64,000 nucleotides of DNA from the NCBI GenBank assembly GCA_005884575.1, contig VAWW01000009.1:1-64000 (forward strand), given 5' to 3'. This stretch comes from Actinomycetota bacterium. GTDB lineage: Bacteria; Actinomycetota; Thermoleophilia; Gaiellales; Gaiellaceae. Positions 1 to 64,000 of the stretch are shown one piece after another. Both the position numbers and the translations under genes were made by a program. A model generated the notes under the pieces. That model saw only the letters and a list, made by a program, of their open reading frames with translations. It ran no database searches and had not been told where the DNA came from. Within the stretch, counting starts at the first letter, position 1. Each line of letters begins with the position of its first letter.

Positions 1-1613
<1,613 letters not shown>

Positions 1614-1660
1614 TCGGCTCCGAACGAAAGCTGCCGCTTTCGGTCGGGGTCTAGGTACGC

Positions 1661-1693
1661 AGCGAAGGGGCCGGCCAAGCCGGCCCCTTCGCT
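1661..1693 (+). terminator. Intrinsic-type terminator of groEL
   Basis: A perfect 15-bp inverted repeat (AGCGAAGGGGCCGGC and its complement) encloses a 3-nt CAA loop, 47 bp after the groEL stop. There is no U-tract, which is common for terminators in GC-rich actinobacteria. A weaker hairpin (CGAAAG/CTTTCG, 1625-1642) precedes it. Confidence 0.85.
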
Positions 1694-2128
1694 GTTCATG
1701 GAGGGGTGCTCGGCGGCTGGCCCTGCTGCGCGGGTCGGGGTGCGAAAGGCGTGCATCCCGCCCCGCGTGTGTTCGGGGCGCCGTCTAAGAGCAGAGAGCG
1801 CTCTTAGCCGTCGCCCAAGGCATGGTGGTTTTGGCGTAGCCGCGAACTCACGCGCCTGCGGATGCACGTTTCTTGCACCCGCGGGCGCGCCACGCTTCGG
1901 CGACCCTCGGCAACAGGCACGCGCAACCCTCAGCCGGCGGAGGCGCGACCGCGCTCGCGCCGGAGCCACGCCCAACAACCCGCCAGGCGCAGGAGGGGGT
2001 CCCGGGGAACCTCGGTTCCCCCGGCAAAAAGAAACGGCACCTGGGGGAGGCGCCGTTTCGAGGGGGTGGGGAGGTGGGTCGCTCCCTCTATCGGCGAAAT
2101 TGCGACCCACCTTTAGCCCCAGTTTTCG
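1694..2128. other. Intergenic region of about 435 bp with several hairpins, no convincing gene
   Basis: Reading frames that cross this stretch are Arg/Pro/Ala-rich shadows with no recognisable domain. It contains short inverted repeats: CTAAGAGC/GCTCTTAG (1785-1807), GGGGAAC/GTTCCCC (2004-2021), GAAACGGC/GCCGTTTC (2031-2059) and the longer hairpin listed at 2073-2111. It could be a degraded element or hold an unrecognised structured RNA; nothing in it matches an RNA family I can name. Confidence 0.5.
2073..2111 (-). terminator. Hairpin downstream of the BNR-repeat gene, probable terminator
   Basis: A perfect 10-bp inverted repeat, GGTGGGTCGC/GCGACCCACC, has a 19-nt loop and lies 17 bp beyond the stop of the leftward gene at 2129. 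It could also stop rightward transcripts that read past groEL. Confidence 0.55.
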
Positions 2129-4012
2129 TTACGGGGTCTGGCCTCCGTAGATGTTCTGGTCGAGGCCGCCGTCCCTCGGGCACGTGTCGCTCGTCCAGGC
2201 GCTGCTGGCCGTCATCGTGCGGCACTGGAAGACGTCCGCGGCGTCGTTGCTCCCGGTCTCCGTTTCGCGCTGGTCGTCGCCGGCCTTCGTGTCGCGCCAG
2301 TCCGTCCAGACGCCGTACGAGAAGTCGCCGACCGAGCTGATCCAGAGGTAGTCGCCGGCGAACGGGATCGTCCGGACGGCGAATTGCTCGTAGTTACCGT
2401 TCGACGTCACGTCCGTGACGCGTACGGCGGTGCTCCACGTCGCTCCCGCGTTCTGAGAGCTCGTCGCGAAGATGTCGAGCGCGGCCACCGTCGAGCCGTC
2501 GGCGCAGTTGCCGACCGGACGCATCGGGCTGTAGCACGAGTCGAGACGCGTGTCCCACCACAGCGCGTGCAGCTTGCCCCCGCTGGCGGAGATGTCCGGG
2601 AAGAGCTGGAGCCCCGCCGGCTGGTTGTCGAGCACGATCGGCGTCGTGTGCGTCCCCGACGCGCCGTCGAAGCGCGTGAAGTAGATCGCCGACTGGCTTC
2701 CGGTGCCCGGCTCGATGGAGCCGTACGTGGTTCCCGTCGGGACCTCCGTCCCCGGCTTCGTCGGGTCATAGACGATGTAGATCCACTCGTGGGCCTTGTC
2801 CGACTGATCGGCAGTAGAGCGCGGCTGCGTGTCCTTGCGGAAGAACGTGTAGCCGGACTTGCAGGCACTGTCGAAGTCGCCGCAATCGCCCACGGTCGAG
2901 CCGGGTTTGGCCGCTTCGTCCTCCGGCGAGGGCGGATCGTCGCGTCCGGTCTGCGCAGGCGTCGGCTGCGGCCCGGCGATGTCCTGTGCGTCGTACTGGA
3001 TGAAGCCGAGGATCGACTGCGGCCGCGTGAACGACTTGCCGCAGTCGGTCGACTTCACGTACTGCACCGCGTTGTCCGCGTGCCCCTGCGTCGATGCGTA
3101 CTGGCGGTAGGTCACGTAGACGTTGCCGTTGCCGGTCACACTGATGTCCGGGAACTGCACGTCCTTGACGCTCGGTGTGAGGTTGAGCGGATTCGAGAAG
3201 GTGACGCCGTGGTCGGTCGACCGGCTGAAGTAGATGTTGTTGGTTCCGCTTCCGGTGAAGCGCGACCACGAGAAATAGACGTTGCCGTCGCAGCGGCCGA
3301 GCGTCCGGTCGGCCTCGATCGCAGTCTTGTCGTTGAACTTGCCGAGCAGGTTCGGCGCTGAAGAGCCGCGCGCGATCACTGTCGTTCCGTAGTACTCCTT
3401 CCCGTCGTTGATGGTCGGGCCGGCTTCGCCTCCCGAATTGCGGAAGCGGGCCACGAACACGTCGCCAATCGTCTTCTTTGTGCCGGCCGGATCGTCGGAG
3501 GTCTCGGAGCCGAAGAACGCGCGGCCGTGGGCGTCCCACGCGATGACCGGGTCGCCCGAGCTCGCTGTCCGCGCCTGCGAGAGCGCCGCGTACGGGGACT
3601 TGTCGCCCGGATAGCCCGGCACCAGCGAGCTGACGAAGCTCTGGCCCGCGTCCTGCGAGCGGTAGTAGCCGAGCCAGATCGGCCCGGCGGGAATCGGCGC
3701 GCCGTTCGCATCGACGCCGTTGTTATAGGTACCGCAATAGTCGTTCGAGCTGCCGAGGATCACTTGCGTGTTGCGCGGGTCGATCTCCACGGCCGGCTCG
3801 TTCTGGCGGCCGAATGACCGCGTGCACTCGGTCAGCGTCGCGTCGGTATACGGGACGCCGGTGTTCATGGTGTAAACGCTCACGTAGCCTGCGCCGCCGC
3901 ACGTTCCGGCGCAGTCGTTCGAGAGCCGCACGTTGGTGCCCGGCGCGGCTCCTGCAAAGCCGACGACGAGCAGCGCGGCGCCTACGACGAACGCCGCCAC
4001 GGACTTCCTCAT
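2129..4012 (-). CDS. Secreted sialidase-like (BNR/Asp-box repeat) protein
   Basis: 627 residues with a clear Sec signal peptide (MRKSV, then a hydrophobic run to about residue 23 and an AGAAPG cleavage region), so it is exported. Four Asp-box motifs of the S-x-D-x-G-x-[TS]-[WF] kind are visible: SQDAGQSF, STDHGVTF, STDCGKSF and SQNAGATW. They mark the blades of a six-bladed beta-propeller as in sialidases and other BNR proteins. I do not see the full sialidase catalytic set (arginine triad, Tyr/Glu pair), so hydrolase activity is not claimed; many actinobacterial BNR proteins of this size are uncharacterised exoproteins. Paired cysteines suggest disulfides. Single transcription unit, ending at the hairpin 2073-2111. 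Confidence 0.8.
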   Translation of the reverse strand: MRKSVAAFVVGAALLVVGFAGAAPGTNVRLSNDCAGTCGGAGYVSVYTMNTGVPYTDATLTECTRSFGRQNEPAVEIDPRNTQVILGSSNDYCGTYNNGVDANGAPIPAGPIWLGYYRSQDAGQSFVSSLVPGYPGDKSPYAALSQARTASSGDPVIAWDAHGRAFFGSETSDDPAGTKKTIGDVFVARFRNSGGEAGPTINDGKEYYGTTVIARGSSAPNLLGKFNDKTAIEADRTLGRCDGNVYFSWSRFTGSGTNNIYFSRSTDHGVTFSNPLNLTPSVKDVQFPDISVTGNGNVYVTYRQYASTQGHADNAVQYVKSTDCGKSFTRPQSILGFIQYDAQDIAGPQPTPAQTGRDDPPSPEDEAAKPGSTVGDCGDFDSACKSGYTFFRKDTQPRSTADQSDKAHEWIYIVYDPTKPGTEVPTGTTYGSIEPGTGSQSAIYFTRFDGASGTHTTPIVLDNQPAGLQLFPDISASGGKLHALWWDTRLDSCYSPMRPVGNCADGSTVAALDIFATSSQNAGATWSTAVRVTDVTSNGNYEQFAVRTIPFAGDYLWISSVGDFSYGVWTDWRDTKAGDDQRETETGSNDAADVFQCRTMTASSAWTSDTCPRDGGLDQNIYGGQTP

Positions 4013-4085
4013 CTCGCTCCTCCCCTTCCCGTGTGGAACTGGCTGGGGCGTTTTACGGTTCCCGGAGGGTAAAAGTCAAGCCGGG

Positions 4086-4697
4086 TCAGAAGCCGTAACG
4101 CTCTTCCTTCCTGTAATCCGCCTCGTTGTGGTAGCCGTAGCGCTCCCAGAAGCCCGGCTGATCCGTCGTCCGCAGCTCGAGCGCGCGCAGCCACTTGGCG
4201 CTCTTCCAGAAGTACTTGCTCGGGACGACGAGCCGCAGCGGCCAGCCGTGTTCGGGCGTCAACTCCTCTCCGCCGGCCGCCCACGCGACGAGCGCGTTCT
4301 CGTCGTCGAGCGCCGCGAGCGGGACGTTCGACGTGAAGCCTTGCTCCGCATGCGCGAGCACATAGCGCGCGCCCGGCTTCGGCTTCACGAGCTCGGCGAG
4401 GTCTCGCCAGTGGACGCCGGTGAAGCTCGTGTCGAAGCGGCTCCAGCGCGTCACGCAGTGGATGTCGATCGTGACCTCCGTCTGCGGCAACTGCTTCAGC
4501 TCGTCCAGCGTCAGCCGCAGCGGCTCCTCGACCTCGCCCTTGACCTTGAAGTCCCAGGTCGCGAGGTCGACGTCAGGCACCTCCCCTGCGTGCAGGACGG
4601 GCCACTTCTCGGTCAGGTACTGACCGGGCGGCAGGCGCGCGGGGTCGTAGCCGGCGTCGATCACCTTCTGCTCGGCCTTCGAACGGAAGAGTGGCAT
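4086..4697 (-). CDS. Molybdopterin-dependent oxidoreductase, sulfite-oxidase fold
   Basis: 203-residue protein of the oxidoreductase molybdopterin-binding family (SUOX/YedY fold). The conserved Mo-ligand cysteine sits at residue 81 in IDIHCVTRWSRFD, followed by the usual GVHW and HAEQGFTSN segments and GWPLRLVVPSKYFWKSAKW near the C-terminus. No Tat or Sec signal is visible, so unlike MsrP/YedY it is probably cytosolic. The dimerisation domain and heme domain of sulfite oxidases are absent, as usual for the short bacterial members. The substrate cannot be told from the sequence. Its ATG is 15 bp from the divergent start of ygfZ. Confidence 0.85.
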   Translation of the reverse strand: MPLFRSKAEQKVIDAGYDPARLPPGQYLTEKWPVLHAGEVPDVDLATWDFKVKGEVEEPLRLTLDELKQLPQTEVTIDIHCVTRWSRFDTSFTGVHWRDLAELVKPKPGARYVLAHAEQGFTSNVPLAALDDENALVAWAAGGEELTPEHGWPLRLVVPSKYFWKSAKWLRALELRTTDQPGFWERYGYHNEADYRKEERYGF

Positions 4698-4711
4698 CGA
4701 TTTCTAGACTA

Positions 4712-5512
4712 ATGAGCGTGGAGATCGCGACGCGAGAGCGGGCGTACGTGCGGGTGGCAGGGCCCGACGCCGAGGACTACCTGCAACGCATGGTCTCGAA
4801 CGACGTCGAGGCGCTGGCGGAGGGAGAGTCCTGTGCGGCGCTGCTGCTGACGCCGAAGGCACGCGTGATCGCCCCCGTCGTGGTGCTGCGGCGCGGGCCG
4901 GAGGACTTCCTGCTCCTGACCGAGCCGGATCTCGGCGAGCCGCTGCGCGCGCACCTCGCCCGCATGCGGATGCGCGCGCGCTGCGAGATCGAGCCGGAGA
5001 AGCATACGTCGGCGCTCGTCTTCGGCGGCGAGGGCGGGATTCCGACGCATGAGTTCGGCGACCCCGCGGTGGAGCTGATCGACGCCGACCTGGAGCCGAC
5101 GCTCGACGCGGCCGAGCTCGAACGCCTCCGCATCGAGGCGGGAACGCCTGCGTGGGGCAAGGAGATCGACGAGCGAGTGCTGCCGGCCGAGGCCGGGCTG
5201 ACAGCGACGCACGTCAGCTTCACGAAGGGCTGCTATCCCGGACAGGAGCCGGTCGCGCGGCTGCACCATCGCGGCAAGGCGAACCGGACGCTGCGCGTGC
5301 TCGAGGTCGAAGCCCCCGAGCCGCCGCCGTACGACGCCGAGCTGACGTGGAAGGGCAAGCCGGTCGGCCGCGTCACGAGCGTCGCGCGGCGCCCCGACGG
5401 CGCGCTCGTCGGACTCGCGTACGTGCGCGTCGAAGTCCCCGAAGAGGCGATCCTTTCAGTCGAACCGGCCGGATCTGCCCGCGGCTACACTGTCTCCCCT
5501 GCGCGCCCGTAG
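4712..5512 (+). CDS. ygfZ: YgfZ/GcvT-like folate-binding protein
   Basis: 266 residues from ATG 4712; an in-frame GTG at 4691 lies inside the divergent gene and is less likely. The family signature KGCYPGQEP, with the reactive Cys of YgfZ, is at about residues 173-181. The N-terminal half resembles the aminomethyltransferase fold (VRVAGPDAEDYLQRMVSNDV). YgfZ proteins bind tetrahydrofolate and support repair or assembly of certain Fe-S enzymes, including the tRNA thiomethylase MiaB. The last ten bases of the gene, including its stop, form the first ten bases of the downstream tRNA gene, so the mRNA and the mature tRNA cannot both come from one transcript. Confidence 0.9.
   Translation: MSVEIATRERAYVRVAGPDAEDYLQRMVSNDVEALAEGESCAALLLTPKARVIAPVVVLRRGPEDFLLLTEPDLGEPLRAHLARMRMRARCEIEPEKHTSALVFGGEGGIPTHEFGDPAVELIDADLEPTLDAAELERLRIEAGTPAWGKEIDERVLPAEAGLTATHVSFTKGCYPGQEPVARLHHRGKANRTLRVLEVEAPEPPPYDAELTWKGKPVGRVTSVARRPDGALVGLAYVRVEVPEEAILSVEPAGSARGYTVSPARP
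5486..5491 (+). promoter_or_regulatory. Likely -10 box of the tRNA-Arg gene
   Basis: TACACT lies 11 nt before the first base of the mature tRNA and inside the ygfZ reading frame. This is a normal distance for a short tRNA 5' leader. No good -35 was found at standard spacing. Confidence 0.5.
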
Positions 5513-5575
5513 CTCAGGGGATAGAGCGCTGCCCTGCGGAGGCAGAGGTCGCATGTTCGAATCATGCCGGGCGCA
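5503..5575 (+). tRNA. tRNA-Arg with anticodon GCG
   Basis: 73-nt cloverleaf with a perfect 7-bp acceptor stem (GCGCCCG/CGGGCGC) plus discriminator A, D-stem GCTC/GAGC with an A-rich loop, anticodon stem CTGCC/GGCAG, loop CTGCGGA, 5-nt variable loop, and T-arm GCATG-TTCGAAT-CATGC. U33 is present and positions 34-36 read GCG, pairing with Arg codon CGC (and CGU by wobble). CCA is not encoded. The acceptor stem and the C-U-x-C-G-G-A loop resemble the usual bacterial tRNA-Arg(ACG), but with G rather than A at position 34, so it would not be a substrate for A-to-I editing by TadA. The gene overlaps the ygfZ stop codon. Confidence 0.93.
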
Positions 5576-5609
5576 TACCAGTGTGAGCCGGCGCTAGTGG
5601 GCTCGGCCC

Positions 5610-5930
5610 GTGGAGTTCCGCCACGTTCTCAGCCGCCGCCGGATGGTGCGGAACAATGCGCCCAAGCATGTCGACGACGGCGCCGCGCTCATGCTGATCC
5701 TCCTCGCGGCGACAGACGAAGGCCTCGCAGCCGGTGTCTACGGATTCGGTGTCGAGGACCAGGAGCAGGTGCGCGAGCTCCTGGGCATTCCGTCGGACGT
5801 CGCGGTGCTCGCCGGGATCACGATCGGTGTCCAGGCCGACGATTCCGGCTGGAGCGCGCTCGCGGGCCGGCGCCCGCGCCCGCGCCGGCCGCTCGACGAG
5901 CTCGTTCGCTGGGAGCGCTGGGGCTCGTAG
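5610..5930 (+). pseudogene. Nitroreductase-family remnant with large internal deletion
   Basis: The first dozen residues (MEFRHVLSRRRMVRN) match the start of FMN-dependent nitroreductases, where the R-R-M-V-R segment binds the flavin phosphate. After a few residues it jumps to what looks like the C-terminal third of such proteins (AALMLILLAATDEGLAAG, then DQEQVRELLGIPSDV and RPLDELVRWERW). At 106 residues it is about half the normal 190-220, and the central FMN/substrate region is missing. I infer a deletion remnant; a short functional derivative cannot be excluded. It directly follows the tRNA. Confidence 0.6.
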
Positions 5931-6001
5931 CCGGGAAGAGAAGCACGCGGAAAATCGTCTAGCTCTCCAGACGAGCGCGACACGCGCCGCCGTCAAGGAC
6001 G

Positions 6002-6916
6002 ATGACCGCCGCCGACACACGACCGACACGGGCCTCCGATTCGCTCGAGCGAGAGAAGTGGGAAGCCGAGCGCGCGTTCCGCGAGCGCGAGATCGCGATC
6101 AAGGAACGGGAACAGGAGAAGCAGGAGGCCGACCTGGCGCTTGCCCAGAAGGAGCGCGCCGCATCTCGCTGGAAGAATCCGCTCGTGGTCGCCATCCTCG
6201 CGGCGGCAGTTGCAGCGATGGGCAACGCACTCGTTGCGTACCTCAACGGTGCATCGCAAACGAAGCTCGAACGACAGAAATCCGAACAGGCGCGCATCCT
6301 CGAGATGATCAAGACGGGCAGTCCGGACAAGGCGGCCGAGAACTTGCGGTTCCTGGTGGACGCCGGACTCATCCGTGATGCGGGCATCCGCCGGGACCTG
6401 ACCGCCTTTCTCGACAGGCGAAAACCCGGTAGTGGTCCGGCACTGCCATCTGCCTTCGCCGCGGCAAAGCTCGTCTCGAGGTTCGAAGGGATAAGCCTGA
6501 CGCCGTACAAGGACCCCTTCGGTGTGACGGTCATCGGCGCCGAGCACGTCCTTACGCAAAACGAGCTTCGGTCGGGCAAGGTGGTCATCGGCGGGAGGAG
6601 TGTGGACTTCCGATCGGGGATAACTCGGCAACAAGCGGACGAGCTGCTGCAACAAGACCTCGATCCGGTACGGAAGAAGATCGACAAGCTCGTGACGGTG
6701 AAGCTCACCATGAATCAGAAGGCTGCCCTGACTTCGTTCGTCTACAACGTGGGCTCGGCAGGTCTTCAGGGGAGCAACCTGCTGAAAAAGCTCAACGCCG
6801 GCAAGTACGGCGAGGTTCCCGCCGAAATGATGAAGTGGGTACAGGCAGGTGGAAGGAAACTTCCCGTTCTGGTCGAGCGAAGACGCAGTGAGGTCGCGCT
6901 CTGGAACAAGCAGTGA
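6002..6916 (+). CDS. Phage-type lysozyme (GH24) with N-terminal coiled coil and membrane anchor
   Basis: 304 residues. Residues 14-56 are a charged, heptad-like helix (EREKWEAERAFREREIAIK), followed by one hydrophobic segment at about 60-81 and then a linker. From about residue 155 the sequence matches T4-type lysozyme: FEGISLTPYKD supplies the catalytic Glu (162) and Asp (171), followed by the G-x-x-x-IG segment. MNQKAALTSFVYNVGSAGL is the typical GH24 helix. Expected role is cleavage of peptidoglycan MurNAc-GlcNAc bonds. The canonical TIGYGH block is altered (VTVIGAEHV). Base and codon use is visibly less GC-biased than the neighbours, which with the adjoining tRNA suggests transfer, perhaps from a phage. 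Confidence 0.8.
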   Translation: MTAADTRPTRASDSLEREKWEAERAFREREIAIKEREQEKQEADLALAQKERAASRWKNPLVVAILAAAVAAMGNALVAYLNGASQTKLERQKSEQARILEMIKTGSPDKAAENLRFLVDAGLIRDAGIRRDLTAFLDRRKPGSGPALPSAFAAAKLVSRFEGISLTPYKDPFGVTVIGAEHVLTQNELRSGKVVIGGRSVDFRSGITRQQADELLQQDLDPVRKKIDKLVTVKLTMNQKAALTSFVYNVGSAGLQGSNLLKKLNAGKYGEVPAEMMKWVQAGGRKLPVLVERRRSEVALWNKQ

Positions 6917-6963
6917 TGCTGGATCGGCACGGTTTCGTCGCAATTCCGTGCGCGCCGGCCCCG

Positions 6964-6969
6964 TAGCGT
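6964..6969 (+). promoter_or_regulatory. -10 box, leaderless start of gene at 6976
   Basis: TAGCGT is followed by a 6-nt spacer and then the GTG start, with no Shine-Dalgarno sequence. Confidence 0.5.
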
Positions 6970-6975
6970 CATGCT

Positions 6976-7449
6976 GTGCGTTCACTCCCGCTGCTCCTCG
7001 GCGCCGCGGCGTTCGTCCTCGTCCTGCTCGTTGCGCTGCCGCGCTGCGCGCGACGCCCGGCGGAGCCGGCGGTCCGCGCGAGCTGGACGCTGACGCCCGG
7101 CGTCCTCAACCCCGATGTCACGCAGTGGACGATCCGCTCGACGATCTGCGTCCGCGGCTGGACCCGGACGGTTCGCCCGCCGAGCGACTACACCTCGCAC
7201 CTCAAGCTCGAGCAGATGCGCGCGTACGGGCTCGGCGGCAGCCCGCGCGACTTCCAGGAGGACCACCTGATCAGCCTCGAGCTCGGCGGCCATCCGACCG
7301 ACCCGCGCAACCTCTGGCCTGAGCCGTATCCACGGGCCGCCGACGTCGACGCGATCGAGAACGAGCTCAACGACGCGGTCTGCTCCGGACGGATGTCGCT
7401 CGACGCGGCGCAGCGCAAGGAATCCGCCCTCAAGCACGAAAAGGGATAA
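6976..7449 (+). CDS. Secreted or membrane-anchored protein with HNH-like DHL motif
   Basis: 157 residues starting at GTG with a hydrophobic signal/anchor (LLLGAAAFVLVLLVALP). The body contains NPDVTQWTIRSTICVRGWT and a motif DHLISLELGG followed by DPRNLWPEP. That D-H plus downstream N pattern resembles the beta-beta-alpha metal region of HNH-type nucleases, and this conserved protein is common in bacteria. Nuclease activity is an inference; no second catalytic His in a standard HNH position is certain. Two cysteines could form a disulfide outside the cell. It stands alone downstream of the lysozyme gene. Confidence 0.6.
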   Translation: MRSLPLLLGAAAFVLVLLVALPRCARRPAEPAVRASWTLTPGVLNPDVTQWTIRSTICVRGWTRTVRPPSDYTSHLKLEQMRAYGLGGSPRDFQEDHLISLELGGHPTDPRNLWPEPYPRAADVDAIENELNDAVCSGRMSLDAAQRKESALKHEKG

Positions 7450-7474
7450 GGCTGGGCCGGGCGAACCCCGGAGC

Positions 7475-7999
7475 GTGCCCGACATCCCCGACACGATCGT
7501 CGTCAGGCGGCACCGCGACCTCGTCGGTCGCCGCCACGAGATCTGGGTCCGGCGCGGGCTGCTCGCCCTCGTCGGCGCCGTGCTCGCGCTCGGGCTCGCG
7601 GACGTCTTCGGGCAGAGCCCGACGACGGACAAGGCGGAGGCGGACGCCGCGACGCTGAAGATCGTCGCGCCGGCGAGCATTCGCGGCGGGCTCATGTACC
7701 AGTGCCGTTTCGACGTCCACGCGAACCGCGAGCTGAAGAAGGCGACGCTTGTGCTCGACAAGGGATGGCTGCAGGGGCTGACGATCAACACGATCGAGCC
7801 GTCGCCGCTCGGCGAGGGGAGCCGCAACGGCAGCCTCGTCCTCGAGCTCGGGCACATCCCTGCCGGCGACGTCTACTCGCTCTACATCCAGTACCAGGTG
7901 AACCCGACCACGGTCGGCCGCCGCAGCCAGGTCGCCGAGCTCGCGGACAACGGCAAGACGATCTTCCGCATCCACCGCAAGCTGACCGTCTTCCCCTAG
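7475..7999 (+). CDS. Membrane-anchored protein of unknown function
   Basis: 174 residues: a basic cytoplasmic N-terminus, one transmembrane helix (LLALVGAVLALGLADVFG, about residues 29-46) and an extracytoplasmic beta-rich domain (KIVAPASIRGGLMYQCRF, then IPAGDVYSLYIQYQVNPT). No family recognised. Its stop is 3 bp from the start of the DUF421 gene, so the two are probably co-transcribed and may act together at the membrane. Confidence 0.65.
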   Translation: MPDIPDTIVVRRHRDLVGRRHEIWVRRGLLALVGAVLALGLADVFGQSPTTDKAEADAATLKIVAPASIRGGLMYQCRFDVHANRELKKATLVLDKGWLQGLTINTIEPSPLGEGSRNGSLVLELGHIPAGDVYSLYIQYQVNPTTVGRRSQVAELADNGKTIFRIHRKLTVFP

Positions 8000-8002
8000 C
8001 CC

Positions 8003-8446
8003 ATGGACATCGTCCTCCGCGCAACGTTCGCCTTTGCGTTCATCGTCTTCCTGACGCGCATCGCCGGCCGGAAGGAGCTCAGCTCGCTCGAGCCGATCGA
8101 CCTGATCCTCCTCGTCGTCATGGGCGACCTGATCCAGCAGGGTGTGACGCAGAGCGACTACTCCGTGACGGGCCTCGTACTCGCCGTCGGCACGTTTGGG
8201 GTCCTTCAGGCGACGACCTCGTGGGCCGCGTTTCGCTTCGGCCCGTTTCGCAAGCTCGTCGACGGCGAGCCGATCGTCGTGATGCAGGACGGGAAGGTTC
8301 TCGAGGCGAACCTGCGGCGCGAGCGAATCAGCCTCGAGGATCTCGCGGAGGAGATGCGCGGCCAGCAGCTCGCGTCGTTCGACGACGTCGCGTGGGCGGT
8401 GCTGGAGTCGAACGGCAAGATCAGCTTCATCCCGAAGACGCGCTGA
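8003..8446 (+). CDS. DUF421 (YetF-like) membrane protein
   Basis: 147 residues with two or three N-terminal transmembrane helices, the conserved GRKELSSLEPIDLILLVVMG segment, and a C-terminal cytoplasmic domain with LVDGEPIVVMQDGKVLEANL and RISLEDLAEEMR, all diagnostic of DUF421/YetF. The biochemical function of the family is not established. It is shorter than Bacillus YetF-type proteins (about 220) but typical for the minimal form. It overlaps the next gene (TGATG). Confidence 0.85.
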   Translation: MDIVLRATFAFAFIVFLTRIAGRKELSSLEPIDLILLVVMGDLIQQGVTQSDYSVTGLVLAVGTFGVLQATTSWAAFRFGPFRKLVDGEPIVVMQDGKVLEANLRRERISLEDLAEEMRGQQLASFDDVAWAVLESNGKISFIPKTR

Positions 8447-9375
8447 TGACGCTCCATCTGAGCGAGGAGGACGTCGGCGCGCTCTTCTCGCCGGCGGACG
8501 CAGTCGCGGCGATCGAGGCCTGCTTCGAGCGGATGGCGCACGGCACGGTCGAGAACCGCCCGCGCTACCGGCTCGGCCTCGAGGAGGGAACGCTCGCGGT
8601 GATTGCCGCCGCGGATCTCGAGCTCGGCTTCGCGGGATCGACGGCGTACGCGGCGTTCCGCAGCGGCGTCCGCTACGCGGTGCTGCTGTTCCGCGCCGAC
8701 CGGCCGGAGCTCGCTGCAGTGATCGACGCCGACACGCTCGGCCGGCTGCGCACCGGTGCGGCGAGCGGTGTGGCGGCGAAGTATCTCGCGCGCTCGGGAG
8801 CGACGACGCTCGGCATCATCGGCTGCGGACGGCAGGCGGACTCGCAGGTCGAGTGCATCCGCGCGGCCGTGCCGACGATCGCCCAGGTCGTCGCGTTCTG
8901 CCGCACGCCCGAGAGCCTGCACGAATTCTGCGCGCGCACCGGCGCCGAGGCCGGTGAGAGCCATCGCGACCCGGCCGCGCAGGAGATCGTCGTCACCGCG
9001 ACGACGTCGCCGGACCCGGTGCTTCGCGGCGAGTGGCTGAACCCGGGCGCGCTCGTCTGCGCGATTGGCGCGAACGACGGCAAGCGGCGCGAGCTCGACA
9101 ACGTCGTCCTCGAGCGCGCGACGTTCGTCTGCTGCGACTCGGTCGAGGACGCGAAGCTCGAGTCGGCCGATCTGATCGAGCCCGTGGAGGCCGGCGTGCT
9201 CGACTGGCTCGAGGTCTACGAACTGCAGGACGTCGTCGCCGGCGAGGTGCCGGGCCGGGAGTCCGACGACGACATCGTCGTCTTCAAGTCGAACGGCCTC
9301 GCCGCGTGGGACGTCGCCGCAGGCGCCGCCGTGCTCGAGCGGGCGCGCGCCGCCGGCCGCGGCACGGACCTCTAG
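8446..9375 (+). CDS. Ornithine cyclodeaminase / mu-crystallin family protein
   Basis: 309 residues starting at the ATG that overlaps the DUF421 stop. Rossmann motif TLGIIGCGRQADSQ at about residue 123 binds NAD(P). The N-terminal region LSEEDVGALFSPADAVAAIE, the RTGAASGVAAKYLAR segment and the C-terminal SNGLAAWDVAAG are family-typical. Members include ornithine cyclodeaminase, alanine dehydrogenases and ketimine reductases, so the substrate is not fixed by sequence. It is convergent with, and overlaps by 4 bp, the small gene on the other strand. Confidence 0.85.
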   Translation: MTLHLSEEDVGALFSPADAVAAIEACFERMAHGTVENRPRYRLGLEEGTLAVIAAADLELGFAGSTAYAAFRSGVRYAVLLFRADRPELAAVIDADTLGRLRTGAASGVAAKYLARSGATTLGIIGCGRQADSQVECIRAAVPTIAQVVAFCRTPESLHEFCARTGAEAGESHRDPAAQEIVVTATTSPDPVLRGEWLNPGALVCAIGANDGKRRELDNVVLERATFVCCDSVEDAKLESADLIEPVEAGVLDWLEVYELQDVVAGEVPGRESDDDIVVFKSNGLAAWDVAAGAAVLERARAAGRGTDL

Positions 9376-9635
9376 CGGGAGGACAGCGGCAGGCTGAGTC
9401 GAGCCGCCTCGACCGTGTCGTCGCCGACGGCCTGGATCAGCTCCGGCCGGTCGAGCAGGCGGCTCTGCTGCTGCGGCGTGAGGCGGTTCTGGACGTAGCG
9501 GTCGCGCATGATCTCGCCGAGCGGCCGCCCGCGCTGGTGCTCGCGGATCAGGTACGCGAGCACGCGCTCCTCCGCCGACGAGCGGGCGAACAGGAAGGAA
9601 AACGGGTTGCTGAGGAACCCCTTGAGGCGCGGCAC
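9372..9635 (-). CDS. Small conserved hypothetical protein
   Basis: 87 residues from GTG 9635, chosen because TACAAT sits 7 nt upstream; an alternative GTG at 9668 would overlap the divergent gene. The sequence is basic, with ARSSAEERVLAYLIREHQRG and LTPQQQSRLLDRPELIQAVG, largely helical, and has no recognised domain. Confidence 0.6.
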   Translation of the reverse strand: MPRLKGFLSNPFSFLFARSSAEERVLAYLIREHQRGRPLGEIMRDRYVQNRLTPQQQSRLLDRPELIQAVGDDTVEAARLSLPLSSR

Positions 9636-9642
9636 CGGGGCG

Positions 9643-9652
9643 ATTGTATCCT
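9643..9652. promoter_or_regulatory. Divergent promoter with two -10 boxes sharing TA
   Basis: In ATTGTATCCT the rightward -10 (TATCCT, 9647-9652) is 6 nt before GTG 9659, and the leftward -10 (TACAAT on the minus strand, 9643-9648) is 7 nt before GTG 9635. The two boxes share the bases TA at 9647-9648. Confidence 0.6.
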
Positions 9653-9658
9653 TGTCCG

Positions 9659-10000
9659 GTGCGGGCACGAGCCAGCGCAGGCCGCTTCGCCGAGCGGGAG
9701 TTGCAGGGATTCGACGACGCCGGCGCCTCGGAGCGCGTCGTCGTCTGGATCGAGCGGAAGTCGGGCGCCGTCTGGGCCGTGGGCCGCGCCGTCAACCCGC
9801 AGCACCGGCCGACAGACGAGCCGAGGAAGGACGACTACATCTTCGAGGGCTACGAGCTCGAGGACGCGCTGCAGGCGGCGAACGAGTGCCTCGAGGACGA
9901 TCTCGAGGTCTCGGAGCGGGACGGCCGGTCGCAGCGGATCAGGCCGTTTACACGCGAGGAACTGTTGAAGCCGCTCGAACGGTGGTTCTTCAACCGCTGA
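9659..10000 (+). CDS. Conserved hypothetical protein
   Basis: 113 residues from the leaderless GTG at 9659. Contains ERVVVWIERKSGAVWAVGRAV and DDYIFEGYELEDALQAANE, and ends LERWFFNR. It is an acidic soluble protein with no signal or membrane segment and no family recognised. The gene to its right is convergent. Confidence 0.65.
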   Translation: MRARASAGRFAERELQGFDDAGASERVVVWIERKSGAVWAVGRAVNPQHRPTDEPRKDDYIFEGYELEDALQAANECLEDDLEVSERDGRSQRIRPFTREELLKPLERWFFNR

Positions 10001-10025
10001 GAGCCGTCGCGCTGGCGGCCGTGAG

Positions 10026-10856
10026 CTACTGCACGAACTCGACGCGGACGGGCTCGTCGTACGCGCCGACCCGCTCCGCGCGGCTGAGCAGCTCCTGCAC
10101 GGCCTGCCGTCCCTCGTCGCCGTAGTCGCACGTCAGCTCGTTGACGTACATCGCGACGAAGCGGTCGGCGAGCTCCGCGTCGACGTCGTGGCCGAAGCGC
10201 ATCGCGTACTCCATCGCCTCGCGCCGGTGCTCCAGGCCCGCCTCGATCGACGCGCGCAGCACCTCCGAGAGCGAGGCGAGCGTGTCCGCGCCGAGATCGC
10301 GCCGCGCGACGTTGACGCCGAGCGGCAGCGGCAGACCCGTCTCGAGCAGCCACCACTCGCCGAGATCGACCGACTTCTTCAGCCCGCTCGCCTCGTACGT
10401 CAGCTGTCCCTCGTGGATCAGCAGCCCGGCCTCGGCGCGGCCCGACGTCACCTCGTCGACGATCTGGTCGAAGGGAAGCGGCCGGCAGTCGAACTCGCCG
10501 CCGAGATACATCTTCAGCACGAGGAACGCGGTCGTGTTGCGTCCGGGGATGACGATCTCGCGCTCGCGCAGCTCATCGCGCGTGAACGGCCGCGCCCCCA
10601 CGACGACCGGCCCGTAACCGGAGCCCATGCTCGCGCCGTGCGGCAGCAGCATGTAGCGGTCCTGCACGAGCGGGTACGTCGCGAGCGAGATCGCCGTCAC
10701 CTCGAGCCGTCCCTCGAGCGCCAACTCGTTGAGCGTCTGGATGTCTTCGATCGCCGGCTCGAACTCGAAGCCGCGCGTGTCGACGATCCCGGAGGCCAGG
10801 CCCCACCACATGAACGCGTCGTCCGGGTCGGCGCTATGTCCCAGATGGATCAACAA
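10026..10856 (-). CDS. MqnD-like periplasmic-binding-fold protein, futalosine menaquinone pathway family
   Basis: 276 residues without signal peptide. The start HLGHSADPDDAFMWWGLASG corresponds to the S-x-x-P-D-D-x-F-x-F/W segment of 1,4-dihydroxy-6-naphthoate synthase (MqnD). HGASMGSGYGPVVV, FLVLKMYLGG and AGLLIHEGQLTYE follow in the family order. MqnD converts cyclic dehypoxanthinyl futalosine to 1,4-dihydroxy-6-naphthoate. No other mqn gene is in the window, so a sister role within the MqnA/MqnD fold remains possible. Confidence 0.75.
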   Translation of the reverse strand: MLIHLGHSADPDDAFMWWGLASGIVDTRGFEFEPAIEDIQTLNELALEGRLEVTAISLATYPLVQDRYMLLPHGASMGSGYGPVVVGARPFTRDELREREIVIPGRNTTAFLVLKMYLGGEFDCRPLPFDQIVDEVTSGRAEAGLLIHEGQLTYEASGLKKSVDLGEWWLLETGLPLPLGVNVARRDLGADTLASLSEVLRASIEAGLEHRREAMEYAMRFGHDVDAELADRFVAMYVNELTCDYGDEGRQAVQELLSRAERVGAYDEPVRVEFVQ

Positions 10857-10875
10857 GCGGCGCAGGGTACAGCCC

Positions 10876-10881
10876 TATGCT
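10876..10881 (+). promoter_or_regulatory. -10 box, leaderless start of the DtxR-family gene
   Basis: TATGCT, 6-nt spacer, then GTG 10888. It sits immediately outside the divergent MqnD-like start. Confidence 0.55.
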
Positions 10882-10887
10882 GTTCCC

Positions 10888-11325
10888 GTGGCGAAGGAAC
10901 CTCTCAGCGAGGCGATCCAGCATTACCTACGGGCGATCTACAACCTCGGACAGGAGCAGGACCGCGTTTCGGTGACTGCACTCGCGAAGGCGCAGAGCGT
11001 GTCGCCCGCATCCGCCAGCGCGATGGTCAAGAAGCTGGCCGCGCTCGACCTGGCGGAGCATGCGCCGTACAGGGGCATCTCGCTCACCCCCGCCGGCGAG
11101 CAGGTCGCGCTCGAGGTGATCCGGCACCACCGGCTGCTCGAGCTCTACCTCGCGGAGACGCTCGGCCTCGACGTCGAGGCCGTCCACGAGGAGGCGGACC
11201 GGCTCGAGCACGCGATCTCGGAGGAGCTCGAGGAGCGGATCGACCGGGCACTCGGATACCCCACGCACGATCCCCACGGGGATCCGAACCCCGACAAGAA
11301 CCTCGAGTGGCCGGCTACGTCCTAA
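10888..11325 (+). CDS. DtxR/MntR-family metal-dependent transcriptional regulator
   Basis: 145 residues. An N-terminal winged helix (SEAIQHYLRAIYNL, then VSVTALAKAQSVSPASASAMVKKL as the recognition helix region, then the LTPAGEQVALEVIRHHRLLELYL dimerisation/metal helix) is typical of DtxR/IdeR/MntR. The conserved E-x-x-H-x-x-S/A region HEEADRLEHAISEELEERID supplies metal ligands. The C-terminal SH3-like domain is absent, so it is closer to MntR in size. Likely senses Mn(II) or Fe(II); the target genes are not evident nearby. Confidence 0.88.
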   Translation: MAKEPLSEAIQHYLRAIYNLGQEQDRVSVTALAKAQSVSPASASAMVKKLAALDLAEHAPYRGISLTPAGEQVALEVIRHHRLLELYLAETLGLDVEAVHEEADRLEHAISEELEERIDRALGYPTHDPHGDPNPDKNLEWPATS

Positions 11326-11597
11326 TCGGTCGGGGGGCGCAGGTAGATCACGCCCTCGTGCTTGACGGGCACGAACGGCGAGCCGATCTTCATCACCACG
11401 TCCTCGACGTAGTGGTAGAGCTCGTCGGCATGGCCCGTCGCGTCGTCGGCGTAGGGCACGTCGATGCCGACCTCCCCGCGAGGGCGCGGATCGAGGCCGT
11501 GCTCGACGAGCTCCTCCATCAGCCGATCGCGGTCCGGAATCCGTGCCGCCTCGACCTGGACCTTGCTCGCCATCGCCGCCGCCTCCTCCGTGGACAT
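11322..11597 (-). CDS. Small conserved hypothetical protein
   Basis: 91 residues from ATG 11597 (an upstream in-frame start at 11633 lies beyond the promoter box). Contains ARIPDRDRLMEELVEHGL, ADELYHYVEDVVMKIGSP and VIYLRPPTD. Soluble, mixed alpha/beta, no family recognised. It is convergent with the DtxR-family gene and overlaps it by 4 bp. Confidence 0.6.
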   Translation of the reverse strand: MSTEEAAAMASKVQVEAARIPDRDRLMEELVEHGLDPRPRGEVGIDVPYADDATGHADELYHYVEDVVMKIGSPFVPVKHEGVIYLRPPTD

Positions 11598-12346
11598 CGG
11601 ATCCGAGAATACCCGATTCGGCCCCGGAAGCAAACGTTCCTGCGGGTCTTGGATCCAATCGGCCGTCGCCTCGAGCCGTAGCGCAGCACGCCCACCCCAG
11701 AGTCCGCGGCGGCATCGCCGCCCGCGTCGCCAGCCTGCTGTTCGGGCTCGCGATCTTCGGGCTCGCGATTGTGCTGATCCTCGAGTCGAAGCTCGGGCTC
11801 TCCCCCTGGGACGTCCTCAACCAGGGGATCGCGAAGCACTCGCCGCTCTCGTTCGGCGTGGCGAACATCGCCGTCGGGCTGACCGTACTGCTGCTCGCGT
11901 GGTCGCTCGGCGGGCCGCCGGGGTGGGGGACGCTTGCGAACGCGGTGCTCGTCGGTGCGACCATCCAGGGCCTCCTCTCGATCTCTGCGATCACCGACCT
12001 CGCGGACCAGCCGGTCGGCGTGCGGATCGCGCTGCTCGTCGCCGGAGTCGCGTTGATCGGGCCGGCGAGCGCGTTCTACATCGGCGCCGATCTCGGCGCG
12101 GGGCCACGCGACACGCTGATGCTCGTCGGCGCCCGGCGGACGCGGAAGCGCGTCGGTCTCGTGCGAGCGGCCCTCGAGCTCTGCGCGCTCGCGGTGGGGA
12201 TCGTGCTCGGCGGGACGTTCGGCGTCGGCACGATCGTGTTCGCACTCGGCGTCGGCCCGATCATCGAAGCCGCCTTCTGGCTGCTCGCGCGCTCGCCGCT
12301 TGCCGCCGCGGTTCCCGCGTCTGCGCCGGTTATCGTCGGCGAATGA
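11543..12346 (+). CDS. YczE/YyaS-type integral membrane protein, start uncertain
   Basis: Five or so transmembrane helices. LGLSPWDVLNQGI, the GTLANAVLVG loop and GADLGAGPRDTLMLVGARR are characteristic of the YczE family (related to YitT; Bacillus YczE influences surfactin production). Homology seems to begin near RGGIAARVASLLFG (about 11709). No ATG, GTG or TTG lies in frame between the GTG at 11543, which would give an implausible Pro-rich antisense extension over the neighbouring gene, and well into the first helix. A rare start codon or a sequence error is likely. It overlaps the next gene as ATGA. Confidence 0.7.
   Translation: MPPRPGPCSPSPPPPPWTSDPRIPDSAPEANVPAGLGSNRPSPRAVAQHAHPRVRGGIAARVASLLFGLAIFGLAIVLILESKLGLSPWDVLNQGIAKHSPLSFGVANIAVGLTVLLLAWSLGGPPGWGTLANAVLVGATIQGLLSISAITDLADQPVGVRIALLVAGVALIGPASAFYIGADLGAGPRDTLMLVGARRTRKRVGLVRAALELCALAVGIVLGGTFGVGTIVFALGVGPIIEAAFWLLARSPLAAAVPASAPVIVGE
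11606..11611 (-). promoter_or_regulatory. -10 box, leaderless start of gene ending at 11597
   Basis: TATTCT on the minus strand, 8 nt before the ATG at 11597, with no Shine-Dalgarno sequence. Confidence 0.5.
12331..12336 (+). promoter_or_regulatory. -10 box, leaderless start of gene at 12343
   Basis: TATCGT, 6-nt spacer, then ATG. It lies within the 3' end of the upstream membrane-protein gene. Confidence 0.45.
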
Positions 12347-12804
12347 AGATCGGCCGTCCGAAGTTCCATTCCGGCTACGGAATCGCACAGGGCGGGGACG
12401 GTCTGCTGCCCTGGGAGTGGGTGGAGGAGCGCCTCGCGTCGGCACGCAACTACTGGCTCGTGACGAGCTCGGGCGACGGCCCGCCGCAGGCGGCGCCGAT
12501 CTGGGGCCTGTGGGTCGACGGCGCGTTCGTCTTCGGCACGAATCCGCACTCGGCGAAGGGGCGGAACCTCGCGCGCGACCCGCGCGTCGTCGTGCATCTC
12601 GAGAGCGGCGACGAGGTCGTGATGCTGCACGGACGCGTCGAGCCGCTCGCCGAGGATTTGTTCGCCCGCGTGGGCGAGGAGTACGAGCAGAAGTACGCGA
12701 CGAACGTCGTTCCGACCGACGGCTGGCACTCCCTGCGCCCGAGCTACGCGCACGCGTGGACGGAAACCGGCTTCCCGGGCGACGCTACGCGCTTCGACCT
12801 CTGA
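12343..12804 (+). CDS. Pyridoxamine-5'-phosphate-oxidase-fold (PPOX) flavin/F420-type protein
   Basis: 153 residues. RNYWLVTSSGDGPPQAAPIWGLWVDGAFVFGT, then a partner strand with SAKGRNLARDPRVVVHLE, is the split-barrel flavin-binding pattern of PPOX-class proteins common in actinobacteria, many of which use FMN or F420. Substrate unknown. It is single-domain and cytosolic. The stop of the YczE-like gene overlaps the start codon. Confidence 0.8.
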   Translation: MKIGRPKFHSGYGIAQGGDGLLPWEWVEERLASARNYWLVTSSGDGPPQAAPIWGLWVDGAFVFGTNPHSAKGRNLARDPRVVVHLESGDEVVMLHGRVEPLAEDLFARVGEEYEQKYATNVVPTDGWHSLRPSYAHAWTETGFPGDATRFDL

Positions 12805-12813
12805 CCCGCCGGT

Positions 12814-12819
12814 TACGAT
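12814..12819 (+). promoter_or_regulatory. -10 box, leaderless start of phosphoribosyltransferase gene
   Basis: TACGAT, 6-nt spacer, then GTG 12826, with no Shine-Dalgarno sequence. Confidence 0.5.
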
Positions 12820-12825
12820 CGCGGG

Positions 12826-13305
12826 GTGGCTGACGAACGCGAGGTCATGACGTGGGGTGAGCTCGGGTCCGGCGCGCGCTACCTCGCCGAGGCGATCCAC
12901 GCTGACGGCTGGCGCCCCGACCTGATGCTCGGAATCGCCCGGGGCGGCCTGCTCGTTGCGGGCGCGCTGTCCTACGCGCTCGACGTCAAGAACACGTACA
13001 CGATGAACGTCGAGTTCTACACCGGCATCGACGAGCGGCTCGACGTGCCGATGATCCTGCCGCCCGTCCCCGATCTCGTCGACCTCGGCGAGGCCCGGAT
13101 GCTGATCGTCGACGACGTCGCCGATACGGGCTCGACGCTCGCCCTCGTGAAGGACTTCTGCGTGGGCAAGGTGGCCGAGACTCGGGCGGCGGTGCTCTAT
13201 CAAAAACCCCGCTCGAGCGTCTCCTGTGAGTACGTATGGAGGCACACGGATCTCTGGATCGACTTCCCGTGGAGCGTCCGGGAGCCGGTCGGCGCGACCC
13301 TGTAG
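12826..13305 (+). CDS. Phosphoribosyltransferase family protein (purine-salvage type)
   Basis: 159 residues. The PRPP-binding signature LIVDDVADTGSTL is at about residues 87-99, preceded by LMLGIARGGLLVAGALSYAL, the usual beta-alpha before the hood. The fold is the xanthine/hypoxanthine phosphoribosyltransferase (Gpt-like) group; base specificity is not readable. It lies 63 bp before the BMP transporter and near the purine catabolic genes, which supports a purine substrate. Confidence 0.82.
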   Translation: MADEREVMTWGELGSGARYLAEAIHADGWRPDLMLGIARGGLLVAGALSYALDVKNTYTMNVEFYTGIDERLDVPMILPPVPDLVDLGEARMLIVDDVADTGSTLALVKDFCVGKVAETRAAVLYQKPRSSVSCEYVWRHTDLWIDFPWSVREPVGATL

Positions 13306-13325
13306 AACCCGGCCGCGCGCTGTCC

Positions 13326-13331
13326 TATAGT
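13326..13331 (+). promoter_or_regulatory. -10 box of the BMP-type ABC transporter operon
   Basis: TATAGT lies 37 nt before the ATG at 13369. Unlike most genes here this mRNA has a leader with a clear Shine-Dalgarno sequence (GGAGAGGAG) about 5 nt before the ATG. Confidence 0.55.
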
Positions 13332-13368
13332 CGGGCCTCATCCCGGTGAGCCCCCTGGAGAGGAGATC

Positions 13369-14481
13369 ATGACCAAGAGGAAGCTTGCGCTCGCCGCGCC
13401 GCTCCTGACGCTGGCCGCGGTCGCCGTGGCCTTCGGAATCGGCGCTGGGAGCGGTTTGGCGCGGAGCGCCGGACACCGCGCGGTCTTCAAGGCCGCGTGG
13501 ATCTACGTCGGCCCCCACAACGACGGGGGCTGGTCCCAGGCCCACGACGAGGGGCGCCTGATGGTGCAGAAGGCGCTCGGCAGCAAGGTCCAGACAACGT
13601 TCAAGGAGAACGTTCCCGAGGGTCCGCAGGTGGCCCAGGTGATCGAGAGCCTCATCCGCGACGGGAACAAGATCATCTTCGCGACATCGTTCGGCTTCCA
13701 GTCGGCGATGGCCGCGGCGGCGAAGAAGCATCCGGACGTCAAGTTCGAGATGGCCACGGGGACGATCCAGCTGCCGAACATGGCGGAGTACTTCGGCGCC
13801 GGCGAACAGGCGATCTATCTCGCCGGGATGGCCGCGGGCGCAGCGTCGACGAGCGGCAACATCGGCTACGTCGTCCCGTTCGCGATCCCCGAGGTGATCC
13901 GGCACACCAACGCGTTCGCGCTCGGTGCGCAGGCGGCGCACCCAGGCGCGAAGGTGAAGCTCGTGTGGATGAACGCCTGGTTCGACCCGGCGAAGGAGAA
14001 GAAGGCAGCCGAGAGCCTCCACACCGCGGGGTCCGACGTGCTCGGGCAGAACGTCGACAGCCCGGCTACCGGCCAGTACGCGGAGTCGGTCGGCGTGCCC
14101 TGGGTCGGCTACGACTCGAACGGGAAGAAGTTCGCGCCGAAGCAATGGCTGACAGCGGCGATCTACAACTGGGGCCCGTACTACCTCAAGCGCACGAAGG
14201 CCGCGATGGACGGGACCTGGAAGACCGGCTTCTACTACGGCACGCTGAAGGACGGGTTCATGCAACTCGCGCCGTACGGTCCGAAGGTCAGCGCGAAGAC
14301 GAAGTCGATGATCGCGGCGAAGAAGGCGGCGATGATCAGCGGCAAGTTCGATCCGTTCCAGGGTCCGCTCTACGACCAGTCCGGGAAGCTGAAGGTGCCG
14401 AAGGGGAAGCGGCTGACGATCAAGGATCTCTACGCGATGAACTGGCTCGTCAAGGGAGTCGTCGGCAGCCCGAAGGGCTAG
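13369..14481 (+). CDS. BMP-family ABC transporter substrate-binding protein
   Basis: 370 residues with a Sec signal peptide (KLALAAPLLTLAAVAVAFGIG). The mature part begins with FKAAWIYVGPHNDGGWSQAH and shows ENVPEGPQVAQVIESLI, FATSFGFQSAMAAAAKKHPD and the EYFGAGEQAIYLAGMAAGA segment typical of the BMP (Med/PnrA) fold that binds purine nucleosides or related purines. First gene of a four-gene importer operon. The adjacent purine catabolic genes make a nucleoside or nucleobase ligand likely. No lipobox Cys is visible, so the anchor could be the uncleaved signal. Confidence 0.92.
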   Translation: MTKRKLALAAPLLTLAAVAVAFGIGAGSGLARSAGHRAVFKAAWIYVGPHNDGGWSQAHDEGRLMVQKALGSKVQTTFKENVPEGPQVAQVIESLIRDGNKIIFATSFGFQSAMAAAAKKHPDVKFEMATGTIQLPNMAEYFGAGEQAIYLAGMAAGAASTSGNIGYVVPFAIPEVIRHTNAFALGAQAAHPGAKVKLVWMNAWFDPAKEKKAAESLHTAGSDVLGQNVDSPATGQYAESVGVPWVGYDSNGKKFAPKQWLTAAIYNWGPYYLKRTKAAMDGTWKTGFYYGTLKDGFMQLAPYGPKVSAKTKSMIAAKKAAMISGKFDPFQGPLYDQSGKLKVPKGKRLTIKDLYAMNWLVKGVVGSPKG

Positions 14482-14484
14482 CGC

Positions 14485-16061
<1,577 letters not shown>

Positions 16062-16065
<4 letters not shown>

Positions 16066-17174
16066 TCCGGATCGAGCGGCGGCTCGAGCAGCCGGGCTGG
16101 CTCAACGTCGCCGTTCCGGTCGGGTCGCTCGTTCTTGCGTTCGGGCTCTCCGCGCTCGTGCTCGTCGCCACCGGACACGACCCGCTGCAGACGTTCCGCC
16201 GGCTGATCCACGCCGCGTTCGGCGGGCAGGCGCAGCTGACCGAGACCGTGGTGTCCGCGACGCCGCTCGCGTTCACCGGTCTCTGCGCCGCAGTCGCGTT
16301 CCGGATGCAGCTGTTCAACATCGGCGGCGAGGGGCAGCTCTACATGGGCGCGATCGCCGCCGCCGCGGCCGCGCTGCTCCTACACAGCCTGCCGATGGCG
16401 ATCGTGATCGCGGCGATGGTGCTCGCCGGCGCCGCGGGCGGGGGGCTCTACGCGCTCGTCCCAGGCTTCCTGCGGGCATTCCTGAAGACGAACGAGATCA
16501 TCACGTCGCTGATGCTCAACTACGCCGCGGCCCTGATCCTCAACTACCTGATCTTCGACAGCCAGTCGTACTGGCGCGACACGACGACGGCCGAGGCGAA
16601 GGTCTTCCCGCAGGGCAAGATGCTGCCCGACTCCGCGGCGTGGCCGTCGTGGACGCTGCACGGGCTCGGGCTGCCGCTCGGCTTCCTGCTCGCGATCGGC
16701 CTCGCCGCGACCCTGTGGTTCCTCTTCTCGCGCACGCGCTTCGGCTTCGAGGTGAAGGTGATCGGCGACTCGCCGCGTGCCGCGACGTACGCAGGGATGC
16801 GGACGCGCCGGAAGATCCTGGCGGTGATGGCGCTCTCCGGCGCCGTCGCCGGCGTCGGCGGCGCGAGCCAGGACGGCGACTTCCGCCACCTGCTCGACCC
16901 CCGCGGGCTGCAGCAGGCCGGTTACGGCTACGCGGGGATCGTGATCGCGGCCCTGGCCCGGTACAACCCGTTCGCCGTCGTGCTCATCGCGTTCCTGCTC
17001 GGCGGCGTGCAGAACGCGGGCTTCACGCTGCAGGGCGCCGACTTCCCGTCAGGCCTCGTCGGCGTCATGCAGGGGCTGATCCTCTTCTCCGCGCTCGGCT
17101 GCGAGCTCCTCGTGCGCTACCGGATCCGCCTCGCGTCGCGGGCGCGGCGGCCGGTGCCGGAGGCGGCGACGTGA
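16062..17174 (+). CDS. ABC transporter permease, YufP-type (purine/nucleoside importer)
   Basis: 370 residues with about nine hydrophobic segments. FNIGGEGQLYMGAIAAA, FLKTNEIITSLMLNY and VIGDSPRAATYAGM are the conserved cytoplasmic and coupling motifs of the BPD_transp_2 family. The TTG start overlaps the ATPase stop (TTGA), which indicates translational coupling. First of two different permease subunits. Confidence 0.92.
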
Positions 17175-18115
17175 ACAACTCGATCCTCGTCGTCGTGCTC
17201 GCCTCGGCCGTGCTCTACGGGACGCCGCTGCTCTTCGCCGCGCTCGGCGAGCTGCTCGCGGAGCGCTCCGGCGTCCTGAACCTCGGCGTCGAGGGGATGA
17301 TGCTCGTCGGCGCCGTGATGGGCTTCTGGGCGGTGCAGCGAACGAGCTCGCTTGCGCTCGCGCTGGTCGTCGCCGCGATTGCAGGCGGTGCGATGGCGCT
17401 GATCCACGCGTTCCTGGTCGTCACGTTGCGCGCGAACCAGATCGTGTCGGGCCTGGCGTTGACGATCTTCGCCGGCGCGGCGGGCCTCTCGTCGTACCTC
17501 GGCAACGACCTCAACCTCGCCGACCAGCCGGCCAAGCGGATCTTCCACTCCGTGTTGCCGAAGTCGCTGCGCGACCTGCCCGTGATCGGCCCGATCCTCT
17601 TCAACCAGTCGCTGCTCGTCTACGGGTCGTGGGTCGTGGTGATCGTCGTCGTGCTCTACCTCCGGCGGACGCGCCCCGGACTGAACGTCCGTGCCGTCGG
17701 CGAGTCGCCCGCGGCCGCGGACGCGATGGGGATCAACGTCACGGTCTACCGTTACGTCCACACGGTCGTCGGCGGCGCGCTCGCCGGCATCGGCGGCGCC
17801 TGCTTCAGCCTCTCGATTACGCCGCAATGGGTCGACGGGCTGACGTCGGGTGCGGGCTGGATCGCGATCGCGCTCGTCATCTTCGCGTTCTGGCGCCCGG
17901 GTTTGGTGCTCATCGGCGCCTACTTCTTCGGCGCGTTCTCGGCGTTGCCGTACACGCTGCAGGCGCACGGCGTCACGATCGCGCCCGAGCTCCTGCAGTC
18001 GCTGCCGTACGTGATGACGGTGCTCGCGCTCGTGCTCGTCTCGTCGGCGGGCGCGAAGCGGCGGCTCGGCGCGCCGGCCGCGCTCGGCCTGCCCTACGTC
18101 CGCGAAGAACGCTGA
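17171..18115 (+). CDS. ABC transporter permease, YufQ-type (purine/nucleoside importer)
   Basis: 314 residues from GTG 17171, overlapping the previous stop (GTGA). LAERSGVLNLGVEGMMLVGA near the N-terminus and VRAVGESPAAADAMGINV in the middle are family hallmarks. Last gene of the importer operon, with a perfect hairpin 15 bp after the stop. Confidence 0.92.
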   Translation: MNNSILVVVLASAVLYGTPLLFAALGELLAERSGVLNLGVEGMMLVGAVMGFWAVQRTSSLALALVVAAIAGGAMALIHAFLVVTLRANQIVSGLALTIFAGAAGLSSYLGNDLNLADQPAKRIFHSVLPKSLRDLPVIGPILFNQSLLVYGSWVVVIVVVLYLRRTRPGLNVRAVGESPAAADAMGINVTVYRYVHTVVGGALAGIGGACFSLSITPQWVDGLTSGAGWIAIALVIFAFWRPGLVLIGAYFFGAFSALPYTLQAHGVTIAPELLQSLPYVMTVLALVLVSSAGAKRRLGAPAALGLPYVREER

Positions 18116-18130
18116 CGTCTCATCAGCCAC

Positions 18131-18151
18131 GTCCGGTGCATGGCACCGGAC
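18131..18151 (+). terminator. Terminator of the ABC importer operon (possibly bidirectional)
   Basis: A perfect 9-bp stem GTCCGGTGC/GCACCGGAC with a 3-nt loop, 15 bp after the permease stop. It lies between convergent operons, so it may also serve the leftward purine operon ending at 18212. Confidence 0.7.
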
Positions 18152-18211
18152 AGGACTGGGTTGGCCATGACACGTGTGGCGAAACCGGCGTGATTGAGGA
18201 CAAAGACGTGC

Positions 18212-18619
18212 CTACGTCTCGCGAAACGAGATCGGCTGCGCGCCTTCCCAGAGAGTGAGCTTCCCGAGCCTCGGCAGCTGTTCGGCGCCCTCGACGATCG
18301 TCGCGAAGTGGTTCGCGGCCAGCTGGCCCGCCTTGCTCGCGAAGTTGCAGTAGCCGTACGGAAAGAGCAGCTCCGTCTCGCTGACGCCGCCCGGATAGAG
18401 CGCGAGCTCGCCGGGATGCGGATAGCTCGTCGCATTCTCCGGGCCGATGCCGAGGTCGCGGTCGCCCCACGGGATCCAGTTCGCCTCGCCGCTCCAGCGG
18501 CAGTGGATGATCTTGTCCTCGAACGGCAGGATTGCGCGGAACGCCGCAACCGTCTGCGGCGCCGCATCCTCTTCGAAGCGCGCGACGAAGCGGAAGCCGG
18601 CTGCGACGATCTCGAGCAT
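18212..18619 (-). CDS. DUF3830 (cyclophilin-like) protein
   Basis: 135 residues, compact beta-rich sequence with IIHCRWSGEANWIPWGD, SYPHPGELALYPGGVSETE and LLFPYGYCNFASKAGQLAAN, the recognisable DUF3830 pattern. These proteins have a cyclophilin-like fold and no established activity. It is the last gene of the leftward purine catabolic operon, 11 bp after puuD, so a role in purine or ureide metabolism is an inference from context. Confidence 0.75.
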   Translation of the reverse strand: MLEIVAAGFRFVARFEEDAAPQTVAAFRAILPFEDKIIHCRWSGEANWIPWGDRDLGIGPENATSYPHPGELALYPGGVSETELLFPYGYCNFASKAGQLAANHFATIVEGAEQLPRLGKLTLWEGAQPISFRET

Positions 18620-18630
18620 GGCGCGTGACC

Positions 18631-19806
18631 CTACCGCGACGCGAGCCAGCGCGCGAGGAGATCCCGCTCGCCCTGCGTCATGTGCGTCGCGTTCCCGAGC
18701 GGCATCGCGTGGCTGTCGACGGCCTGCTCCTTGATCCGCTCAGCCTGCTGCTCGATCTCGGCGCGCGTGTCGAAGCGGACCCCGGCCGGCGCCGACGAGA
18801 AGCCCGGCTCGGTCGGGTGCTGCGAGTGGCACGGGACGCAGCGCTGCTCGATCACGCGCTGCACCTGTGCAAACGAAACCGCCGCACCCGTAGTTTGTGG
18901 CTTAGAGCCACTAGGTCGGATTGCGACTGCGACGACCACGAAGCCGACGGCAGCGGAAGCCAGGATCCACCACGCATTGCGGCCGACGTGTCGCAGGTTG
19001 AAGTAGTGCCGCACCCAGGCGCCGAGCGCCATGATCGCGACGAGGATCAGCCAGCTGTACGAGTGCCCGTACGTGAACGGGGAGTGGTTCGAGAGCATCG
19101 CGAAGACGACGGGCAGCGTCAGGTAGTTGTTGTGCACCGACCGCGTCTTGCCGCGGAGGTTGTGCTTCGGATCCGGCTCCTCGCCCCGCTGCTTCGCGCG
19201 GACGAGCTCCCAGTGCGCGGGGATGATCACGAAGAAGACGTTGCCGACCATCATCGTCCCGATCATCGCTCCGACCTCGACGTACGCCGCGCGCGGCGCG
19301 AGCAGCTCGGACATCACCCACGCCGACAGCACGATGAAGCCGAAGACGGCCGCGGCGAGGAGACGCTCTTCTCGGATGACCCGGCAGAGTCCGTCGTAGA
19401 CGACCCAAGCGACCACGAGCCCGCCGACGCTGATCGCGACTGCCGCCCACGTGGAGAGGTTGCGCACGGACGGATCGACGAGATACGTCGACGCGTGCAC
19501 GTAGTAGACGACGATGAACAGCGCGACGCCGGAGAGCCATGTCGTGTACGCCTCCCACTTGAACCAGTGCAGCGGCGACGGGAGCTTCTCCGGCGCGACA
19601 AGAAACTTCTCGACCCGGTAGAAGCCGCCGCCGTGGACCTCCCACGACTCGCCGCCGACGCCGCGGTCGCGGTCGCGCTCCTCGGCCGGCGGGCGCAGGT
19701 GGTTGTCGAGCGCGATGAAGTAGAACGACGCGCCGATCCACGCGATCGCCGCGACGACGTGCAGCCAGCGGAAGAGGAGGTTGCCCCAGTCCCAGACGTA
19801 GTTCAC
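18631..19806 (-). CDS. puuD: PuuD-type membrane urate oxidase with C-terminal cytochrome c domain
   Basis: 391 residues starting at GTG. About eight transmembrane helices form the PuuD/DUF989 domain (WLHVVAAIAWIGASFYFIALD, WELVRAKQRGEEPDPKHNLRG). After about residue 315 a c-type cytochrome segment contains the heme motif CVPCH and a later Met ligand candidate in HAMPLG. PuuD oxidises urate to 5-hydroxyisourate and passes electrons to the respiratory chain instead of O2. Its product is the substrate of the HIU hydrolase two genes upstream in the operon. The linker before the heme domain is encoded by a palindromic repeat (18894-18914). Confidence 0.93.
   Translation of the reverse strand: MNYVWDWGNLLFRWLHVVAAIAWIGASFYFIALDNHLRPPAEERDRDRGVGGESWEVHGGGFYRVEKFLVAPEKLPSPLHWFKWEAYTTWLSGVALFIVVYYVHASTYLVDPSVRNLSTWAAVAISVGGLVVAWVVYDGLCRVIREERLLAAAVFGFIVLSAWVMSELLAPRAAYVEVGAMIGTMMVGNVFFVIIPAHWELVRAKQRGEEPDPKHNLRGKTRSVHNNYLTLPVVFAMLSNHSPFTYGHSYSWLILVAIMALGAWVRHYFNLRHVGRNAWWILASAAVGFVVVAVAIRPSGSKPQTTGAAVSFAQVQRVIEQRCVPCHSQHPTEPGFSSAPAGVRFDTRAEIEQQAERIKEQAVDSHAMPLGNATHMTQGERDLLARWLASR
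18894..18914 (-). repeat. Palindromic repeat copy inside puuD
   Basis: On the minus strand it reads CTAGTGGCTCTAAGCCACAAA, one of three close copies in this window (others at 55688 and 55886). Here it encodes SGSKPQ in the linker between the membrane and cytochrome domains of PuuD. Confidence 0.6.
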
Positions 19807-20243
19807 GGCGCGCGCCGCCAGCGGTCTTGCGCGATCGAGACGAGCTCCTGCAGCGCCGTCTCGAGCTCCTCCTCGCGACCGCGCTCGATCCGTTCGCGCA
19901 GGATCGGCAGGATCTCGGACTTCGGCCGGCGGTTGACGAAGACGACGAAGCGGAAGCCGAACTTCTCCTCGTAGGCGCGGTTCAGCTCGGCGAGCTCAGC
20001 GAGCACGTCCGGATCGTCGTCCGCACCCTGCTCCGTCGCCGAGCGGGCGGACAGCTTCGACGCGCCGATCGCCGGGTGCGCGTCGAGCACCTCCTTCTTC
20101 TCCTCGTCCGTCAGCGTCCGCGCGAGCTCGTGCGCCCTGCCGAGCGGATCCTCCACCTGCGCGAGCCGCTCGACGAAGCGCGTGCGGCCCTCGAACAGCT
20201 CGGCCAGCTCGTCGGCCGTCAGCTGCCGCGGTAGGTCGCGCAC
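19803..20243 (-). CDS. uraD: OHCU decarboxylase (UraD-type)
   Basis: 146 residues. The diagnostic HPAIGASKLSARSATEQG region holds the catalytic His-Pro and the E-Q pair, followed by NRAYEEKFGFRFVVFVNRR and SEILPILRERIE near the C-terminus. It converts 2-oxo-4-hydroxy-4-carboxy-5-ureidoimidazoline to S-allantoin, the last of three steps from urate. The GTG start lies within the end of uraH and its stop overlaps the puuD start (GTGA), so expression is tightly coupled. Confidence 0.93.
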   Translation of the reverse strand: MRDLPRQLTADELAELFEGRTRFVERLAQVEDPLGRAHELARTLTDEEKKEVLDAHPAIGASKLSARSATEQGADDDPDVLAELAELNRAYEEKFGFRFVVFVNRRPKSEILPILRERIERGREEELETALQELVSIAQDRWRRAP

Positions 20244-20503
20244 GCGTAGGACGAGACGAGCAGCGGGACGTGGTAGTGACCGTCGCCGAGTTCGACCTCG
20301 AGCTCGACCCGCCGGAAGAACGGCGACGGAGGATGGAAGACGATTCGGTATGTGCCGGGCGCGCCGTCGGCGAGCTCCCTGATCCTGCCGTCGCCGTCGG
20401 TCTCGCCCGAGCCGACGAGCTCGTCGCCTCGGTAGAGCTCGACGCGGACGCCCGCCGCCGGGCGGCCCCGTTCCGTGTCGAGTACGTGCGTGGAGATGGT
20501 CAT
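20219..20503 (-). CDS. uraH: 5-hydroxyisourate hydrolase (transthyretin-like)
   Basis: 94 residues starting at MTISTHVLDTERGRPAAG, the standard N-terminal signature with the catalytic His, and ending in the C-terminal tetrapeptide YRGS that defines HIU hydrolases against true transthyretins. SPFFRRVELEVELGDGHYHVPLL fits the last strands with the second catalytic His. It hydrolyses 5-hydroxyisourate made by PuuD to OHCU. ATGA overlap with the upstream DUF4304 gene and a 25-bp overlap with uraD. Confidence 0.95.
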   Translation of the reverse strand: MTISTHVLDTERGRPAAGVRVELYRGDELVGSGETDGDGRIRELADGAPGTYRIVFHPPSPFFRRVELEVELGDGHYHVPLLVSSYACATYRGS

Positions 20504-20946
20504 AGGCGCGGCTCCGCGACGGTGATCCGCGTTCGCATCGCGGGCAGCACGTGATCGCGCACCGCGGTCACGAACTCGGCCGCGACACGATCCGTCGGAC
20601 GATCGGGGGAGACGCGCCAGATCGCATCCTCGCCCCGGCCGGCCAGGGCTCCGATGCGCGTCTGCCACGCATACGTTCCGTAGTACGTGTTCGCGCTCGG
20701 CCGCGCCGGCAGATGCGGCCTCTCGGCGCGCTGTGCCTCCCAGACGTCGCGTCCGACGACTGTGACGTTGGCGGTGAAGTCGACGCGGTCGCGGTCGCTC
20801 CAGGTGAACTTCTGGAGGCCCAGCAGCGCCCAGTGCGTCTCGCTGGGCAGCGTGAAGCGCTGCCCGGAGCCCTTGAAGCCGAGCTCGCGCAGCGCCGGTG
20901 CGATCTCGTCCTTGACCATCATCGTGAACGCCTCCTGCGCGGTCAT
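20500..20946 (-). CDS. DUF4304 protein in purine catabolic operon
   Basis: 148 residues. MVKDEIAPALRELGFKGSG, then FTLPSETHWALLGLQKFTWS and FTANVTVVGRDVWEA, resembles DUF4304 proteins, a small alpha/beta family without known biochemical role. Start and stop each overlap a neighbour by four bases (8-oxoguanine-deaminase-type gene upstream, uraH downstream), so it belongs to the same polycistronic unit. A specific function in purine degradation is only suggested by this position. Confidence 0.65.
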   Translation of the reverse strand: MTAQEAFTMMVKDEIAPALRELGFKGSGQRFTLPSETHWALLGLQKFTWSDRDRVDFTANVTVVGRDVWEAQRAERPHLPARPSANTYYGTYAWQTRIGALAGRGEDAIWRVSPDRPTDRVAAEFVTAVRDHVLPAMRTRITVAEPRL

Positions 20947-22262
20947 TGCGTCAGCCTCGCAGCCTGTTTGCGCTGCTCGCGGCCGATCTCCTGCTCGTCG
21001 GCGTTGACGAGGAGTCCGTCGCGCACGACGTTCTTGCCGCCGACGATCAGCCGGTCGACGCGGTGCGGCGCCGAGAGGACGAGCCCCGCAACCGGATCGG
21101 CCTCGGCGCCCGCGAGTTCCAGCACGCCCTCGGTGCGCCAGATCGCGAGGTCGGCGCGCTTGCCCGGCTCGAGCGAGCCGATGTCGTCGCGGCCGAGCAC
21201 CGCGGCGCCGCCGCGCGTGCCGTGCCGCAGCGCGTCGCGCACGGTCATCGCCTCGGGGCCGCACCGGGCGCGGGCGAAGAGCAGCGCCTGCTTGACCTCG
21301 AAGAACATGTCGCTGCGCTCGTTCGACGCGGAGCCGTCGACGCCGAGCCCGACGTCGACGCCGGCGGCCTTGAGCTCCGGGACGCGCGCAATCCCGGCGC
21401 CGAGCCGGCCGTTCGAGGTCGGACAGTGCGCGACGCCTGTTCCCGTCGCCCTGAACTTCGCGATGTCGCCGTCGGTGAGGTGGACGCAGTGCGCGCACCA
21501 CACGTCACGGTCGAGCCAGCCGAGCTGCTCGAGGTACTCGGCGGGCGTGCAGCCGTAGAGGTCGCCGCAGTAGACCTCCTCCTCGACCGTCTCGGCGAGG
21601 TGCGTGTGCAGCCTCAGGCCCAGGCGCCGCGCGAGCGCGGCCGACTCTTCCATCAGCCGCTTCGTGACGGTGAACGGCGAGCACGGCGCGACGGCGATCT
21701 GCACCCAGCCGTCCTCGTCCTGCAGCGCGGCCAGGCGCTCGGTGTCCACGAGTACCGCGTCGACGTCCTCGACGAGGGAGTCCGGCGGCAGCCCGCCGTC
21801 CGACTCGCCGAGGTCCATCGACCCGCGCGACGCGACGATCCGCACGCCGAGCTCGCGCGCCGCCGCGACCTCCGCCTCGACGAGCTCCGGGACTCCCCGC
21901 GGAAAGACGTAGTGGTGATCGAACACCGTGGAACAGCCGGAGAGCGCGAGCTCGGCTAACCCGGTGCGCGCGGCCGCGTGCTCCATCTCGGCGTCGATCC
22001 CGGCCCAGACCGGATACAGCTCCTTGAGCCACTCGAAGAGGATCTTGTCGGCGGCACGGCCGCGCGTGAGCGTCTGGTAGAGGTGATGGTGCGTATTGAC
22101 GAGGCCGGGCGTGACGACCGCACCGCCGAGATCCTCGCCGCGCTCGGGCGGGACGCTGCCGCCGATCTCCGCGATCCGCCCGTCCTCGATCCGCAACCAG
22201 CCCGACTCCTGCTCGGTGCCTGCGTCGTCCATCGTGACGATCCAGGCGTTGGAGAGGATCAT
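20943..22262 (-). CDS. 8-oxoguanine deaminase / guanine deaminase-type amidohydrolase
   Basis: 439 residues from ATG 22262. Zinc ligands of the amidohydrolase superfamily: NTHHHLYQT at about 59-67, HTHLAET at about 215, HCVHL, and the metal-binding Asp in GLGVDGSASNERSDM. The last motif and the overall layout (YPVWAGIDAEM, CSTVFDHHYVFP) match 8-oxoguanine deaminases, which also resemble atrazine-chlorohydrolase-like enzymes. Likely reactions are deamination of 8-oxoguanine to urate or of guanine to xanthine. Both feed the rest of this operon. Overlaps ade by 4 bp upstream and DUF4304 by 4 bp downstream. Confidence 0.88.
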   Translation of the reverse strand: MILSNAWIVTMDDAGTEQESGWLRIEDGRIAEIGGSVPPERGEDLGGAVVTPGLVNTHHHLYQTLTRGRAADKILFEWLKELYPVWAGIDAEMEHAAARTGLAELALSGCSTVFDHHYVFPRGVPELVEAEVAAARELGVRIVASRGSMDLGESDGGLPPDSLVEDVDAVLVDTERLAALQDEDGWVQIAVAPCSPFTVTKRLMEESAALARRLGLRLHTHLAETVEEEVYCGDLYGCTPAEYLEQLGWLDRDVWCAHCVHLTDGDIAKFRATGTGVAHCPTSNGRLGAGIARVPELKAAGVDVGLGVDGSASNERSDMFFEVKQALLFARARCGPEAMTVRDALRHGTRGGAAVLGRDDIGSLEPGKRADLAIWRTEGVLELAGAEADPVAGLVLSAPHRVDRLIVGGKNVVRDGLLVNADEQEIGREQRKQAARLTQ

Positions 22263-23959
22263 CCGGCTTCCAGCGGCACGAGCTCGAAGCGGTCGACGTC
22301 GACGAGACCCTTGTCGGTCAGCTTCAGGCTCGGGATCACCGAGAGCGCGAGGAACGCGAGCGTCAGGAACGGCGTCGCGCCCGACCAGCCGAGCGCGCGC
22401 GCCGCGTCGTTGCACGCAAGGCTCCGCTCGATCACCTCCGCGAGCGGCATGTCCGCGAGCAGCCCGGCGACGACGAGCGGCAGCTCGGCCGTGACGGTGC
22501 CGCCGTCGACGGCGACGATCCCGCCGCCGATCTCCGCGAGCCGCTCGACGGCCTGTGCCATGTCCGCGTCGTCGACGCCGACGACGACGATGTTGTGGGC
22601 GTCGTGAGCGACCGACGACGCGAGCGCGCCGCGCTTCAGGCCGCTGCCACGGACGAGCCCACGGCCGATCCGGCCGGTGCCGAGGTGCCGCTCGACGACG
22701 GCGATCTTCACGAGGTCGCGGGCCGGATCCGCGACGACCTCGCCGTCGGCGAGCTTCGGCTCGACCGTTAGGTTCTCCGTCACCACCTGGTCCTCGACGA
22801 GGCCGATCGCGCGCGCTGCGTCGCCGCCGTTCCACGGGATGCGGAAGTCGTCGGCGCCGACGTTGCGGATGCGCACGGAGTGCTTGACCCACTCCGGCAC
22901 CACGGGTCGCGGGATCTCGCCGAGCCGTCGGCCCGCCTTGAGCACGAGCTCCGGCTCGAACCGCTCGAGATCGGGGAGCACGAGGATGTCGGCCTGGTAC
23001 CCGGGCGCGATCGCGCCGAGATGCCAGAGCCGGTGCCACTGCGCCGGGTTGTACGAGGCGAGCACGACGGCGTCCTCGGGCGCGACGCCCTCGGCGACCG
23101 CGACGCGGACCATCTCGTTGATGTGGCCGTTGTCCGCGATGTCCTCGGGGTCGCGGTCGTCGGTGCAGAAGGCGATGCGGCTCGTCCCGAACTCGTGCAC
23201 GAGCGGCAGCAGCGCGCGCAGGTTCCGCGCCATCGACGCCTCGCGCATCAGCAGCCACATCCCGGCCCGGAGCCGCTCGCGGCCCTCCTCGACGGTGAGC
23301 GCCTCGTGGTCGGAGCGGATCCCCGACGCAACGTACGCGTTCAGCTCCTTGCCGAGCAACCCGGGGGCGTGGCCGTCGACGTGCTTCGAGCCTGCGAGCG
23401 CGATCTTCTCCAGCTCGGCGGGGTCGCCGGCGACGACGCCGGGGAAGTTCATCATCTCGGCGACGCCGAGCACGCGCCGCCGCCGGAGGAGACTCTCGAG
23501 GTCGCCGCGGGTCAGCGGCCGGTACGGCGACTCGAAGTGCGAGGCCGGAATGCACGACGAGGCCATGAAGTAGAAGTCGAGCTGCAGGCCTTCACACGCG
23601 TCGAGCAGCCAGTGGACGCCGTCGGTGCCGAGCACGTTCGCGAGCTCGTGCGGATCGAAGACGACGGCCGTCGTCCCGAGCGGCAGGACGAGCCGCGCGA
23701 ACTCGTCGGGAAGCAGCTTCGTGCTCTCGAGGTGCATGTGCGCGTCGATGAAGCCGGGGACGATCCACCGGCCGGAGGCGTTCACCACCTCGCGGCCGTC
23801 GTACTCCCCCAGGCCGGCGATCCACCCGTCTGCGACAGCGACGTCGGTTTCCAGCCACTCGCGCGTGAACACCGAGAGCACGCGGCCGCCGCGGAGGACG
23901 AGGTCGGCGGGCTCGTCCCCGCGCGCCACGGCAATGCGGCGTGCAAGGGGTGATTCCAT
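22259..23959 (-). CDS. ade: Adenine deaminase
   Basis: 566 residues, the usual length. DAHMHLESTKLLPDEFARL carries the N-terminal metal ligands, FDPHELANVLG and NFPGVVAGDPAELEKI are family-specific, and FCTDDRDPEDIADNGHINEM supplies the catalytic Asp. The C-terminal domain has VAHDAHNIVVVGVDDADMA and IPSLKLTDKGLVD. Adenine deaminase makes hypoxanthine, the substrate for the divergent xanthine dehydrogenase operon. First gene of the leftward purine operon; the start is 9 nt from the leftward -10 box in the shared promoter at 23969-23978. Confidence 0.95.
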   Translation of the reverse strand: MESPLARRIAVARGDEPADLVLRGGRVLSVFTREWLETDVAVADGWIAGLGEYDGREVVNASGRWIVPGFIDAHMHLESTKLLPDEFARLVLPLGTTAVVFDPHELANVLGTDGVHWLLDACEGLQLDFYFMASSCIPASHFESPYRPLTRGDLESLLRRRRVLGVAEMMNFPGVVAGDPAELEKIALAGSKHVDGHAPGLLGKELNAYVASGIRSDHEALTVEEGRERLRAGMWLLMREASMARNLRALLPLVHEFGTSRIAFCTDDRDPEDIADNGHINEMVRVAVAEGVAPEDAVVLASYNPAQWHRLWHLGAIAPGYQADILVLPDLERFEPELVLKAGRRLGEIPRPVVPEWVKHSVRIRNVGADDFRIPWNGGDAARAIGLVEDQVVTENLTVEPKLADGEVVADPARDLVKIAVVERHLGTGRIGRGLVRGSGLKRGALASSVAHDAHNIVVVGVDDADMAQAVERLAEIGGGIVAVDGGTVTAELPLVVAGLLADMPLAEVIERSLACNDAARALGWSGATPFLTLAFLALSVIPSLKLTDKGLVDVDRFELVPLEAG

Positions 23960-23968
23960 TGACGGAGA

Positions 23969-23978
23969 ACCGTACAGT
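23969..23978. promoter_or_regulatory. Divergent promoter of ade operon and xdh operon, -10 boxes sharing TA
   Basis: In ACCGTACAGT the rightward -10 is TACAGT (23973-23978), 7 nt before GTG 23986. The leftward -10 is TACGGT on the minus strand (23969-23974), 9 nt before ATG 23959. The shared TA is at 23973-23974, so the two operons should compete for polymerase or be co-controlled. Confidence 0.6.
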
Positions 23979-23985
23979 TCCGGCC

Positions 23986-24771
23986 GTGGACGTCCTAACG
24001 CCCAGCACGCTCGACGAGGCGCTCCGGCTCAAGGCGGAGGTGCCCGCGGCGCGCCCGATCCAGGGCGGGACCGACGTGATGGTCGAGCTGAACTTCGACC
24101 GCGCGCGGCCGCCGGCGCTGCTGAACCTGAACGAGGTGCGGGAACTGCGCGGCTGGTCGCGCGAGAACGGGACGCTCCGGCTCGGCTCCGGGCTGACGTA
24201 TACCGAGGCGATGGCCGGGCCGCTCGCGGAGGCTTTTCCCGCGCTCGCGGAGGCGTCGCGGACCGTCGGCTCGCCCCAGATCCGGAACCGCGGCACGATC
24301 GGCGGCAACCTCGGCACGGCCTCGCCGGCGGGGGACGCGCTGCCGCCGCTGCTCGTTCGGGGCGCCGAGGTCGAGCTCGCGTCGGTGCGCGGGGCGCGCA
24401 CGCTGCTGCTGACGGAGTTCCTCGTCGGCCCGAAGCGCAACGCGCTCGAGCCGGACGAGCTCGTGACCGCCGTGCGGGTGCCCGCCGGTCCGGGTTCGGA
24501 GACGTTCATGAAGGTCGGTCCGCGGAACGCGATGGTGATCGCGGTCGTGTCGCTCGCGCTCCGCGTCGACGGCGACGAGCTGCTCGCGTCGTACGGATCG
24601 GCGGGGCCCGTCACCGGGCTCGTGCGGGCGCCGCTCTCCGAGCGCGCCGGCTTTCCCGAGCAGGTCGCGGCGGCCGCCAGCCCGATCGACGACGTCCGCG
24701 GCACCTCCGCGTACCGCCGTCACGCCCTTCGCGTCCTGACGACGCGCGCGCTCGACCGGTGCCTCGCGTGA
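23986..24771 (+). CDS. Xanthine dehydrogenase, FAD-binding subunit
   Basis: 261 residues from the leaderless GTG 23986 (an in-frame GTG at 23941 would overlap ade). FAD-binding motifs ARPIQGGTDVMVELNF and IRNRGTIGGNLGTASPAGD are at about 32-47 and 97-115, with GPKRNALEPDELVTAVRVP downstream. It carries electrons from the Fe-S subunit to NAD or a quinone in hypoxanthine/xanthine oxidation. First gene of three with 4-bp overlaps (FAD, Fe-S, Mo order, as in actinobacterial xdh operons). Confidence 0.92.
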   Translation: MDVLTPSTLDEALRLKAEVPAARPIQGGTDVMVELNFDRARPPALLNLNEVRELRGWSRENGTLRLGSGLTYTEAMAGPLAEAFPALAEASRTVGSPQIRNRGTIGGNLGTASPAGDALPPLLVRGAEVELASVRGARTLLLTEFLVGPKRNALEPDELVTAVRVPAGPGSETFMKVGPRNAMVIAVVSLALRVDGDELLASYGSAGPVTGLVRAPLSERAGFPEQVAAAASPIDDVRGTSAYRRHALRVLTTRALDRCLA

Positions 24772-25226
24772 AGATCGCGATGACGATCAACGGCGTGCCG
24801 CGCGAGGCCGATGTCTGGCCCGGCGAGAGCCTCCTGTTCGCGCTGCGCGAGCGGTTGGGCCTGCCCGGCTCGAAGAATGCGTGCGAGCAGGGCGAGTGCG
24901 GGTCGTGCTCGATCCTGATGGACGGGACGCTCGTCTGTGCGTGCCTCGTCCTCGCCGCGCAGGCCGACGGTCACGACCTCGTCACCGTCGAGGGGCTCGG
25001 CGAGAACGGCTCCCTCCATCCCGTGCAGGAAGCGTTCGTCGAGGCGGGCGCCGTGCAGTGCGGCTTCTGCACGCCCGGTCTCGTCGTTGCTGTCGCGGAT
25101 CTGCTCCGACGCGATCCGACTCCCTCCGACGACGCGATCCGCGAGGCGCTGTCGGGCAATCTCTGCCGGTGCACGGGCTACGCGAAGATCTTCGACGCCG
25201 TGCGGATCGCCGCGACCCGGGCATGA
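24768..25226 (+). CDS. Xanthine dehydrogenase, 2Fe-2S subunit
   Basis: 152 residues. The plant-type cluster motif CEQGECGSCSILMDG plus Cys at C-A-C-L, and the second cluster motif QCGFCTPGL with NLCRCTGY, are complete, giving eight cluster cysteines. Translationally coupled to both neighbours (GTGA and ATGA overlaps). Confidence 0.95.
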   Translation: MKIAMTINGVPREADVWPGESLLFALRERLGLPGSKNACEQGECGSCSILMDGTLVCACLVLAAQADGHDLVTVEGLGENGSLHPVQEAFVEAGAVQCGFCTPGLVVAVADLLRRDPTPSDDAIREALSGNLCRCTGYAKIFDAVRIAATRA

Positions 25227-27118
25227 GCGCACCCGCGCGGCAGCTCGAGCTCGGGCGGATCGGCGAGATCGTCCGCCGGCCCGACGGGATCCCGAAGACA
25301 ACCGGGGAGTTCGCGTACGCGAGCGATCTGCAGGCGGCCGGAATGCTCTGGGGGCACACGGTGCGGAGTCCGTACGCACATGCACGCGTGCTTTCGGTCG
25401 ACATCGGCGAGGCCCTTCGCATGCCCGGCGTGCACGCAGTACTGACGCACGACGACGTCCCGGGCGAGAAGCTCTACGGCCTCGAGTTCCCCGACCAGCC
25501 GGTGCTCGCGGTGGACCGCGTGCGCTACTTCGGCGAGGCCGTCGCCCTCGTGGCCGCGGAGCATCCGGAGCAGGCGCGGCGGGCGGCGGAGAAGATCGTC
25601 GTCGAGTACGAGCCGCTCGAGCAGGTGCGCATCCACCTCGCAGGAGTCGGCGACGCGTTCGGCGGTCGCGAGGACCTCTCGATGCAGATCCACGGCGCGC
25701 TGCTCGCGCTGCACGCCAGCCGGCCGGTGAAGATGGTCTACAACCGCGAGGAATCCTTCATAGGCCACGTGCACCGCCATCCCGCGCGGATCTGGGCGGA
25801 GCACCGGGCGACACGCGAGGGCAAGCTCGTCGCCGTCCGCATGCGGATCCTGCTCGACGGCGGCGCGTACGCGTCGAGCTCGACGGCGGTCACGTCGAAC
25901 GCGGCGTCGTTCGCGTGCGGACCGTATGACGTGCCGAACGCGCTGATCGAGTCGACATGCGTCTACACGAACAATCCGCCCTGCGGCGCGATGCGCGGAT
26001 TCGGCGCCGTGCAGACGTGCTTCGCCGCCGAGGCGCAGATGGACAAGCTCGCCGCGGAGCTCGGGATCGATCCCGTGGAGTTGCGGCTGCGGAATGCGCT
26101 TGCGCCCGGACACGTCCTGCCGACCGGCCAGCGGATCGAGGGCTCGCTACCCGTCGCCGACGTGATCCGGCGCGCGGCAGAGCTCGAGCCTCCCCCGGCG
26201 GAGGAGCTCCCACGCGATCCGCTCCGGCTCCCCGGCGGTGCAGGGAACACGACGCGCGGCGAGGGGATCCGCCGCGGTGTGGGCTTCGCCGTCGGGTTCA
26301 AGAACCTCTGCTACTCGGAAGGCTTCGACGACTACTGCGCCGCGCGCGTCAAGCTCCTCGAGGACGGTTCCGCGGAGGTGCACTGCGCGGCCGCCGAAGT
26401 CGGCCAGGGCGTCGCCGGCGTGATCCTGCAGGTCGCGCGCACCGAACTCGGCATCGACGACGTGCGGCTCGCGCCGCACACGACGGCGACGGTCGACTCC
26501 GCCGGATCCGCGTCCGCGTCCCGGATGACGATGATGGCGTCGGGCGCGGTGCGCGACGCGTGTCGCGCCGCGCTCGAAGAGCGCGAGCTGCGCGGCGGAG
26601 AGGTCGACATCGAGCGGATCTACCGGCACCCGCGCACGAGCCCGCTCGACCCGCAGACCGGTCAGATCACGGGCGAGCGCGCGCACGTCGCGTTCGCCGC
26701 CTGCGCGATGCGCGTCGTGGCAGAGGTGGATCTCGAGCTCGGGCTGACGCGCGTCGTCTGGATCGGCGCGGCGCAGGACGTCGGCAAGGCACTCAACCCG
26801 CAGGCCGTCGAAGGCCAGATCGAGGGCGGCACTGCGCAGGGTCTCGGCCTCGCACTGATGGAGGAGATCCAGACCCGCGACGGCCTGATCACGAACGCGA
26901 GCTTCACCGACTACCTGATCCCGACGGCGCTCGACATGCCGCCGGTCGAGTCGGTGCTGATCGAGGATCCGGAGCCCGACGCCGCCTACGGCGCGAAGGG
27001 CGTCGGCGAGCCGCCGACGGTCGTCTCGACGGCCGCGATCCTCTCCGCGCTGCGCGACGCCACGGGTCTCGAGCTGAACCGGGTCCCGGTCCGGCCCGAC
27101 GACGTCGTCGGCCTCTGA
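25223..27118 (+). CDS. Xanthine dehydrogenase, molybdenum-binding subunit, with internal deletion
   Basis: 631 residues, whereas related actinobacterial subunits are about 750-760. The N-terminal domain runs normally to KIVVEYEPLEQ, then continues straight with VRIHLAGVGDAFGGRED. In relatives these are separated by about 120 residues that include the first molybdopterin-contacting loop (the Q-A-F-L-G-P-E-S-like segment). Later motifs are intact: YTNNPPCGAMRGFGAVQ, AAAEVGQGVAGV and the C-terminal GAKGVGEPPTV with the catalytic Glu (E in GVGEPP). The deletion keeps the frame; activity is doubtful. The junction is near base 25620. Confidence 0.88.
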   Translation: MSAPARQLELGRIGEIVRRPDGIPKTTGEFAYASDLQAAGMLWGHTVRSPYAHARVLSVDIGEALRMPGVHAVLTHDDVPGEKLYGLEFPDQPVLAVDRVRYFGEAVALVAAEHPEQARRAAEKIVVEYEPLEQVRIHLAGVGDAFGGREDLSMQIHGALLALHASRPVKMVYNREESFIGHVHRHPARIWAEHRATREGKLVAVRMRILLDGGAYASSSTAVTSNAASFACGPYDVPNALIESTCVYTNNPPCGAMRGFGAVQTCFAAEAQMDKLAAELGIDPVELRLRNALAPGHVLPTGQRIEGSLPVADVIRRAAELEPPPAEELPRDPLRLPGGAGNTTRGEGIRRGVGFAVGFKNLCYSEGFDDYCAARVKLLEDGSAEVHCAAAEVGQGVAGVILQVARTELGIDDVRLAPHTTATVDSAGSASASRMTMMASGAVRDACRAALEERELRGGEVDIERIYRHPRTSPLDPQTGQITGERAHVAFAACAMRVVAEVDLELGLTRVVWIGAAQDVGKALNPQAVEGQIEGGTAQGLGLALMEEIQTRDGLITNASFTDYLIPTALDMPPVESVLIEDPEPDAAYGAKGVGEPPTVVSTAAILSALRDATGLELNRVPVRPDDVVGL

Positions 27119-27148
27119 TCAGAAGCCGCAGGTCCGAAGCGGACACGA

Positions 27149-27295
27149 CCCGGGTCCTCCCCCGGACCAGGTCCCAGGGCGTGGGCCGCTGAGGCCGTAT
27201 CCGACGGCGCGAAACCGCAGCCCGGCACGCCTCGCAGCGCCAAGCCATGTCCGACCGGGACCAGACCCGGGACCTGGACCGGGGGAGGTCCCGGG
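27149..27295. repeat. Inverted-repeat element between xdh operon and CsaA-like gene
   Basis: Two 27-nt arms (27149-27175 and 27269-27295) are inverted copies with 25 of 27 positions paired. The arms are rich in GGTCC/GGACC blocks and also fold locally. The 93-nt centre has no gene. It sits between convergent genes, so it could act as a bidirectional terminator or be a small mobile (MITE-like) sequence. No flanking target duplication was seen. Confidence 0.6.
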
Positions 27296-27353
27296 GCATG
27301 GCTCGGCGGGACAGGGGATCTGCAGTTGCAGCTCGCGCGCTCCGCGGCGACGG

Positions 27354-27629
27354 TTATGCGACGACGGTTCCGTCCTCGACCTCGCGGTCGGGGCGGAGCA
27401 AGACGACGCCGGCGCCGTGGGAGCGCGCGGCGACGACGTTCGCCTCGTCGCCGTGCACCGCGACGACGACCTGCAGGCCGACGAGCTCGTCGCGCTCGTA
27501 GGAGCCGCGCTCGATCGACGTCTCGCGCTCGCCGCGCGTTCCGAGGGTGACACGAAGGAGGTAGGACGGCGCCCGCGCGCCGGGATGGTCGTCCACGGCG
27601 ACGATCCGGCCGACGACGAGGTCGCTCAC
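27354..27629 (-). CDS. CsaA-like tRNA-binding-domain protein
   Basis: 91 residues from the leaderless GTG at 27629. SDLVVGRIVAVDDHPGARAP matches the start of the tRNA-binding (OB-fold) domain of CsaA (VGRIVEVEDFPEARKPSY in style), and the end GAGVVLLRPDREVEDGTVV matches the CsaA C-terminus. CsaA is described as a chaperone or tRNA-binding protein related to the Met-tRNA synthetase C-terminal domain. It is slightly shorter than Bacillus CsaA (110). Confidence 0.75.
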   Translation of the reverse strand: MSDLVVGRIVAVDDHPGARAPSYLLRVTLGTRGERETSIERGSYERDELVGLQVVVAVHGDEANVVAARSHGAGVVLLRPDREVEDGTVVA

Positions 27630-27636
27630 GCGGTGA

Positions 27637-27642
27637 ACACTA
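27637..27642 (-). promoter_or_regulatory. -10 box, leaderless start of CsaA-like gene
   Basis: TAGTGT on the minus strand, 7 nt before GTG 27629. It overlaps the stop codon of the upstream EamA gene. Confidence 0.5.
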
Positions 27643-28494
27643 AGCGTCCGGCGGCACTTCGGGCTCGGGCGCGCGACGCGCCGCGCCCGCGCTCGCGACG
27701 ACGACGAGCGCGATTGCGGCGATCTGGCGGCCACGCAGGTGCTCGCCGAGGAAGACGAGCCCCGCAAGTGCCGCGACGCCCGGCTCGAGGCTCATCAAGA
27801 CGCCGAACACGTGCGTCGGCAGCCGTCGCATCGCTTCGATCTCGAGCGACCACGGGAGCGCGGACGAGAGGATGCCGACGGCTGCGCCCTCCGCGAGCAG
27901 CGCCGGGTCGAAGAAGTTGGAGCCGCCGGAGACGGCGCCCCAGGGAAGGGAGACGGCGCAGGCGACGGGCATCGCGATCGCGAGGCCGCTCGCACCGGGC
28001 CAGACGCGGCCCACCTTCGTGCCGAGCACGATGTAGACGGCCCAGAAGAAGCCGGCGACGGCAGCGAGACCGATCCCGAGAGGCTCGACCGAGCCGCCGC
28101 CGCGCGCGAGCAACGCGACGCCGGCACCCGCGAGGACGATCCACACGAGGTCGAGCCGCCGCCGCGACGTTGCGACCGCGAGGCCGAGCGGACCGAGGAA
28201 CTCAACCGTCACCGCCACGCCGAGCGGAACCCGGTCGAGCGACTCCCAGAACGACAGGTTCATGCAGACGAGCACGACTCCGAGCAGCACGGCGAGGCGG
28301 AGGGAGCCGGGCGCGCGCCGGCGAACGCTCGGCCGCTGCAACAGCCAGAGCGCGGCGCCGCCGAACAACAGGCGCAGGAAGACGACTCCCGGCGGCCCGA
28401 TCTCCCCGAACATCGACTTCGCCACGGCGGCGCCACCCTGCACCGAGACCGCGGCGCTCAGGACGAGCGCCGGCGCGGGAACGCGGCGCGGCAC
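27640..28494 (-). CDS. EamA-family (DMT superfamily) membrane transporter
   Basis: 284 residues from GTG 28494, which overlaps the stop of the upstream gene by one base. Ten hydrophobic helices in two EamA repeats: SVQGGAAVAKSMFGEIGPPG near the start, FWESLDRVPLGVAVTVEFLGP at the end of repeat one, and MSLEPGVAALAGLVFLGEHL in repeat two. This matches RhtA/YddG-like exporters of amino acids or similar metabolites. Substrate unknown. Confidence 0.88.
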   Translation of the reverse strand: MPRRVPAPALVLSAAVSVQGGAAVAKSMFGEIGPPGVVFLRLLFGGAALWLLQRPSVRRRAPGSLRLAVLLGVVLVCMNLSFWESLDRVPLGVAVTVEFLGPLGLAVATSRRRLDLVWIVLAGAGVALLARGGGSVEPLGIGLAAVAGFFWAVYIVLGTKVGRVWPGASGLAIAMPVACAVSLPWGAVSGGSNFFDPALLAEGAAVGILSSALPWSLEIEAMRRLPTHVFGVLMSLEPGVAALAGLVFLGEHLRGRQIAAIALVVVASAGAARRAPEPEVPPDA

Positions 28495-28934
28495 TACTTG
28501 CGGAGCGAGAGCGCGGCGCCGACGAAGAGCAGCCCGATGCCGAGCACGCGCGCCCAGCTGAGCGGGATCCGCTCCGAGCCGAACCACCCGAACCGGTCGA
28601 TCGCCGCTCCCATTCCGAGCTGCCCCGCGATCAGGATTCCGACGGTCGCTGCGGTTCCGATCCGCGAGCCCGCGAACGTGACCGTCAGGACGATGAACAG
28701 GCCCATCACACCGCCGAGCCAGAGCCACGCGGGCTGACGCGCGACCGCCGCGTATCCGCCGAGGTTCTGGCGAACGGCGAGGAGGAGCAGGCCGGCGAGC
28801 ACCGCCTGCAGAAGGCTCGCGAAGGCGAGCGCGCCGAAAATCCCGACACGTTCGCCGAGCCGCGCCATCACCGCGATCTGCACCGAGCCGGCGAGACCGG
28901 CGAAGATCGCCATGACGGCTGCCAGTCCGCTCAC
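28494..28934 (-). CDS. DMT-family transporter, YdcZ/DUF606 type
   Basis: 146 residues from the leaderless GTG 28934, five transmembrane helices. AGSVQIAVMARLGERVG, PAWLWLGGVMGLFIVLTV and GTAATVGILIAGQLGMGAAIDRFGWF are the DUF606 hallmarks. Single-repeat DMT proteins of this kind work as homo- or heterodimers. It is translationally coupled to the downstream EamA gene, although the two belong to different DMT subfamilies. Confidence 0.85.
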   Translation of the reverse strand: MSGLAAVMAIFAGLAGSVQIAVMARLGERVGIFGALAFASLLQAVLAGLLLLAVRQNLGGYAAVARQPAWLWLGGVMGLFIVLTVTFAGSRIGTAATVGILIAGQLGMGAAIDRFGWFGSERIPLSWARVLGIGLLFVGAALSLRK

Positions 28935-28941
28935 GCGGACG

Positions 28942-28947
28942 AGCCTA
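28942..28947 (-). promoter_or_regulatory. -10 box, leaderless start of YdcZ-type gene
   Basis: TAGGCT on the minus strand, 7 nt before GTG 28934. Confidence 0.55.
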
Positions 28948-28973
28948 AGGCGCCGCTTGCGGCGCCGCCACCA

Positions 28974-29000
28974 GGACGCGCGGGCTGTGCCCGCGCGTCC
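28974..29000 (-). terminator. Terminator of the VOC gene
   Basis: A perfect 12-bp stem (GGACGCGCGGGC and complement) with a TGT loop, 45 bp beyond the stop at 29045. A second perfect 8-bp hairpin, GGCGCCGC/GCGGCGCC with a TT loop, follows at 28949-28966. Confidence 0.75.
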
Positions 29001-29044
29001 GTCTGAAACGACCCATCGACCTGCTCGAATTGACTGCGAACGCC

Positions 29045-29413
29045 CTAACTTGGTGGCGCTACCGACTCGTCGCTCTGGAAGAGGCCGAACGGATTGCCCT
29101 CGGTGTCCTTCGAGCGCGAGAACCAGCCCACCGACGGAATCGGCTCCTTGTCCTCGGCTTCGCCGCCGTTCTGCCGCACCTTCTCGATCGACGCGTCGAT
29201 GTCGTCGGTGTCGACGTACACGAGCGGGCCGCTGCCCGCGCCGTCGCCCGGATAGATCGCGGCGCCCGACTGCTCGTCGAGCCGCGCCATCCGGTAGTCG
29301 ATCCCCGGCATGCCGCTGTCGCCGAACTGCCACCCGAAGACTTCGCGGTAGAACGCCGTCGCCCGGTCGGGGTCCGAGGCCTGGATCTCGATGTGCACGA
29401 TCTTCCCCGCCAT
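29045..29413 (-). CDS. VOC-family (glyoxalase/dioxygenase fold) protein
   Basis: 122 residues. The start is ATG 29413 because AAAGGAG lies 6 nt before it; an ATG two codons upstream would abut the Shine-Dalgarno sequence. KIVHIEIQASDPDRATAFYREVFGW is the classic VOC N-terminus with the first metal-ligand His, and GWFSRSKDTEGNPFGLFQSD gives the C-terminal strand without the usual final Glu certain. Small single VOC pair, function unknown. Divergent from the EthD-like gene. Confidence 0.82.
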   Translation of the reverse strand: MAGKIVHIEIQASDPDRATAFYREVFGWQFGDSGMPGIDYRMARLDEQSGAAIYPGDGAGSGPLVYVDTDDIDASIEKVRQNGGEAEDKEPIPSVGWFSRSKDTEGNPFGLFQSDESVAPPS

Positions 29414-29465
29414 CCGCATCTCCTTTCGCTTAGGCTCACGCGAGCCTGCCACAGAGGGAGTTTGG

Positions 29466-29741
29466 ATGATCCGCGTGTTCGTCGTCTATGAGCAAGAGCC
29501 GAATCCGGACCGTTACCAGCAGCATGTGGATCTCTGCCGCAAGGTCGCCGGTGCGGTCTTCCGCCACGGCCGCATCACGCGCACCCTCCTGGGTGAGCCG
29601 CTTGCCTACTACGCCGAGTTCGAGTTCGCGGACGAGGACGCCTTCCGGTCGGCCTCGCGGAGCGAGGAGTTCGCCGCGACGGCGGCGGATGCCCGGGATA
29701 TGGGCGTGCCGCAGCGGATCTACGTCACCGAGATCGAGTGA
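29466..29741 (+). CDS. EthD-like small dimeric alpha-beta-barrel protein
   Basis: 91 residues from ATG 29466, with GGGAG 6 nt upstream. IRVFVVYEQEPNPDRYQQHV at the start and EFEFADEDAFRSASRSEEF in the second half follow the EthD/ABM ferredoxin-like pattern. The GTG start of the crotonase-like gene overlaps its stop, so this is the first gene of a short operon of CoA-ester enzymes. Exact role unknown. Confidence 0.75.
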   Translation: MIRVFVVYEQEPNPDRYQQHVDLCRKVAGAVFRHGRITRTLLGEPLAYYAEFEFADEDAFRSASRSEEFAATAADARDMGVPQRIYVTEIE

Positions 29742-30544
29742 CCGAGCCTGACGCACCGCGACCGCTGTCGCCCGACGAGCTCGGCTTCGAACGGATTCGG
29801 TACGAGAAGGCGCCGCCGCGCGCGACGATCACGCTCAACCGTCCGGAGGTGCTGAACGCGTTCGACTTCCGGATGCTTCGAGAGCTCGCCCGCGCGTGCG
29901 AGGACGCCTCGTGGGACGACGAGATCCGCGTCGTCGTCGTGACCGGCGAGGGGCGCGCGTTTTGCGTCGGCGCCGACCTGCGGAGCTGGGGCGCGGAGCT
30001 GCTCGACAATCCGCGTGAGTACTGGAAGTGGTTCGGCGCGTTCAAGGAGATGCACGACCGGCTGCGGGAGATCGGCAAGCCGACGCTCGCCCGGGTCCAG
30101 GGCATCGCCGTCGGTGGCGGCAACGAGCTCCAGATGGCCTGCGACCTCGCCGTGATGGCCGACGACGCATTCATCCAACACGTCGGCCCGGAGCACGGGT
30201 CGGTGCCGGCCGGCGGCGCGACGCAGTGGCTGCCGATCATGGTCGGCGACCGTCGCGCGCGCGAGATCCTGATGCTCTGCGAGCAGATTCCGGCCCGGCA
30301 GGCGGCGGAGTGGGGGCTCGTCAACTGGTCGGTGTCGCGCGCGGAGCTCGACGCGAAGGTCGACGAGGTCGTCGAGAAGCTGGCGACGAAGCTGCCGCAG
30401 ACGATGCGCTACACGAAGCAGCAGCTGAACTGGTGGCGTGACATCTCGTGGCACGAGACCATCGGCCACGCGCGCGACTGGCTCTCGCTCTCGATGCTGA
30501 ACGACGAGGCGAAGGACGCCATCCGCGCGTTTCTCGAGCGTTGA
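29738..30544 (+). CDS. Enoyl-CoA hydratase/isomerase (crotonase) family protein
   Basis: 268 residues. ATITLNRPEVLNAFDFRM and TGEGRAFCVGADLRSWG build the first half of the oxyanion hole; IAVGGGNELQMACDLAVMADD the second. GPEHGSVPAGGATQWLP replaces the usual P-E-x-x-x-G-x-x-P-G-G-G, suggesting a specialised substrate, perhaps a ring or 1,4-dihydroxynaphthoyl-like CoA ester. A Trp-rich C-terminus (NWWRDISWHETIGHARDWL) is uncommon. Coupled to the EthD-like gene upstream and the DUF1835 gene downstream. Confidence 0.88.
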   Translation: MTEPDAPRPLSPDELGFERIRYEKAPPRATITLNRPEVLNAFDFRMLRELARACEDASWDDEIRVVVVTGEGRAFCVGADLRSWGAELLDNPREYWKWFGAFKEMHDRLREIGKPTLARVQGIAVGGGNELQMACDLAVMADDAFIQHVGPEHGSVPAGGATQWLPIMVGDRRAREILMLCEQIPARQAAEWGLVNWSVSRAELDAKVDEVVEKLATKLPQTMRYTKQQLNWWRDISWHETIGHARDWLSLSMLNDEAKDAIRAFLER

Positions 30545-31464
30545 GCCTCCACGTGACAAATGGCGAGAGCGCCGCCGGCACGCTTCGCCGGACCGGCCTC
30601 GGCGGCTCGGTGCTCGCCTGGAACGACGTCTTGCACGAGGGTCCTGTGCCGGCGCTGCCGGCCGATGAGCTACGCGAGGTCCGCGCGCGCTTCTTCAGCC
30701 AGGCCGGGTGGGGGAGCGCGCGCGAGATCCTCGACGACCTGGGGCAGCGCGACCGCCTGTTCGACGAAGCGCTCGCGGGCGACCACGTCGTGCTGTGGTT
30801 CGAGCACGACCTCTACGACCAGCTGCAACTGCTCCAGATCCTCGACCGCGTGACGGATCCGGCGCGGGTGGAGCTGATCAACATCGCGTCGTTCGACGGA
30901 AGGCCGGACTTCCGGGGTCTCGGCGAGCTGAGCGCGGGCGAGCTCGAGTCGCTCTGGCCGGCGCGCCGGCCGGTGACGGAGGAGGTCGTCCGGCTCGCCC
31001 GCGCGGCGTGGGACGTCGTCCGGTCGCCGACGCCGGCAGCGGTCGAGGAGCTTCTCGAGAGCGACACCTCCGCTCTCCCCTTCCTCGCGGCCGCGCTGCG
31101 GCGGCACCTCGAAGAGCTGCCCGACGTGCGGAGCGGGCTCTCGCGCAGCGAGCGCCAGGTGCTCGAGCTGCTCGTCGACCAGCCGCGGTCGCCGCTGCAG
31201 CTCTTCCTCGCCAGCCAGGATCGCGAAGAGGCGCCGTTCGCCGGCGACGCCTGGTTCTACCGGTGCGTCGCGGGGCTCGGAGCGCTGGTTGTTCGGCCCG
31301 GCAACGAGCTCGTCGTCACCGACACCGGGCGCGAAGTCCTCGCCGGCGAGGCGGACCGCGTCGAGCTGCTCGGGATCGACCGCTGGCTCGGCGGCGCGCA
31401 CCTCCGCACCGGCCAGCACTGGCGCTGGGACGGTTCGCACGTCGTGAGAGGATCTGCGGCGTGA
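30541..31464 (+). CDS. DUF1835 domain protein
   Basis: 307 residues from TTG 30541 (TTGA overlap). The sequence SLHVTNGESAAGTLRRTGLGG and VLAWNDVLHEGPVP is the DUF1835 signature, followed by WFEHDLYDQLQLLQILD and a C-terminal helical half ending in a winged-helix-like region (SRSERQVLELLVDQPRSPLQ). DUF1835 proteins have no assigned function. It sits between two crotonase genes with GTGA overlap downstream. Confidence 0.82.
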   Translation: MSLHVTNGESAAGTLRRTGLGGSVLAWNDVLHEGPVPALPADELREVRARFFSQAGWGSAREILDDLGQRDRLFDEALAGDHVVLWFEHDLYDQLQLLQILDRVTDPARVELINIASFDGRPDFRGLGELSAGELESLWPARRPVTEEVVRLARAAWDVVRSPTPAAVEELLESDTSALPFLAAALRRHLEELPDVRSGLSRSERQVLELLVDQPRSPLQLFLASQDREEAPFAGDAWFYRCVAGLGALVVRPGNELVVTDTGREVLAGEADRVELLGIDRWLGGAHLRTGQHWRWDGSHVVRGSAA

Positions 31465-32237
31465 CCGAGGAGCAACTCGTCCTCGTCGAGCGCGACGGCC
31501 GGGTCGGGGTCGTGTTGATGAACCGGCCGAAGCAGCTGAACGCGCTCTCGGACGAGCTGACGGCCGCAGTCGTCACCGCGCTCGAGGAGCTGGACGCCGA
31601 CAGCGAGATCCGCTCGATCGTGCTCGGCGGCGGCGAGCGTGCGTTCGCGGCCGGCGCCGACATCCAGGAGCTCGCTGCCTCGACGCCGATCGCGCTCTCC
31701 GAAAGCCGGCACATCGAGCGTTGGGACGCGATCCGCAACCTGCGCACGCCGCTCGTCGCGGCCGTCTCCGGCTACTGCCTCGGCGGCGGCTGCGAGCTCG
31801 CGATGACGTGCGACCTGATCGTCGCCTCCGAGACGGCGCGGTTCGGCCAGCCGGAGATCAACCTCGGGATCCTCCCCGGCGCGGGCGGGACGCAGCGGCT
31901 CACGCGCGCGGTCGGCAAGGCGATCGCGATGGACATGATCCTGACTGGCCGGCTGCTGTCCGCACGGGAGGCCCTGCAGCACGGACTCGTCGCCCGCGTC
32001 GTCGCCCGGGAGGCGTGGCTCGTCGAGGCGAAACGCGTCGCCGGCGAGATCGCGGCGAAGAGTCCGATCGGCGCGCGCCTGGCCGCCGATGCGATCGACC
32101 AGGCCTTCGAGGCGCCGCTCTCGGTCGGGCTCGCCTACGAGCGGCGCAACTTCGCGCTCGCGCGAGCGTCCGAGGACGCCGATGAGGGCCTGCGCGCGTT
32201 CGTCGAGAAACGCGCCCCGGACTACAAGGGCAGCTAG
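31461..32237 (+). CDS. Enoyl-CoA hydratase
   Basis: 258 residues from GTG 31461. Both catalytic glutamates of classic crotonases are present: GGGCELAMTCDLIVAS and PEINLGILPGAGGTQRLTRAVG. RAFAAGADIQEL forms the oxyanion hole. Expected reaction is hydration of trans-2-enoyl-CoA in beta-oxidation or phenylacetate/aromatic breakdown (PaaF/FadB1-like). Last gene of the EthD-crotonase-DUF1835-crotonase unit; convergent with the protease gene 2 bp away. Confidence 0.93.
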   Translation: MTEEQLVLVERDGRVGVVLMNRPKQLNALSDELTAAVVTALEELDADSEIRSIVLGGGERAFAAGADIQELAASTPIALSESRHIERWDAIRNLRTPLVAAVSGYCLGGGCELAMTCDLIVASETARFGQPEINLGILPGAGGTQRLTRAVGKAIAMDMILTGRLLSAREALQHGLVARVVAREAWLVEAKRVAGEIAAKSPIGARLAADAIDQAFEAPLSVGLAYERRNFALARASEDADEGLRAFVEKRAPDYKGS

Positions 32238-32239
32238 GC

Positions 32240-33208
32240 CTACGCTTCGAGCTCGGCGGGGACGAGCTCGAGGTCGACGACGTCCTCGTCGCGGGCGACG
32301 GTCAGCTTCACCGTCCGGCCGATCAGCTCGGTCACCATCAGGCGCTGGAGGTCGTCGACGCTCTCGACGGGACTTTCGGCGAGCGCGACGATCAGGTCGC
32401 CCGGGCGGAGACCGGCGAGTCCCGCGGGCGCGTCCTCGACAACCTGGACGACTTCGACACACTCGCGCCGGCCGAGCTGCCGTGCGAGCCGCGGGGGCAG
32501 GGGCCGCGCGCCGCCCCCGACCCCCAGATAGGCGCGCCGGAACCGGCCCTCGGTCATCAGCGCGGCGACGATCTTCCGTGTCGCGGCATTCACCGGTACG
32601 GCGAGGCCGAGCCCGACGCCCGCGACCGCGGTGTTGATGCCGACCACACGCCCGCGGCTGTCGCCGAGGGCTCCGCCGGAGTTGCCGGGGTTCAGCGCCG
32701 CGTCCGTTTGGATCACGTTGTCTACGATCCGTCCCTGCGAGCCGGAGCGGGTCGGAAGCGAGCGGCCGAGTGCCGAGACGACACCTGCGGTCACTGAGCT
32801 GCCGAAGCCGTGGGGGTTCCCGATCGCGACGACCAGCTGGCCGACTCGCAGGGTGTCCGCGTCTCCGAGCTCCGCCGGAACGAGCTCGCCCGAGGCTGCG
32901 CGAAGCACCGCGAGGTCGGAGAGCGGGTCGGAGCCGACTATCTCGAACTCGAGCTCGCGGCCGTCGGGGAACGAGGCGAGCCCCCGCCCGTCGGTGCGCG
33001 CCACGACGTGGGCCGAAGTGAGCAGGAAGCCGTCGCCGCTGATCACGACGCCGCTGCCGCCGCCGTCGAGGATCCGCCCGCCGCGGACCCGGCGCGAGAC
33101 CCGCAGATTCGCGACCGACGGCGACAGGCGCTCGGCGACCGCGATCACGGCGCGCGAGTACGCGTCGAGCGGTTCCTCCTCCTCAGAGACAAGCCTGATC
33201 GTCGCCAT
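32240..33208 (-). CDS. HtrA/DegP-like trypsin-fold protease with PDZ domain
   Basis: 322 residues. Catalytic triad visible: TSAHVVA (His), DPLSDLAVL (Asp) and NPGNSGGAL (Ser). IGNPHGFGSSVTAGVVSALGR is standard. A single PDZ domain occupies about 225-315 (VVEDAPAGLAGLRPGDLIVALAE). No signal peptide or membrane helix precedes the protease domain, so it appears cytosolic, unlike typical HtrA. Likely a protein quality-control protease. Confidence 0.9.
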   Translation of the reverse strand: MATIRLVSEEEEPLDAYSRAVIAVAERLSPSVANLRVSRRVRGGRILDGGGSGVVISGDGFLLTSAHVVARTDGRGLASFPDGRELEFEIVGSDPLSDLAVLRAASGELVPAELGDADTLRVGQLVVAIGNPHGFGSSVTAGVVSALGRSLPTRSGSQGRIVDNVIQTDAALNPGNSGGALGDSRGRVVGINTAVAGVGLGLAVPVNAATRKIVAALMTEGRFRRAYLGVGGGARPLPPRLARQLGRRECVEVVQVVEDAPAGLAGLRPGDLIVALAESPVESVDDLQRLMVTELIGRTVKLTVARDEDVVDLELVPAELEA

Positions 33209-33216
33209 CGAGGATC

Positions 33217-33222
33217 ACGCTA
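33217..33222 (-). promoter_or_regulatory. -10 box, leaderless start of the HtrA-like gene
   Basis: TAGCGT on the minus strand, 8 nt before ATG 33208. Confidence 0.45.
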
Positions 33223-33264
33223 GCGCCGGTGCCGCAGCCTGCGCAAAGGCGTTAAAGGTAGGCG

Positions 33265-33276
33265 CGAGTTAACTCG
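33265..33276. promoter_or_regulatory. 12-bp perfect palindrome, possible operator
   Basis: CGAGTTAACTCG lies in the 183-bp gap between the divergent HtrA-like and PaaG-like genes, about 55 bp upstream of the HtrA -10 box. A regulator-binding site is possible; the protein is unknown. Confidence 0.35.
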
Positions 33277-33378
33277 GGTCCCGACCCTCCCCCCTGCTCA
33301 CGCCGAGCGTAACGCGATCCGGGACCTGCGACCACTGTCCGGGCGTGCCGAAAGTGTGACGATCCCTCCAGAGGTCGA

Positions 33379-33384
33379 TAGGCT
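33379..33384 (+). promoter_or_regulatory. -10 box, leaderless start of PaaG-like gene
   Basis: TAGGCT, 7-nt spacer, then GTG 33392. Confidence 0.5.
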
Positions 33385-33391
33385 CCCGCGC

Positions 33392-34159
33392 GTGGCCGAG
33401 GTCGAGACCACGCGCGACGGCGCAGTCCTGATGATCACACTGAACCGGCCGGAGGTGCTGAACGCCTTCAACCGCGCGCTGCACGACGCGCTGGCCGCCG
33501 CTTTGAAGGACGCGCGGGACGCCGAGGTCCGCGCGGTCGTCATCACGGGCGCCGGCCGCGGCTTCTGCGCAGGCCAGGATCTCTCCGAGTTCGCGGGCGC
33601 GCCCGACATCGGCGCGACGCTCCGCGCGACCTATCACCCGAACGTCCTCGCGATCCGTGCGCTCGAGAAGCCCGTGATCGCATCGGTCAACGGCGCGTGC
33701 GCCGGCGCCGGCCTGTCGCTCGCGGCGGCGTGCGACATCCGCATCGCCGCCGACACCGCCGCCTTCGTGCCGGGCTTCGTCGGCATCGGCCTCGTCCCCG
33801 ACTCGGGGGGCACGTACTTCATCCACCGCCTGCTCGGCGCGCCGCGCGCGTTCGAGTGGATGACCTCGAACCGCAAGCTGACCGCGGCCGAGGCGTATGC
33901 GTGGGGGCTCGTCTCCGAGGTCGTCGAGGCCGACGTGCTGGCCGCACGCGCCGCCGAGCTCGCCGGTGCCTATGCCGCCGCGCCGACGCGCGCGATCGGG
34001 ATGACGAAGCGGCTGTTCGACCACGCCGACAACGCCACGCTCGAGGAGCAGCTCGAGCTCGAGGCGCAGCTGCAGGAGGTCGCGACGCAGACCGCCGACT
34101 TCGGGGAAGGCGTCGCCGCGTTCCGCGAGAAGCGGCCGCCGCGCTTCACCGGCTCCTAG
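33392..34159 (+). CDS. paaG: PaaG-like enoyl-CoA isomerase/hydratase
   Basis: 255 residues from the leaderless GTG 33392 (GTG 33356 is an in-frame alternative ahead of the -10 box). GAGRGFCAGQDLSEF and NGACAGAGLSLAAACDIRIA are crotonase motifs. VPDSGGTYFIHRLLG, with Asp in place of the second Glu, is the signature of PaaG, which isomerises ring-1,2-epoxyphenylacetyl-CoA to the oxepin. The paaABCD epoxidase genes lie 6 kb downstream, supporting the assignment. Confidence 0.83.
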   Translation: MAEVETTRDGAVLMITLNRPEVLNAFNRALHDALAAALKDARDAEVRAVVITGAGRGFCAGQDLSEFAGAPDIGATLRATYHPNVLAIRALEKPVIASVNGACAGAGLSLAAACDIRIAADTAAFVPGFVGIGLVPDSGGTYFIHRLLGAPRAFEWMTSNRKLTAAEAYAWGLVSEVVEADVLAARAAELAGAYAAAPTRAIGMTKRLFDHADNATLEEQLELEAQLQEVATQTADFGEGVAAFREKRPPRFTGS

Positions 34160-34600
34160 CTACGAGCTCACGCAGCTGCTGAGACCGAGCTCCTTCGCCA
34201 GCCGGTCGCTGGCTGTGTTGTCCAGCGACGCGCGCTGCGTCGCCGTCTGCACGGCAGGGATCCGACGCGCCTTTGCCGCCGACGCGATCGCCTCGACGTC
34301 CTTCGCGATCCGCCGGTCGGTCGCGAGCCACTGGTCGACGGTGACCTCGTTGTCTTTCGGCGGCTTCAGCGCCTCGAGCTTCGCGAGCGCCTCCCGGTAC
34401 TGGGCGAGCACGCGCCGCGCGTACGTCTCGATCTCGGTCACGCTTTGGGGTTTCGCGAGCTTCTTGACCTTCGCGTCGTAGCCCGCGCAGATCGTATTCG
34501 CGCGCTTCACGTACTCGCCGTGCGACAGGCGCGAGCTTCCGCAGGCCGCGAGCAGGGAGACCACCGCGAAGGTCGTAATCGTCACCGTCGCAACGCGCAC
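34160..34600 (-). CDS. Putative lipoprotein
   Basis: 146 residues. The N-terminus VATVTITTFAVVSLLAACGSS has a type II signal with lipobox LAAC. The mature part is helical (YVKRANTICAGYDAKVKKL, then YREALAKLEALKPPKDN) with two more cysteines. This resembles small actinobacterial lipoproteins of unknown function. Probably anchored on the outer face of the membrane. Confidence 0.75.
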   Translation of the reverse strand: MRVATVTITTFAVVSLLAACGSSRLSHGEYVKRANTICAGYDAKVKKLAKPQSVTEIETYARRVLAQYREALAKLEALKPPKDNEVTVDQWLATDRRIAKDVEAIASAAKARRIPAVQTATQRASLDNTASDRLAKELGLSSCVSS

Positions 34601-34606
34601 GGAACC

Positions 34607-34616
34607 CTTTTACACT
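34607..34616. promoter_or_regulatory. Divergent promoter, lipoprotein and DUF4389 genes
   Basis: Rightward -10 TACACT (34611-34616) is 8 nt before ATG 34625. A weaker leftward box TAAAAG (minus strand, 34607-34612) is 6 nt before GTG 34600. They share TA, as in the two other divergent promoters of the window. Confidence 0.45.
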
Positions 34617-34624
34617 CCGCCCCG

Positions 34625-35194
34625 ATGGATCATCCCGTCCAACTCGTCGTCGAGGACGACCTCGAGCGCAACCGCCTCACGGTCTTCTTCCGGCTGCTGC
34701 TCGCGATTCCCCATCTGATCTGGCTGACCCTCTGGAACGTCGCGGCGATCGTCGTAGGCATCGTCAACTGGGTTGCGACGCTCATCACCGGCCGCCCACC
34801 CACGGGACTCCACCGCTTCCTCGAGCGCTTCACGCGCTACCAGGTGCACGTCTACGCGTACCTGACCTTCGTCGCCGATCCATACCCGCCGTTCCTCGGC
34901 CAGGAGGGCTCGTACCCGGTCGATCTCCGGGTTCCGCCGCCTGCGGAGCAGAACCGGTGGACGGTGTTCTTCCGAGCGATCCTCTGGATCCCGGCCGGAC
35001 TTCTCGGATACGTCCTCAATTACCTCTCCGAGCTGCTCGCGGTCTTCGCGTGGTTCGTCTGTCTCGCGCTCGGGCGGATGCCCGAGGGGATGCGCAACCT
35101 GCAGGCGTTCACCCTGCGCTACCACGCACAGGCGCAGGCGTACCTGTTCCTGCTGACCGACCGCTATCCGAGCCTGAACGTCGGGCTCACCTAG
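34625..35194 (+). CDS. DUF4389 membrane protein
   Basis: 189 residues from a leaderless ATG. Two repeats, each with an NRLTVFFRLLLAIPHLIWL-type segment (second copy NRWTVFFRAILWIPAGLLG), form two membrane hairpins. RFTRYQVHVYAYLTFVADPYPPF and LRYHAQAQAYLFLLTDRYPS are the conserved DUF4389 blocks. Function unknown. Its last 8 bases overlap the convergent selenoprotein gene. Confidence 0.85.
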   Translation: MDHPVQLVVEDDLERNRLTVFFRLLLAIPHLIWLTLWNVAAIVVGIVNWVATLITGRPPTGLHRFLERFTRYQVHVYAYLTFVADPYPPFLGQEGSYPVDLRVPPPAEQNRWTVFFRAILWIPAGLLGYVLNYLSELLAVFAWFVCLALGRMPEGMRNLQAFTLRYHAQAQAYLFLLTDRYPSLNVGLT

Positions 35195-35408
35195 CGCGCA
35201 GCCTGTCGAGGATCTCGGCTTCCTCGGGGAAGCGCTGCTCCTCGTGCTTCGAGAAGAGGACGTCGCCGTCCGACAGCACCGTGAACTCGCCGGTGCTGCC
35301 GGGCTCGATCGTCGCCTCGACGCCGAGGGAGTCGCGAACTGCGGCCGCGAGACTCGCGGCCCGTTTCTCGTAGCCTCAGGAGGAGCAGTAGCGGATCAGC
35401 AGCGCCAT
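35187..35408 (-). CDS. SelW/SelT/Rdx-family protein with in-frame TGA (probable selenoprotein)
   Basis: From ATG 35408 the frame reads MALLIRYCSS, then TGA (35376-35378), then GYEKRAASLAAAVRDSL and on to a TGA stop at 35187-35189: 73 residues with U11. The C-x-x-U in YCSSUGY is the redox motif of selenoprotein W and related Rdx proteins, where Cys homologues have CxxC. The C-terminal part GEFTVLSDGDVLFSKHEEQR plus FPEEAEIL matches the conserved Rdx G-x-F-x-V...DG...S...RFPE pattern, so the frame is real on both sides of the TGA. A strong hairpin follows the codon. Rdx proteins are small thioredoxin-like reductases. Without Sec insertion only a 10-residue peptide would be made. Confidence 0.85.
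35343..35361 (-). promoter_or_regulatory. Candidate bacterial SECIS hairpin in the SelW-like gene
   Basis: On the minus strand, 14 nt after the in-frame TGA, GGCCGCGA-GTC-TCGCGGCC forms a perfect 8-bp stem with a 3-nt loop. Bacterial SECIS elements are hairpins at about this distance inside the coding sequence, with a G/U-containing apex that binds SelB. The loop here is smaller than in E. coli fdhF, so the assignment is tentative. Confidence 0.5.
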
Positions 35409-35496
35409 GCCAAGAGCCTACCTTCCGATGTCAGGCGAGAGCTCCTCCCTCGATCGGGTGGTGGCGGTTTGGCCGTTCATCGGGCACTCTGGAGTC

Positions 35497-35940
35497 GTGA
35501 GGCGGGTCGCTCTTTCTCTTGCTGTGCTCGCGGCCGTTCTGTCTGCGGGCTCCGCGCCGGCCGCTACGGCGCCGTTCGCCAAGGAGAAGAGGGTCGCCGC
35601 GAAGCGTCTCTTCGCCTTCGTCTACCCCATGTCGTACGTGATCGACTACCGGATCACGGACTGCACGCGGGAGGGCGCGACGGTCACCTGCGGCTACAAG
35701 GTCGGCTTCTACAGCGGCGAGTCGTGCACGGGAACGATCTCCGTCGAGGCGGCGGGCCGCCGCCTCATCGCGAAGATCGGCGGGCCGCCCTGCATCGCAC
35801 CCGCGGCGCCCGCGCCGACCGCGCCGTCGACTCCGACGACGCCCACCTCGCCGAGCCCGCCATCGGAGCCCGGCGGCTCTATCACGCCTACGCCCGCCCC
35901 GACCCCGACCCCGGCGTCGGCACGGTCCAGTGGCTCCTGA
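35497..35940 (+). CDS. Secreted Pro/Thr-rich protein, N-terminal part of a frameshifted gene
   Basis: 147 residues from GTG 35497 with a signal peptide (VALSLAVLAAVLSAGSAPAA). The small mature domain has DYRITDCTREGATVTCGYKVGF with paired cysteines, then a Pro/Thr linker that ends abruptly at 35940. The next frame continues with a plausible C-terminal domain (35912-36143), so the gene seems broken by a one-base change in the C-rich stretch at about 35894-35914. Function unknown. Confidence 0.65.
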   Translation: MRRVALSLAVLAAVLSAGSAPAATAPFAKEKRVAAKRLFAFVYPMSYVIDYRITDCTREGATVTCGYKVGFYSGESCTGTISVEAAGRRLIAKIGGPPCIAPAAPAPTAPSTPTTPTSPSPPSEPGGSITPTPAPTPTPASARSSGS

Positions 35941-36143
35941 GCGTCTCCAGCGACGGGGCGACGTTAGTTCTCGGCGACGGCTCGCAGTGGCAGGTCGCGG
36001 CGGCAAGTCAGAGCACGCTCTCGACGTGGACGTTCAACGACGACGTGACCGTCCAGCTGGTCTCGGGCTCGACGTACACGCTGACGGACCCCGACGCCGG
36101 GGGTACTTCCGTCACGGCGACGTACCTCGGCACTTCGCCCTAG
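35912..36143 (+). pseudogene. Out-of-frame C-terminal domain of the gene at 35497
   Basis: In the -1 frame the sequence GVGTVQWLLSVSSDGATLVL, then DGSQWQVAAASQSTLSTW and DDVTVQLVSGSTYTLTDP, reads as a small all-beta domain of a type often seen at the end of secreted hypothetical proteins (D-G...L.DGS.W.V...W..GD.V). There is no ATG/GTG/TTG in this frame ahead of it, so it needs the upstream gene for translation. Confidence 0.6.
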
Positions 36144-36145
36144 AG

Positions 36146-36181
36146 CCGTTTTCCCGCCGCCGCCGGGCGGGAAGAGAACGG
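36146..36181 (+). terminator. Hairpin just before the erythromycin-esterase-like start
   Basis: Stem TTCCCGCC/GGCGGGAA (36151-36173), extended by CCGTT/AACGG around a small internal loop. It follows the upstream stop by 3 bp and ends 2 bp before ATG 36184. It may be a terminator and at the same time cover the ribosome-binding region of the next gene. Confidence 0.5.
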
Positions 36182-36183
36182 AA

Positions 36184-37482
36184 ATGGAGCGCGACGACAC
36201 GCTGCTGCCGCTTACCGGCGCGGATACCGACTACGACCCGCTGGTCGAGCGAACGGTGCAGTCCCGCTTCGTGCTCATCGGCGAGGCATCCCACGGTACG
36301 CACGAGTTCTACCGCGAGCGCGCCGAGATCACGAAGCGGCTGATCGCCGAGCAGCGATTCACCGCAGTTGCCGTCGAGGGCGACTGGCCCGACGCCTACC
36401 GCGTCAACCGCTTCGTGCGCGGTGAGAGCGACGACGAGTTCGCGGAGGAGGCGCTCGAGGACTTCCGTCGATTCCCCTCCTGGATGTGGCGGAACACCGA
36501 CGTCGTCGACTTCGTGACCTGGCTGCGCGAATGGAACGACGCGCTGCCCGCCGACGCGGCGAAGGTCGGCTTCTACGGACTCGATCTCTACAGCCTTCAC
36601 ACCTCGATCGAGGCGGTCGTCGAGTATCTCGACGAGGCCGATCCCGACGCGGCGGCGCGTGCGCGCGAACGGTACGCCTGCTTCGATCACTTCGGCCCCG
36701 ACCCGCAGGTCTACGGTTACGAGGCAGGGATCGGCGGCGCCGAGTCCTGCGAGCGGCAGGTTGTCGAGCAGCTCGTCGAGCTCCGGAACAAGGCGGCCGA
36801 GCTCGCGAGCCGCGATGGCCGGATCGCCGTCGACGCCCACTTCTATGCCGAGCAGAATGCCCGGCTCGTCGCCGACGCCGAGCGGTACTACCGCTCCGTC
36901 TTCCGCGGCGGCGTCGAGAGCTGGAACCTCCGCGACACACACATGGCTGAGACGCTCGAAGCCCTGGCAGGGCACCTCGAGCGCACATCGGGCGCGGCGA
37001 CCAAGGCCGTCGTCTGGGCGCACAACTCCCACGTCGGCGATGCGCGCGCGACTCAGCTCGGAGAGGCGGGAGAGCTCAACATCGGCCGGCTCGTCCGCGA
37101 GCGACACGGCCGCGACGCGTTCGTCGTCGGCTTCTCGACGTACACCGGCACCGTCACCGCGGCCTCCGACTGGGGCCGCCCGGCCGAGCGCAAGCACGTC
37201 CGTCGCGCCCTCGAGGGCAGCTGGGAGCAGCTCTTCCACGGAACGGGCCTCCCGCGGTTCCTGCTCGTGCCCGCGGGCCTGCGCGGACGGAGGCTCGAGC
37301 GCGCGATCGGTGTGATCTACCGGCCCGAGACCGAGCGGCTCTCGCACTATTTCGAGGCCCGGCTCGCCGATCAGTTCGACGCCCTAATCCATCTCGACGA
37401 GACGCGTGCCGTCGAGCCGCTGGAGCGCACGAGCGAGTGGGAGGTCGGCGAGCTCCCCGAGACCTATCCTTGGGCGGTGTGA
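36184..37482 (+). CDS. Erythromycin esterase family protein
   Basis: 432 residues, the usual size of the EreA/EreB superfamily. Conserved blocks: VLIGEASHGTHEFYRERAEI with the catalytic Glu/His pair, AVAVEGDWPDAYRVNRFV, PSWMWRNTDVVDFVTWLREWN, and KAVVWAHNSHVGDARATQ with the His used as general base. Superfamily members hydrolyse esters in a metal-independent way; most chromosomal copies are of unknown substrate, and macrolide resistance should not be assumed. It overlaps the following small membrane protein gene by one base. Confidence 0.88.
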   Translation: MERDDTLLPLTGADTDYDPLVERTVQSRFVLIGEASHGTHEFYRERAEITKRLIAEQRFTAVAVEGDWPDAYRVNRFVRGESDDEFAEEALEDFRRFPSWMWRNTDVVDFVTWLREWNDALPADAAKVGFYGLDLYSLHTSIEAVVEYLDEADPDAAARARERYACFDHFGPDPQVYGYEAGIGGAESCERQVVEQLVELRNKAAELASRDGRIAVDAHFYAEQNARLVADAERYYRSVFRGGVESWNLRDTHMAETLEALAGHLERTSGAATKAVVWAHNSHVGDARATQLGEAGELNIGRLVRERHGRDAFVVGFSTYTGTVTAASDWGRPAERKHVRRALEGSWEQLFHGTGLPRFLLVPAGLRGRRLERAIGVIYRPETERLSHYFEARLADQFDALIHLDETRAVEPLERTSEWEVGELPETYPWAV

Positions 37483-37640
37483 TGGAACTCGTCGCCGGAA
37501 TCATCGTCCTCGCCATCGTCGTCGTGAGCGTCGTGGTCGTCTTCGGCGTCTTCGTCTGGGCCGCGAAGAAGGACGGCGAGGAGGACAAGGCGGTGCAACG
37601 GCAGCTCGGCATCCGGCGCCGGACGAGGCTCGGCCGGTGA
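37482..37640 (+). CDS. Single-pass small membrane protein
   Basis: 52 residues. MELVAGIIVLAIVVVSVVVV forms a strongly hydrophobic helix, followed by a charged tail KKDGEEDKAVQRQLGIRRR. It shares the TGATG overlap with the esterase gene, so it is likely translated with it. No family recognised. Confidence 0.6.
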   Translation: MELVAGIIVLAIVVVSVVVVFGVFVWAAKKDGEEDKAVQRQLGIRRRTRLGR

Positions 37641-37645
37641 TCGAG

Positions 37646-37681
37646 GGTGCGTGAGGCGGCGGAGTCGCCGCCCCACGCACC
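37646..37681. terminator. Bidirectional terminator between convergent genes
   Basis: GGTGCGTG-a-GGCGGCG, loop gagt, CGCCGCC-c-CACGCACC: 15 bp with one mismatch. It lies 5 bp after the rightward stop and 9 bp from the leftward stop at 37691. Confidence 0.8.
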
Positions 37682-37690
37682 GAGCGAGGA

Positions 37691-39373
37691 CTAGCCGCCG
37701 TTCGAGTCGCCGTTGTCGTCTTCGCTGCCGGAGTCCCCTCCGCCGGTGACGCGCGGTGCCGCGATCACCTCGTAGAGGCGGTTGTCGCCGTGCTGCTCGG
37801 TGTAGAACCAGCGCCACCCCGCCGTGAAGAGGTGCGGCACCTTCGCACCGAGGATGCCGGTCGGCCTCGGGTCGCCGTCCGAGACGTGCACCCCGGTGAG
37901 TTCATTGTCGCTGTCGTTCTTGCCGAAGCCGCCGTTGCCCGAGTCGAGGGTCGCCGACGGGTCGCGGCCCTCCGCGAGCCAGCGGTCGGGCTGAGCCCCG
38001 GCGTAGTTGTCACGGCTGACGTCGAAGACGTAGCCCGAGTCGAGCGCGTTGCGCTGCGTGTGCAGCGTGTCTCCAGCGTCCTCGACGAACGTGATCCGGT
38101 TCTTGGATAGGAACGTGACGTTGTCGAAGCCGGAGTGGGCCATGTCGCCCTTGTAGAACATCGTCAGCTTGCCGGTGTCGGCCGACGGGCTGCTCTGGAC
38201 GAGCTTCATGATCGAGCCCCAGCCGCCGGCGGTGTCGTTCTCCGGGCTGGTCGCGTTCGTATCGCCCGTCTCGTCGAAGAAGAATTCCCGGAAGCCGATG
38301 CCCGGACGGAAGTTGCCGTTCTCCGGCCGCTTGAAGGGCGTCGCATGCGCCGCCTTTGCGGCGAAGTTGGCGTTGAACGGCGTGGCCCCGTCGACGGCCG
38401 TGTCGTGGACCGTCACCCACCTCGTGTCGAACGACTTGCCGTACGTGTGGAGTGCGACCTCGTCAGGCGCCTGCAGCGCGGCTTGCGACTCGAACGTGAT
38501 CGGCTGACCGGCGTCGTTCAAGACCTGCAGCGCTTGCAGCTTCCCGTGGTGGAGGTCGCCGCTGGCGGCCGGCACATACCGGTAGACGAAGCTGTTCGGC
38601 TGTCGCGCCGGGGTCCCCTGCTTGTTCGGTCCTCCGATGTCCTCGACGATCCAGAGGTTCGCCGCCGAGTCCTTCTGGACGCCCTCGTAGCCGCCCCGGC
38701 CGAGCGCGCCGGAGACGTCCTCGACCGTCGACGGGTAGGTCGCAGTGGCCGCGTACGTCGGGTTGCTCGTGCTCTCGGTGGTGAAGATCAGTCGCTGCGC
38801 CCAGGGGTCCCAGGTCGAGCCGTCGATCGTCGCCAGCGGCTGTCCGTTGCTGTCCTGTGTCGCCATCAGCGTCACGCGATGCAGATGGTCGGCATCGAGG
38901 TTGACGCGGGTGATGTAGCCCTGCTTCTTGCCCGCCACGGTCGCCGCGCCCTCGTGCCCCTGGAAGACGAAGTGGGAGCCGTAGTCGTAGCTGCCGTCCG
39001 GACCCGACGCGCCGCGGAGGACGAGGTACGTGTTCTTGTCGGGCTCCGTCTTCTGCGCCTCCGTCCACGTGGCGGGGTTCGGCGGCACCATCTGCGGCAC
39101 CGCCGGGTTCTCGGCCGACGGCGTGTCGTTCTCGTAGCCGAAGTGCGTCACGATCCCGCTCGGGTTCTCGAGCGCCGTCGAGCCCTGCGCGACCATGAAC
39201 TTGTCGAGCCCGCCGCCGAGAACCGACGCGGGCGCGTAGCCGGCGGCCTTCTGATTCGGATTCGGAACCGGAGTGAACTGCGGGCCGTCCGGTCCGGCTG
39301 CAACGCCGCTCGCCACGACGCCGATCGCCCCTGCGACGCCGGCGGCGAACGGCCACAAGATCTTCTTGCTCAT
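37691..39373 (-). CDS. PhoX-like (DUF839) secreted protein
   Basis: 560 residues from ATG 39373, with Shine-Dalgarno AAAGGGG upstream. Hydrophobic signal KILWPFAAGVAGAIGVVASG. The body shows repeated WDPWAQRLIFTTES, GGYEGVQKDSAANLWIVEDIGG, NRITFVEDAGDTLHTQRNALDSG and GVHVSDGDPRPTGILG, the beta-propeller pattern of the PhoX/DUF839 family of Ca-dependent phosphatases. Acid-rich, Gly/Ser-rich tail. No Tat twin-arginine is seen, unlike classical PhoX, so phosphatase activity is a family-based guess. Confidence 0.78.
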   Translation of the reverse strand: MSKKILWPFAAGVAGAIGVVASGVAAGPDGPQFTPVPNPNQKAAGYAPASVLGGGLDKFMVAQGSTALENPSGIVTHFGYENDTPSAENPAVPQMVPPNPATWTEAQKTEPDKNTYLVLRGASGPDGSYDYGSHFVFQGHEGAATVAGKKQGYITRVNLDADHLHRVTLMATQDSNGQPLATIDGSTWDPWAQRLIFTTESTSNPTYAATATYPSTVEDVSGALGRGGYEGVQKDSAANLWIVEDIGGPNKQGTPARQPNSFVYRYVPAASGDLHHGKLQALQVLNDAGQPITFESQAALQAPDEVALHTYGKSFDTRWVTVHDTAVDGATPFNANFAAKAAHATPFKRPENGNFRPGIGFREFFFDETGDTNATSPENDTAGGWGSIMKLVQSSPSADTGKLTMFYKGDMAHSGFDNVTFLSKNRITFVEDAGDTLHTQRNALDSGYVFDVSRDNYAGAQPDRWLAEGRDPSATLDSGNGGFGKNDSDNELTGVHVSDGDPRPTGILGAKVPHLFTAGWRWFYTEQHGDNRLYEVIAAPRVTGGGDSGSEDDNGDSNGG

Positions 39374-39488
39374 GATTCCCCTTTCTCGGTGACGGCTACT
39401 TGCCGCGAACGATCCTCTTGGCCTCTGCACGTCGCGTGGGGGTCGCGGTGGTGACGCGGCGGTGAAGGAACGGTAACCGCCGGGCGCC

Positions 39489-39971
39489 CTAGATCGTCTT
39501 GAACTGCTCGAACGGCTGGCGGCAGCTCGTGCAGTAGCGCAGCGAGCGGCACGGCGTCGGGCCGAAGATGTTCTCGAGCTTCGTTTCCGTCGAGCCGCAG
39601 TACGGGCAGCGGAACGCATCCGTCTGCAACTGCACGAGCCGCGGCGCGGTCGCCTCGCGCGGCGCCGGCGGCGCGAACCCGGCGGCTCGCAGCTTCTCGC
39701 GGCCGACCGCGGTGATCCGGTCGGTTGACCACGAGTCGTCGAGGACGACTTCGATCTCCGGCTCCGCGCCGAGTTCCGCGATCTTCTCTTCGAGCGCGTG
39801 CTTCATCACCTCGAGCGCCGGGCAGCCGAGGAAGGTCGGCGTGAAGCGCACGTGCACCCGCTCGCCGACGTCGACCGACTGGATCACGCCGAGGTCGACG
39901 AGCGAGATCACCGGGATCTCCGGATCGGGGATCTCCGCGAGCGCGTCCCACACGGCTTCGGCGCTCACCAT
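39489..39971 (-). CDS. paaD: PaaD, phenylacetyl-CoA epoxidase accessory protein
   Basis: 160 residues from ATG 39971 (GTG 39968 overlapping the paaC stop is an alternative). AEIPDPEIPVISLVDLGVIQ and VRFTPTFLGCPALEVMKH are the DUF59/SufT-like domain with its conserved Cys. The C-terminus holds a zinc-ribbon-like cysteine set (CPYCGST and RYCTSC). PaaD supports Fe-S or diiron maturation of the PaaABCE epoxidase. Last gene of the paaABCD operon; paaE is not present here. Confidence 0.92.
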   Translation of the reverse strand: MVSAEAVWDALAEIPDPEIPVISLVDLGVIQSVDVGERVHVRFTPTFLGCPALEVMKHALEEKIAELGAEPEIEVVLDDSWSTDRITAVGREKLRAAGFAPPAPREATAPRLVQLQTDAFRCPYCGSTETKLENIFGPTPCRSLRYCTSCRQPFEQFKTI

Positions 39972-40642
39972 TGCGCACCCGTCGGCGCCGAGCGGCGCAC
40001 CTCGGTCATCTCGTCCCACAGCTCGCGCAGCTCCTCGGTGTGCTGCCCTCGCGTCACCGGCTCGACCTCCGGCAAGTCGAACGGCAGCCGCCCGCGCACA
40101 CGCTCCACGAGCTGCAGCCGGAGCTCGCCGTCGAGCACGCCGAGCGCATACGGCCACAGCTCGTCGATCGCCTCGCGCAGCCGCGTCGTTCCCTCCTCCG
40201 TCGCGAGCAGCCGGTCGATCCACATCTCGGCGTGCATGCGGTGGTAGGCCTCCTCGCGGTCGATCTTCGCTGCGAGCCCGGCGACCTCGGGATCGTCCGA
40301 CGCCTTCAGCACCGCGAGCCGGATCTCGTCCGCGGTCTCGTAGAGCCAGTGCCGCGCGATCGTCCGCGCCCACTCGAGCCGCCGCAGCTCGACGAGCGGC
40401 GCGCAGCGGTACTCGTCCGGCGCGCGGTCGAACGCGAGTGCATCCGCGTCGCTGCCGAGCTCGCGCGCGGCGAGCTCGTAGAGCGCGCGCGCGTGACCGA
40501 TCTCGTTCTGCGCGATCGACGAGAACGCGACGTCCTCCTCGAGCAGCGGCGCGATCCCGGTCCACTCGGAGTCGCGCCAGCCGAGGATCAGCTCGTCGTC
40601 GGCGAGCTCGAGCAGGACCTCAACGCGACTCCGCGCGTTCAC
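39965..40642 (-). CDS. paaC: PaaC, structural subunit of phenylacetyl-CoA 1,2-epoxidase
   Basis: 225 residues, four-helix ferritin-like protein. ELILGWRDSEWTGIAPLLEED, AFSSIAQNEIGHARALYELA and KIDREEAYHRMHAEMWIDRL align with PaaC, the non-catalytic partner of PaaA that keeps much of the diiron-site pattern. The GTG start lies 23 bp inside the end of paaB. Confidence 0.93.
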   Translation of the reverse strand: MNARSRVEVLLELADDELILGWRDSEWTGIAPLLEEDVAFSSIAQNEIGHARALYELAARELGSDADALAFDRAPDEYRCAPLVELRRLEWARTIARHWLYETADEIRLAVLKASDDPEVAGLAAKIDREEAYHRMHAEMWIDRLLATEEGTTRLREAIDELWPYALGVLDGELRLQLVERVRGRLPFDLPEVEPVTRGQHTEELRELWDEMTEVRRSAPTGAQW

Positions 40643-40892
40643 GCGCCTCCTTCAGCCGCGCCTTGATCGAGTAGCCGTCCACGCGCCGGTACTTGAGGTC
40701 GAACTCGTCGGCCCAGCCTTCGACCACCGAGAGGTGCTCTCGCGGAACCAGCCACAGCGCTTCCGATTCGCCGCGGCGCCCGTACTGCTCTCGGCCGTAG
40801 ATCTCCGCGAAGCGGAAATCCGGGGCCTCGACCGAGCCGGCGTGCTGGAACGGCTGCCCCTTCCGTTCCTGGCGGAAGACCTCCCAGATCAC
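40620..40892 (-). CDS. paaB: PaaB, small subunit of phenylacetyl-CoA epoxidase
   Basis: 90 residues from GTG 40892, overlapping the paaA stop (GTGA). WEVFRQERKGQPFQHAGSVE and EIYGREQYGRRGESEALWLV match PaaB, which bridges the PaaAC heterodimers. The length matches typical PaaB (about 95). Confidence 0.9.
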   Translation of the reverse strand: MIWEVFRQERKGQPFQHAGSVEAPDFRFAEIYGREQYGRRGESEALWLVPREHLSVVEGWADEFDLKYRRVDGYSIKARLKEARERAESR

Positions 40893-41782
40893 GCCGCTTC
40901 GGCGAGGACAACGGAGCGCACCCACGCCGTCTCGTCATGGTTCAGCCGCCGGAAGCCGAGCCGCTCCTGCGTCTTCGGCCCGTGGCCGGTGACGACGTGG
41001 CGCAGCTCGTCCCAGTCCGGCTCGGTGTACTCCCAGACGCCGTCGTCGCGCTTGCGCAGCGCGGGGTCGGGGATCGTCAGGCCGAGCTCGAGCATCTGCG
41101 GCACGTAGCCGTCGAGGAACTGCTGCCGCGCCTCCTCGTTGCCCTGGCTCTTGATCCGCCACTGGTACATCGGGTCGTCGTCCGCAGGGATCGGGTTGCC
41201 GTGGAACTGCATCAGCGGCGGCCACCAGCGGTTCAGCGCCTCCTGGACGAGCTCGAACTGCTCGGGCGTGCCGGTGACCATCGCGAGGATGACGTCGCGC
41301 CCGTGGAGGATGTGGAACGACTCCTCCCAGCAGATCTTCTTCATGATCCGCGCGTACGGTGCGTACGAGCACTTGAGTAGCGCCTTCTGCGAGATGATCG
41401 CGGCGGCGTCGACGAGCCACGCGATCACGCCGACGTCGCCCCACGTCTTCGTCGGGTAATGGAAGACGTTGTGGAACTTCGACTTGCCGCTGACGAGGTC
41501 GGCCAGGCACTGCTCGCGCGGCTTGCCGAGGTCCTCGACGACGCGGTAGATCAGCTGCGAGTGGCCGACCTCGTCCTGCACCTTCGCCGTCAGCGCGAGC
41601 TTCCGCTGGAGCGTCGGGGCGCGGAGGATCCACTCGCGCTCGGGCAGGACGCCCATCAGCTCGGAGTTGCCATGCATCTCGATGAACTTGACGAGCTTCG
41701 CCCGGTAGTCGTCCGGCATCCAGTCGCCCGTCTCGACCTGGCCGCCCGCCTGGACGTACTCGAGGAACTCCTGGTCGTCCAT
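40889..41782 (-). CDS. paaA: PaaA, catalytic diiron subunit of phenylacetyl-CoA epoxidase
   Basis: 297 residues from ATG 41782 with Shine-Dalgarno GGAAGGGG. Diiron ligands: the Glu/His of KVQDEVGHSQLIYRV and those of KICWEESFHILHGRDVI. VIAWLVDAAAIISQKALLKC and RWWPPLMQFHGNPIPADDDP are conserved in PaaA. With PaaB/C it adds an oxygen across the ring of phenylacetyl-CoA; reduction normally comes from PaaE, absent from this cluster. The PaaG-like isomerase at 33392 would act next. Confidence 0.95.
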   Translation of the reverse strand: MDDQEFLEYVQAGGQVETGDWMPDDYRAKLVKFIEMHGNSELMGVLPEREWILRAPTLQRKLALTAKVQDEVGHSQLIYRVVEDLGKPREQCLADLVSGKSKFHNVFHYPTKTWGDVGVIAWLVDAAAIISQKALLKCSYAPYARIMKKICWEESFHILHGRDVILAMVTGTPEQFELVQEALNRWWPPLMQFHGNPIPADDDPMYQWRIKSQGNEEARQQFLDGYVPQMLELGLTIPDPALRKRDDGVWEYTEPDWDELRHVVTGHGPKTQERLGFRRLNHDETAWVRSVVLAEAA

Positions 41783-41795
41783 CGCACCCCTTCCG

Positions 41796-41805
41796 AACGA
41801 TCGTT
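41796..41805. promoter_or_regulatory. Perfect palindrome, probable operator between paaA and tetR-family gene
   Basis: AACGATCGTT is a perfect 10-bp palindrome 13 bp upstream of the paaA ATG and 15 bp before the regulator start, inside the 38-bp divergent gap. The position suits a TetR-family repressor controlling both sides. Confidence 0.6.
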
Positions 41806-41820
41806 AGGGTTCAGTTTACT

Positions 41821-42393
41821 GTGTCCACGCGCCGCCAGGAGCTGACGCGTCAGGCTGCCCGGCTCTTCGCGGAGAAGGGCTACCACGGCACCTCGATCGG
41901 CGATCTCGCCCAGGCGATGGGCGTGCAAAAGGGCTCGCTGTACGCGCACATCGACTCGAAGGAGGACCTGCTCTGGGAGGTCGCGCGCGAGGGCGCGGCG
42001 GCCTTTCACGCGGCGCTCGACTCGGTGCCGGACGAGGGGCCGGCGATCGAGCGCGTGCGCGCAGCGCTGCGCGCGCACCTGCGCGTCGTCGCGGAGCAGC
42101 TCGACGTCGCGACGGTCTTCATCCGCGAGTGGCAATACCTCGACGGCGCGCGGCGCGACCAGTTCCTCGGCGAGCGGCGACGGTACGAGGAGCGGTTTCG
42201 CGCGCTCTTTCGCGAGGGTCGCGAGCGCGGCGAGCTGCGCACCGATCTCGACGATGCGACCGCGGCGCTCGTGGCGCTCTCCGCGGCGAACTGGGCGTAC
42301 ACGTGGCTGCGGCCCGGCGCGGAGACGGACGGGCTCGCCGATCGGTTCACCGCGCTCCTGCTCGACGGGATGCGCGGCTACGCCTCGCCGTGA
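41821..42393 (+). CDS. TetR-family transcriptional regulator, likely of the paa genes
   Basis: 190 residues from GTG 41821. The HTH is clear: LTRQAARLFAEKGYHGTSIGDLAQAMGVQKGSLYAHIDSKEDLL, with the ligand-binding half containing FIREWQYLDGARRDQFLGERRRY, as in TetR_C/PaaR-like regulators of acyl-CoA-responsive pathways. Divergent from paaA with a palindrome between them, so it probably represses paa and responds to phenylacetyl-CoA or a similar thioester. GTGA overlap with the downstream kinase gene. Confidence 0.88.
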   Translation: MSTRRQELTRQAARLFAEKGYHGTSIGDLAQAMGVQKGSLYAHIDSKEDLLWEVAREGAAAFHAALDSVPDEGPAIERVRAALRAHLRVVAEQLDVATVFIREWQYLDGARRDQFLGERRRYEERFRALFREGRERGELRTDLDDATAALVALSAANWAYTWLRPGAETDGLADRFTALLLDGMRGYASP

Positions 42394-43283
42394 AGCGCGC
42401 GGTCCTGATCGTCAATCCGTTCGCGTCGCAGGTGACGGAGGAGCGGATCGCTGCGGTCACGGCCGAACTCGCGCGCGTCGCCGAGGTCGAGACCATGTTG
42501 ACGACGCATCCACGCCACGCCACCGAGCTCGCCGAGAACGCCTCGCGGACCGACGCCATCTTCGTATTCTCCGGCGACGGCGGCTTCAACGAAGCGGTGA
42601 ACGGCATGGACGGGGACGTGCCGGTCGGGTTCATCCCGGGCGGCGGCACGAGCGTCCTGCCCCGCGCGCTGGGTCTGCCGCACGACCCCGTCACGGCCGC
42701 GGCACAGCTCGCCGACGCGCTCGCGTCCGGCCGCGTGCGGCGGATCTCGCTCGGCCGCGTCAACGGGCGCCGCTTCACCTTCAGCGCCGGGATCGGCTTC
42801 GACGCCGAAGCGGTGCGGCGCATGGATGCGCGCGGGCGCCGCGAGGACGGACGGCGGCCCGGCGACCTCGTCTTCGCGGCGACTCTCGTCCGGGTCGCGT
42901 TCGAACGGCGCGTGCGTTACGACCCCGTCCTCGAGATCTCGGGGCTCGGTCGGGCCGCGTTCGCCTTCGTGGCGAACGCTGATCCCTATACGTTCGCGAA
43001 GCGGATTCCGCTGCACGTCGCGCCGGAGGCGAACTTCGAGGGTGGGCTCGACGTTGTCGCGCCGGTGCGGGTTCGGCTGCACACGATTCCGCGCCTGCTC
43101 CGCTACGTCGTCACGGGTCGCGGACAGGAATCGGCGCCGGACGTCCTGTACGCGCACGACCGGGACCGCGTCGAGATCGCGTGCGACGCCCCGCTGCCGC
43201 TCCAGGCGGACGGAGAGGATCTCGGCGACGTGGAACGGGCCGTGTTCGAGGCCGAGCGCGGGGCGCTCCGCGTGCTCGTCTGA
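42390..43283 (+). CDS. Diacylglycerol kinase-fold (lipid kinase/YegS-like) protein
   Basis: 297 residues from GTG 42390. FVFSGDGGFNEAVNGMDG and VGFIPGGGTSVLPRALGLP are the nucleotide-binding and catalytic blocks of the DAGK catalytic domain; LQADGEDLG near the C-terminus is the usual Asp-Gly-E motif. VKRAVLIVNPFASQ at the start is typical. Phosphorylates a lipid such as diacylglycerol or a sphingoid-like compound; substrate not determined. Coupled to the TetR gene. Confidence 0.9.
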   Translation: MKRAVLIVNPFASQVTEERIAAVTAELARVAEVETMLTTHPRHATELAENASRTDAIFVFSGDGGFNEAVNGMDGDVPVGFIPGGGTSVLPRALGLPHDPVTAAAQLADALASGRVRRISLGRVNGRRFTFSAGIGFDAEAVRRMDARGRREDGRRPGDLVFAATLVRVAFERRVRYDPVLEISGLGRAAFAFVANADPYTFAKRIPLHVAPEANFEGGLDVVAPVRVRLHTIPRLLRYVVTGRGQESAPDVLYAHDRDRVEIACDAPLPLQADGEDLGDVERAVFEAERGALRVLV

Positions 43284-43285
43284 TC

Positions 43286-43317
43286 TATTCCGAACTGGAC
43301 TAGTCCGCTCCGGAATA
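43286..43317. promoter_or_regulatory. 32-bp imperfect palindrome, probable PadR operator
   Basis: TATTCCG-N18-CGGAATA shares its exact centre with the inner perfect palindrome GGACTAGTCC (43297-43306). It ends 1 bp before the -10 box of the PadR-family gene, where binding would block transcription (autoregulation). Confidence 0.65.
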
Positions 43318-43318
43318 C

Positions 43319-43324
43319 TAGACT
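43319..43324 (+). promoter_or_regulatory. -10 box, leaderless start of PadR-family gene
   Basis: TAGACT, 7-nt spacer, then ATG 43332, immediately next to the palindromic operator. Confidence 0.6.
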
Positions 43325-43331
43325 CGCCTGT

Positions 43332-43880
43332 ATGCCCGCTCGCACCGCTGCGCCGCCCCGGACGCTGACGACGACGGAGGCCGCCGTCCTCGCGCTCCTT
43401 GCGATCGAGGGAGAGCAATCCGCGTACGACCTGCTGAAGCTCGTCGCCGGGGCGATCGGCTACGTCTGGGCGCCGGCGAAGAGTCAGCTCTATGCGCTCC
43501 TGCCGCGGCTCGCGAAGGACGGGCTCGCGTTGAGCCGCAGGGTGACGCAGTCCGACCGGCCGGACAAGCAGCTCTACCGGATCAGCTCCGACGGGCGGCG
43601 CGCGCTCAAGCGATGGCTCGGGACGATCGAGCCGGGCGCGGTTGAGCCGTTCTTCCTGCGACTGTTCGTCGGCGGGCTGACGTCGCGCACGCGCGCGGCC
43701 GAGCACGTGCGGCAGTTCCGGCGAGACACCGAGCAACGGCTGGCCGAGTTCCGGCGCATCGAGCCGACGAACACGCGCACCGGCCACGACGAGTTCCACT
43801 ACTTCCTGCTGCGCCGTGCGATTGACCGCGCCGAGCAGGACCTGACATGGGCCGACTGGGTGCTCGCGGAGCTCTGCTAG
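43332..43880 (+). CDS. PadR-family transcriptional regulator
   Basis: 182 residues. Winged helix: TTTEAAVLALLAIEGEQSAYDLLKLV, then WAPAKSQLYALLPRLAKDGL and the wing DKQLYRISSDGRRALKRWL. The C-terminal helical part (Vir_C-like, FFLRLFVGGLTSRTRAAEHV) classes it with subfamily-1 PadR regulators. It probably binds the palindrome directly upstream and represses itself; other targets unknown, the downstream gene being decayed. Confidence 0.88.
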   Translation: MPARTAAPPRTLTTTEAAVLALLAIEGEQSAYDLLKLVAGAIGYVWAPAKSQLYALLPRLAKDGLALSRRVTQSDRPDKQLYRISSDGRRALKRWLGTIEPGAVEPFFLRLFVGGLTSRTRAAEHVRQFRRDTEQRLAEFRRIEPTNTRTGHDEFHYFLLRRAIDRAEQDLTWADWVLAELC

Positions 43881-44504
43881 CGGTCGCCGTCGCCGTGCTC
43901 GTCGCGGCCGCGCCCGCAGCCGCTGACGATCCACGGGCCGCGGACGTGCCGATGCTCGTCCAGGAATACGAGACGCGCCACCCGAACCTCTTCCACGGTG
44001 TCTCACGGGTGGCGTTCGAAGGCGCTGCCGACGACCTCCTGGCGCGCCTGCCGCGGCTCGACCGCGACGCCTTCCTCGTCGAGCTGATGCGGCTTGCGGC
44101 GCTCGCCGGCCCGCGCGAGGGCCACCAGGACTCGGCATCGCCGCCGGCTCCGACTCCGCGACCTTCACGCTGGAGTCGCCGAGCGGTACGCGCCGAGAGC
44201 GACCAGTCCTCTGCGCTCCGGACGCTCGACCGCGGCCGCGTCGTCTACCTCGCGTACAACGTCGTTCAGCGGTCGGTCAACGACCCGTGCCGAAGCTCCT
44301 TCGGTTTGCGCGGCAGCCGAAGGTGCGCCGGATCGTGGTCGACCTGCGCCTCCGGCATCGGGCGTGCGGTTGCACGTCGCGACCGGCTACGAGGAGTTCG
44401 GTCCGGGTGACGCGATCGAGCCGGACGTCCCGGTGGGCGTCTCGTGGGCGGAGTTCTTCGCCGGCCGCGATCCTGTGCTCGCCGCTGCGCTCGCACTCCC
44501 GTAG
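43847..44504 (+). pseudogene. Decayed secreted S41-peptidase-like gene with multiple frameshifts
   Basis: It starts with a signal peptide (GALLAVAVAVLVAAAPAAADD) and VQEYETRHPNLFHGVSR in one frame. The continuation GLGIAAGSDSATFTLESPSG is in a second, RGRVVYLAYNVV in the first again, PKVRRIVVDLRL in the second, and the C-terminal YEEFGPGDAIEPDVPVGVSW plus FFAGRDPVLAAAL in a third. This order matches the C-terminal half of tail-specific-protease-like (S41) proteins that use V-V-D-L-R. At least four frame changes make it a pseudogene. It overlaps the end of the PadR gene. Confidence 0.7.
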
Positions 44505-44552
44505 AGCGTCGCAAGCGGTGCCTTGAACGGTTCGGGGTCCGCACCCAGGGCA

Positions 44553-44558
44553 TACCAT
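44553..44558 (+). promoter_or_regulatory. -10 box, leaderless start of the E1 alpha gene
   Basis: TACCAT, 7-nt spacer, then ATG 44566, with no Shine-Dalgarno sequence. Confidence 0.5.
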
Positions 44559-44565
44559 TTCGGCG

Positions 44566-45618
44566 ATGGCCCAGGTGCTGCCCGGCGAGCACGAGCTCCG
44601 CCGCGTGATCGACGAGGACCGCGAGGTCGAAGGGCTCGGCGAGGCGGATCTGCTCGAGCTCTACCGCTCGCTCATCCTGCTGCGGACGTACGACGAGCGC
44701 TCGCTCGTCTACCACCGCCAAGGCCGCATCGGCACGTATGCGATCTTCTGGAACCACGAGGCGGCGCAGGTCGGCTCGGCCCACGCGCTCGAGGACGACG
44801 ACTGGATCTTCCCGAGCTACCGGGAGTCGGCGATCGGCCTGCTGCGCGGGCTGCCGCCGGCGACCGTCCTCTCGTGGTGGCGCGGGCATCCGGCCGGCTG
44901 GTGGAACCCGGCGGACTACAACGTCGCGTCGATCTGTGTCCCGATCGCGACGCACGTCCCGCATGCCGCGGGACTCGCGTGGGGGAAGAAGCTGAAGGGC
45001 GACGGCGCGGTCGCGATCGCGTACTTCGGCGACGGCGCGACATCGGAGGGCGCATTCCACGAGGGTGCGAACTTCGCCGCGGTGATGGGGGCGCCGCTCG
45101 TCCTCTTCTGCACGAACAACCAGTGGGCGATCTCGACGCCGCTGGAAGCGCAGACGAAGGCGGAGGCGCTCGTCGACAAGGCGGCCGGCTACGGGATGCC
45201 GGGGATCCGCGTCGACGGCGGCGACGTGCTCGCCGTGTACGAGGCGACGCGCGAGGCGGTCGCTCGTGCGCGTGACGGCGAGGGGCCGACGTTCATCGAA
45301 GCGGTCACGTACAGGGTGGCGCCGCACGCGACGGCGGACGATCCGCGTGCGTACATCGACCTCGCGCGCGTCGAGGAGGAGAAGCAGCGCGAGTGCGTCG
45401 GGCGCTACGACGCGTATCTCCGCCGCCTCGGCGTGCTCACGGACGAGCTTGCGCACGAGTTCAAGGAGGACGCCCTCGCGACGATGCGCGCGGCGATCGC
45501 GGCCGCGGAGGCCGAGCCGCCGGCCGGGCCGGAGGAGCTGTTCGAGCACGTGTACGTCGATCCGCCGACGTCGTTCGGCTCCGATCTCGCGGAGCTGCGG
45601 AGGATCCTCGATGCCTGA
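44566..45618 (+). CDS. 2-oxoacid dehydrogenase E1 component, alpha subunit
   Basis: 350 residues. The thiamine-diphosphate motif is GDGATSEGAFHEGANFAAVM with the closing NNQWAISTP. LILLRTYDERSLVYHRQGRIG and the phospho-loop-like RVAPHATADDPRAY are typical of pyruvate or branched-chain 2-oxoacid dehydrogenase E1 alpha. Which oxoacid is used is not clear; sequences of this type are often annotated either pdhA or bkdA. It overlaps the beta-subunit gene by 8 bp. Confidence 0.92.
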   Translation: MAQVLPGEHELRRVIDEDREVEGLGEADLLELYRSLILLRTYDERSLVYHRQGRIGTYAIFWNHEAAQVGSAHALEDDDWIFPSYRESAIGLLRGLPPATVLSWWRGHPAGWWNPADYNVASICVPIATHVPHAAGLAWGKKLKGDGAVAIAYFGDGATSEGAFHEGANFAAVMGAPLVLFCTNNQWAISTPLEAQTKAEALVDKAAGYGMPGIRVDGGDVLAVYEATREAVARARDGEGPTFIEAVTYRVAPHATADDPRAYIDLARVEEEKQRECVGRYDAYLRRLGVLTDELAHEFKEDALATMRAAIAAAEAEPPAGPEELFEHVYVDPPTSFGSDLAELRRILDA

Positions 45619-46579
45619 GCTCTATCTCGTCGAGGCGGTGAACGACGCGCTGCACTGCGAGCTCGCGCGCGACGAGTCGGTGATGGTGATGGGCGAGGAC
45701 GTCGGCCGCGCCGGCGGAGTCTTCCGGGCCACCGCCGGTTTGCGCGAGCGTTTCGGCGCCGACCGCTGTGTCGACACGCCGCTGGCGGAAGCCGGGATCC
45801 TCGGGACCGCAGTCGGCTTGTGCATGGCCGGCTGGCGGCCCGTCTGCGAGATGCAATACGACGCCTTCTCCTATCCGTGCCTCGACCAGCTGATCAACCA
45901 CGTCGGCCGTTACCGTTGGCGGACCCGCGGCGGCATGGAGTTCCCGCTCGTCGTGCGGATGCCGTACGGCGGCGGCGTGCGTGCTCCCGAGTTGCACGAT
46001 GACTCGCCGGAGACGTTCTACGTGCACGTGCCGGGCGTGAAGGTCGCCGTTCCGTCGACGCCCGCGGACGCGAAGGGACTGCTGGCGGCAGCGATCCGCG
46101 ATCCCGATCCGGTCGTCGTGCTCGAGCCGAAGCTCATTTACCGCACCGAGCGCGGCGAGGTGCCGGAGGGTGAGCATGTCGTGCCGCTCGGCCGCGCCCG
46201 GGTCGTCCGAGAGGGCGACGACCTGACGATCGTCGCGTACGGCGCGATGGTTCCGGTCGCCGAGCGCGCGGCCGACGCGATCGACGCGTCGGTGGAGGTG
46301 CTCGACCTGCGGACGCTGAAGCCGCTCGACGAGGAGGCGCTGCTCGCCTCCGCCGCGAAGACCGGCCGGGTCGTGCTCGTCCAGGAGGCGCCGCGCACCG
46401 TCGGCTACGCGGCCGAGCTGGCCGCGATCCTCGCCGAGAAGGCGATCCTCGACCTGCGTGGCCCGGTGCTGCGCGTTACCGGCTACGACGTCCCGTATCC
46501 GTACTGGCAGATCGAGGACGCGTACATGCCGTCCGTGGAGCGCGTCGTCGATGCCGCCCGGCGACTCCTCGCCTTCTGA
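45611..46579 (+). CDS. 2-oxoacid dehydrogenase E1 component, beta subunit
   Basis: 322 residues from ATG 45611. VMVMGEDVGRAGGVFRATAGL, TPLAEAGILGTAVGL, EMQYDAFSYPCLDQLINHVGRYRWRT-type central segment, and VEVLDLRTLKPLDEEALLAS in the transketolase C-domain. It pairs with the alpha subunit to decarboxylate the 2-oxoacid and acylate E2. Strong match to BkdB/PdhB. Confidence 0.94.
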   Translation: MPELYLVEAVNDALHCELARDESVMVMGEDVGRAGGVFRATAGLRERFGADRCVDTPLAEAGILGTAVGLCMAGWRPVCEMQYDAFSYPCLDQLINHVGRYRWRTRGGMEFPLVVRMPYGGGVRAPELHDDSPETFYVHVPGVKVAVPSTPADAKGLLAAAIRDPDPVVVLEPKLIYRTERGEVPEGEHVVPLGRARVVREGDDLTIVAYGAMVPVAERAADAIDASVEVLDLRTLKPLDEEALLASAAKTGRVVLVQEAPRTVGYAAELAAILAEKAILDLRGPVLRVTGYDVPYPYWQIEDAYMPSVERVVDAARRLLAF

Positions 46580-46976
46580 GCGCCTGCGTCTGTGGCTCGA
46601 GGCGGCGCCCGACGGTTACTTCCTGCGCGACGCCGCGAGCGGCGAGCCGGTGCGCTGGAGCGACCCACGGCTGCGCGTCGTCCCTGTCGCGGGCGCGTCG
46701 TACCGGATGGAGGCGCTGCAGGACGATGCGTTCGCGCCCGGGCGGCGGCTCGCACTCGTGCCGGAGCCGGACAACGAGCACGATCCGAACGCGATCGGGA
46801 TCTGGGACGCCGATCGGCGCGTGCAGGCCGGCTACGTGCCGGCTGAGGTCGCGCCGGAGCTGCGCGGCGACGAGCAGGCGGTTGCGCTGCGCGAGTTCCG
46901 CGACGCCTCGCAGCGCGTCGGCCTGCGCGTGCTGATCGCGCCGGCGGATGCGTGGATCCAGGAGCCGCGCCGATGA
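46551..46976 (+). CDS. HIRAN-domain protein
   Basis: 141 residues from ATG 46551, overlapping the E1 beta end by 29 bp. ALVPEPDNEHDPNAIGIWDA, then GYVPAEVAPELRGDEQAV, is the HIRAN pattern. In eukaryotic HLTF this domain binds 3' DNA ends; standalone bacterial versions are uncharacterised. The position in the middle of a dehydrogenase operon is unexpected. ATGA overlap with the next gene. Confidence 0.78.
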   Translation: MPPGDSSPSERLRLWLEAAPDGYFLRDAASGEPVRWSDPRLRVVPVAGASYRMEALQDDAFAPGRRLALVPEPDNEHDPNAIGIWDADRRVQAGYVPAEVAPELRGDEQAVALREFRDASQRVGLRVLIAPADAWIQEPRR

Positions 46977-47836
46977 TTCGCGAGGTGCCGCTCGAGCGGC
47001 GCACGGTGCACGGTCACTTCTCGCGCGACCTGGCGCCCGTGCTGTCGGTGGCGCCGGGCGACTCAGTCCGCTTCCAGGCGCTGAATGCGGGGTGGCGGTG
47101 GGAGGCCGAGCGCGAGTTCTTCGCCGACCGCGATCCCGAGCTCGACGCTGGCCACGCGCTCTCTGGGCCGGTCGAGGTGCGGGGCGCTCGCGCCGGCCAG
47201 ACGCTCGCCGTCCGGATCGACGAGGTGCAGCCGCGCCCGTGGGGCGTGACCTTCGCGCACGACGCCGTGTTCCACTGGACGCTTGACGGGGAGCGCTGGG
47301 CCGACGACGAAGGCTTTGCGGTCGCGCTCGCGCCGTTTCTGGGAGTGATCGGCATGCCGCCGGCGGCGCCCGGCGTGCACTCGACGATCCCGCCGCGGCG
47401 CTCGGGCGGCAACATCGACTGCAGGCTGCTGGTCGCGGGGACGACGCTGTTCCTCCCGATCCCCGTCGACGGCGCTCTGCTGTCGGTCGGCGACGGCCAC
47501 GGCGCGCAGGGCGACGGCGAGGTCTCGGGCACGGCGATCGAGTGCCCGCTCGAGCAGGCGCAGATCACGGTCGACGTCCGCACGGATCTCGATCTCCGCA
47601 CGCCCGTGGCCCGCACGCGCGACGCCTGGGTCGCGCTTGGCTTCGACGAGGATCTCGACACGGCGGCCGAGGAGTGCATGGCCACGATGCTCGATCTGAT
47701 GGAGCGCGAGCTCGGCCTCCGGCGGAGTCACGCACTGGCGCTCTCCAGCGTCGCGGTCGACCTGCACGTGACGCAGATCGTCAACGTCGCCAAGGGCGTG
47801 CACGCCGTCCTCCGCGACGACGCATTGCGACCCTGA
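46973..47836 (+). CDS. Acetamidase/formamidase family protein
   Basis: 287 residues. REVPLERRTVHGHFSRDLAPV at the start, GPVEVRGARAGQTLAVRIDEV, the central PPRRSGGNIDCRLLVAGTTL and IPVDGALLSVGDGHGAQGDGE are strongly conserved in the FmdA_AmdA family, including the GNID and GD.H...GDGE metal/catalytic blocks. Hydrolyses a short-chain amide to acid and ammonia; substrate unknown. Confidence 0.93.
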   Translation: MIREVPLERRTVHGHFSRDLAPVLSVAPGDSVRFQALNAGWRWEAEREFFADRDPELDAGHALSGPVEVRGARAGQTLAVRIDEVQPRPWGVTFAHDAVFHWTLDGERWADDEGFAVALAPFLGVIGMPPAAPGVHSTIPPRRSGGNIDCRLLVAGTTLFLPIPVDGALLSVGDGHGAQGDGEVSGTAIECPLEQAQITVDVRTDLDLRTPVARTRDAWVALGFDEDLDTAAEECMATMLDLMERELGLRRSHALALSSVAVDLHVTQIVNVAKGVHAVLRDDALRP

Positions 47837-47916
47837 TGCCAAAGACGGGACGCGTCCCAGGCGGTCCCCTCTGGGCCAGCCCCTGGCATGGCCCGTCGGT
47901 ATCGTCCGGCGCGGCC

Positions 47917-49008
47917 ATGGCCTACGAGTTCAAGCTGCCCGATCTCGGTGAGGGGCTGACGGAGGGCGAGATCGCCCGCTGGCTCGTGGCCGAGGGGCAG
48001 GAGATCGGGGAGGACGATCCGCTTGTCGAGATCGCGACCGACAAGACGACCGTCGAGATTCCGTCGCCGGCGGCGGGGACGATCTCGAAGATCCTCGTCG
48101 CCGAGGGCGAGGTCGTCCCCGTCGGCACGGTGCTCGTCGTGATCGGCGGCGACGGCGCCGACCGCGTCGCCGCTCCCCCACCGGAGCGCGTCCGCGCGGC
48201 TGCGCAGCCGCTCGCGTCGGGCAGCGGCAAGATCCGTGCGACGCCCGTCGTCCGACGGATCGCGAATGAGCTCGGCGTCGATCTCGACTCGCTGACCGGC
48301 ACCGGTCCGCAGGGCCGGGTCACCGAGGAGGACGTCCGCCGCGTGGCCGGCGGAGCAGCGGCGAGCCCGGCCCCATCCGAAGGCCGCCGCGAGCCGATCC
48401 GCGGCGTGCGCCGACGCATCGCCGAGCACCTGACGCGCGCGCACCGCGAGATCCCGGCCGTCACGTGGGTCGAGGAGTGCGACTTCACGGACGTCGACAC
48501 GAAACTGCTGATCCCGCTCGTCCTCCGCGCCACAGCGCGCTCGCTGCAGGAGTTTCCCGAGCTGAACGCGCGGCTCGAGGGGGACGAGATCGTCTACCTT
48601 GACCGCTGCGACCTCGGCGTTGCCGTCCAGACGGACCAGGGCCTCGTCGTCCCGGTCGTTCGGAACTGCGCCGAGGCCAGCCTCGAGGAGCTCGACGCGG
48701 AGCTGAAGCGCCTTGCCGACGGGGCACGCGCCGGCACGCTGAAGCTCGAGGAGCTCCGCGGCTCGACCTTCAGCGTCACGAGCGCCGGGAAGCTCGGCGG
48801 CCTGCTGGTGACGCCGCTGATCAACCACCCCGAGGTCGGCATCCTCGGCATCCACCGGATCGCCGAGCGCCCCGTCGTGAGGGAGGGCGAGCTCGTCGCC
48901 CGGCGGATCGGCAACGTCTCCGTCACGTTCGACCACCGCGTCGTCGACGGAGCCCGGGCAGCCGAGTTCGGCCTCGCCGTGATCGGGCGGCTCGAGAGCG
49001 GGGAGTAG
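47917..49008 (+). CDS. 2-oxoacid dehydrogenase E2 (dihydrolipoamide acyltransferase)
   Basis: 363 residues. Single lipoyl domain with the lipoylated lysine in EIATDKTTVEIPSPAAG (about residue 43), an E3/E1-binding domain RATPVVRRIANELGVDLDSL, and the catalytic domain ending in TFDHRVVDGARAAEF with the active-site His. With E1 alpha/beta encoded just upstream it completes the acyl-transfer part of the complex. No E3 (lipoamide dehydrogenase) is adjacent. Confidence 0.94.
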   Translation: MAYEFKLPDLGEGLTEGEIARWLVAEGQEIGEDDPLVEIATDKTTVEIPSPAAGTISKILVAEGEVVPVGTVLVVIGGDGADRVAAPPPERVRAAAQPLASGSGKIRATPVVRRIANELGVDLDSLTGTGPQGRVTEEDVRRVAGGAAASPAPSEGRREPIRGVRRRIAEHLTRAHREIPAVTWVEECDFTDVDTKLLIPLVLRATARSLQEFPELNARLEGDEIVYLDRCDLGVAVQTDQGLVVPVVRNCAEASLEELDAELKRLADGARAGTLKLEELRGSTFSVTSAGKLGGLLVTPLINHPEVGILGIHRIAERPVVREGELVARRIGNVSVTFDHRVVDGARAAEFGLAVIGRLESGE

Positions 49009-49010
49009 AG

Positions 49011-49307
49011 CTACGCCGCGGAGGCGACTTCGAGGTGCGGCTCGATCATGCGCTCGATCTTCGGCGCGCTCGCGCGGCCGGCGAGCCGGGCGACCACGCG
49101 CTTGTCCTTCACCAGGACGAGCGTCGGCACTTCCTCGATCGCAAACCGCTCGGCGAGCTCGGGCCGCTCCTCGACGTCGACGCGCTTCACGACCAGGCGC
49201 TCCCGTTCCTTGCGCGCGAGATGCGCGAGCAGGCTTTCCATCCGGCGCGCGGGCCCGGAGCGCTCGGAACAAAAGAAGACGAGCAGGGGCTTCACTTCGT
49301 CGGACAC
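49011..49307 (-). CDS. Thioredoxin-fold protein lacking the CxxC active site
   Basis: 98 residues from GTG 49307, with GAGGAGG upstream. LVFFCSERSGPARRMESLLAH corresponds to the thioredoxin W-C-G-P-C helix, but the two cysteines are replaced by Ser and Ala (RSGPA); one Cys remains four residues earlier. RVDVEERPELAERFAIEEVPTLVLV with the cis-Pro loop completes the fold. Likely a binding or scaffold protein, or one using the single Cys. Convergent with E2, 2 bp apart. Confidence 0.78.
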   Translation of the reverse strand: MSDEVKPLLVFFCSERSGPARRMESLLAHLARKERERLVVKRVDVEERPELAERFAIEEVPTLVLVKDKRVVARLAGRASAPKIERMIEPHLEVASAA

Positions 49308-49413
49308 GGGGTCTTCCTCCTCTGACGGGGTGCTGGGCGGGGCGGAGGCTGATGGAGGTTTCCCTGGAAAACTCCTGGTCAAACCTCCCGGGTCTGATGC
49401 CGCCACCCGGGAC

Positions 49414-49419
49414 TACACT
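49414..49419 (+). promoter_or_regulatory. -10 box, leaderless start of gene at 49428
   Basis: TACACT, 8-nt spacer, then ATG 49428. Confidence 0.45.
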
Positions 49420-49427
49420 GGACGGGA

Positions 49428-49847
49428 ATGGGCGAGTGGTACTGGATCGGGCTCGCGGTCGGGCTCGGCGTCGGTTGCGGCATCCTGCTCGCCGGCTTCC
49501 TTGCCGTCTCGCGGGCCGGGCTGCTCGCGGCCGGCGCGCTCGCCGTCGCAGCCGGCGTCGGCATCGGCTTCCTGATCGAGAATTGGGACGAGGCGCTCGG
49601 CGGCGGCGCCGGGGGGGTCGTCGGCGTGGTCGTGACGGCGCAGGTCGTCCGCGGCGCGCTTCGGCGCGGCGGCACCCGCGGCGGAACGGGCCTGCTCGTC
49701 GCGCTCGCCGCGCTGCTCGCGGCCGGTGCGGCATTCATCCCGGGGATCGGCTACGCCGAGGCGCTCGCGCTCCCGGCTCTGGCCGCCCGGTTGCGGCGTC
49801 GCTCGCCCGAGCGCTACGCGGGACTGCGCACGCTCGCGCGCGACTGA
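49428..49847 (+). CDS. Small integral membrane protein of unknown function
   Basis: 139 residues with four hydrophobic helices (IGLAVGLGVGCGILLAGFLA, LLAAGALAVAAGVGIGFLI, the Gly-rich GGVVGVVVTAQVVRGAL, and LLVALAALLAAGAAFIPG) and a basic Arg-rich C-terminus. No family recognised. It is 3 bp upstream of the phosphodiesterase gene, so probably co-transcribed. Confidence 0.65.
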   Translation: MGEWYWIGLAVGLGVGCGILLAGFLAVSRAGLLAAGALAVAAGVGIGFLIENWDEALGGGAGGVVGVVVTAQVVRGALRRGGTRGGTGLLVALAALLAAGAAFIPGIGYAEALALPALAARLRRRSPERYAGLRTLARD

Positions 49848-49850
49848 CCG

Positions 49851-51171
49851 GTGACCGCGTCGAAGAAGCTCGTCCTGATCGTGATCGACGGACTGACCCC
49901 CGGCGCGTTCGAGCGCGCGGTCGAGGAACGGACTGCTCCAGCGCTCGCCTTCCTCGCCGGCGAGGGCCGCTACGGGAGCGCGGTCTCCGTCTTTCCGTCC
50001 CTGACGCCCGTTTGCCTGTCGTCGATCGCGACCGGCGGCGGCCCCGGCGTGCACCACATCCCGCACCTGGTCTGGTACGACCGGCAAGAGCGGCGCCTCG
50101 TCGAGTACGGCTCCTCGTTCGCCGCGATCAAGGCGGCCGGATTCTCCCGCGCCGTCATCGACACGATTTTCTCGATGAACCAGAAGCATCTCTCGGCCGA
50201 CGCGGCGACCGTGTACGAGTCCCTGGAGAACGCGGGACTCGTTGCGGGCGCGATCAACATCACGTGCTATCGCGGGAACACGAAGTACCTGCCCAAGCTG
50301 CCGTGGGTGACGAAGCCCGCCTACGGTCCGCAACGGTTCTTCTTCTACAGCCTGTTCGAGTCCGACCGGACGGGTGCCCCGCTCGCGGTGCGCAACCGCG
50401 CGGCCGGCTCGGTCGACACGTACGCGGCCGCGGTCGGACGCTGGCTCGTGACGCGCGACGGATTCGACTTCCTCGCGTACTACCTCTCGGACTACGACTA
50501 CGCATCGCACGCGTACGGCCCCGACGCCGCGGATGAGGCGCTCGGCCGCGTCGACGAGGCCGTCTCTGCACTGATGGCTGCCGCGGGCGGACCGGACGAG
50601 TTCCTCGAGCGCTACGCGGTCGTGCTCTGCTCCGACCACGGACAGACCGCAGTCGGCCGCGCGGCGCGGCTGCAGGAGTCCTACGCCCGCCTCGGCGGCG
50701 ACGTGCTCGTCACCGCCTCGAACCGCGCTGGGATGGTCTACCGGCTACCGGGCTGCCGTGCCGATGCGGCAGAGCTCGCCGAGCTCGTCGACGGCGAGCC
50801 GTCGGTGGAGGTGACGTTGCGCCGCGAGGGTGCCGACGCAGTCGCGCGCCGCGACGGCGAGGAGCTTCGATTTGCGCCGGGCGCCGCGGGCTGGAACACG
50901 AGCGGCGACGCGTCGATCCTCGACCATCCGGACGCGCTCGCGAGGGCGTGGTCGGCGCTCGAGAATCCGAATGCGGGCGAGCTGCTCGTCTCTGCAGCGG
51001 CCGGCTACGAGTTCGCGGACCTCGCCGGCCGCCATCATGCCGGCGGCGGCAGCCACGGCTCGTTGCTCGAAGGGGATTCGGTGGTGCCGATGCTGACCGT
51101 CGGCGTCGACCGGGGAGCACTTCGGCGTCGAGCCTCCCGAGTATGCGCGGCCGCTCGCATATGCCGCCTGA
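49851..51171 (+). CDS. Alkaline-phosphatase-superfamily (nucleotide pyrophosphatase/phosphodiesterase) protein, frameshifted at the 3' end
   Basis: LVLIVIDGLTPGAFERAVEE and FPSLTPVCLSSIATGGGPG (metal Asp and catalytic Thr), SDYDYASHAYGPDAAD, CSDHGQTAVG and GGGSHGSLLEGDSVVPM supply the metal ligands of the NPP-type core, intact over about 420 residues. After MLTVGVDRG the expected end HFGVEPPEYARPLAYAA is found in another frame, stopping at 51171, 11 bp into pcm. About 15-20 residues before it seem missing, so a small deletion shifted the frame. Read literally, the frame runs on to 51989 as nonsense across pcm. Confidence 0.78.
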
Positions 51172-51799
51172 GTCTGCGCGCGGCCGGATGGTCGAGCGCC
51201 AGCTGCGCCGTCGCGGCGTGCAGGACGAGCGGGTGCTCGACGCGATGTCCCTCGTCCCGCGCGAGCTCTTCCTTCCCTCCGACCTCCGCGCGAAGGCCTA
51301 CGACGACGCGGCGCTCCCGATCGGCCACGGGCAGACGATCTCGCAGCCCTACATGGTCGCGCGGATCTGCGAGGAGCTCGGCCCGGTCGCCGGCCGGCGG
51401 GTGCTCGACGTCGGCGCGGGCTCCGGGTACCAGGCCGCTGTCCTCGCCGAGCTCGATGCCGAGGTGTACACGATCGAGCGTCTCCCTGAGCTCGCGGAGC
51501 AGGCGCGGCGGAACCTCGCTGCCGCCGGCTACGCCGATCGCGTCGACGTCCACGTCGGCGACGGCACTCGCGGGCTGCCCGAGCACGCGCCGTTTGCCGC
51601 GATCGCGGTGGCCGCCGCAGCGCCCGAGCTGCCGCCGTCCCTCTACGACCAGCTCGAGGAGAACGGCCGCCTCGTCGTCCCGGTCGGCACGCGGAGCGAG
51701 CAGCGGCTCGAGGTCGTCGTGCGCAGTCCGGAGGGCCCGGCGGTGGTGCGATCGGTCCCGTGCCGCTTCGTGCCCCTGGTCGGCGAGGAAGGGTTTTAG
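51161..51799 (+). CDS. pcm: Protein-L-isoaspartate O-methyltransferase
   Basis: 212 residues from ATG 51161, overlapping the original end of the phosphodiesterase gene. RMVERQLRRRGVQDERVLDAM, LFLPSDLRAKAYDDAALPIGHGQTIS-type segment, and the SAM motif VLDVGAGSGYQAAVLAEL are characteristic. ENGRLVVPVGTRSEQRLEVV is the typical C-terminal block. It methylates isoaspartyl residues for repair of aged proteins. A perfect hairpin (51797-51818) overlaps its stop. Confidence 0.94.
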   Translation: MPPESARGRMVERQLRRRGVQDERVLDAMSLVPRELFLPSDLRAKAYDDAALPIGHGQTISQPYMVARICEELGPVAGRRVLDVGAGSGYQAAVLAELDAEVYTIERLPELAEQARRNLAAAGYADRVDVHVGDGTRGLPEHAPFAAIAVAAAAPELPPSLYDQLEENGRLVVPVGTRSEQRLEVVVRSPEGPAVVRSVPCRFVPLVGEEGF

Positions 51800-51818
51800 T
51801 GGCCCTCAAGGGCCACTA
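51797..51818. repeat. Palindromic hairpin, variant of the dispersed repeat, pcm terminator
   Basis: AGTGGCCC-TCAA-GGGCCACT, 8-bp perfect stem with a 4-nt loop, starting in the pcm stop codon. The flanks TAGTGG..CCACTA resemble the copies at 18894, 55688 and 55886, but the inner bases differ. Confidence 0.6.
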
Positions 51819-51822
51819 GTTT
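51817..51822 (+). promoter_or_regulatory. -10 box, leaderless start of gene at 51829
   Basis: TAGTTT, 6-nt spacer, then GTG 51829. It touches the end of the preceding hairpin. Confidence 0.4.
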
Positions 51823-51828
51823 CGCGCC

Positions 51829-52290
51829 GTGGCCGCGGGAGAGAAACAGCCGGCGATGGGGGCGCTCTCGGCCGAGCGGATGCTGCACTTGCCGGTTCAC
51901 CTCCACGGAATCCTGCTCGGCCGGTCCGTGGACCTGCTGCTCGATCCCGCGGAGTGGCGGGCGGTCGGCTTCGACGTCGTCTGCGGTGACGGGGCGTCGC
52001 GCTTCCTGCCGTTCACGACGACAACGATCCGGGACGACGACATCGTCGTCGACTCGGCGCTGATGCTGCTCGAGGACGTGGACTTCTACCGGACGCGTGC
52101 GCGAAGCCTCCGGGCGCTGATCGGCTCTCCGACCGACGTGGACGGTGTCGCCGCGGGCAGGCTGCGCGACCTCGAGCTCGCGACGGACGGAACCGCCGTG
52201 AAGCTCCTCCTCGAGCGGGACGGCGCCGAATACCGTGTGGAGCCTGGAAGGGCCCGTGTCGTCGTCACCACCCGCCGCGATGCAGCATAG
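51829..52290 (+). CDS. PRC-barrel-like conserved protein
   Basis: 153 residues. LPVHLHGILLGRSVDLLLDP, VGFDVVCGDGASRFLPFTT and DDDIVVDSALMLLEDVDFYR follow the beta-barrel pattern of PRC-barrel proteins (G-R..DL..D...V.G..V). A second shorter barrel-like part ends LERDGAEYRVEPGRARVVV. Soluble; role unknown. Confidence 0.65.
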   Translation: MAAGEKQPAMGALSAERMLHLPVHLHGILLGRSVDLLLDPAEWRAVGFDVVCGDGASRFLPFTTTTIRDDDIVVDSALMLLEDVDFYRTRARSLRALIGSPTDVDGVAAGRLRDLELATDGTAVKLLLERDGAEYRVEPGRARVVVTTRRDAA

Positions 52291-52291
52291 G

Positions 52292-52297
52292 TAACCT
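52292..52297 (+). promoter_or_regulatory. -10 box, leaderless start of GtrA-family gene
   Basis: TAACCT, 7-nt spacer, then GTG 52305. Confidence 0.5.
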
Positions 52298-52304
52298 CGA
52301 AGCG

Positions 52305-52751
52305 GTGACTCGTTCGGACGCCGCCGTGATCACCGGACGTGTGCGCTCCCGAGCGAGCCTCGCGCTGCGGCAGCGCGGCAACTGGATCCAGCTCGCGAAG
52401 TTCTGCACCGTCGGCGCGTCGGGATATGTCGTCAATCTCGCGGTCTACTCGGTGCTGCTGAACTGGGCGGACCTCCATTATCGCGTCGCCGCGACGGGAT
52501 CGTTCGTGGTCGCCGCGAGCTCGAACTACCTGCTGAATCGCTTCTGGACGTTCCACCACCAGCGCGGCCACTTCGGCATCCAAGGGTTGCGCTTCTTCAC
52601 GGTCTCGGTGCTCGTGTACGGCGCGAACCTCGTGCTGCTGACGCTGCTCGTCGAGGCAGGGTTCGGCAAGATCGTCGCGCAGGCGCTCGCGATCGTGCTC
52701 GTCACGCCGCTGAACTTCGTCGGCAACAAGCTCTGGTCGTTCAGGCGCTAG
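52305..52751 (+). CDS. GtrA-family membrane protein
   Basis: 148 residues, four transmembrane helices. FCTVGASGYVVNLAVYSVLL, SSNYLLNRFWTFHHQRGHFG and TPLNFVGNKLWSFRR are the conserved GtrA blocks. GtrA-type proteins are thought to flip or assist polyprenyl-linked sugars for cell-surface glycosylation. The next gene is a membrane protein of glycosyltransferase type, which fits. Confidence 0.9.
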   Translation: MTRSDAAVITGRVRSRASLALRQRGNWIQLAKFCTVGASGYVVNLAVYSVLLNWADLHYRVAATGSFVVAASSNYLLNRFWTFHHQRGHFGIQGLRFFTVSVLVYGANLVLLTLLVEAGFGKIVAQALAIVLVTPLNFVGNKLWSFRR

Positions 52752-52800
52752 GCGCCAAGCCCGCCGACCACGACCGCCTTCATCCGGCGGTGACCATGAC

Positions 52801-52806
52801 TAGCCT
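52801..52806 (+). promoter_or_regulatory. -10 box, leaderless start of gene at 52815
   Basis: TAGCCT, 8-nt spacer, then ATG 52815. Confidence 0.45.
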
Positions 52807-52814
52807 TCGGCGCG

Positions 52815-54584
52815 ATGTCGCGCCGCCCCCTCGTCGCCGTCCTGTGTGCGCTGGCATTCGCGCCCGCCGCGCTCGCCGCCACGCCCACGGCACCCGTTTA
52901 CGACTTCAAGGGCCGGCTGATCCAGACGCCGTTCGCGCCCGTCCAGCCGGCGAGACACCTGACGAAGCAGCATGCGCTGCGCCTCTTCCTCGCCGACCGG
53001 AAGGTCAACGACTGGCTCGCCCGCTATCCGACGAAGGACCGCCTCGACGAGGCGAACTACCAGCCCGACCAGCACAGCTGGGAGATCAAGATCTGGTGGG
53101 GCAAGGCCGGCGAGATCGCGACCGGTCGCGTGGACGACGCGACCGGCCAGGTGCTCGAAGCGTGGACGGGACCGCAGGTTGCGTGGAAGATGGCGCGCGG
53201 CTATCACGGCGCGTTCGGTGGGGAGAAGATCAACGACCCTTGGATCTGGGGTGCGTTCTCCCTCGCCTTTCTCGTCGGCCTCGCCGACTTCCGGAGGCCG
53301 CTCTCGTGGCGCAATCTCGATCTCGTCGCGCTGCTCTCGTTCTCCGTGTCGCTGTGGTACTTCAACAAGGGCCGCGTGTTCACGAGCGTGCCGCTCGCGT
53401 ATCCCCCGCTCGTGTACTTGACCGGACGCGGACTCTGGGTCGGGCTGCGCGGGCGCGGCACGCCCGGCCGCCCGCTCTGGCCGGCGTGGATCCTGCTCGC
53501 CGCGACCGTCTTCCTCGTGGGCTTCCGGATCGGCCTCAACGTCGAGGCGTCGAACGTGATCGACGTCGGCTATTCCGGCGTGATCGGAGCCGACCGGATC
53601 GCGCACGGCCAGTCGCCGTACGGCCATTTCCCGATCGAGGGGGACCTGAAGGCGTGCGGGCCAAAGGACGCCGCCGGCGAGATCCGCGACCGCATTCAGA
53701 CGAACGGCCGCTGCGAGTCGGCGAATCCCCAGGGCGACACGTACGGCCCCGTCGCCTACGAGGCGTACCTGCCCGGCTACTGGATCCGAGGCTGGAGCGG
53801 CAAGTGGGACGATCTGCCGGCGGCGCACCTGACGTCTCTGCTCTGGGACGGGGTCTGTCTCGTCGGCCTGTTCTTCGTCGGCCGCCGGTTCGGGGGAATC
53901 GACCTCGCGGCCGCGCTGCCGTTCGCGTGGGCCGCGTATCCGTTCACGCAGTACGCGTCGAACTCGAACACGAACGACATGATCCTGCCCGCGTTCCTGA
54001 TCTGGGGCTTCTGGCTGGTGAGTTCGCACTTCTGGCGCGGCGCATTCGGCGCGCTCGCCGGCTGGACGAAGTTCGGCGCGCTCGTCGTCGCCCCGCTGTG
54101 GCTCACATATCCGGACCGGCGGCCGAAGATCGGGTTCGTGCTCGGGTTCGCGGCCGCGACGCTCGCGGCGTTCTCGATCCTGCTCCTCGAGCCGAATCCG
54201 CTCCACGCGGCCCGTGTCTTCTGGGACAGGACGTTCGGATGGCAGCTCGGGCGCGCCTCGCCGTTCTCGCTTTGGGACTGGCGGCAATACCACGCCCGCG
54301 GCCTGCCGGATCTCCACCGCGTCCAGCAGGCGCTCGAGGCGCTGGTCCTCGCCGGCGCCGCCGCGTTCGCGTTCTTTCCCCGGCGGAAGTCGCCGCTCCA
54401 GCTCGCCGCGCTCACCGCCGTGCTGCTGCTCGGCTTCGAGCTCGTGCTGACGCACTGGTTCTACCTCTACATCCCCTGGTTCTTCGCGTTCTCGGCGCTG
54501 ACGACGCTCGCTCCGCCCCCCGTGCGCGAACCCGAGCCGGTCGTGGAGCCGGAGCTGCCGGCGCTCGCGCCTACGGCGCATTGA
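52815..54584 (+). CDS. Polytopic membrane protein, GT-C glycosyltransferase-like
   Basis: 589 residues. A signal-like N-terminus (LVAVLCALAFAPAALAATP) is followed by an extracytoplasmic domain with LADRKVNDWLARYPTKDR and QHSWEIKIWW, then about ten transmembrane helices with the loop segment GADRIAHGQSPYGHFP and ASNSNTNDMILPAFLIWGF. The latter resembles GT87/DUF2029-type polyprenyl-phosphate-sugar transferases. No D-D motif is certain. Cell-envelope glycosylation is inferred. Confidence 0.7.
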   Translation: MSRRPLVAVLCALAFAPAALAATPTAPVYDFKGRLIQTPFAPVQPARHLTKQHALRLFLADRKVNDWLARYPTKDRLDEANYQPDQHSWEIKIWWGKAGEIATGRVDDATGQVLEAWTGPQVAWKMARGYHGAFGGEKINDPWIWGAFSLAFLVGLADFRRPLSWRNLDLVALLSFSVSLWYFNKGRVFTSVPLAYPPLVYLTGRGLWVGLRGRGTPGRPLWPAWILLAATVFLVGFRIGLNVEASNVIDVGYSGVIGADRIAHGQSPYGHFPIEGDLKACGPKDAAGEIRDRIQTNGRCESANPQGDTYGPVAYEAYLPGYWIRGWSGKWDDLPAAHLTSLLWDGVCLVGLFFVGRRFGGIDLAAALPFAWAAYPFTQYASNSNTNDMILPAFLIWGFWLVSSHFWRGAFGALAGWTKFGALVVAPLWLTYPDRRPKIGFVLGFAAATLAAFSILLLEPNPLHAARVFWDRTFGWQLGRASPFSLWDWRQYHARGLPDLHRVQQALEALVLAGAAAFAFFPRRKSPLQLAALTAVLLLGFELVLTHWFYLYIPWFFAFSALTTLAPPPVREPEPVVEPELPALAPTAH

Positions 54585-54585
54585 A

Positions 54586-55728
54586 TTGAGAGACCGCACC
54601 GCGCTGCTGGCGCTCGTCGCGTTCGTCGCGCTCGGGCTGCCTGACGGGATGCTCGGGCCGGCCTGGCCGGCGATTCGATCCGATCTCGGTCAGCCGCTCG
54701 CGGCGCTCGGCGAGCTGACGGCGCTGCTCAGCGCAGGCTTCGTCGTCTCGAGCCTCGTCAGCGCACGGCTGCAGCGCCGGCTCGGGCCAGGGACGTACGT
54801 CGCGCTGGGCGGAACCGGCAGTGCTGCTGCCCTCGCCCTCTTTGCGTCCTCGCAGTGGTGGGCTGGGCTGCTCGTCGCGTCGTTGTCGCTCGGCGTGTTC
54901 GGGGGTTGCGTGGACTCGGGGTTCAACGGTCACGTCGCCCTCAACCACGGCCCGCGCCTGATGAATGCGCTCCACGCGTGTTACGGCGCCGGCACGACGC
55001 TCGGCCCGCTCGTCGTTGCCGCCGCGCTTGCCTCCGGGTCCTGGCGCTGGGCGTGGGCGGTCGCGGCCGCGTTCGCGGGAACGGTGTCGGTCGCCCTCTG
55101 GGCCAGCCGCGACGCCTTTCCGGTGGCGCCGCCGGAGCGCTGGCGGGACATCGTGCCGTCCACGTCGACGAGGGCGGCGACCGTGTTGATGCTCGCGCTC
55201 TTCTTCCTGATCGTCGGGATCGAGGTGGGGATCGGCGCCTGGTCGGCCACGGTTCTGGAGCATCGCGGCATGAGCGACGGCCGCGCGGCGGTCTGGGTGG
55301 CGTCCTACTGGGCGTGCTTCACGGCGGGGCGGGTCGGCCTGGCGGCCGCCGGCCGCCGACTCTCACCGGAGGCGACCGTCCGTGGGGGCGCAGCGCTGGC
55401 GCTGCTCGGTCTCGTCGTCCTCGAGTGGAGTCCCGTCGGCCTGCCCGTCGCCGGTCTCGGGCTTGCGGGCCTCTTCCCGGCGCTCGTGACGCTGACGCCG
55501 TTCCGTCTGGGGGCGGACCGAGCCCGGGCCGCCATCGGGTACCAGTTCGCTGCGGGGACCGTCGGGGCGACTTCGATCGTCGGAGCCGCGGGCCTGACGG
55601 CGCAGTTCGTCGGCATCGGCGCGCTCGTTCCCTTCTTCGTCGCGGCCGCGGCGGTGCTCGTGGCGCTCGAGCTCGTCGCGGCCCGCGCTAGTGGCTCAGA
55701 GCCACAAAGTGGTCCGCCGCGACGCTAG
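54586..55728 (+). CDS. MFS transporter
   Basis: 380 residues from TTG 54586, 12 hydrophobic helices. PDGMLGPAWPAIRSDLGQPL, then ALGELTALLSAGFVVSSLVSARLQRRLG, and NALHACYGAGTTLGPLVVAA place it with small sugar/unknown-substrate MFS proteins (FucP/YbjJ-like). The last residues (ASGSEPQSGPPRR) are encoded by a palindromic repeat, and the stop codon is the first part of a foldback element, so its 3' end seems to have been remodelled by repeats. Confidence 0.85.
   Translation: MRDRTALLALVAFVALGLPDGMLGPAWPAIRSDLGQPLAALGELTALLSAGFVVSSLVSARLQRRLGPGTYVALGGTGSAAALALFASSQWWAGLLVASLSLGVFGGCVDSGFNGHVALNHGPRLMNALHACYGAGTTLGPLVVAAALASGSWRWAWAVAAAFAGTVSVALWASRDAFPVAPPERWRDIVPSTSTRAATVLMLALFFLIVGIEVGIGAWSATVLEHRGMSDGRAAVWVASYWACFTAGRVGLAAAGRRLSPEATVRGGAALALLGLVVLEWSPVGLPVAGLGLAGLFPALVTLTPFRLGADRARAAIGYQFAAGTVGATSIVGAAGLTAQFVGIGALVPFFVAAAAVLVALELVAARASGSEPQSGPPRR
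55688..55708 (+). repeat. Palindromic repeat copy in the 3' end of the MFS gene
   Basis: CTAGTGGCTCAGAGCCACAAA; encodes SGSEPQ at the protein's C-terminus. Closely matches the copies at 18894 (minus strand) and 55886. Confidence 0.65.
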
Positions 55729-55889
55729 GAGGGTTTGGCGAAATAGTGGCTGTGTCGCGCGGCGCTGTGCATCCGCGCTGCCGCGTCCTCAGTCGCCCCG
55801 ATAGTCACCACTATCGGGGCTCCCTGCGTCCTTGCATCGCGGCGCCCATCGCACCCGCGGACGAGCACCATTCCGCCAAACCCTCCTAG
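55725..55889. repeat. 165-bp foldback element with 16-bp terminal inverted repeats
   Basis: Ends are perfect inverted copies of CTAGGAGGGTTTGGCG (55725-55740 and 55874-55889). A perfect 11-bp hairpin GCCCCGATAGT-CACC-ACTATCGGGGC (55795-55820) sits at the same centre, so the whole sequence can fold into one long imperfect hairpin. It contains no gene. It lies between convergent genes, supplies the MFS stop codon and is bordered by two palindromic repeats. Either a MITE-like element or an elaborate bidirectional terminator. Confidence 0.7.
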
Positions 55890-55906
55890 TGGCTCAAAGC
55901 CACAAG
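55886..55906 (+). repeat. Palindromic repeat copy, right border of the foldback element
   Basis: CTAGTGGCTCAAAGCCACAAG, overlapping the last four bases of the foldback element and ending 2 bp before the convergent stop at 55909. It could act as that gene's terminator. Confidence 0.65.
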
Positions 55907-55908
55907 CT

Positions 55909-56673
55909 CTACGGAAACGGAACGCGGACGGTCTCGATCGAGGTTGCGCGCCCGTCCTCGCTGCACTCGACGAGCGCGCCCTCGATCCGGACGCCGCCCT
56001 CGGCCGGGTAGAAGCGCACCGGCATCCCGGTCCGCATGCGGCGGATCGCGAGGTCGGCCTCGACGCCGATCACCGAGTCGTGCGGCCCGGTCATCCCCGC
56101 GTCCGTCAGCGCCGCGGTCCCGCCAGGCTGCACGCGCGCGTCGTTCGTCTGCACGTGCGTGTGCGTCCCGATCACGGCGGTCACGCGGCCGTCGAGCCAC
56201 CGCGCCATTGCGACCTTCTCGCTCGTCGCCTCGGCATGGAAGTCGACGACGATCATCTGCGTCTTCGCACGTGCCTCGGCGACGATCGCGTCGATCTCCT
56301 CGAACGGGTTGATATGCGGGGCGAGGAAGAGCGAGCCGAGCACGTTGATCACCGCGACGCCGTCGACGATCGTGAGCCCGCGTCCGGGTGCGTGGCGCGA
56401 CAGGTTCGCCGGCCGGATCACGCGCTCGCTCTTCTCGAGGTAGGCGCCCATCCCGTCGCGCCGCCACACGTGATTCCCGAGGGTGATCACGTCGGCTCCG
56501 GCGGCAAGCAGCTTGTCGGCGAGCTTCGGCGTGATCCCCGCGCCGTCGGCGACGTTCTCGCCGTTCAGGATGCAGAAGTTCGCGCCGAGCTCCGCGCGCA
56601 GACTGCGCAGCCGCTCCTCGACCGCACGACGACCGGCCGTGCCGAAGACGTCGGCGACGAACAGGATTTTCAC
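55909..56673 (-). CDS. ymdB: YmdB-family metallophosphoesterase (TIGR00282)
   Basis: 254 residues from GTG 56673. KILFVADVFGTAGRRAVEERL, FCILNGENVADGAGITPKLA, TLGNHVWRRDG (metal ligands), VDFHAEATSEKVAMARWLDG and VIGTHTHVQTNDARV complete the YmdB signature. YmdB hydrolyses 2',3'-cyclic nucleotides and affects RNA turnover, motility and biofilm in Bacillus. In most bacteria it is next to rny; here that neighbour is absent. Confidence 0.93.
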   Translation of the reverse strand: MKILFVADVFGTAGRRAVEERLRSLRAELGANFCILNGENVADGAGITPKLADKLLAAGADVITLGNHVWRRDGMGAYLEKSERVIRPANLSRHAPGRGLTIVDGVAVINVLGSLFLAPHINPFEEIDAIVAEARAKTQMIVVDFHAEATSEKVAMARWLDGRVTAVIGTHTHVQTNDARVQPGGTAALTDAGMTGPHDSVIGVEADLAIRRMRTGMPVRFYPAEGGVRIEGALVECSEDGRATSIETVRVPFP

Positions 56674-56824
56674 CTCGCGTCCCTGGCCGCCGCCGGCTCC
56701 CGCTGGGCGAAGCCCGGCTTCGCCGGCGGCTGACGCCGCTGACGGCACGATGGCGTCCGGGGCCGTGCTACCTGCACTGTCCCCTCCGACCTCGCACCGC
56801 CAGCGGCGTCCCAGGAACGCGAGG

Positions 56825-57592
56825 TCAGTTCAGTGAGAGAGTCGCCGCCGGACGAACCTCGAGCGCGACGTGGTTGCCCGCGTCCTGCGTGTAGCGCGCC
56901 AGCGCCTGACGTTCGGCGCTCGAGAGGTCGACGACGTTGCCGAGCTTCGAGACGCCCGCGACGACGGCCGAGCCGACCGTCACCGACGGATCCGCGCGGA
57001 GATGCGTCAGCGAGACGACGTACGAGGGAGACGTCTGCGGCTGCAGGTCGATGCGCACCCCGTACTTCTTCCCGTTGACGACGAACGGCGTCACCCCGAC
57101 GACTGTCCCGTCGACCGGCGCATAGACATCCGTCCCGGTCGCCGCACCGATGTCGACGGCGGAGTTCTCGGGGCCGCTGCCGCCGAGCTGGTACCACTTC
57201 GGGCCGCTCCCGCCTCCGCCGAAGACCTTGTGGACGATCCGCAGAACGGCGCCCTCGTTGCCCTGGTGCCCGACGGGGTTCAGCGAGACGGCGCCGTCGC
57301 CGGCCGCGTGGAAGCCGATCGCCGTCCATTTCGCGATCGGCAGCTGGAGCCGGAGCGTGTCGCGGACGGCGATGATCTGCGGCGCCGGCCGCGTCTGCAT
57401 CGGCAGCTTGCCGATCACCGCGACGGTCTGGACCGCGCTGGACGAGCCCGACCCGAAGGCGGTGAGAAGGAGGCTGACGATCAGGATCACGCCGATCAGC
57501 GCGAGCCCTGCGAATCGTCGTGCCCGCCGCGCCGCCCGCTGTTGCTCGCGACGCGCACGGAGCCTGGTCCCGGAGGTACGGGGCGCCGGCAT
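56825..57592 (-). CDS. LytM/M23-like cell-wall protein with altered zinc site
   Basis: 255 residues from a leaderless ATG at 57592. An Arg-rich cytoplasmic start and one transmembrane helix (FAGLALIGVILIVSLLLTAFG) are followed by an extracytoplasmic M23 domain: NSAVDIGAATGTDVYAPVDG and TVVGV, LTHLRADPSVTVGSAVV, GNHVALEV. In active M23 peptidases the first motif is H-x-x-x-D; here the His position is Asn (ENSAVD), so the zinc site is incomplete. It may regulate another hydrolase, as degenerate LytM proteins (EnvC/NlpD) do. Confidence 0.8.
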   Translation of the reverse strand: MPAPRTSGTRLRARREQQRAARRARRFAGLALIGVILIVSLLLTAFGSGSSSAVQTVAVIGKLPMQTRPAPQIIAVRDTLRLQLPIAKWTAIGFHAAGDGAVSLNPVGHQGNEGAVLRIVHKVFGGGGSGPKWYQLGGSGPENSAVDIGAATGTDVYAPVDGTVVGVTPFVVNGKKYGVRIDLQPQTSPSYVVSLTHLRADPSVTVGSAVVAGVSKLGNVVDLSSAERQALARYTQDAGNHVALEVRPAATLSLN

Positions 57593-57599
57593 CCGGGGC

Positions 57600-57605
57600 A
57601 CCGTA
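57600..57605 (-). promoter_or_regulatory. -10 box, leaderless start of LytM-like gene
   Basis: TACGGT on the minus strand, 7 nt before ATG 57592. Confidence 0.5.
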
Positions 57606-57774
57606 CCGAACGATTCACCACCTTTCAACCCGCGGCGGGCCCGACTTTGTGACACGCGGGCGCCTTTTCCCTGCTCAGGAAGTTCGTGAAGATCGTGACG
57701 GTCGAGCGCCAGGGCCCCTTCCTCCCACGCCGTCCACTCCCAATCGGGGGGCCGAAGGGGGACGACGACCGCGA

Positions 57775-57780
57775 TACGCT
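57775..57780 (+). promoter_or_regulatory. -10 box, leaderless start of AI-2E family gene
   Basis: TACGCT, 7-nt spacer, then GTG 57788. Confidence 0.5.
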
Positions 57781-57787
57781 CTGAAGC

Positions 57788-58981
57788 GTGCCGCCCGCGC
57801 AGCCGAGGATCGAGATTCCGCGCTGGATCCAGCTCGTGGGACTGCCGCTCTTGCTGCTCCTGATCTGGGCCGTGGCGGGCGTGGTCCGTCACGCGCTCTT
57901 CCTCTTCATGGTCGCCGCGCTGATCGCGCTCCTGCTGAACCCGATCGTCCGCGGCCTGGGCCGGATCTGGATTCCTCGGGGCCTCGCGGTGGCGATCGTC
58001 TACCTCGCTTTCGCGGCTGCCGTGGCGCTCGCGATCCTGGCGATCGCGACCGTCGTCGTGAAGCAGACGCGAACCGCGACGCACAGGGTCGACCGTTACT
58101 TTACGGTCGACTCCGGACGGCTCCGGCAGACGGGCGCGGAGCAGGATCTGCACCACTTCCAGCACTGGCTCGACACGCATCACCTGCAGCGGATCAAGGT
58201 CGCGAAGCAGGGCGAGACGTTCCTGAACAACATCGGCACGCGCGACGTCGAGAAGTACACGACGAAGGTGCTGAACTGGGCCGAAGGCGCGGGGTTCGCC
58301 GTCGTCCAGCTGCTCTTCAGCGGCGTGCTGATCGTGGTGGTGTCGATCTACATGCTGCTCGACATGCACCGGCTGACGCACGCACTCGACAGGCGATTTC
58401 CACCACGTCCGGGAACGGACTCGCTCGTGGTGCGCGTCGAGCGCGCGTTGGCGAGCTACGTGCGCGGGCAGTTCCTGCTCTCGCTGATCATCGGCACGAG
58501 CGCGGGGCTCGGGATCTGGCTGCTCGGGATCACCGGCGCCGTTCCGGACGTCGACCAGTACGCGCTGCTCTTCGGAAGCTGGGTGGCGATTGCCGAGCTG
58601 ATTCCCTACGTCGGCCCGTGGCTCGGCGCGGTGCCGCCGGTCGTCTACGCGCTCGTCACGCATCCGATCGGGGCGCTCTGGCTAACGCTGCTCTTCCTCG
58701 GCATCCACCAGATCGAGGGCCACGTCGTCGTGCCGAAGGTGATGGGGAACGCACTGCGCCTCCACCCGCTGCTCGTCATCTTCGGGCTGCTCGCAGGCGG
58801 CGAGATCTACGGCTTGCCCGGGGTGCTCGTCGCGCTGCCGCTCCTCGCCGCCGCCCGCGCGATCTGGGAGTTCTTCGGCGAGCGGGTACGGCTGGAGTCG
58901 TGGACCGACGCGGAGCCCGTCGTGCCGGTGGAGATCGTCGAGGCGCCGCCGGAGTCGCCGGCGAGCGCAGCGACCCCTTGA
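57788..58981 (+). CDS. AI-2E family transporter (PerM-like)
   Basis: 397 residues, about eight transmembrane helices. FMVAALIALLLNPIVRGLGR, the long amphipathic region before LLFSGVLIVVVSIYMLLDMH, LASYVRGQFLLSLIIGTSAG, ELIPYVGPWLGAVPPVVYAL and HQIEGHVVVPKVMG are canonical AI-2E/UPF0118 blocks. Some members export AI-2 or act as Na+/H+ antiporters; substrate here unknown. TTGA overlap with the ABC ATPase gene. Confidence 0.92.
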   Translation: MPPAQPRIEIPRWIQLVGLPLLLLLIWAVAGVVRHALFLFMVAALIALLLNPIVRGLGRIWIPRGLAVAIVYLAFAAAVALAILAIATVVVKQTRTATHRVDRYFTVDSGRLRQTGAEQDLHHFQHWLDTHHLQRIKVAKQGETFLNNIGTRDVEKYTTKVLNWAEGAGFAVVQLLFSGVLIVVVSIYMLLDMHRLTHALDRRFPPRPGTDSLVVRVERALASYVRGQFLLSLIIGTSAGLGIWLLGITGAVPDVDQYALLFGSWVAIAELIPYVGPWLGAVPPVVYALVTHPIGALWLTLLFLGIHQIEGHVVVPKVMGNALRLHPLLVIFGLLAGGEIYGLPGVLVALPLLAAARAIWEFFGERVRLESWTDAEPVVPVEIVEAPPESPASAATP

Positions 58982-59616
58982 CCCTGCTGCGTGCGCTCGG
59001 CGTCGCGCGCCGCTACGGAACGATCACAGCGCTGGCGCCGACCGATTTCGAGCTCGCGGAGGGGGAGAGCGTCGCGCTCGTCGGACCCAACGGGGCGGGC
59101 AAGTCGACGTTGCTCGCGATCCTCGCGGGCGCCCTCGAGCCGAGCGAGGGAACCGTCGAGCGCCGCGAGGGGCTACGCGTCGGTTGGGTGCCGCAGCAGC
59201 CGGCGCACTACGGACGCCTGACGGCGCGCGAGAACCTCGAGCTGTTCGCCCGGCTCGAGGGCGAGCGCCGTCCGCGCGCGGCCGCGGACCGGCTGCTCGA
59301 GCGGTTCGCGCTTCCGGACGACGGGCGCCCGAGCGCCGAGCTCTCCGTCGGCAATCGTCAGCGCCTGAACGTCGCCCTTTCCCTGCTCGGTTCGCCCGAC
59401 GTCCTGCTCCTCGACGAGCCGACGGCCTCGCTCGACCCCGGGCAGCGGCGCAGGCTCTGGGAGAGGATCGCGGGCGGGACGATCTGCTTCGCGACGCAGA
59501 ACCTCGACGAGGTCGAGCACTTCGCCGACCGCGTCGTCGTGTTGCGCGACGGCGAGGTCGTCTTCGCCGGCACGCCGCGCGAGTACGAGGAGTCGGAGCT
59601 CGAGGTGTTCCATTAA
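58978..59616 (+). CDS. ABC exporter ATPase subunit
   Basis: 212 residues from TTG 58978. Walker A VGPNGAGKSTLLAILAG, Q-loop WVPQQPAHYGRLTARENLEL, signature LSVGNRQRLNVALSLLG and Walker B VLLLDEPTASLDPGQRRRL are all intact, and an H-loop-like region has ATQNLDEVEHFADRV (Gln in place of the usual His). It energises the permease encoded 13 bp downstream. Confidence 0.92.
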   Translation: MTLLRALGVARRYGTITALAPTDFELAEGESVALVGPNGAGKSTLLAILAGALEPSEGTVERREGLRVGWVPQQPAHYGRLTARENLELFARLEGERRPRAAADRLLERFALPDDGRPSAELSVGNRQRLNVALSLLGSPDVLLLDEPTASLDPGQRRRLWERIAGGTICFATQNLDEVEHFADRVVVLRDGEVVFAGTPREYEESELEVFH

Positions 59617-59629
59617 CGCGACGTGGCTG

Positions 59630-60940
59630 ATGCTTCGCAAGGACCTGCGGATCCTCCGCCGCTCGCCGATCCTGCTCGGGCTGCTCGTCTCGTACCCGGT
59701 GATCATTGCCCTCCTCGTCGGGCTCGTCGCCGGGTACGCGAACACGAAGCCGCGCGTCGGACTCGTCGACGAGGACAACCTGCCGCCGATCGTCGAGATC
59801 GCCGGACAGAAGTTCGGCGTCTCTAAGACGATCGCCGAAGTCGCACACAACGTGAAGCTCGTGCGGATGTCGAAGGACGATGCCGAGGGTCAGTTGCGCT
59901 CCGGGAAGATCGTCGGCGTCATCACGGTGCCGGCCGGGTTCATCGCCGACCTGCAGACGGCCGTGCGCAGCCCGAGCCTGATCGTCGAGACCGGGACCGG
60001 CGGCGTGACGCCGCGCGTCCAGCAGCAGATGCAGGCACTCGTCTACCAGCTCAACCGCAAGCTGCAGCGCGCGTTCATCGCGGCCAACCTGCGCTACGTC
60101 ACGTTGATCCTGAACGGCGGCGACGGCAGCTTCCTCGGCCGGGGCATCCACGTGCTCGGTCTCGAAGGGACACAGAAGCTGCTCGCGTCGCTCCCGCCGT
60201 CGCAGCGCGTTGCGCGGATCCAGAAGTTCGTGCGCGTCGCGCGTCTCGCACTCGGCCAGACGGGCAACGCGCTGCAGGCGACGGCGAATCCCATCCGCCT
60301 CGAGCAGCGCACGAGCACGGGGCGAACGTGGGTGCTCTCCGCGCAGGTGCAGGCGTACGGGATCGCGCTGACGATCACGTTCCTCGCGCTGCTGCTCGCG
60401 GCGGGATCCTCGGCCGCTGAGCGCGACGAGAACGTGATCGGACGGCTCGGCCGCGGCCTTCTCTCGCACGGCCAGCTCGTCGCGGCGAAGGTGGCGCTCG
60501 CGTCGGCGGTCGCGCTCGCGCTCGGCGGTGCGATCGCGCTCGTCTTCGGGATCGTGATCGAGGCGGGCGGCGTCGTCGGCGGCGAGCCGTGGGAACGCTT
60601 CCCGCTGCTGCTCGCCGGGATCGCCCTTGCAGGCGCGGCCGTGGGCGCGATCGGCACGCTGATCGGGGCGCTTGCCCGGGAGGCCCGCACGGCGTCGCTC
60701 ATCGCCGTGCTCGTCGTCCTGCCGGTCGTCTTCCTCGGGCTCGTGCCGCGCGAAGTCGTCGCCGCGGCGGGCTGGATCTCGGACGCGCTGCCGTTCGTCC
60801 ACGCCGTCCGCTACTTCGGCTCGGCGCTCTACGACCCCAGCCCGTGGGCGACGCTCGGGCGGGAGACCGTGTGGCTGGTCGGCCTCTGCGCCGTTTTCTC
60901 GGGGCTCGCGCGGCTCGGCGTCCGCCGGCTCGCCGGCTGA
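59630..60940 (+). CDS. ABC-2 type exporter permease
   Basis: 436 residues. An N-terminal helix (PILLGLLVSYPVIIALLVGL) is followed by a large extracytoplasmic domain of about 160 residues (VRSPSLIVETGTGGVTPRVQ) and then five C-terminal helices beginning near LTITFLALLLAAGSSAAERD, with PFVHAVRYFGSALYDPS near the end. This is the ABC-2/YhgE-like layout of drug or lipid exporters. Paired with the preceding ATPase. Confidence 0.9.
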   Translation: MLRKDLRILRRSPILLGLLVSYPVIIALLVGLVAGYANTKPRVGLVDEDNLPPIVEIAGQKFGVSKTIAEVAHNVKLVRMSKDDAEGQLRSGKIVGVITVPAGFIADLQTAVRSPSLIVETGTGGVTPRVQQQMQALVYQLNRKLQRAFIAANLRYVTLILNGGDGSFLGRGIHVLGLEGTQKLLASLPPSQRVARIQKFVRVARLALGQTGNALQATANPIRLEQRTSTGRTWVLSAQVQAYGIALTITFLALLLAAGSSAAERDENVIGRLGRGLLSHGQLVAAKVALASAVALALGGAIALVFGIVIEAGGVVGGEPWERFPLLLAGIALAGAAVGAIGTLIGALAREARTASLIAVLVVLPVVFLGLVPREVVAAAGWISDALPFVHAVRYFGSALYDPSPWATLGRETVWLVGLCAVFSGLARLGVRRLAG

Positions 60941-60946
60941 ACAGAC

Positions 60947-60994
60947 GGCGCGGGGCGGATAACGGATCTGCGGCAACCCGCATCGCCCCGCGCC
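60947..60994 (+). terminator. Hairpin after the ABC exporter operon, probable terminator
   Basis: A perfect 11-bp stem GGCGCGGGGCG/CGCCCCGCGCC starts 6 bp after the stop; the 26-nt loop contains its own small hairpin (TGCGG/CCGCA). Confidence 0.65.
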
Positions 60995-61044
60995 GCGGGG
61001 AAGGCGGCCGGATCTGAAATCGGCCGATCCGACCACCTCCGTGC

Positions 61045-61182
61045 GAGAGCGGAAGAAAGGACCCTTTGCCGTCAGTCCCACCTCCGCTCTCACCTCGCAA
61101 TGTAGCCCCTTTTGCGCGGTCTTCGCGCTGGCCGAAAGGCGGGAAACAGGACGGAGTGGCCGGCAAAGCACCCACTCCGTCC
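61045..61182 (+). promoter_or_regulatory. Structured non-coding stretch upstream of hemB
   Basis: The 313-bp gap 60941-61253 has no gene. Besides the terminator it holds GAGAGCGGA/TCCGCTCTC (61045-61091, 29-nt loop) and the strong hairpin GGACGGAGTGG/CCACTCCGTCC (61149-61182, 12-nt loop). Both loops carry a GGCAAAG core, the first on the minus strand. The hemB -10 box lies downstream of them, so they are unlikely to be part of the hemB mRNA. A small RNA gene or terminators are possible; I recognise no RNA family. Confidence 0.4.
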
Positions 61183-61241
61183 CTCTTAGCAGACACCAAA
61201 ACGGCCCCGAACCTGCGCTCTGTCGGCGACAGACAGGGGGC

Positions 61242-61247
61242 TAGACT
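61242..61247 (+). promoter_or_regulatory. -10 box, leaderless start of hemB
   Basis: TAGACT, 6-nt spacer, then ATG 61254, with no Shine-Dalgarno sequence. Confidence 0.6.
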
Positions 61248-61253
61248 CGGCGT

Positions 61254-62225
61254 ATGAGCACGTTCCCGGTCACGCGGCTGCGCCGGCTGCGCCGCACGGG
61301 CGCGCTGCGCGCTTTCGCGCGTGAGACGCATCTCGACCTCGACCAGTTCGTGATGCCGCTCTTCGCGGGGCCGGACACGAAGGCGAATGCCGAGCTGCCC
61401 GCGCTCGGCCGCTTCTCCGTCGACGACCTCGTGCGCGAGACCGAGAGCCTCGTGGCCGCGGGGGTCACGGCGGTGATCCTCTTCGGCATCCCGCCGGAGA
61501 AGGACGAGGTCGCGAGCGGGGCGTACGACGACGACGGGATCGTCCAGCAGGCGTTGCGTGCGCTGCGTCCGCGCTTTCCGGAGCTCGTGCTGATGACCGA
61601 TGTCTGCCTCTGCGAGTACACGTCGCACGGGCATTGCGGCGTCCTCAAAGAGGGCGCCGCAGGATCGCTGCACGGCGACGAGGTCGACAACGACGAGACG
61701 CTCGACCTGCTCGCGCGCACCGCGGTCAGTCACGTCGAGGCCGGCGCCGACGTCGTCGCGCCGAGCGACATGATGGACGGCCGCGTCGGCGCGATCCGCG
61801 ACGCGCTTCCGCACACGCCGATCGTCGCGTACTCGGCGAAGTACGCGTCGGCGTTCTATGGGCCGTTCCGCGAGGCAGCCGAGTCGGCGCCCGCGTTTGG
61901 CGATCGCCGCGGCTACCAGATGGATCCGGCGAACGTGCGCGAAGCGCTGCGCGAGTGCGAGCAGGACGTCGCCGAGGGCGCGGACGTGCTGATGGTCAAG
62001 CCTGCGCTCCCGTACCTCGATGTCATCCGCGCGGTACGCGAGCGCTTCGACGTGCCGCTCGCCGCGTACAACGTCTCCGGCGAGTACGCGATGGTCAAGG
62101 CTGCGGCCCGCGGCGGTTGGATGGACGAGCGTGCGGCGGCGCTCGAGTCGCTGACGGCGATCCGCCGTGCGGGCGCCGACATCGTGATCTCGTACTGGAC
62201 GAAGGAGCTGGCGTCCTGGTTGTAG
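61254..62225 (+). CDS. hemB: Delta-aminolevulinic acid dehydratase (porphobilinogen synthase)
   Basis: 323 residues. DVCLCEYTSHGHCGV provides the three zinc-binding cysteines of the Zn-dependent class. SDMMDGRVGAIRDAL, AYSAKYASAFYGPFRE with the Schiff-base Lys, GYQMDPANVREALRE, and VLMVKPALPYLDVIR with the second active-site Lys are all conserved. Condenses two ALA to porphobilinogen. The stop overlaps the start region of hemL, so heme genes are coupled. Confidence 0.97.
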   Translation: MSTFPVTRLRRLRRTGALRAFARETHLDLDQFVMPLFAGPDTKANAELPALGRFSVDDLVRETESLVAAGVTAVILFGIPPEKDEVASGAYDDDGIVQQALRALRPRFPELVLMTDVCLCEYTSHGHCGVLKEGAAGSLHGDEVDNDETLDLLARTAVSHVEAGADVVAPSDMMDGRVGAIRDALPHTPIVAYSAKYASAFYGPFREAAESAPAFGDRRGYQMDPANVREALRECEQDVAEGADVLMVKPALPYLDVIRAVRERFDVPLAAYNVSGEYAMVKAAARGGWMDERAAALESLTAIRRAGADIVISYWTKELASWL

Positions 62226-63475
62226 GCGCGCGCAGCGAGCTCTTTCGCCGCGCGACGAGCCTGATCCCCGGCGGCGTCAACTCACCCGTCCGTGCGATGC
62301 GCGCGGTCGGACTCGACGAGCCGTTCTTTGTCCGGCGCGGCGAGGGCGCCTACCTCGAGGACGTCGACGGCAACCGCTATCTCGACTGGGTGCTCTCGTG
62401 GGGTCCGCTCCTCTTCGGCCACGCGGACGAGGAGACGGTCGAGGCGGTACGTGCCGCCGCGCTCGACGGAACGAGCTTCGGCGCGCCGACCGAGCGGGAG
62501 GTCGAGTTCGCGGCGGAGATCGCCGACGCGGTGCCGTCGATGGAGAAGGTGCGACTCGTCTCATCCGGCACCGAGGCGGCGATGAGCGCGGTGCGGCTCG
62601 CGCGCGGCGCGACGCGGCGCGACCGGATCATCAAGTTCGCGGGCTGCTACCACGGCCACGTCGACGCGCTGCTTGCGAGCGCCGGCTCCGGGCTCGCGAC
62701 GCTCGGCATTCCGTCGACGCCCGGCGTCCCGACAGCCGTCACAGCCGACACGATCGTCGTCCCGTACAACGATGTCGATGCCGTCGCCGAGGCAGTCGCG
62801 CATTACGGGGAAGGGCTCGCCGCGATCATCGTCGAGCCGATCGCCGGGAACATGGGCGTCGTCCCGCCGGTGCCGGGGTTCCTCGAGGCGTTGCGGCAAC
62901 TGACCGAGGCATCGGGGTCGCTGCTCATCTTCGACGAGGTGATCTCCGGTTTCCGCGTTGCGCGCGGCGGCGCGCAGGAGCTCTACGGCGTGACGCCGGA
63001 CCTGACGATCCTCGGGAAGATCGTCGGCGGCGGCCTTCCACTCGCCGTGTTCGGCGGTCGCGCCGACGTGATGGACCAGCTCGCACCGGGTGGCCCGATC
63101 TATCAGGCGGGGACGCTGTCGGGCAATCCGCTTGCGACCGCGGCGGGACTGTCGGTGCTGCACCGGCTGCGCGACCCGCAGGTCTACGCCGAGCTCGAGC
63201 GCCGCGGAGCGCGGCTCGAAGAGGGGCTGGCGCCGTTCGGCCGCGTGCGGCGCGTGGGCGCGATGCTGACGCTGTTCATGACGCAGCAGGGCATCCGCAA
63301 CTTCGACGACGTACAGCAGTGCGACACGGAGCGCTACGGCGCGCTCTTCCGCCACCTGCTCGCGCGCGGGATCTACGCCGCACCGTCGCAGTTCGAGGCG
63401 ATGTTCGTCTCGCTCGCGCACGGCGACGAGGAGATCGACAGCACAATCGCGGCGGTAGCGAGCTTCGATGGCTGA
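62216..63475 (+). CDS. hemL: Glutamate-1-semialdehyde 2,1-aminomutase, non-standard start
   Basis: ELFRRATSLIPGGVNSPVRAM begins the family homology; SSGTEAAMSAVRLARG, FAGCYHGHVDALLASAGSG, LLIFDEVISGFRVA and the PLP-lysine motif TILGKIVGGGLPLAVFGG follow, and about 415 residues match the usual 430. It makes ALA for HemB from GSA (C5 pathway). No ATG, GTG or TTG is in frame between the end of hemB and residue 28, so a CTG at 62216 (overlapping hemB by 10 bp) is my best start. The next in-frame ATG, 62297, would remove conserved sequence. Confidence 0.93.
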   Translation: MVVGARSELFRRATSLIPGGVNSPVRAMRAVGLDEPFFVRRGEGAYLEDVDGNRYLDWVLSWGPLLFGHADEETVEAVRAAALDGTSFGAPTEREVEFAAEIADAVPSMEKVRLVSSGTEAAMSAVRLARGATRRDRIIKFAGCYHGHVDALLASAGSGLATLGIPSTPGVPTAVTADTIVVPYNDVDAVAEAVAHYGEGLAAIIVEPIAGNMGVVPPVPGFLEALRQLTEASGSLLIFDEVISGFRVARGGAQELYGVTPDLTILGKIVGGGLPLAVFGGRADVMDQLAPGGPIYQAGTLSGNPLATAAGLSVLHRLRDPQVYAELERRGARLEEGLAPFGRVRRVGAMLTLFMTQQGIRNFDDVQQCDTERYGALFRHLLARGIYAAPSQFEAMFVSLAHGDEEIDSTIAAVASFDG

Positions 63476-63992
63476 TCTCTGGGACGCGATTGTGCTAGAA
63501 GCTTCCGCGGAGAGCGAACTGTGGCGCGAGGCTCTGCTTCCTAGCGCGCAGCGCGAGCTGCGCGCAGTGTTCTCGCCGCTCGGCGAGGAGCGTTTCGCGC
63601 TCGGCCTCGAGACGATCTACGAGGGCTATCTGATCCACTACGGGACGCCGCGCCTGTTCGCTCCGGCGGATCCGGACACGGCGCTCCTGCTCGGCGACTA
63701 CCTCTACGCGCACGGGCTCGTCCGCATCGCCGGCGCGGACGGCGTCGACTCAGTCGCCGATCTCGCCGAGCTGATCTCCCTGTCTGCGCAGGTTCGGGCC
63801 GAGGGTCGGGACGGGGACGGATCGCTGTGGGCGGCGACGGCGGCGTTGCTCGGCACGAAGCGACTCGACGAAGCGCGTGCGGCGCTACGGCTGCGCGGAG
63901 ACGCAGGTGCGCTCGACGCCCTCGCACGGGAGACTGCGGGCTCCGAGGTCGTCGACCAGGCGCTTGCGACGCACCGGTCGCGGCTGCGCTAG
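63468..63992 (+). CDS. Conserved hypothetical protein downstream of hemL
   Basis: 174 residues, overlapping hemL by 8 bp, so part of the hem operon. Helical: ELWREALLPSAQRELRAVFS, LGLETIYEGYLIHYGTPRLF and TALLLGDYLYAHGLVRIAGA, then ADLAELISLSAQVRAEG. The GDYLYAHGL segment faintly recalls helices of prenyl-synthase-related proteins, but there is no D-rich motif. No function assigned. Confidence 0.65.
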   Translation: MADLWDAIVLEASAESELWREALLPSAQRELRAVFSPLGEERFALGLETIYEGYLIHYGTPRLFAPADPDTALLLGDYLYAHGLVRIAGADGVDSVADLAELISLSAQVRAEGRDGDGSLWAATAALLGTKRLDEARAALRLRGDAGALDALARETAGSEVVDQALATHRSRLR

Positions 63993-64000
63993 AGTCGCGC

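Follow-up and report, generated by a model that had tools for sequence, protein, structure and literature searches.

A 73-codon gene on the minus strand of the 64,000-nucleotide stretch analysed here (the window) encodes a small protein of the SelW/Rdx family; the gene is real, and its sequence context indicates that an internal UGA is almost certainly read as selenocysteine (Sec). The joint reading, in which an expressed selW gene is translated from a leaderless mRNA, SelB and a SECIS hairpin drive Sec insertion at the UGA, and the product is a redox-active thioredoxin-like protein, is given a probability of roughly 96%. The window comes from contig C11 of a draft, Gaiellaceae-type metagenome-assembled genome (MAG) of 4.16 Mb in 130 contigs that is 91% complete. 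A SelW selenoprotein had already been proposed in a sequence-only reading of the window, and every genomic check named there supports it, the SECIS hairpin and the probable leaderless start being the parts that had gone unseen. Coordinates of all features are collected in Table 1.

Table 1. Features of the selW locus in the window, and related loci in the same genome and in relatives.
Feature	Position	Strand	Details	Evidence
selW CDS	35187..35408	-	73 codons + TGA stop; CxxU redox motif C8-S-S-U11; product MALLIRYCSSUGYEKRAASLAAAVRDSLGVEATIEPGSTGEFTVLSDGDVLFSKHEEQRFPEEAEILDRLRAR	sequence, Pfam, AlphaFold2/Foldseek
selW start codon ATG	35408-35406	-		
In-frame TGA, predicted selenocysteine codon (Sec11)	35376..35378	-		sequence; TGA at same place in relatives
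selW terminating TGA	35189-35187	-		
Predicted bacterial SECIS hairpin	35343..35361	-	GGCCGCG-AGUCU-CGCGGCC	fold, relatives, covariation, codon bias
Probable -10 box	35415..35420	-	TAGGCT, 6 nt before ATG	TANNNT in relatives
paa genes near selW	39489-41782	-	also in relatives L025, L029, L033, L042, L077, L117	
Y-C-V-P-U SelW subfamily	loci L160, L162, L163, L165-L168, L170-L172, L174-L177			
Formate dehydrogenase alpha genes with in-frame TGA	contigs C73 (L124) and C4 (L126)			

The frame has TGA as codon 11 within the motif Y-C-S-S-U-G-Y, and the coordinates, strand and codon number that had been claimed for it are exact. The further claim that both sides of the TGA are coding is borne out by the Pfam Rdx family (PF10262), which matches the whole frame with an E-value of 2e-17 and the 62 codons 3' of the TGA, taken alone, with an E-value of 3.8e-11. 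The proposed family membership was likewise confirmed, with 63.6 bits against a curated Pfam score of 22.6, and the NCBIfam model TIGR02174 gives 53.6 bits against a cut-off of 34.2, which is passed with either the whole frame or the post-TGA part. As judged from the sequence, this match to the Rdx family is far beyond chance. The score against the NF041051 equivalog (Campylobacter-type SelW) is 70.2 bits, below its cut-off of 88. A genome-wide search found no second SelW homologue, the window gene being the only one. Sequence matches among solved Rdx relatives in the PDB are 2ljk, 2oka, 3dex and 2obk, and the AlphaFold2 model (pLDDT 95.9) has the SelW thioredoxin-like fold, for which Foldseek returned the SelW-related crystal structures 2fa8, 2ojl and 2p0g at a TM of about 0.9, with mouse SelW and thioredoxins matching more weakly. 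In this predicted structure C8-S-S-U11 lies directly after strand 3-7, the placement of CxxU/CxxC motifs, which follow the first strand of the thioredoxin-like fold.

The machinery for Sec insertion, on whose presence in the genome the sequence-only reading had staked its proposal, is complete: selA (516 bits), selB (329 bits) and selD (335 bits) all score above their curated cut-offs, and the tRNA-Sec has the anticodon TCA. The tRNA-Sec gene lies at C26:2061-2149, about 12 kb from selA and selB on the same contig, with selD on contig C101; the latter has the motif ...SGGCAAK, which is taken as that of the Cys form of SelD. The top Rfam hit for tRNA-Sec, on contig C82, was rejected as a tRNA-Ser by ARAGORN, and the true tRNA-Sec is therefore the one on C26. 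Two formate dehydrogenase alpha genes also have TGA in the place where Sec is usual (NRT-U-HAPSVVGL and ARI-U-HSSTVPGL), so that, together with selW, the genome would encode at least three selenoproteins. Towards its end the formate dehydrogenase match on C73 continues in a second frame, owing to a frameshift or an assembly error.

SelW is found in 73 of the 399 genomes of the class, and in 71 of these 73 a TGA lies inside the match, with the CxxU position seen directly in those class loci that were read. TGA at the same position also occurs in homologues from Acidobacteriota, Myxococcota/Deltaproteobacteria and Gemmatimonadota. The features by which a bacterial selenoprotein gene is recognised, namely an in-frame UGA, coding sequence on both sides of it and conservation in relatives, are all present. 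Across the phylum, other families have TGA forms too, and several families have forms lacking a stop. The presence of SelW is associated with that of selA, found in 56 of 71 SelW genomes versus 136 of 328 others (Fisher p 6e-9, a value that overstates independence as the genomes are related), and in 23 of 26 SelW genomes that are at least 90% complete. The 15 of 71 SelW genomes in which a strong selA match is absent are mostly incomplete MAGs, three being at least 90% complete. The class also has a second subfamily of SelW, with the motif Y-C-V-P-U and SECIS stem variants of its own, and both forms occur together in some genomes (G075, G195 and G305). In a protein tree built from few columns, the window SelW groups with Acidobacteriota and Myxococcota forms (98/97) in a group of 14 that has a common one-codon-shorter spacing, a placement that could reflect an old transfer or a paralogue.

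The predicted SECIS hairpin downstream of the UGA provides the strongest independent evidence that Sec is inserted. Its 7-bp stem pairs positions 35361-35355 with 35349-35343 and closes a 5-nt loop, AGUCU, at 35354-35350; the spacing from the UGA is 21 nt in the window and 24 nt in most relatives. A published model for bacterial SECIS elements has a loop of 3-9 nt with G in the first two loop positions and a spacing of 16-37 nt (PMC13188914), and the window hairpin agrees with it in its 7 bp, AGUCU loop and 21 nt. Folding of the window sequence by itself gives a weak z-score (-1.1), which is no surprise at high GC content; it is the comparative evidence that counts. In an alignment of 74 distinct sequences from the class, window included, which were collected by protein similarity and their hairpins centred on a conserved Ser/Gly/Arg codon, the seven pairs form in 71-74 sequences and pairs 8 and 9 in only 1-3, and the loop reads [AG]GUCU in 69. 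Over 38 distinct sequences, 96.2% of cells are paired, with 25 double changes, and the covariation score is 0.365 versus 0.162 +/- 0.019 after shuffling, a value reached by 0 of 500 shuffles. Codon usage points the same way in a set of 30 loci of the class whose proteins are about 50% identical to that of the window: Ser stands at the centre of the hairpin in 28 of these relatives and is encoded by AGT every time, although AGT makes up 2% of the Ser codons in the rest of these genes, and the flanking codons are GCG before and CTC after in 30 of 30 loci. The bases of the putative SECIS are, on this comparison, held beyond the need of the protein.

A protein search of genome contigs with the window sequence as single query returned no match, and the SECIS string was therefore used as query; plasmids, when searched, gave no match. 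The exact 19-mer was found in 64 stretches, 39 of them inside SelW genes. Besides Gaiellaceae and Thermoleophilia MAGs, which point to the probable placement of the window genome, these genes include ones from Acidobacteriota, Myxococcota/Deltaproteobacteria and one Gemmatimonadota record, a set that, being picked by the string itself, shows sharing and gives no frequency. The remaining 25 stretches lack a SelW frame by the filter used; most of them are in GC-rich genomes and have the look of palindromes that arose by chance, and a few, located at contig ends, may be truncated genes.

Some UGA readthrough occurs in all bacteria, and near-cognate suppression could in principle place a residue other than Sec at codon 11; against this stand the tRNA-Sec, selB and the covarying SECIS, together with the co-occurrence of SelW and selA, which make this alternative very improbable. 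A sequencing or assembly error that turned a true TGC or TGT into TGA, and an ordinary CxxC Rdx protein into an apparent selenoprotein, would need a single base only, in a draft assembly of many contigs. The TGA at the same position in nearly all class homologues, from independent assemblies, shows that it is not a sequencing error, and with the conserved SECIS nucleotides behind it leaves such an explanation next to no credence. That SelW was recently broken by a nonsense mutation is the reading towards which annotation pipelines tend for genes with an in-frame TGA, but it is scarcely credible here, given an intact and conserved post-TGA sequence, a TGA common to the family and the presence of both the Sec machinery and the SECIS.

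The start of selW has its own signature. No Shine-Dalgarno sequence was found upstream of the window gene, and a TANNNT box stands 6 nt before its ATG; its mRNA is therefore probably leaderless, with transcription starting at the ATG or directly beside it. The same box begins 12-14 nt 5' of the start codon in 25 of 30 class loci (0.5 expected from shuffles). Shine-Dalgarno-like strings, present in only three of the 30, occur in 11 of 12 SelW loci from other phyla, none of which has the box. Among long ORFs across the window, 22 have TANNNT at a spacing of 6-8 nt versus 0-2 at each other spacing tested, which suggests that leaderless transcripts are a common feature of the genome. The portions of the literature covered by our search contained no bacterial case of a leaderless selenoprotein mRNA.

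selW and a DUF4389 gene (34445-35194, plus strand) converge, their 3' ends overlapping by 8 bases, and on the opposite side of selW a plus-strand ORF starts at 35407. A gene of the erythromycin esterase family (PF05139, E 5e-132), which includes resistance enzymes, lies at 36184-37482 on the plus strand. About 4.1 kb upstream of selW, the minus strand of the window also carries paaD and paaA/paaC-like genes. Of the 32 class-type loci for which 1.2 kb or more of upstream sequence was available, 15 have paaD upstream of selW and on its strand, at a distance of 29-2784 nt, and so does one further locus with a shorter flank. This proximity may be explained by shared descent, a functional link being a hypothesis only. 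It is unlikely, though conceivable, that the Gaiellaceae SelW, made from a leaderless mRNA, is a dedicated redox partner of phenylacetyl-CoA epoxidase that maintains PaaD or the di-iron epoxidase in a reduced state, or repairs it, and that its gene lies near paaD for that role.

Returning to Sec insertion by SelB as the preferred reading, we infer both the transcription of selW and Sec incorporation in this organism from its genome. A leaderless mRNA would start at or next to the AUG at 35408, and the ribosome would meet the UGA at codon 11, where SelB carrying Sec-tRNA-Sec(UCA) would bind the hairpin about 21 nt downstream and selenocysteine would be inserted. The 73-residue product would fold as a small thioredoxin-like protein whose Cys8-x-x-Sec11 pair could cycle between reduced and selenenylsulfide forms, which would make SelW a thiol/selenol oxidoreductase or redox relay; this chemistry of the CxxU pair we infer from the family.

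The window gene adds to an already known family and is not a new kind. New are the near-invariant SECIS common to several phyla, a start that is probably leaderless and the frequent proximity of paaD. An actinobacterial clade, many members of which are known from MAGs only, joins the SelW-making organisms, and with genes that are routinely missed by gene finders and easily lost in annotation, a single 19-base SECIS string that finds SelW genes in several phyla offers a simple annotation route. If the mRNA is leaderless with Sec at codon 11, it would also offer a compact means of examining how SelB-dependent decoding works immediately after initiation.

Mouse SelW (2npb) and the bacterial structures 2fa8, 2ojl, 2p0g, 2obk, 3dex and 2oka share the fold predicted for the window SelW, 2oka aligning with Cys at the position of Sec; mammalian SelW uses a SECIS in the 3' UTR. 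SelW-like selenoproteins were described in bacteria in 2005-2006, in the Sargasso Sea selenoproteome (PMC1088965) and by Zhang et al. 2006 (PMC1794560), and appear again in a 2026 catalogue and review (PMC13188914); like the window gene they are PF10262 proteins with CxxU from Sec-decoding bacteria, whereas the SECIS of the window type is almost identical in nucleotides across phyla. Cys forms of SelW are rare in Sec-decoding organisms, and the SelW-bearing entry under Actinobacteria in the 2006 survey is Symbiobacterium (PMC1794560); a report of SelW from Gaiellaceae or Thermoleophilia was not found in the literature searched. In Epsilonproteobacteria, where SelW genes were completely missed in annotation, the common SECIS hairpin has 5/6 bp, an invariant loop G and covariation support (PMC4607533), whereas the stem of the window type has 7 bp and is GC-rich, with its own conserved loop. 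A further parallel is the Campylobacter jejuni SelW (CJnc60), also an unannotated small ORF with UGA recoding, whose full-length translation was confirmed by Ribo-seq and proteomics (PMC11955535); it differs in belonging to another phylum, and the leaderless-type start is a feature of the window gene.
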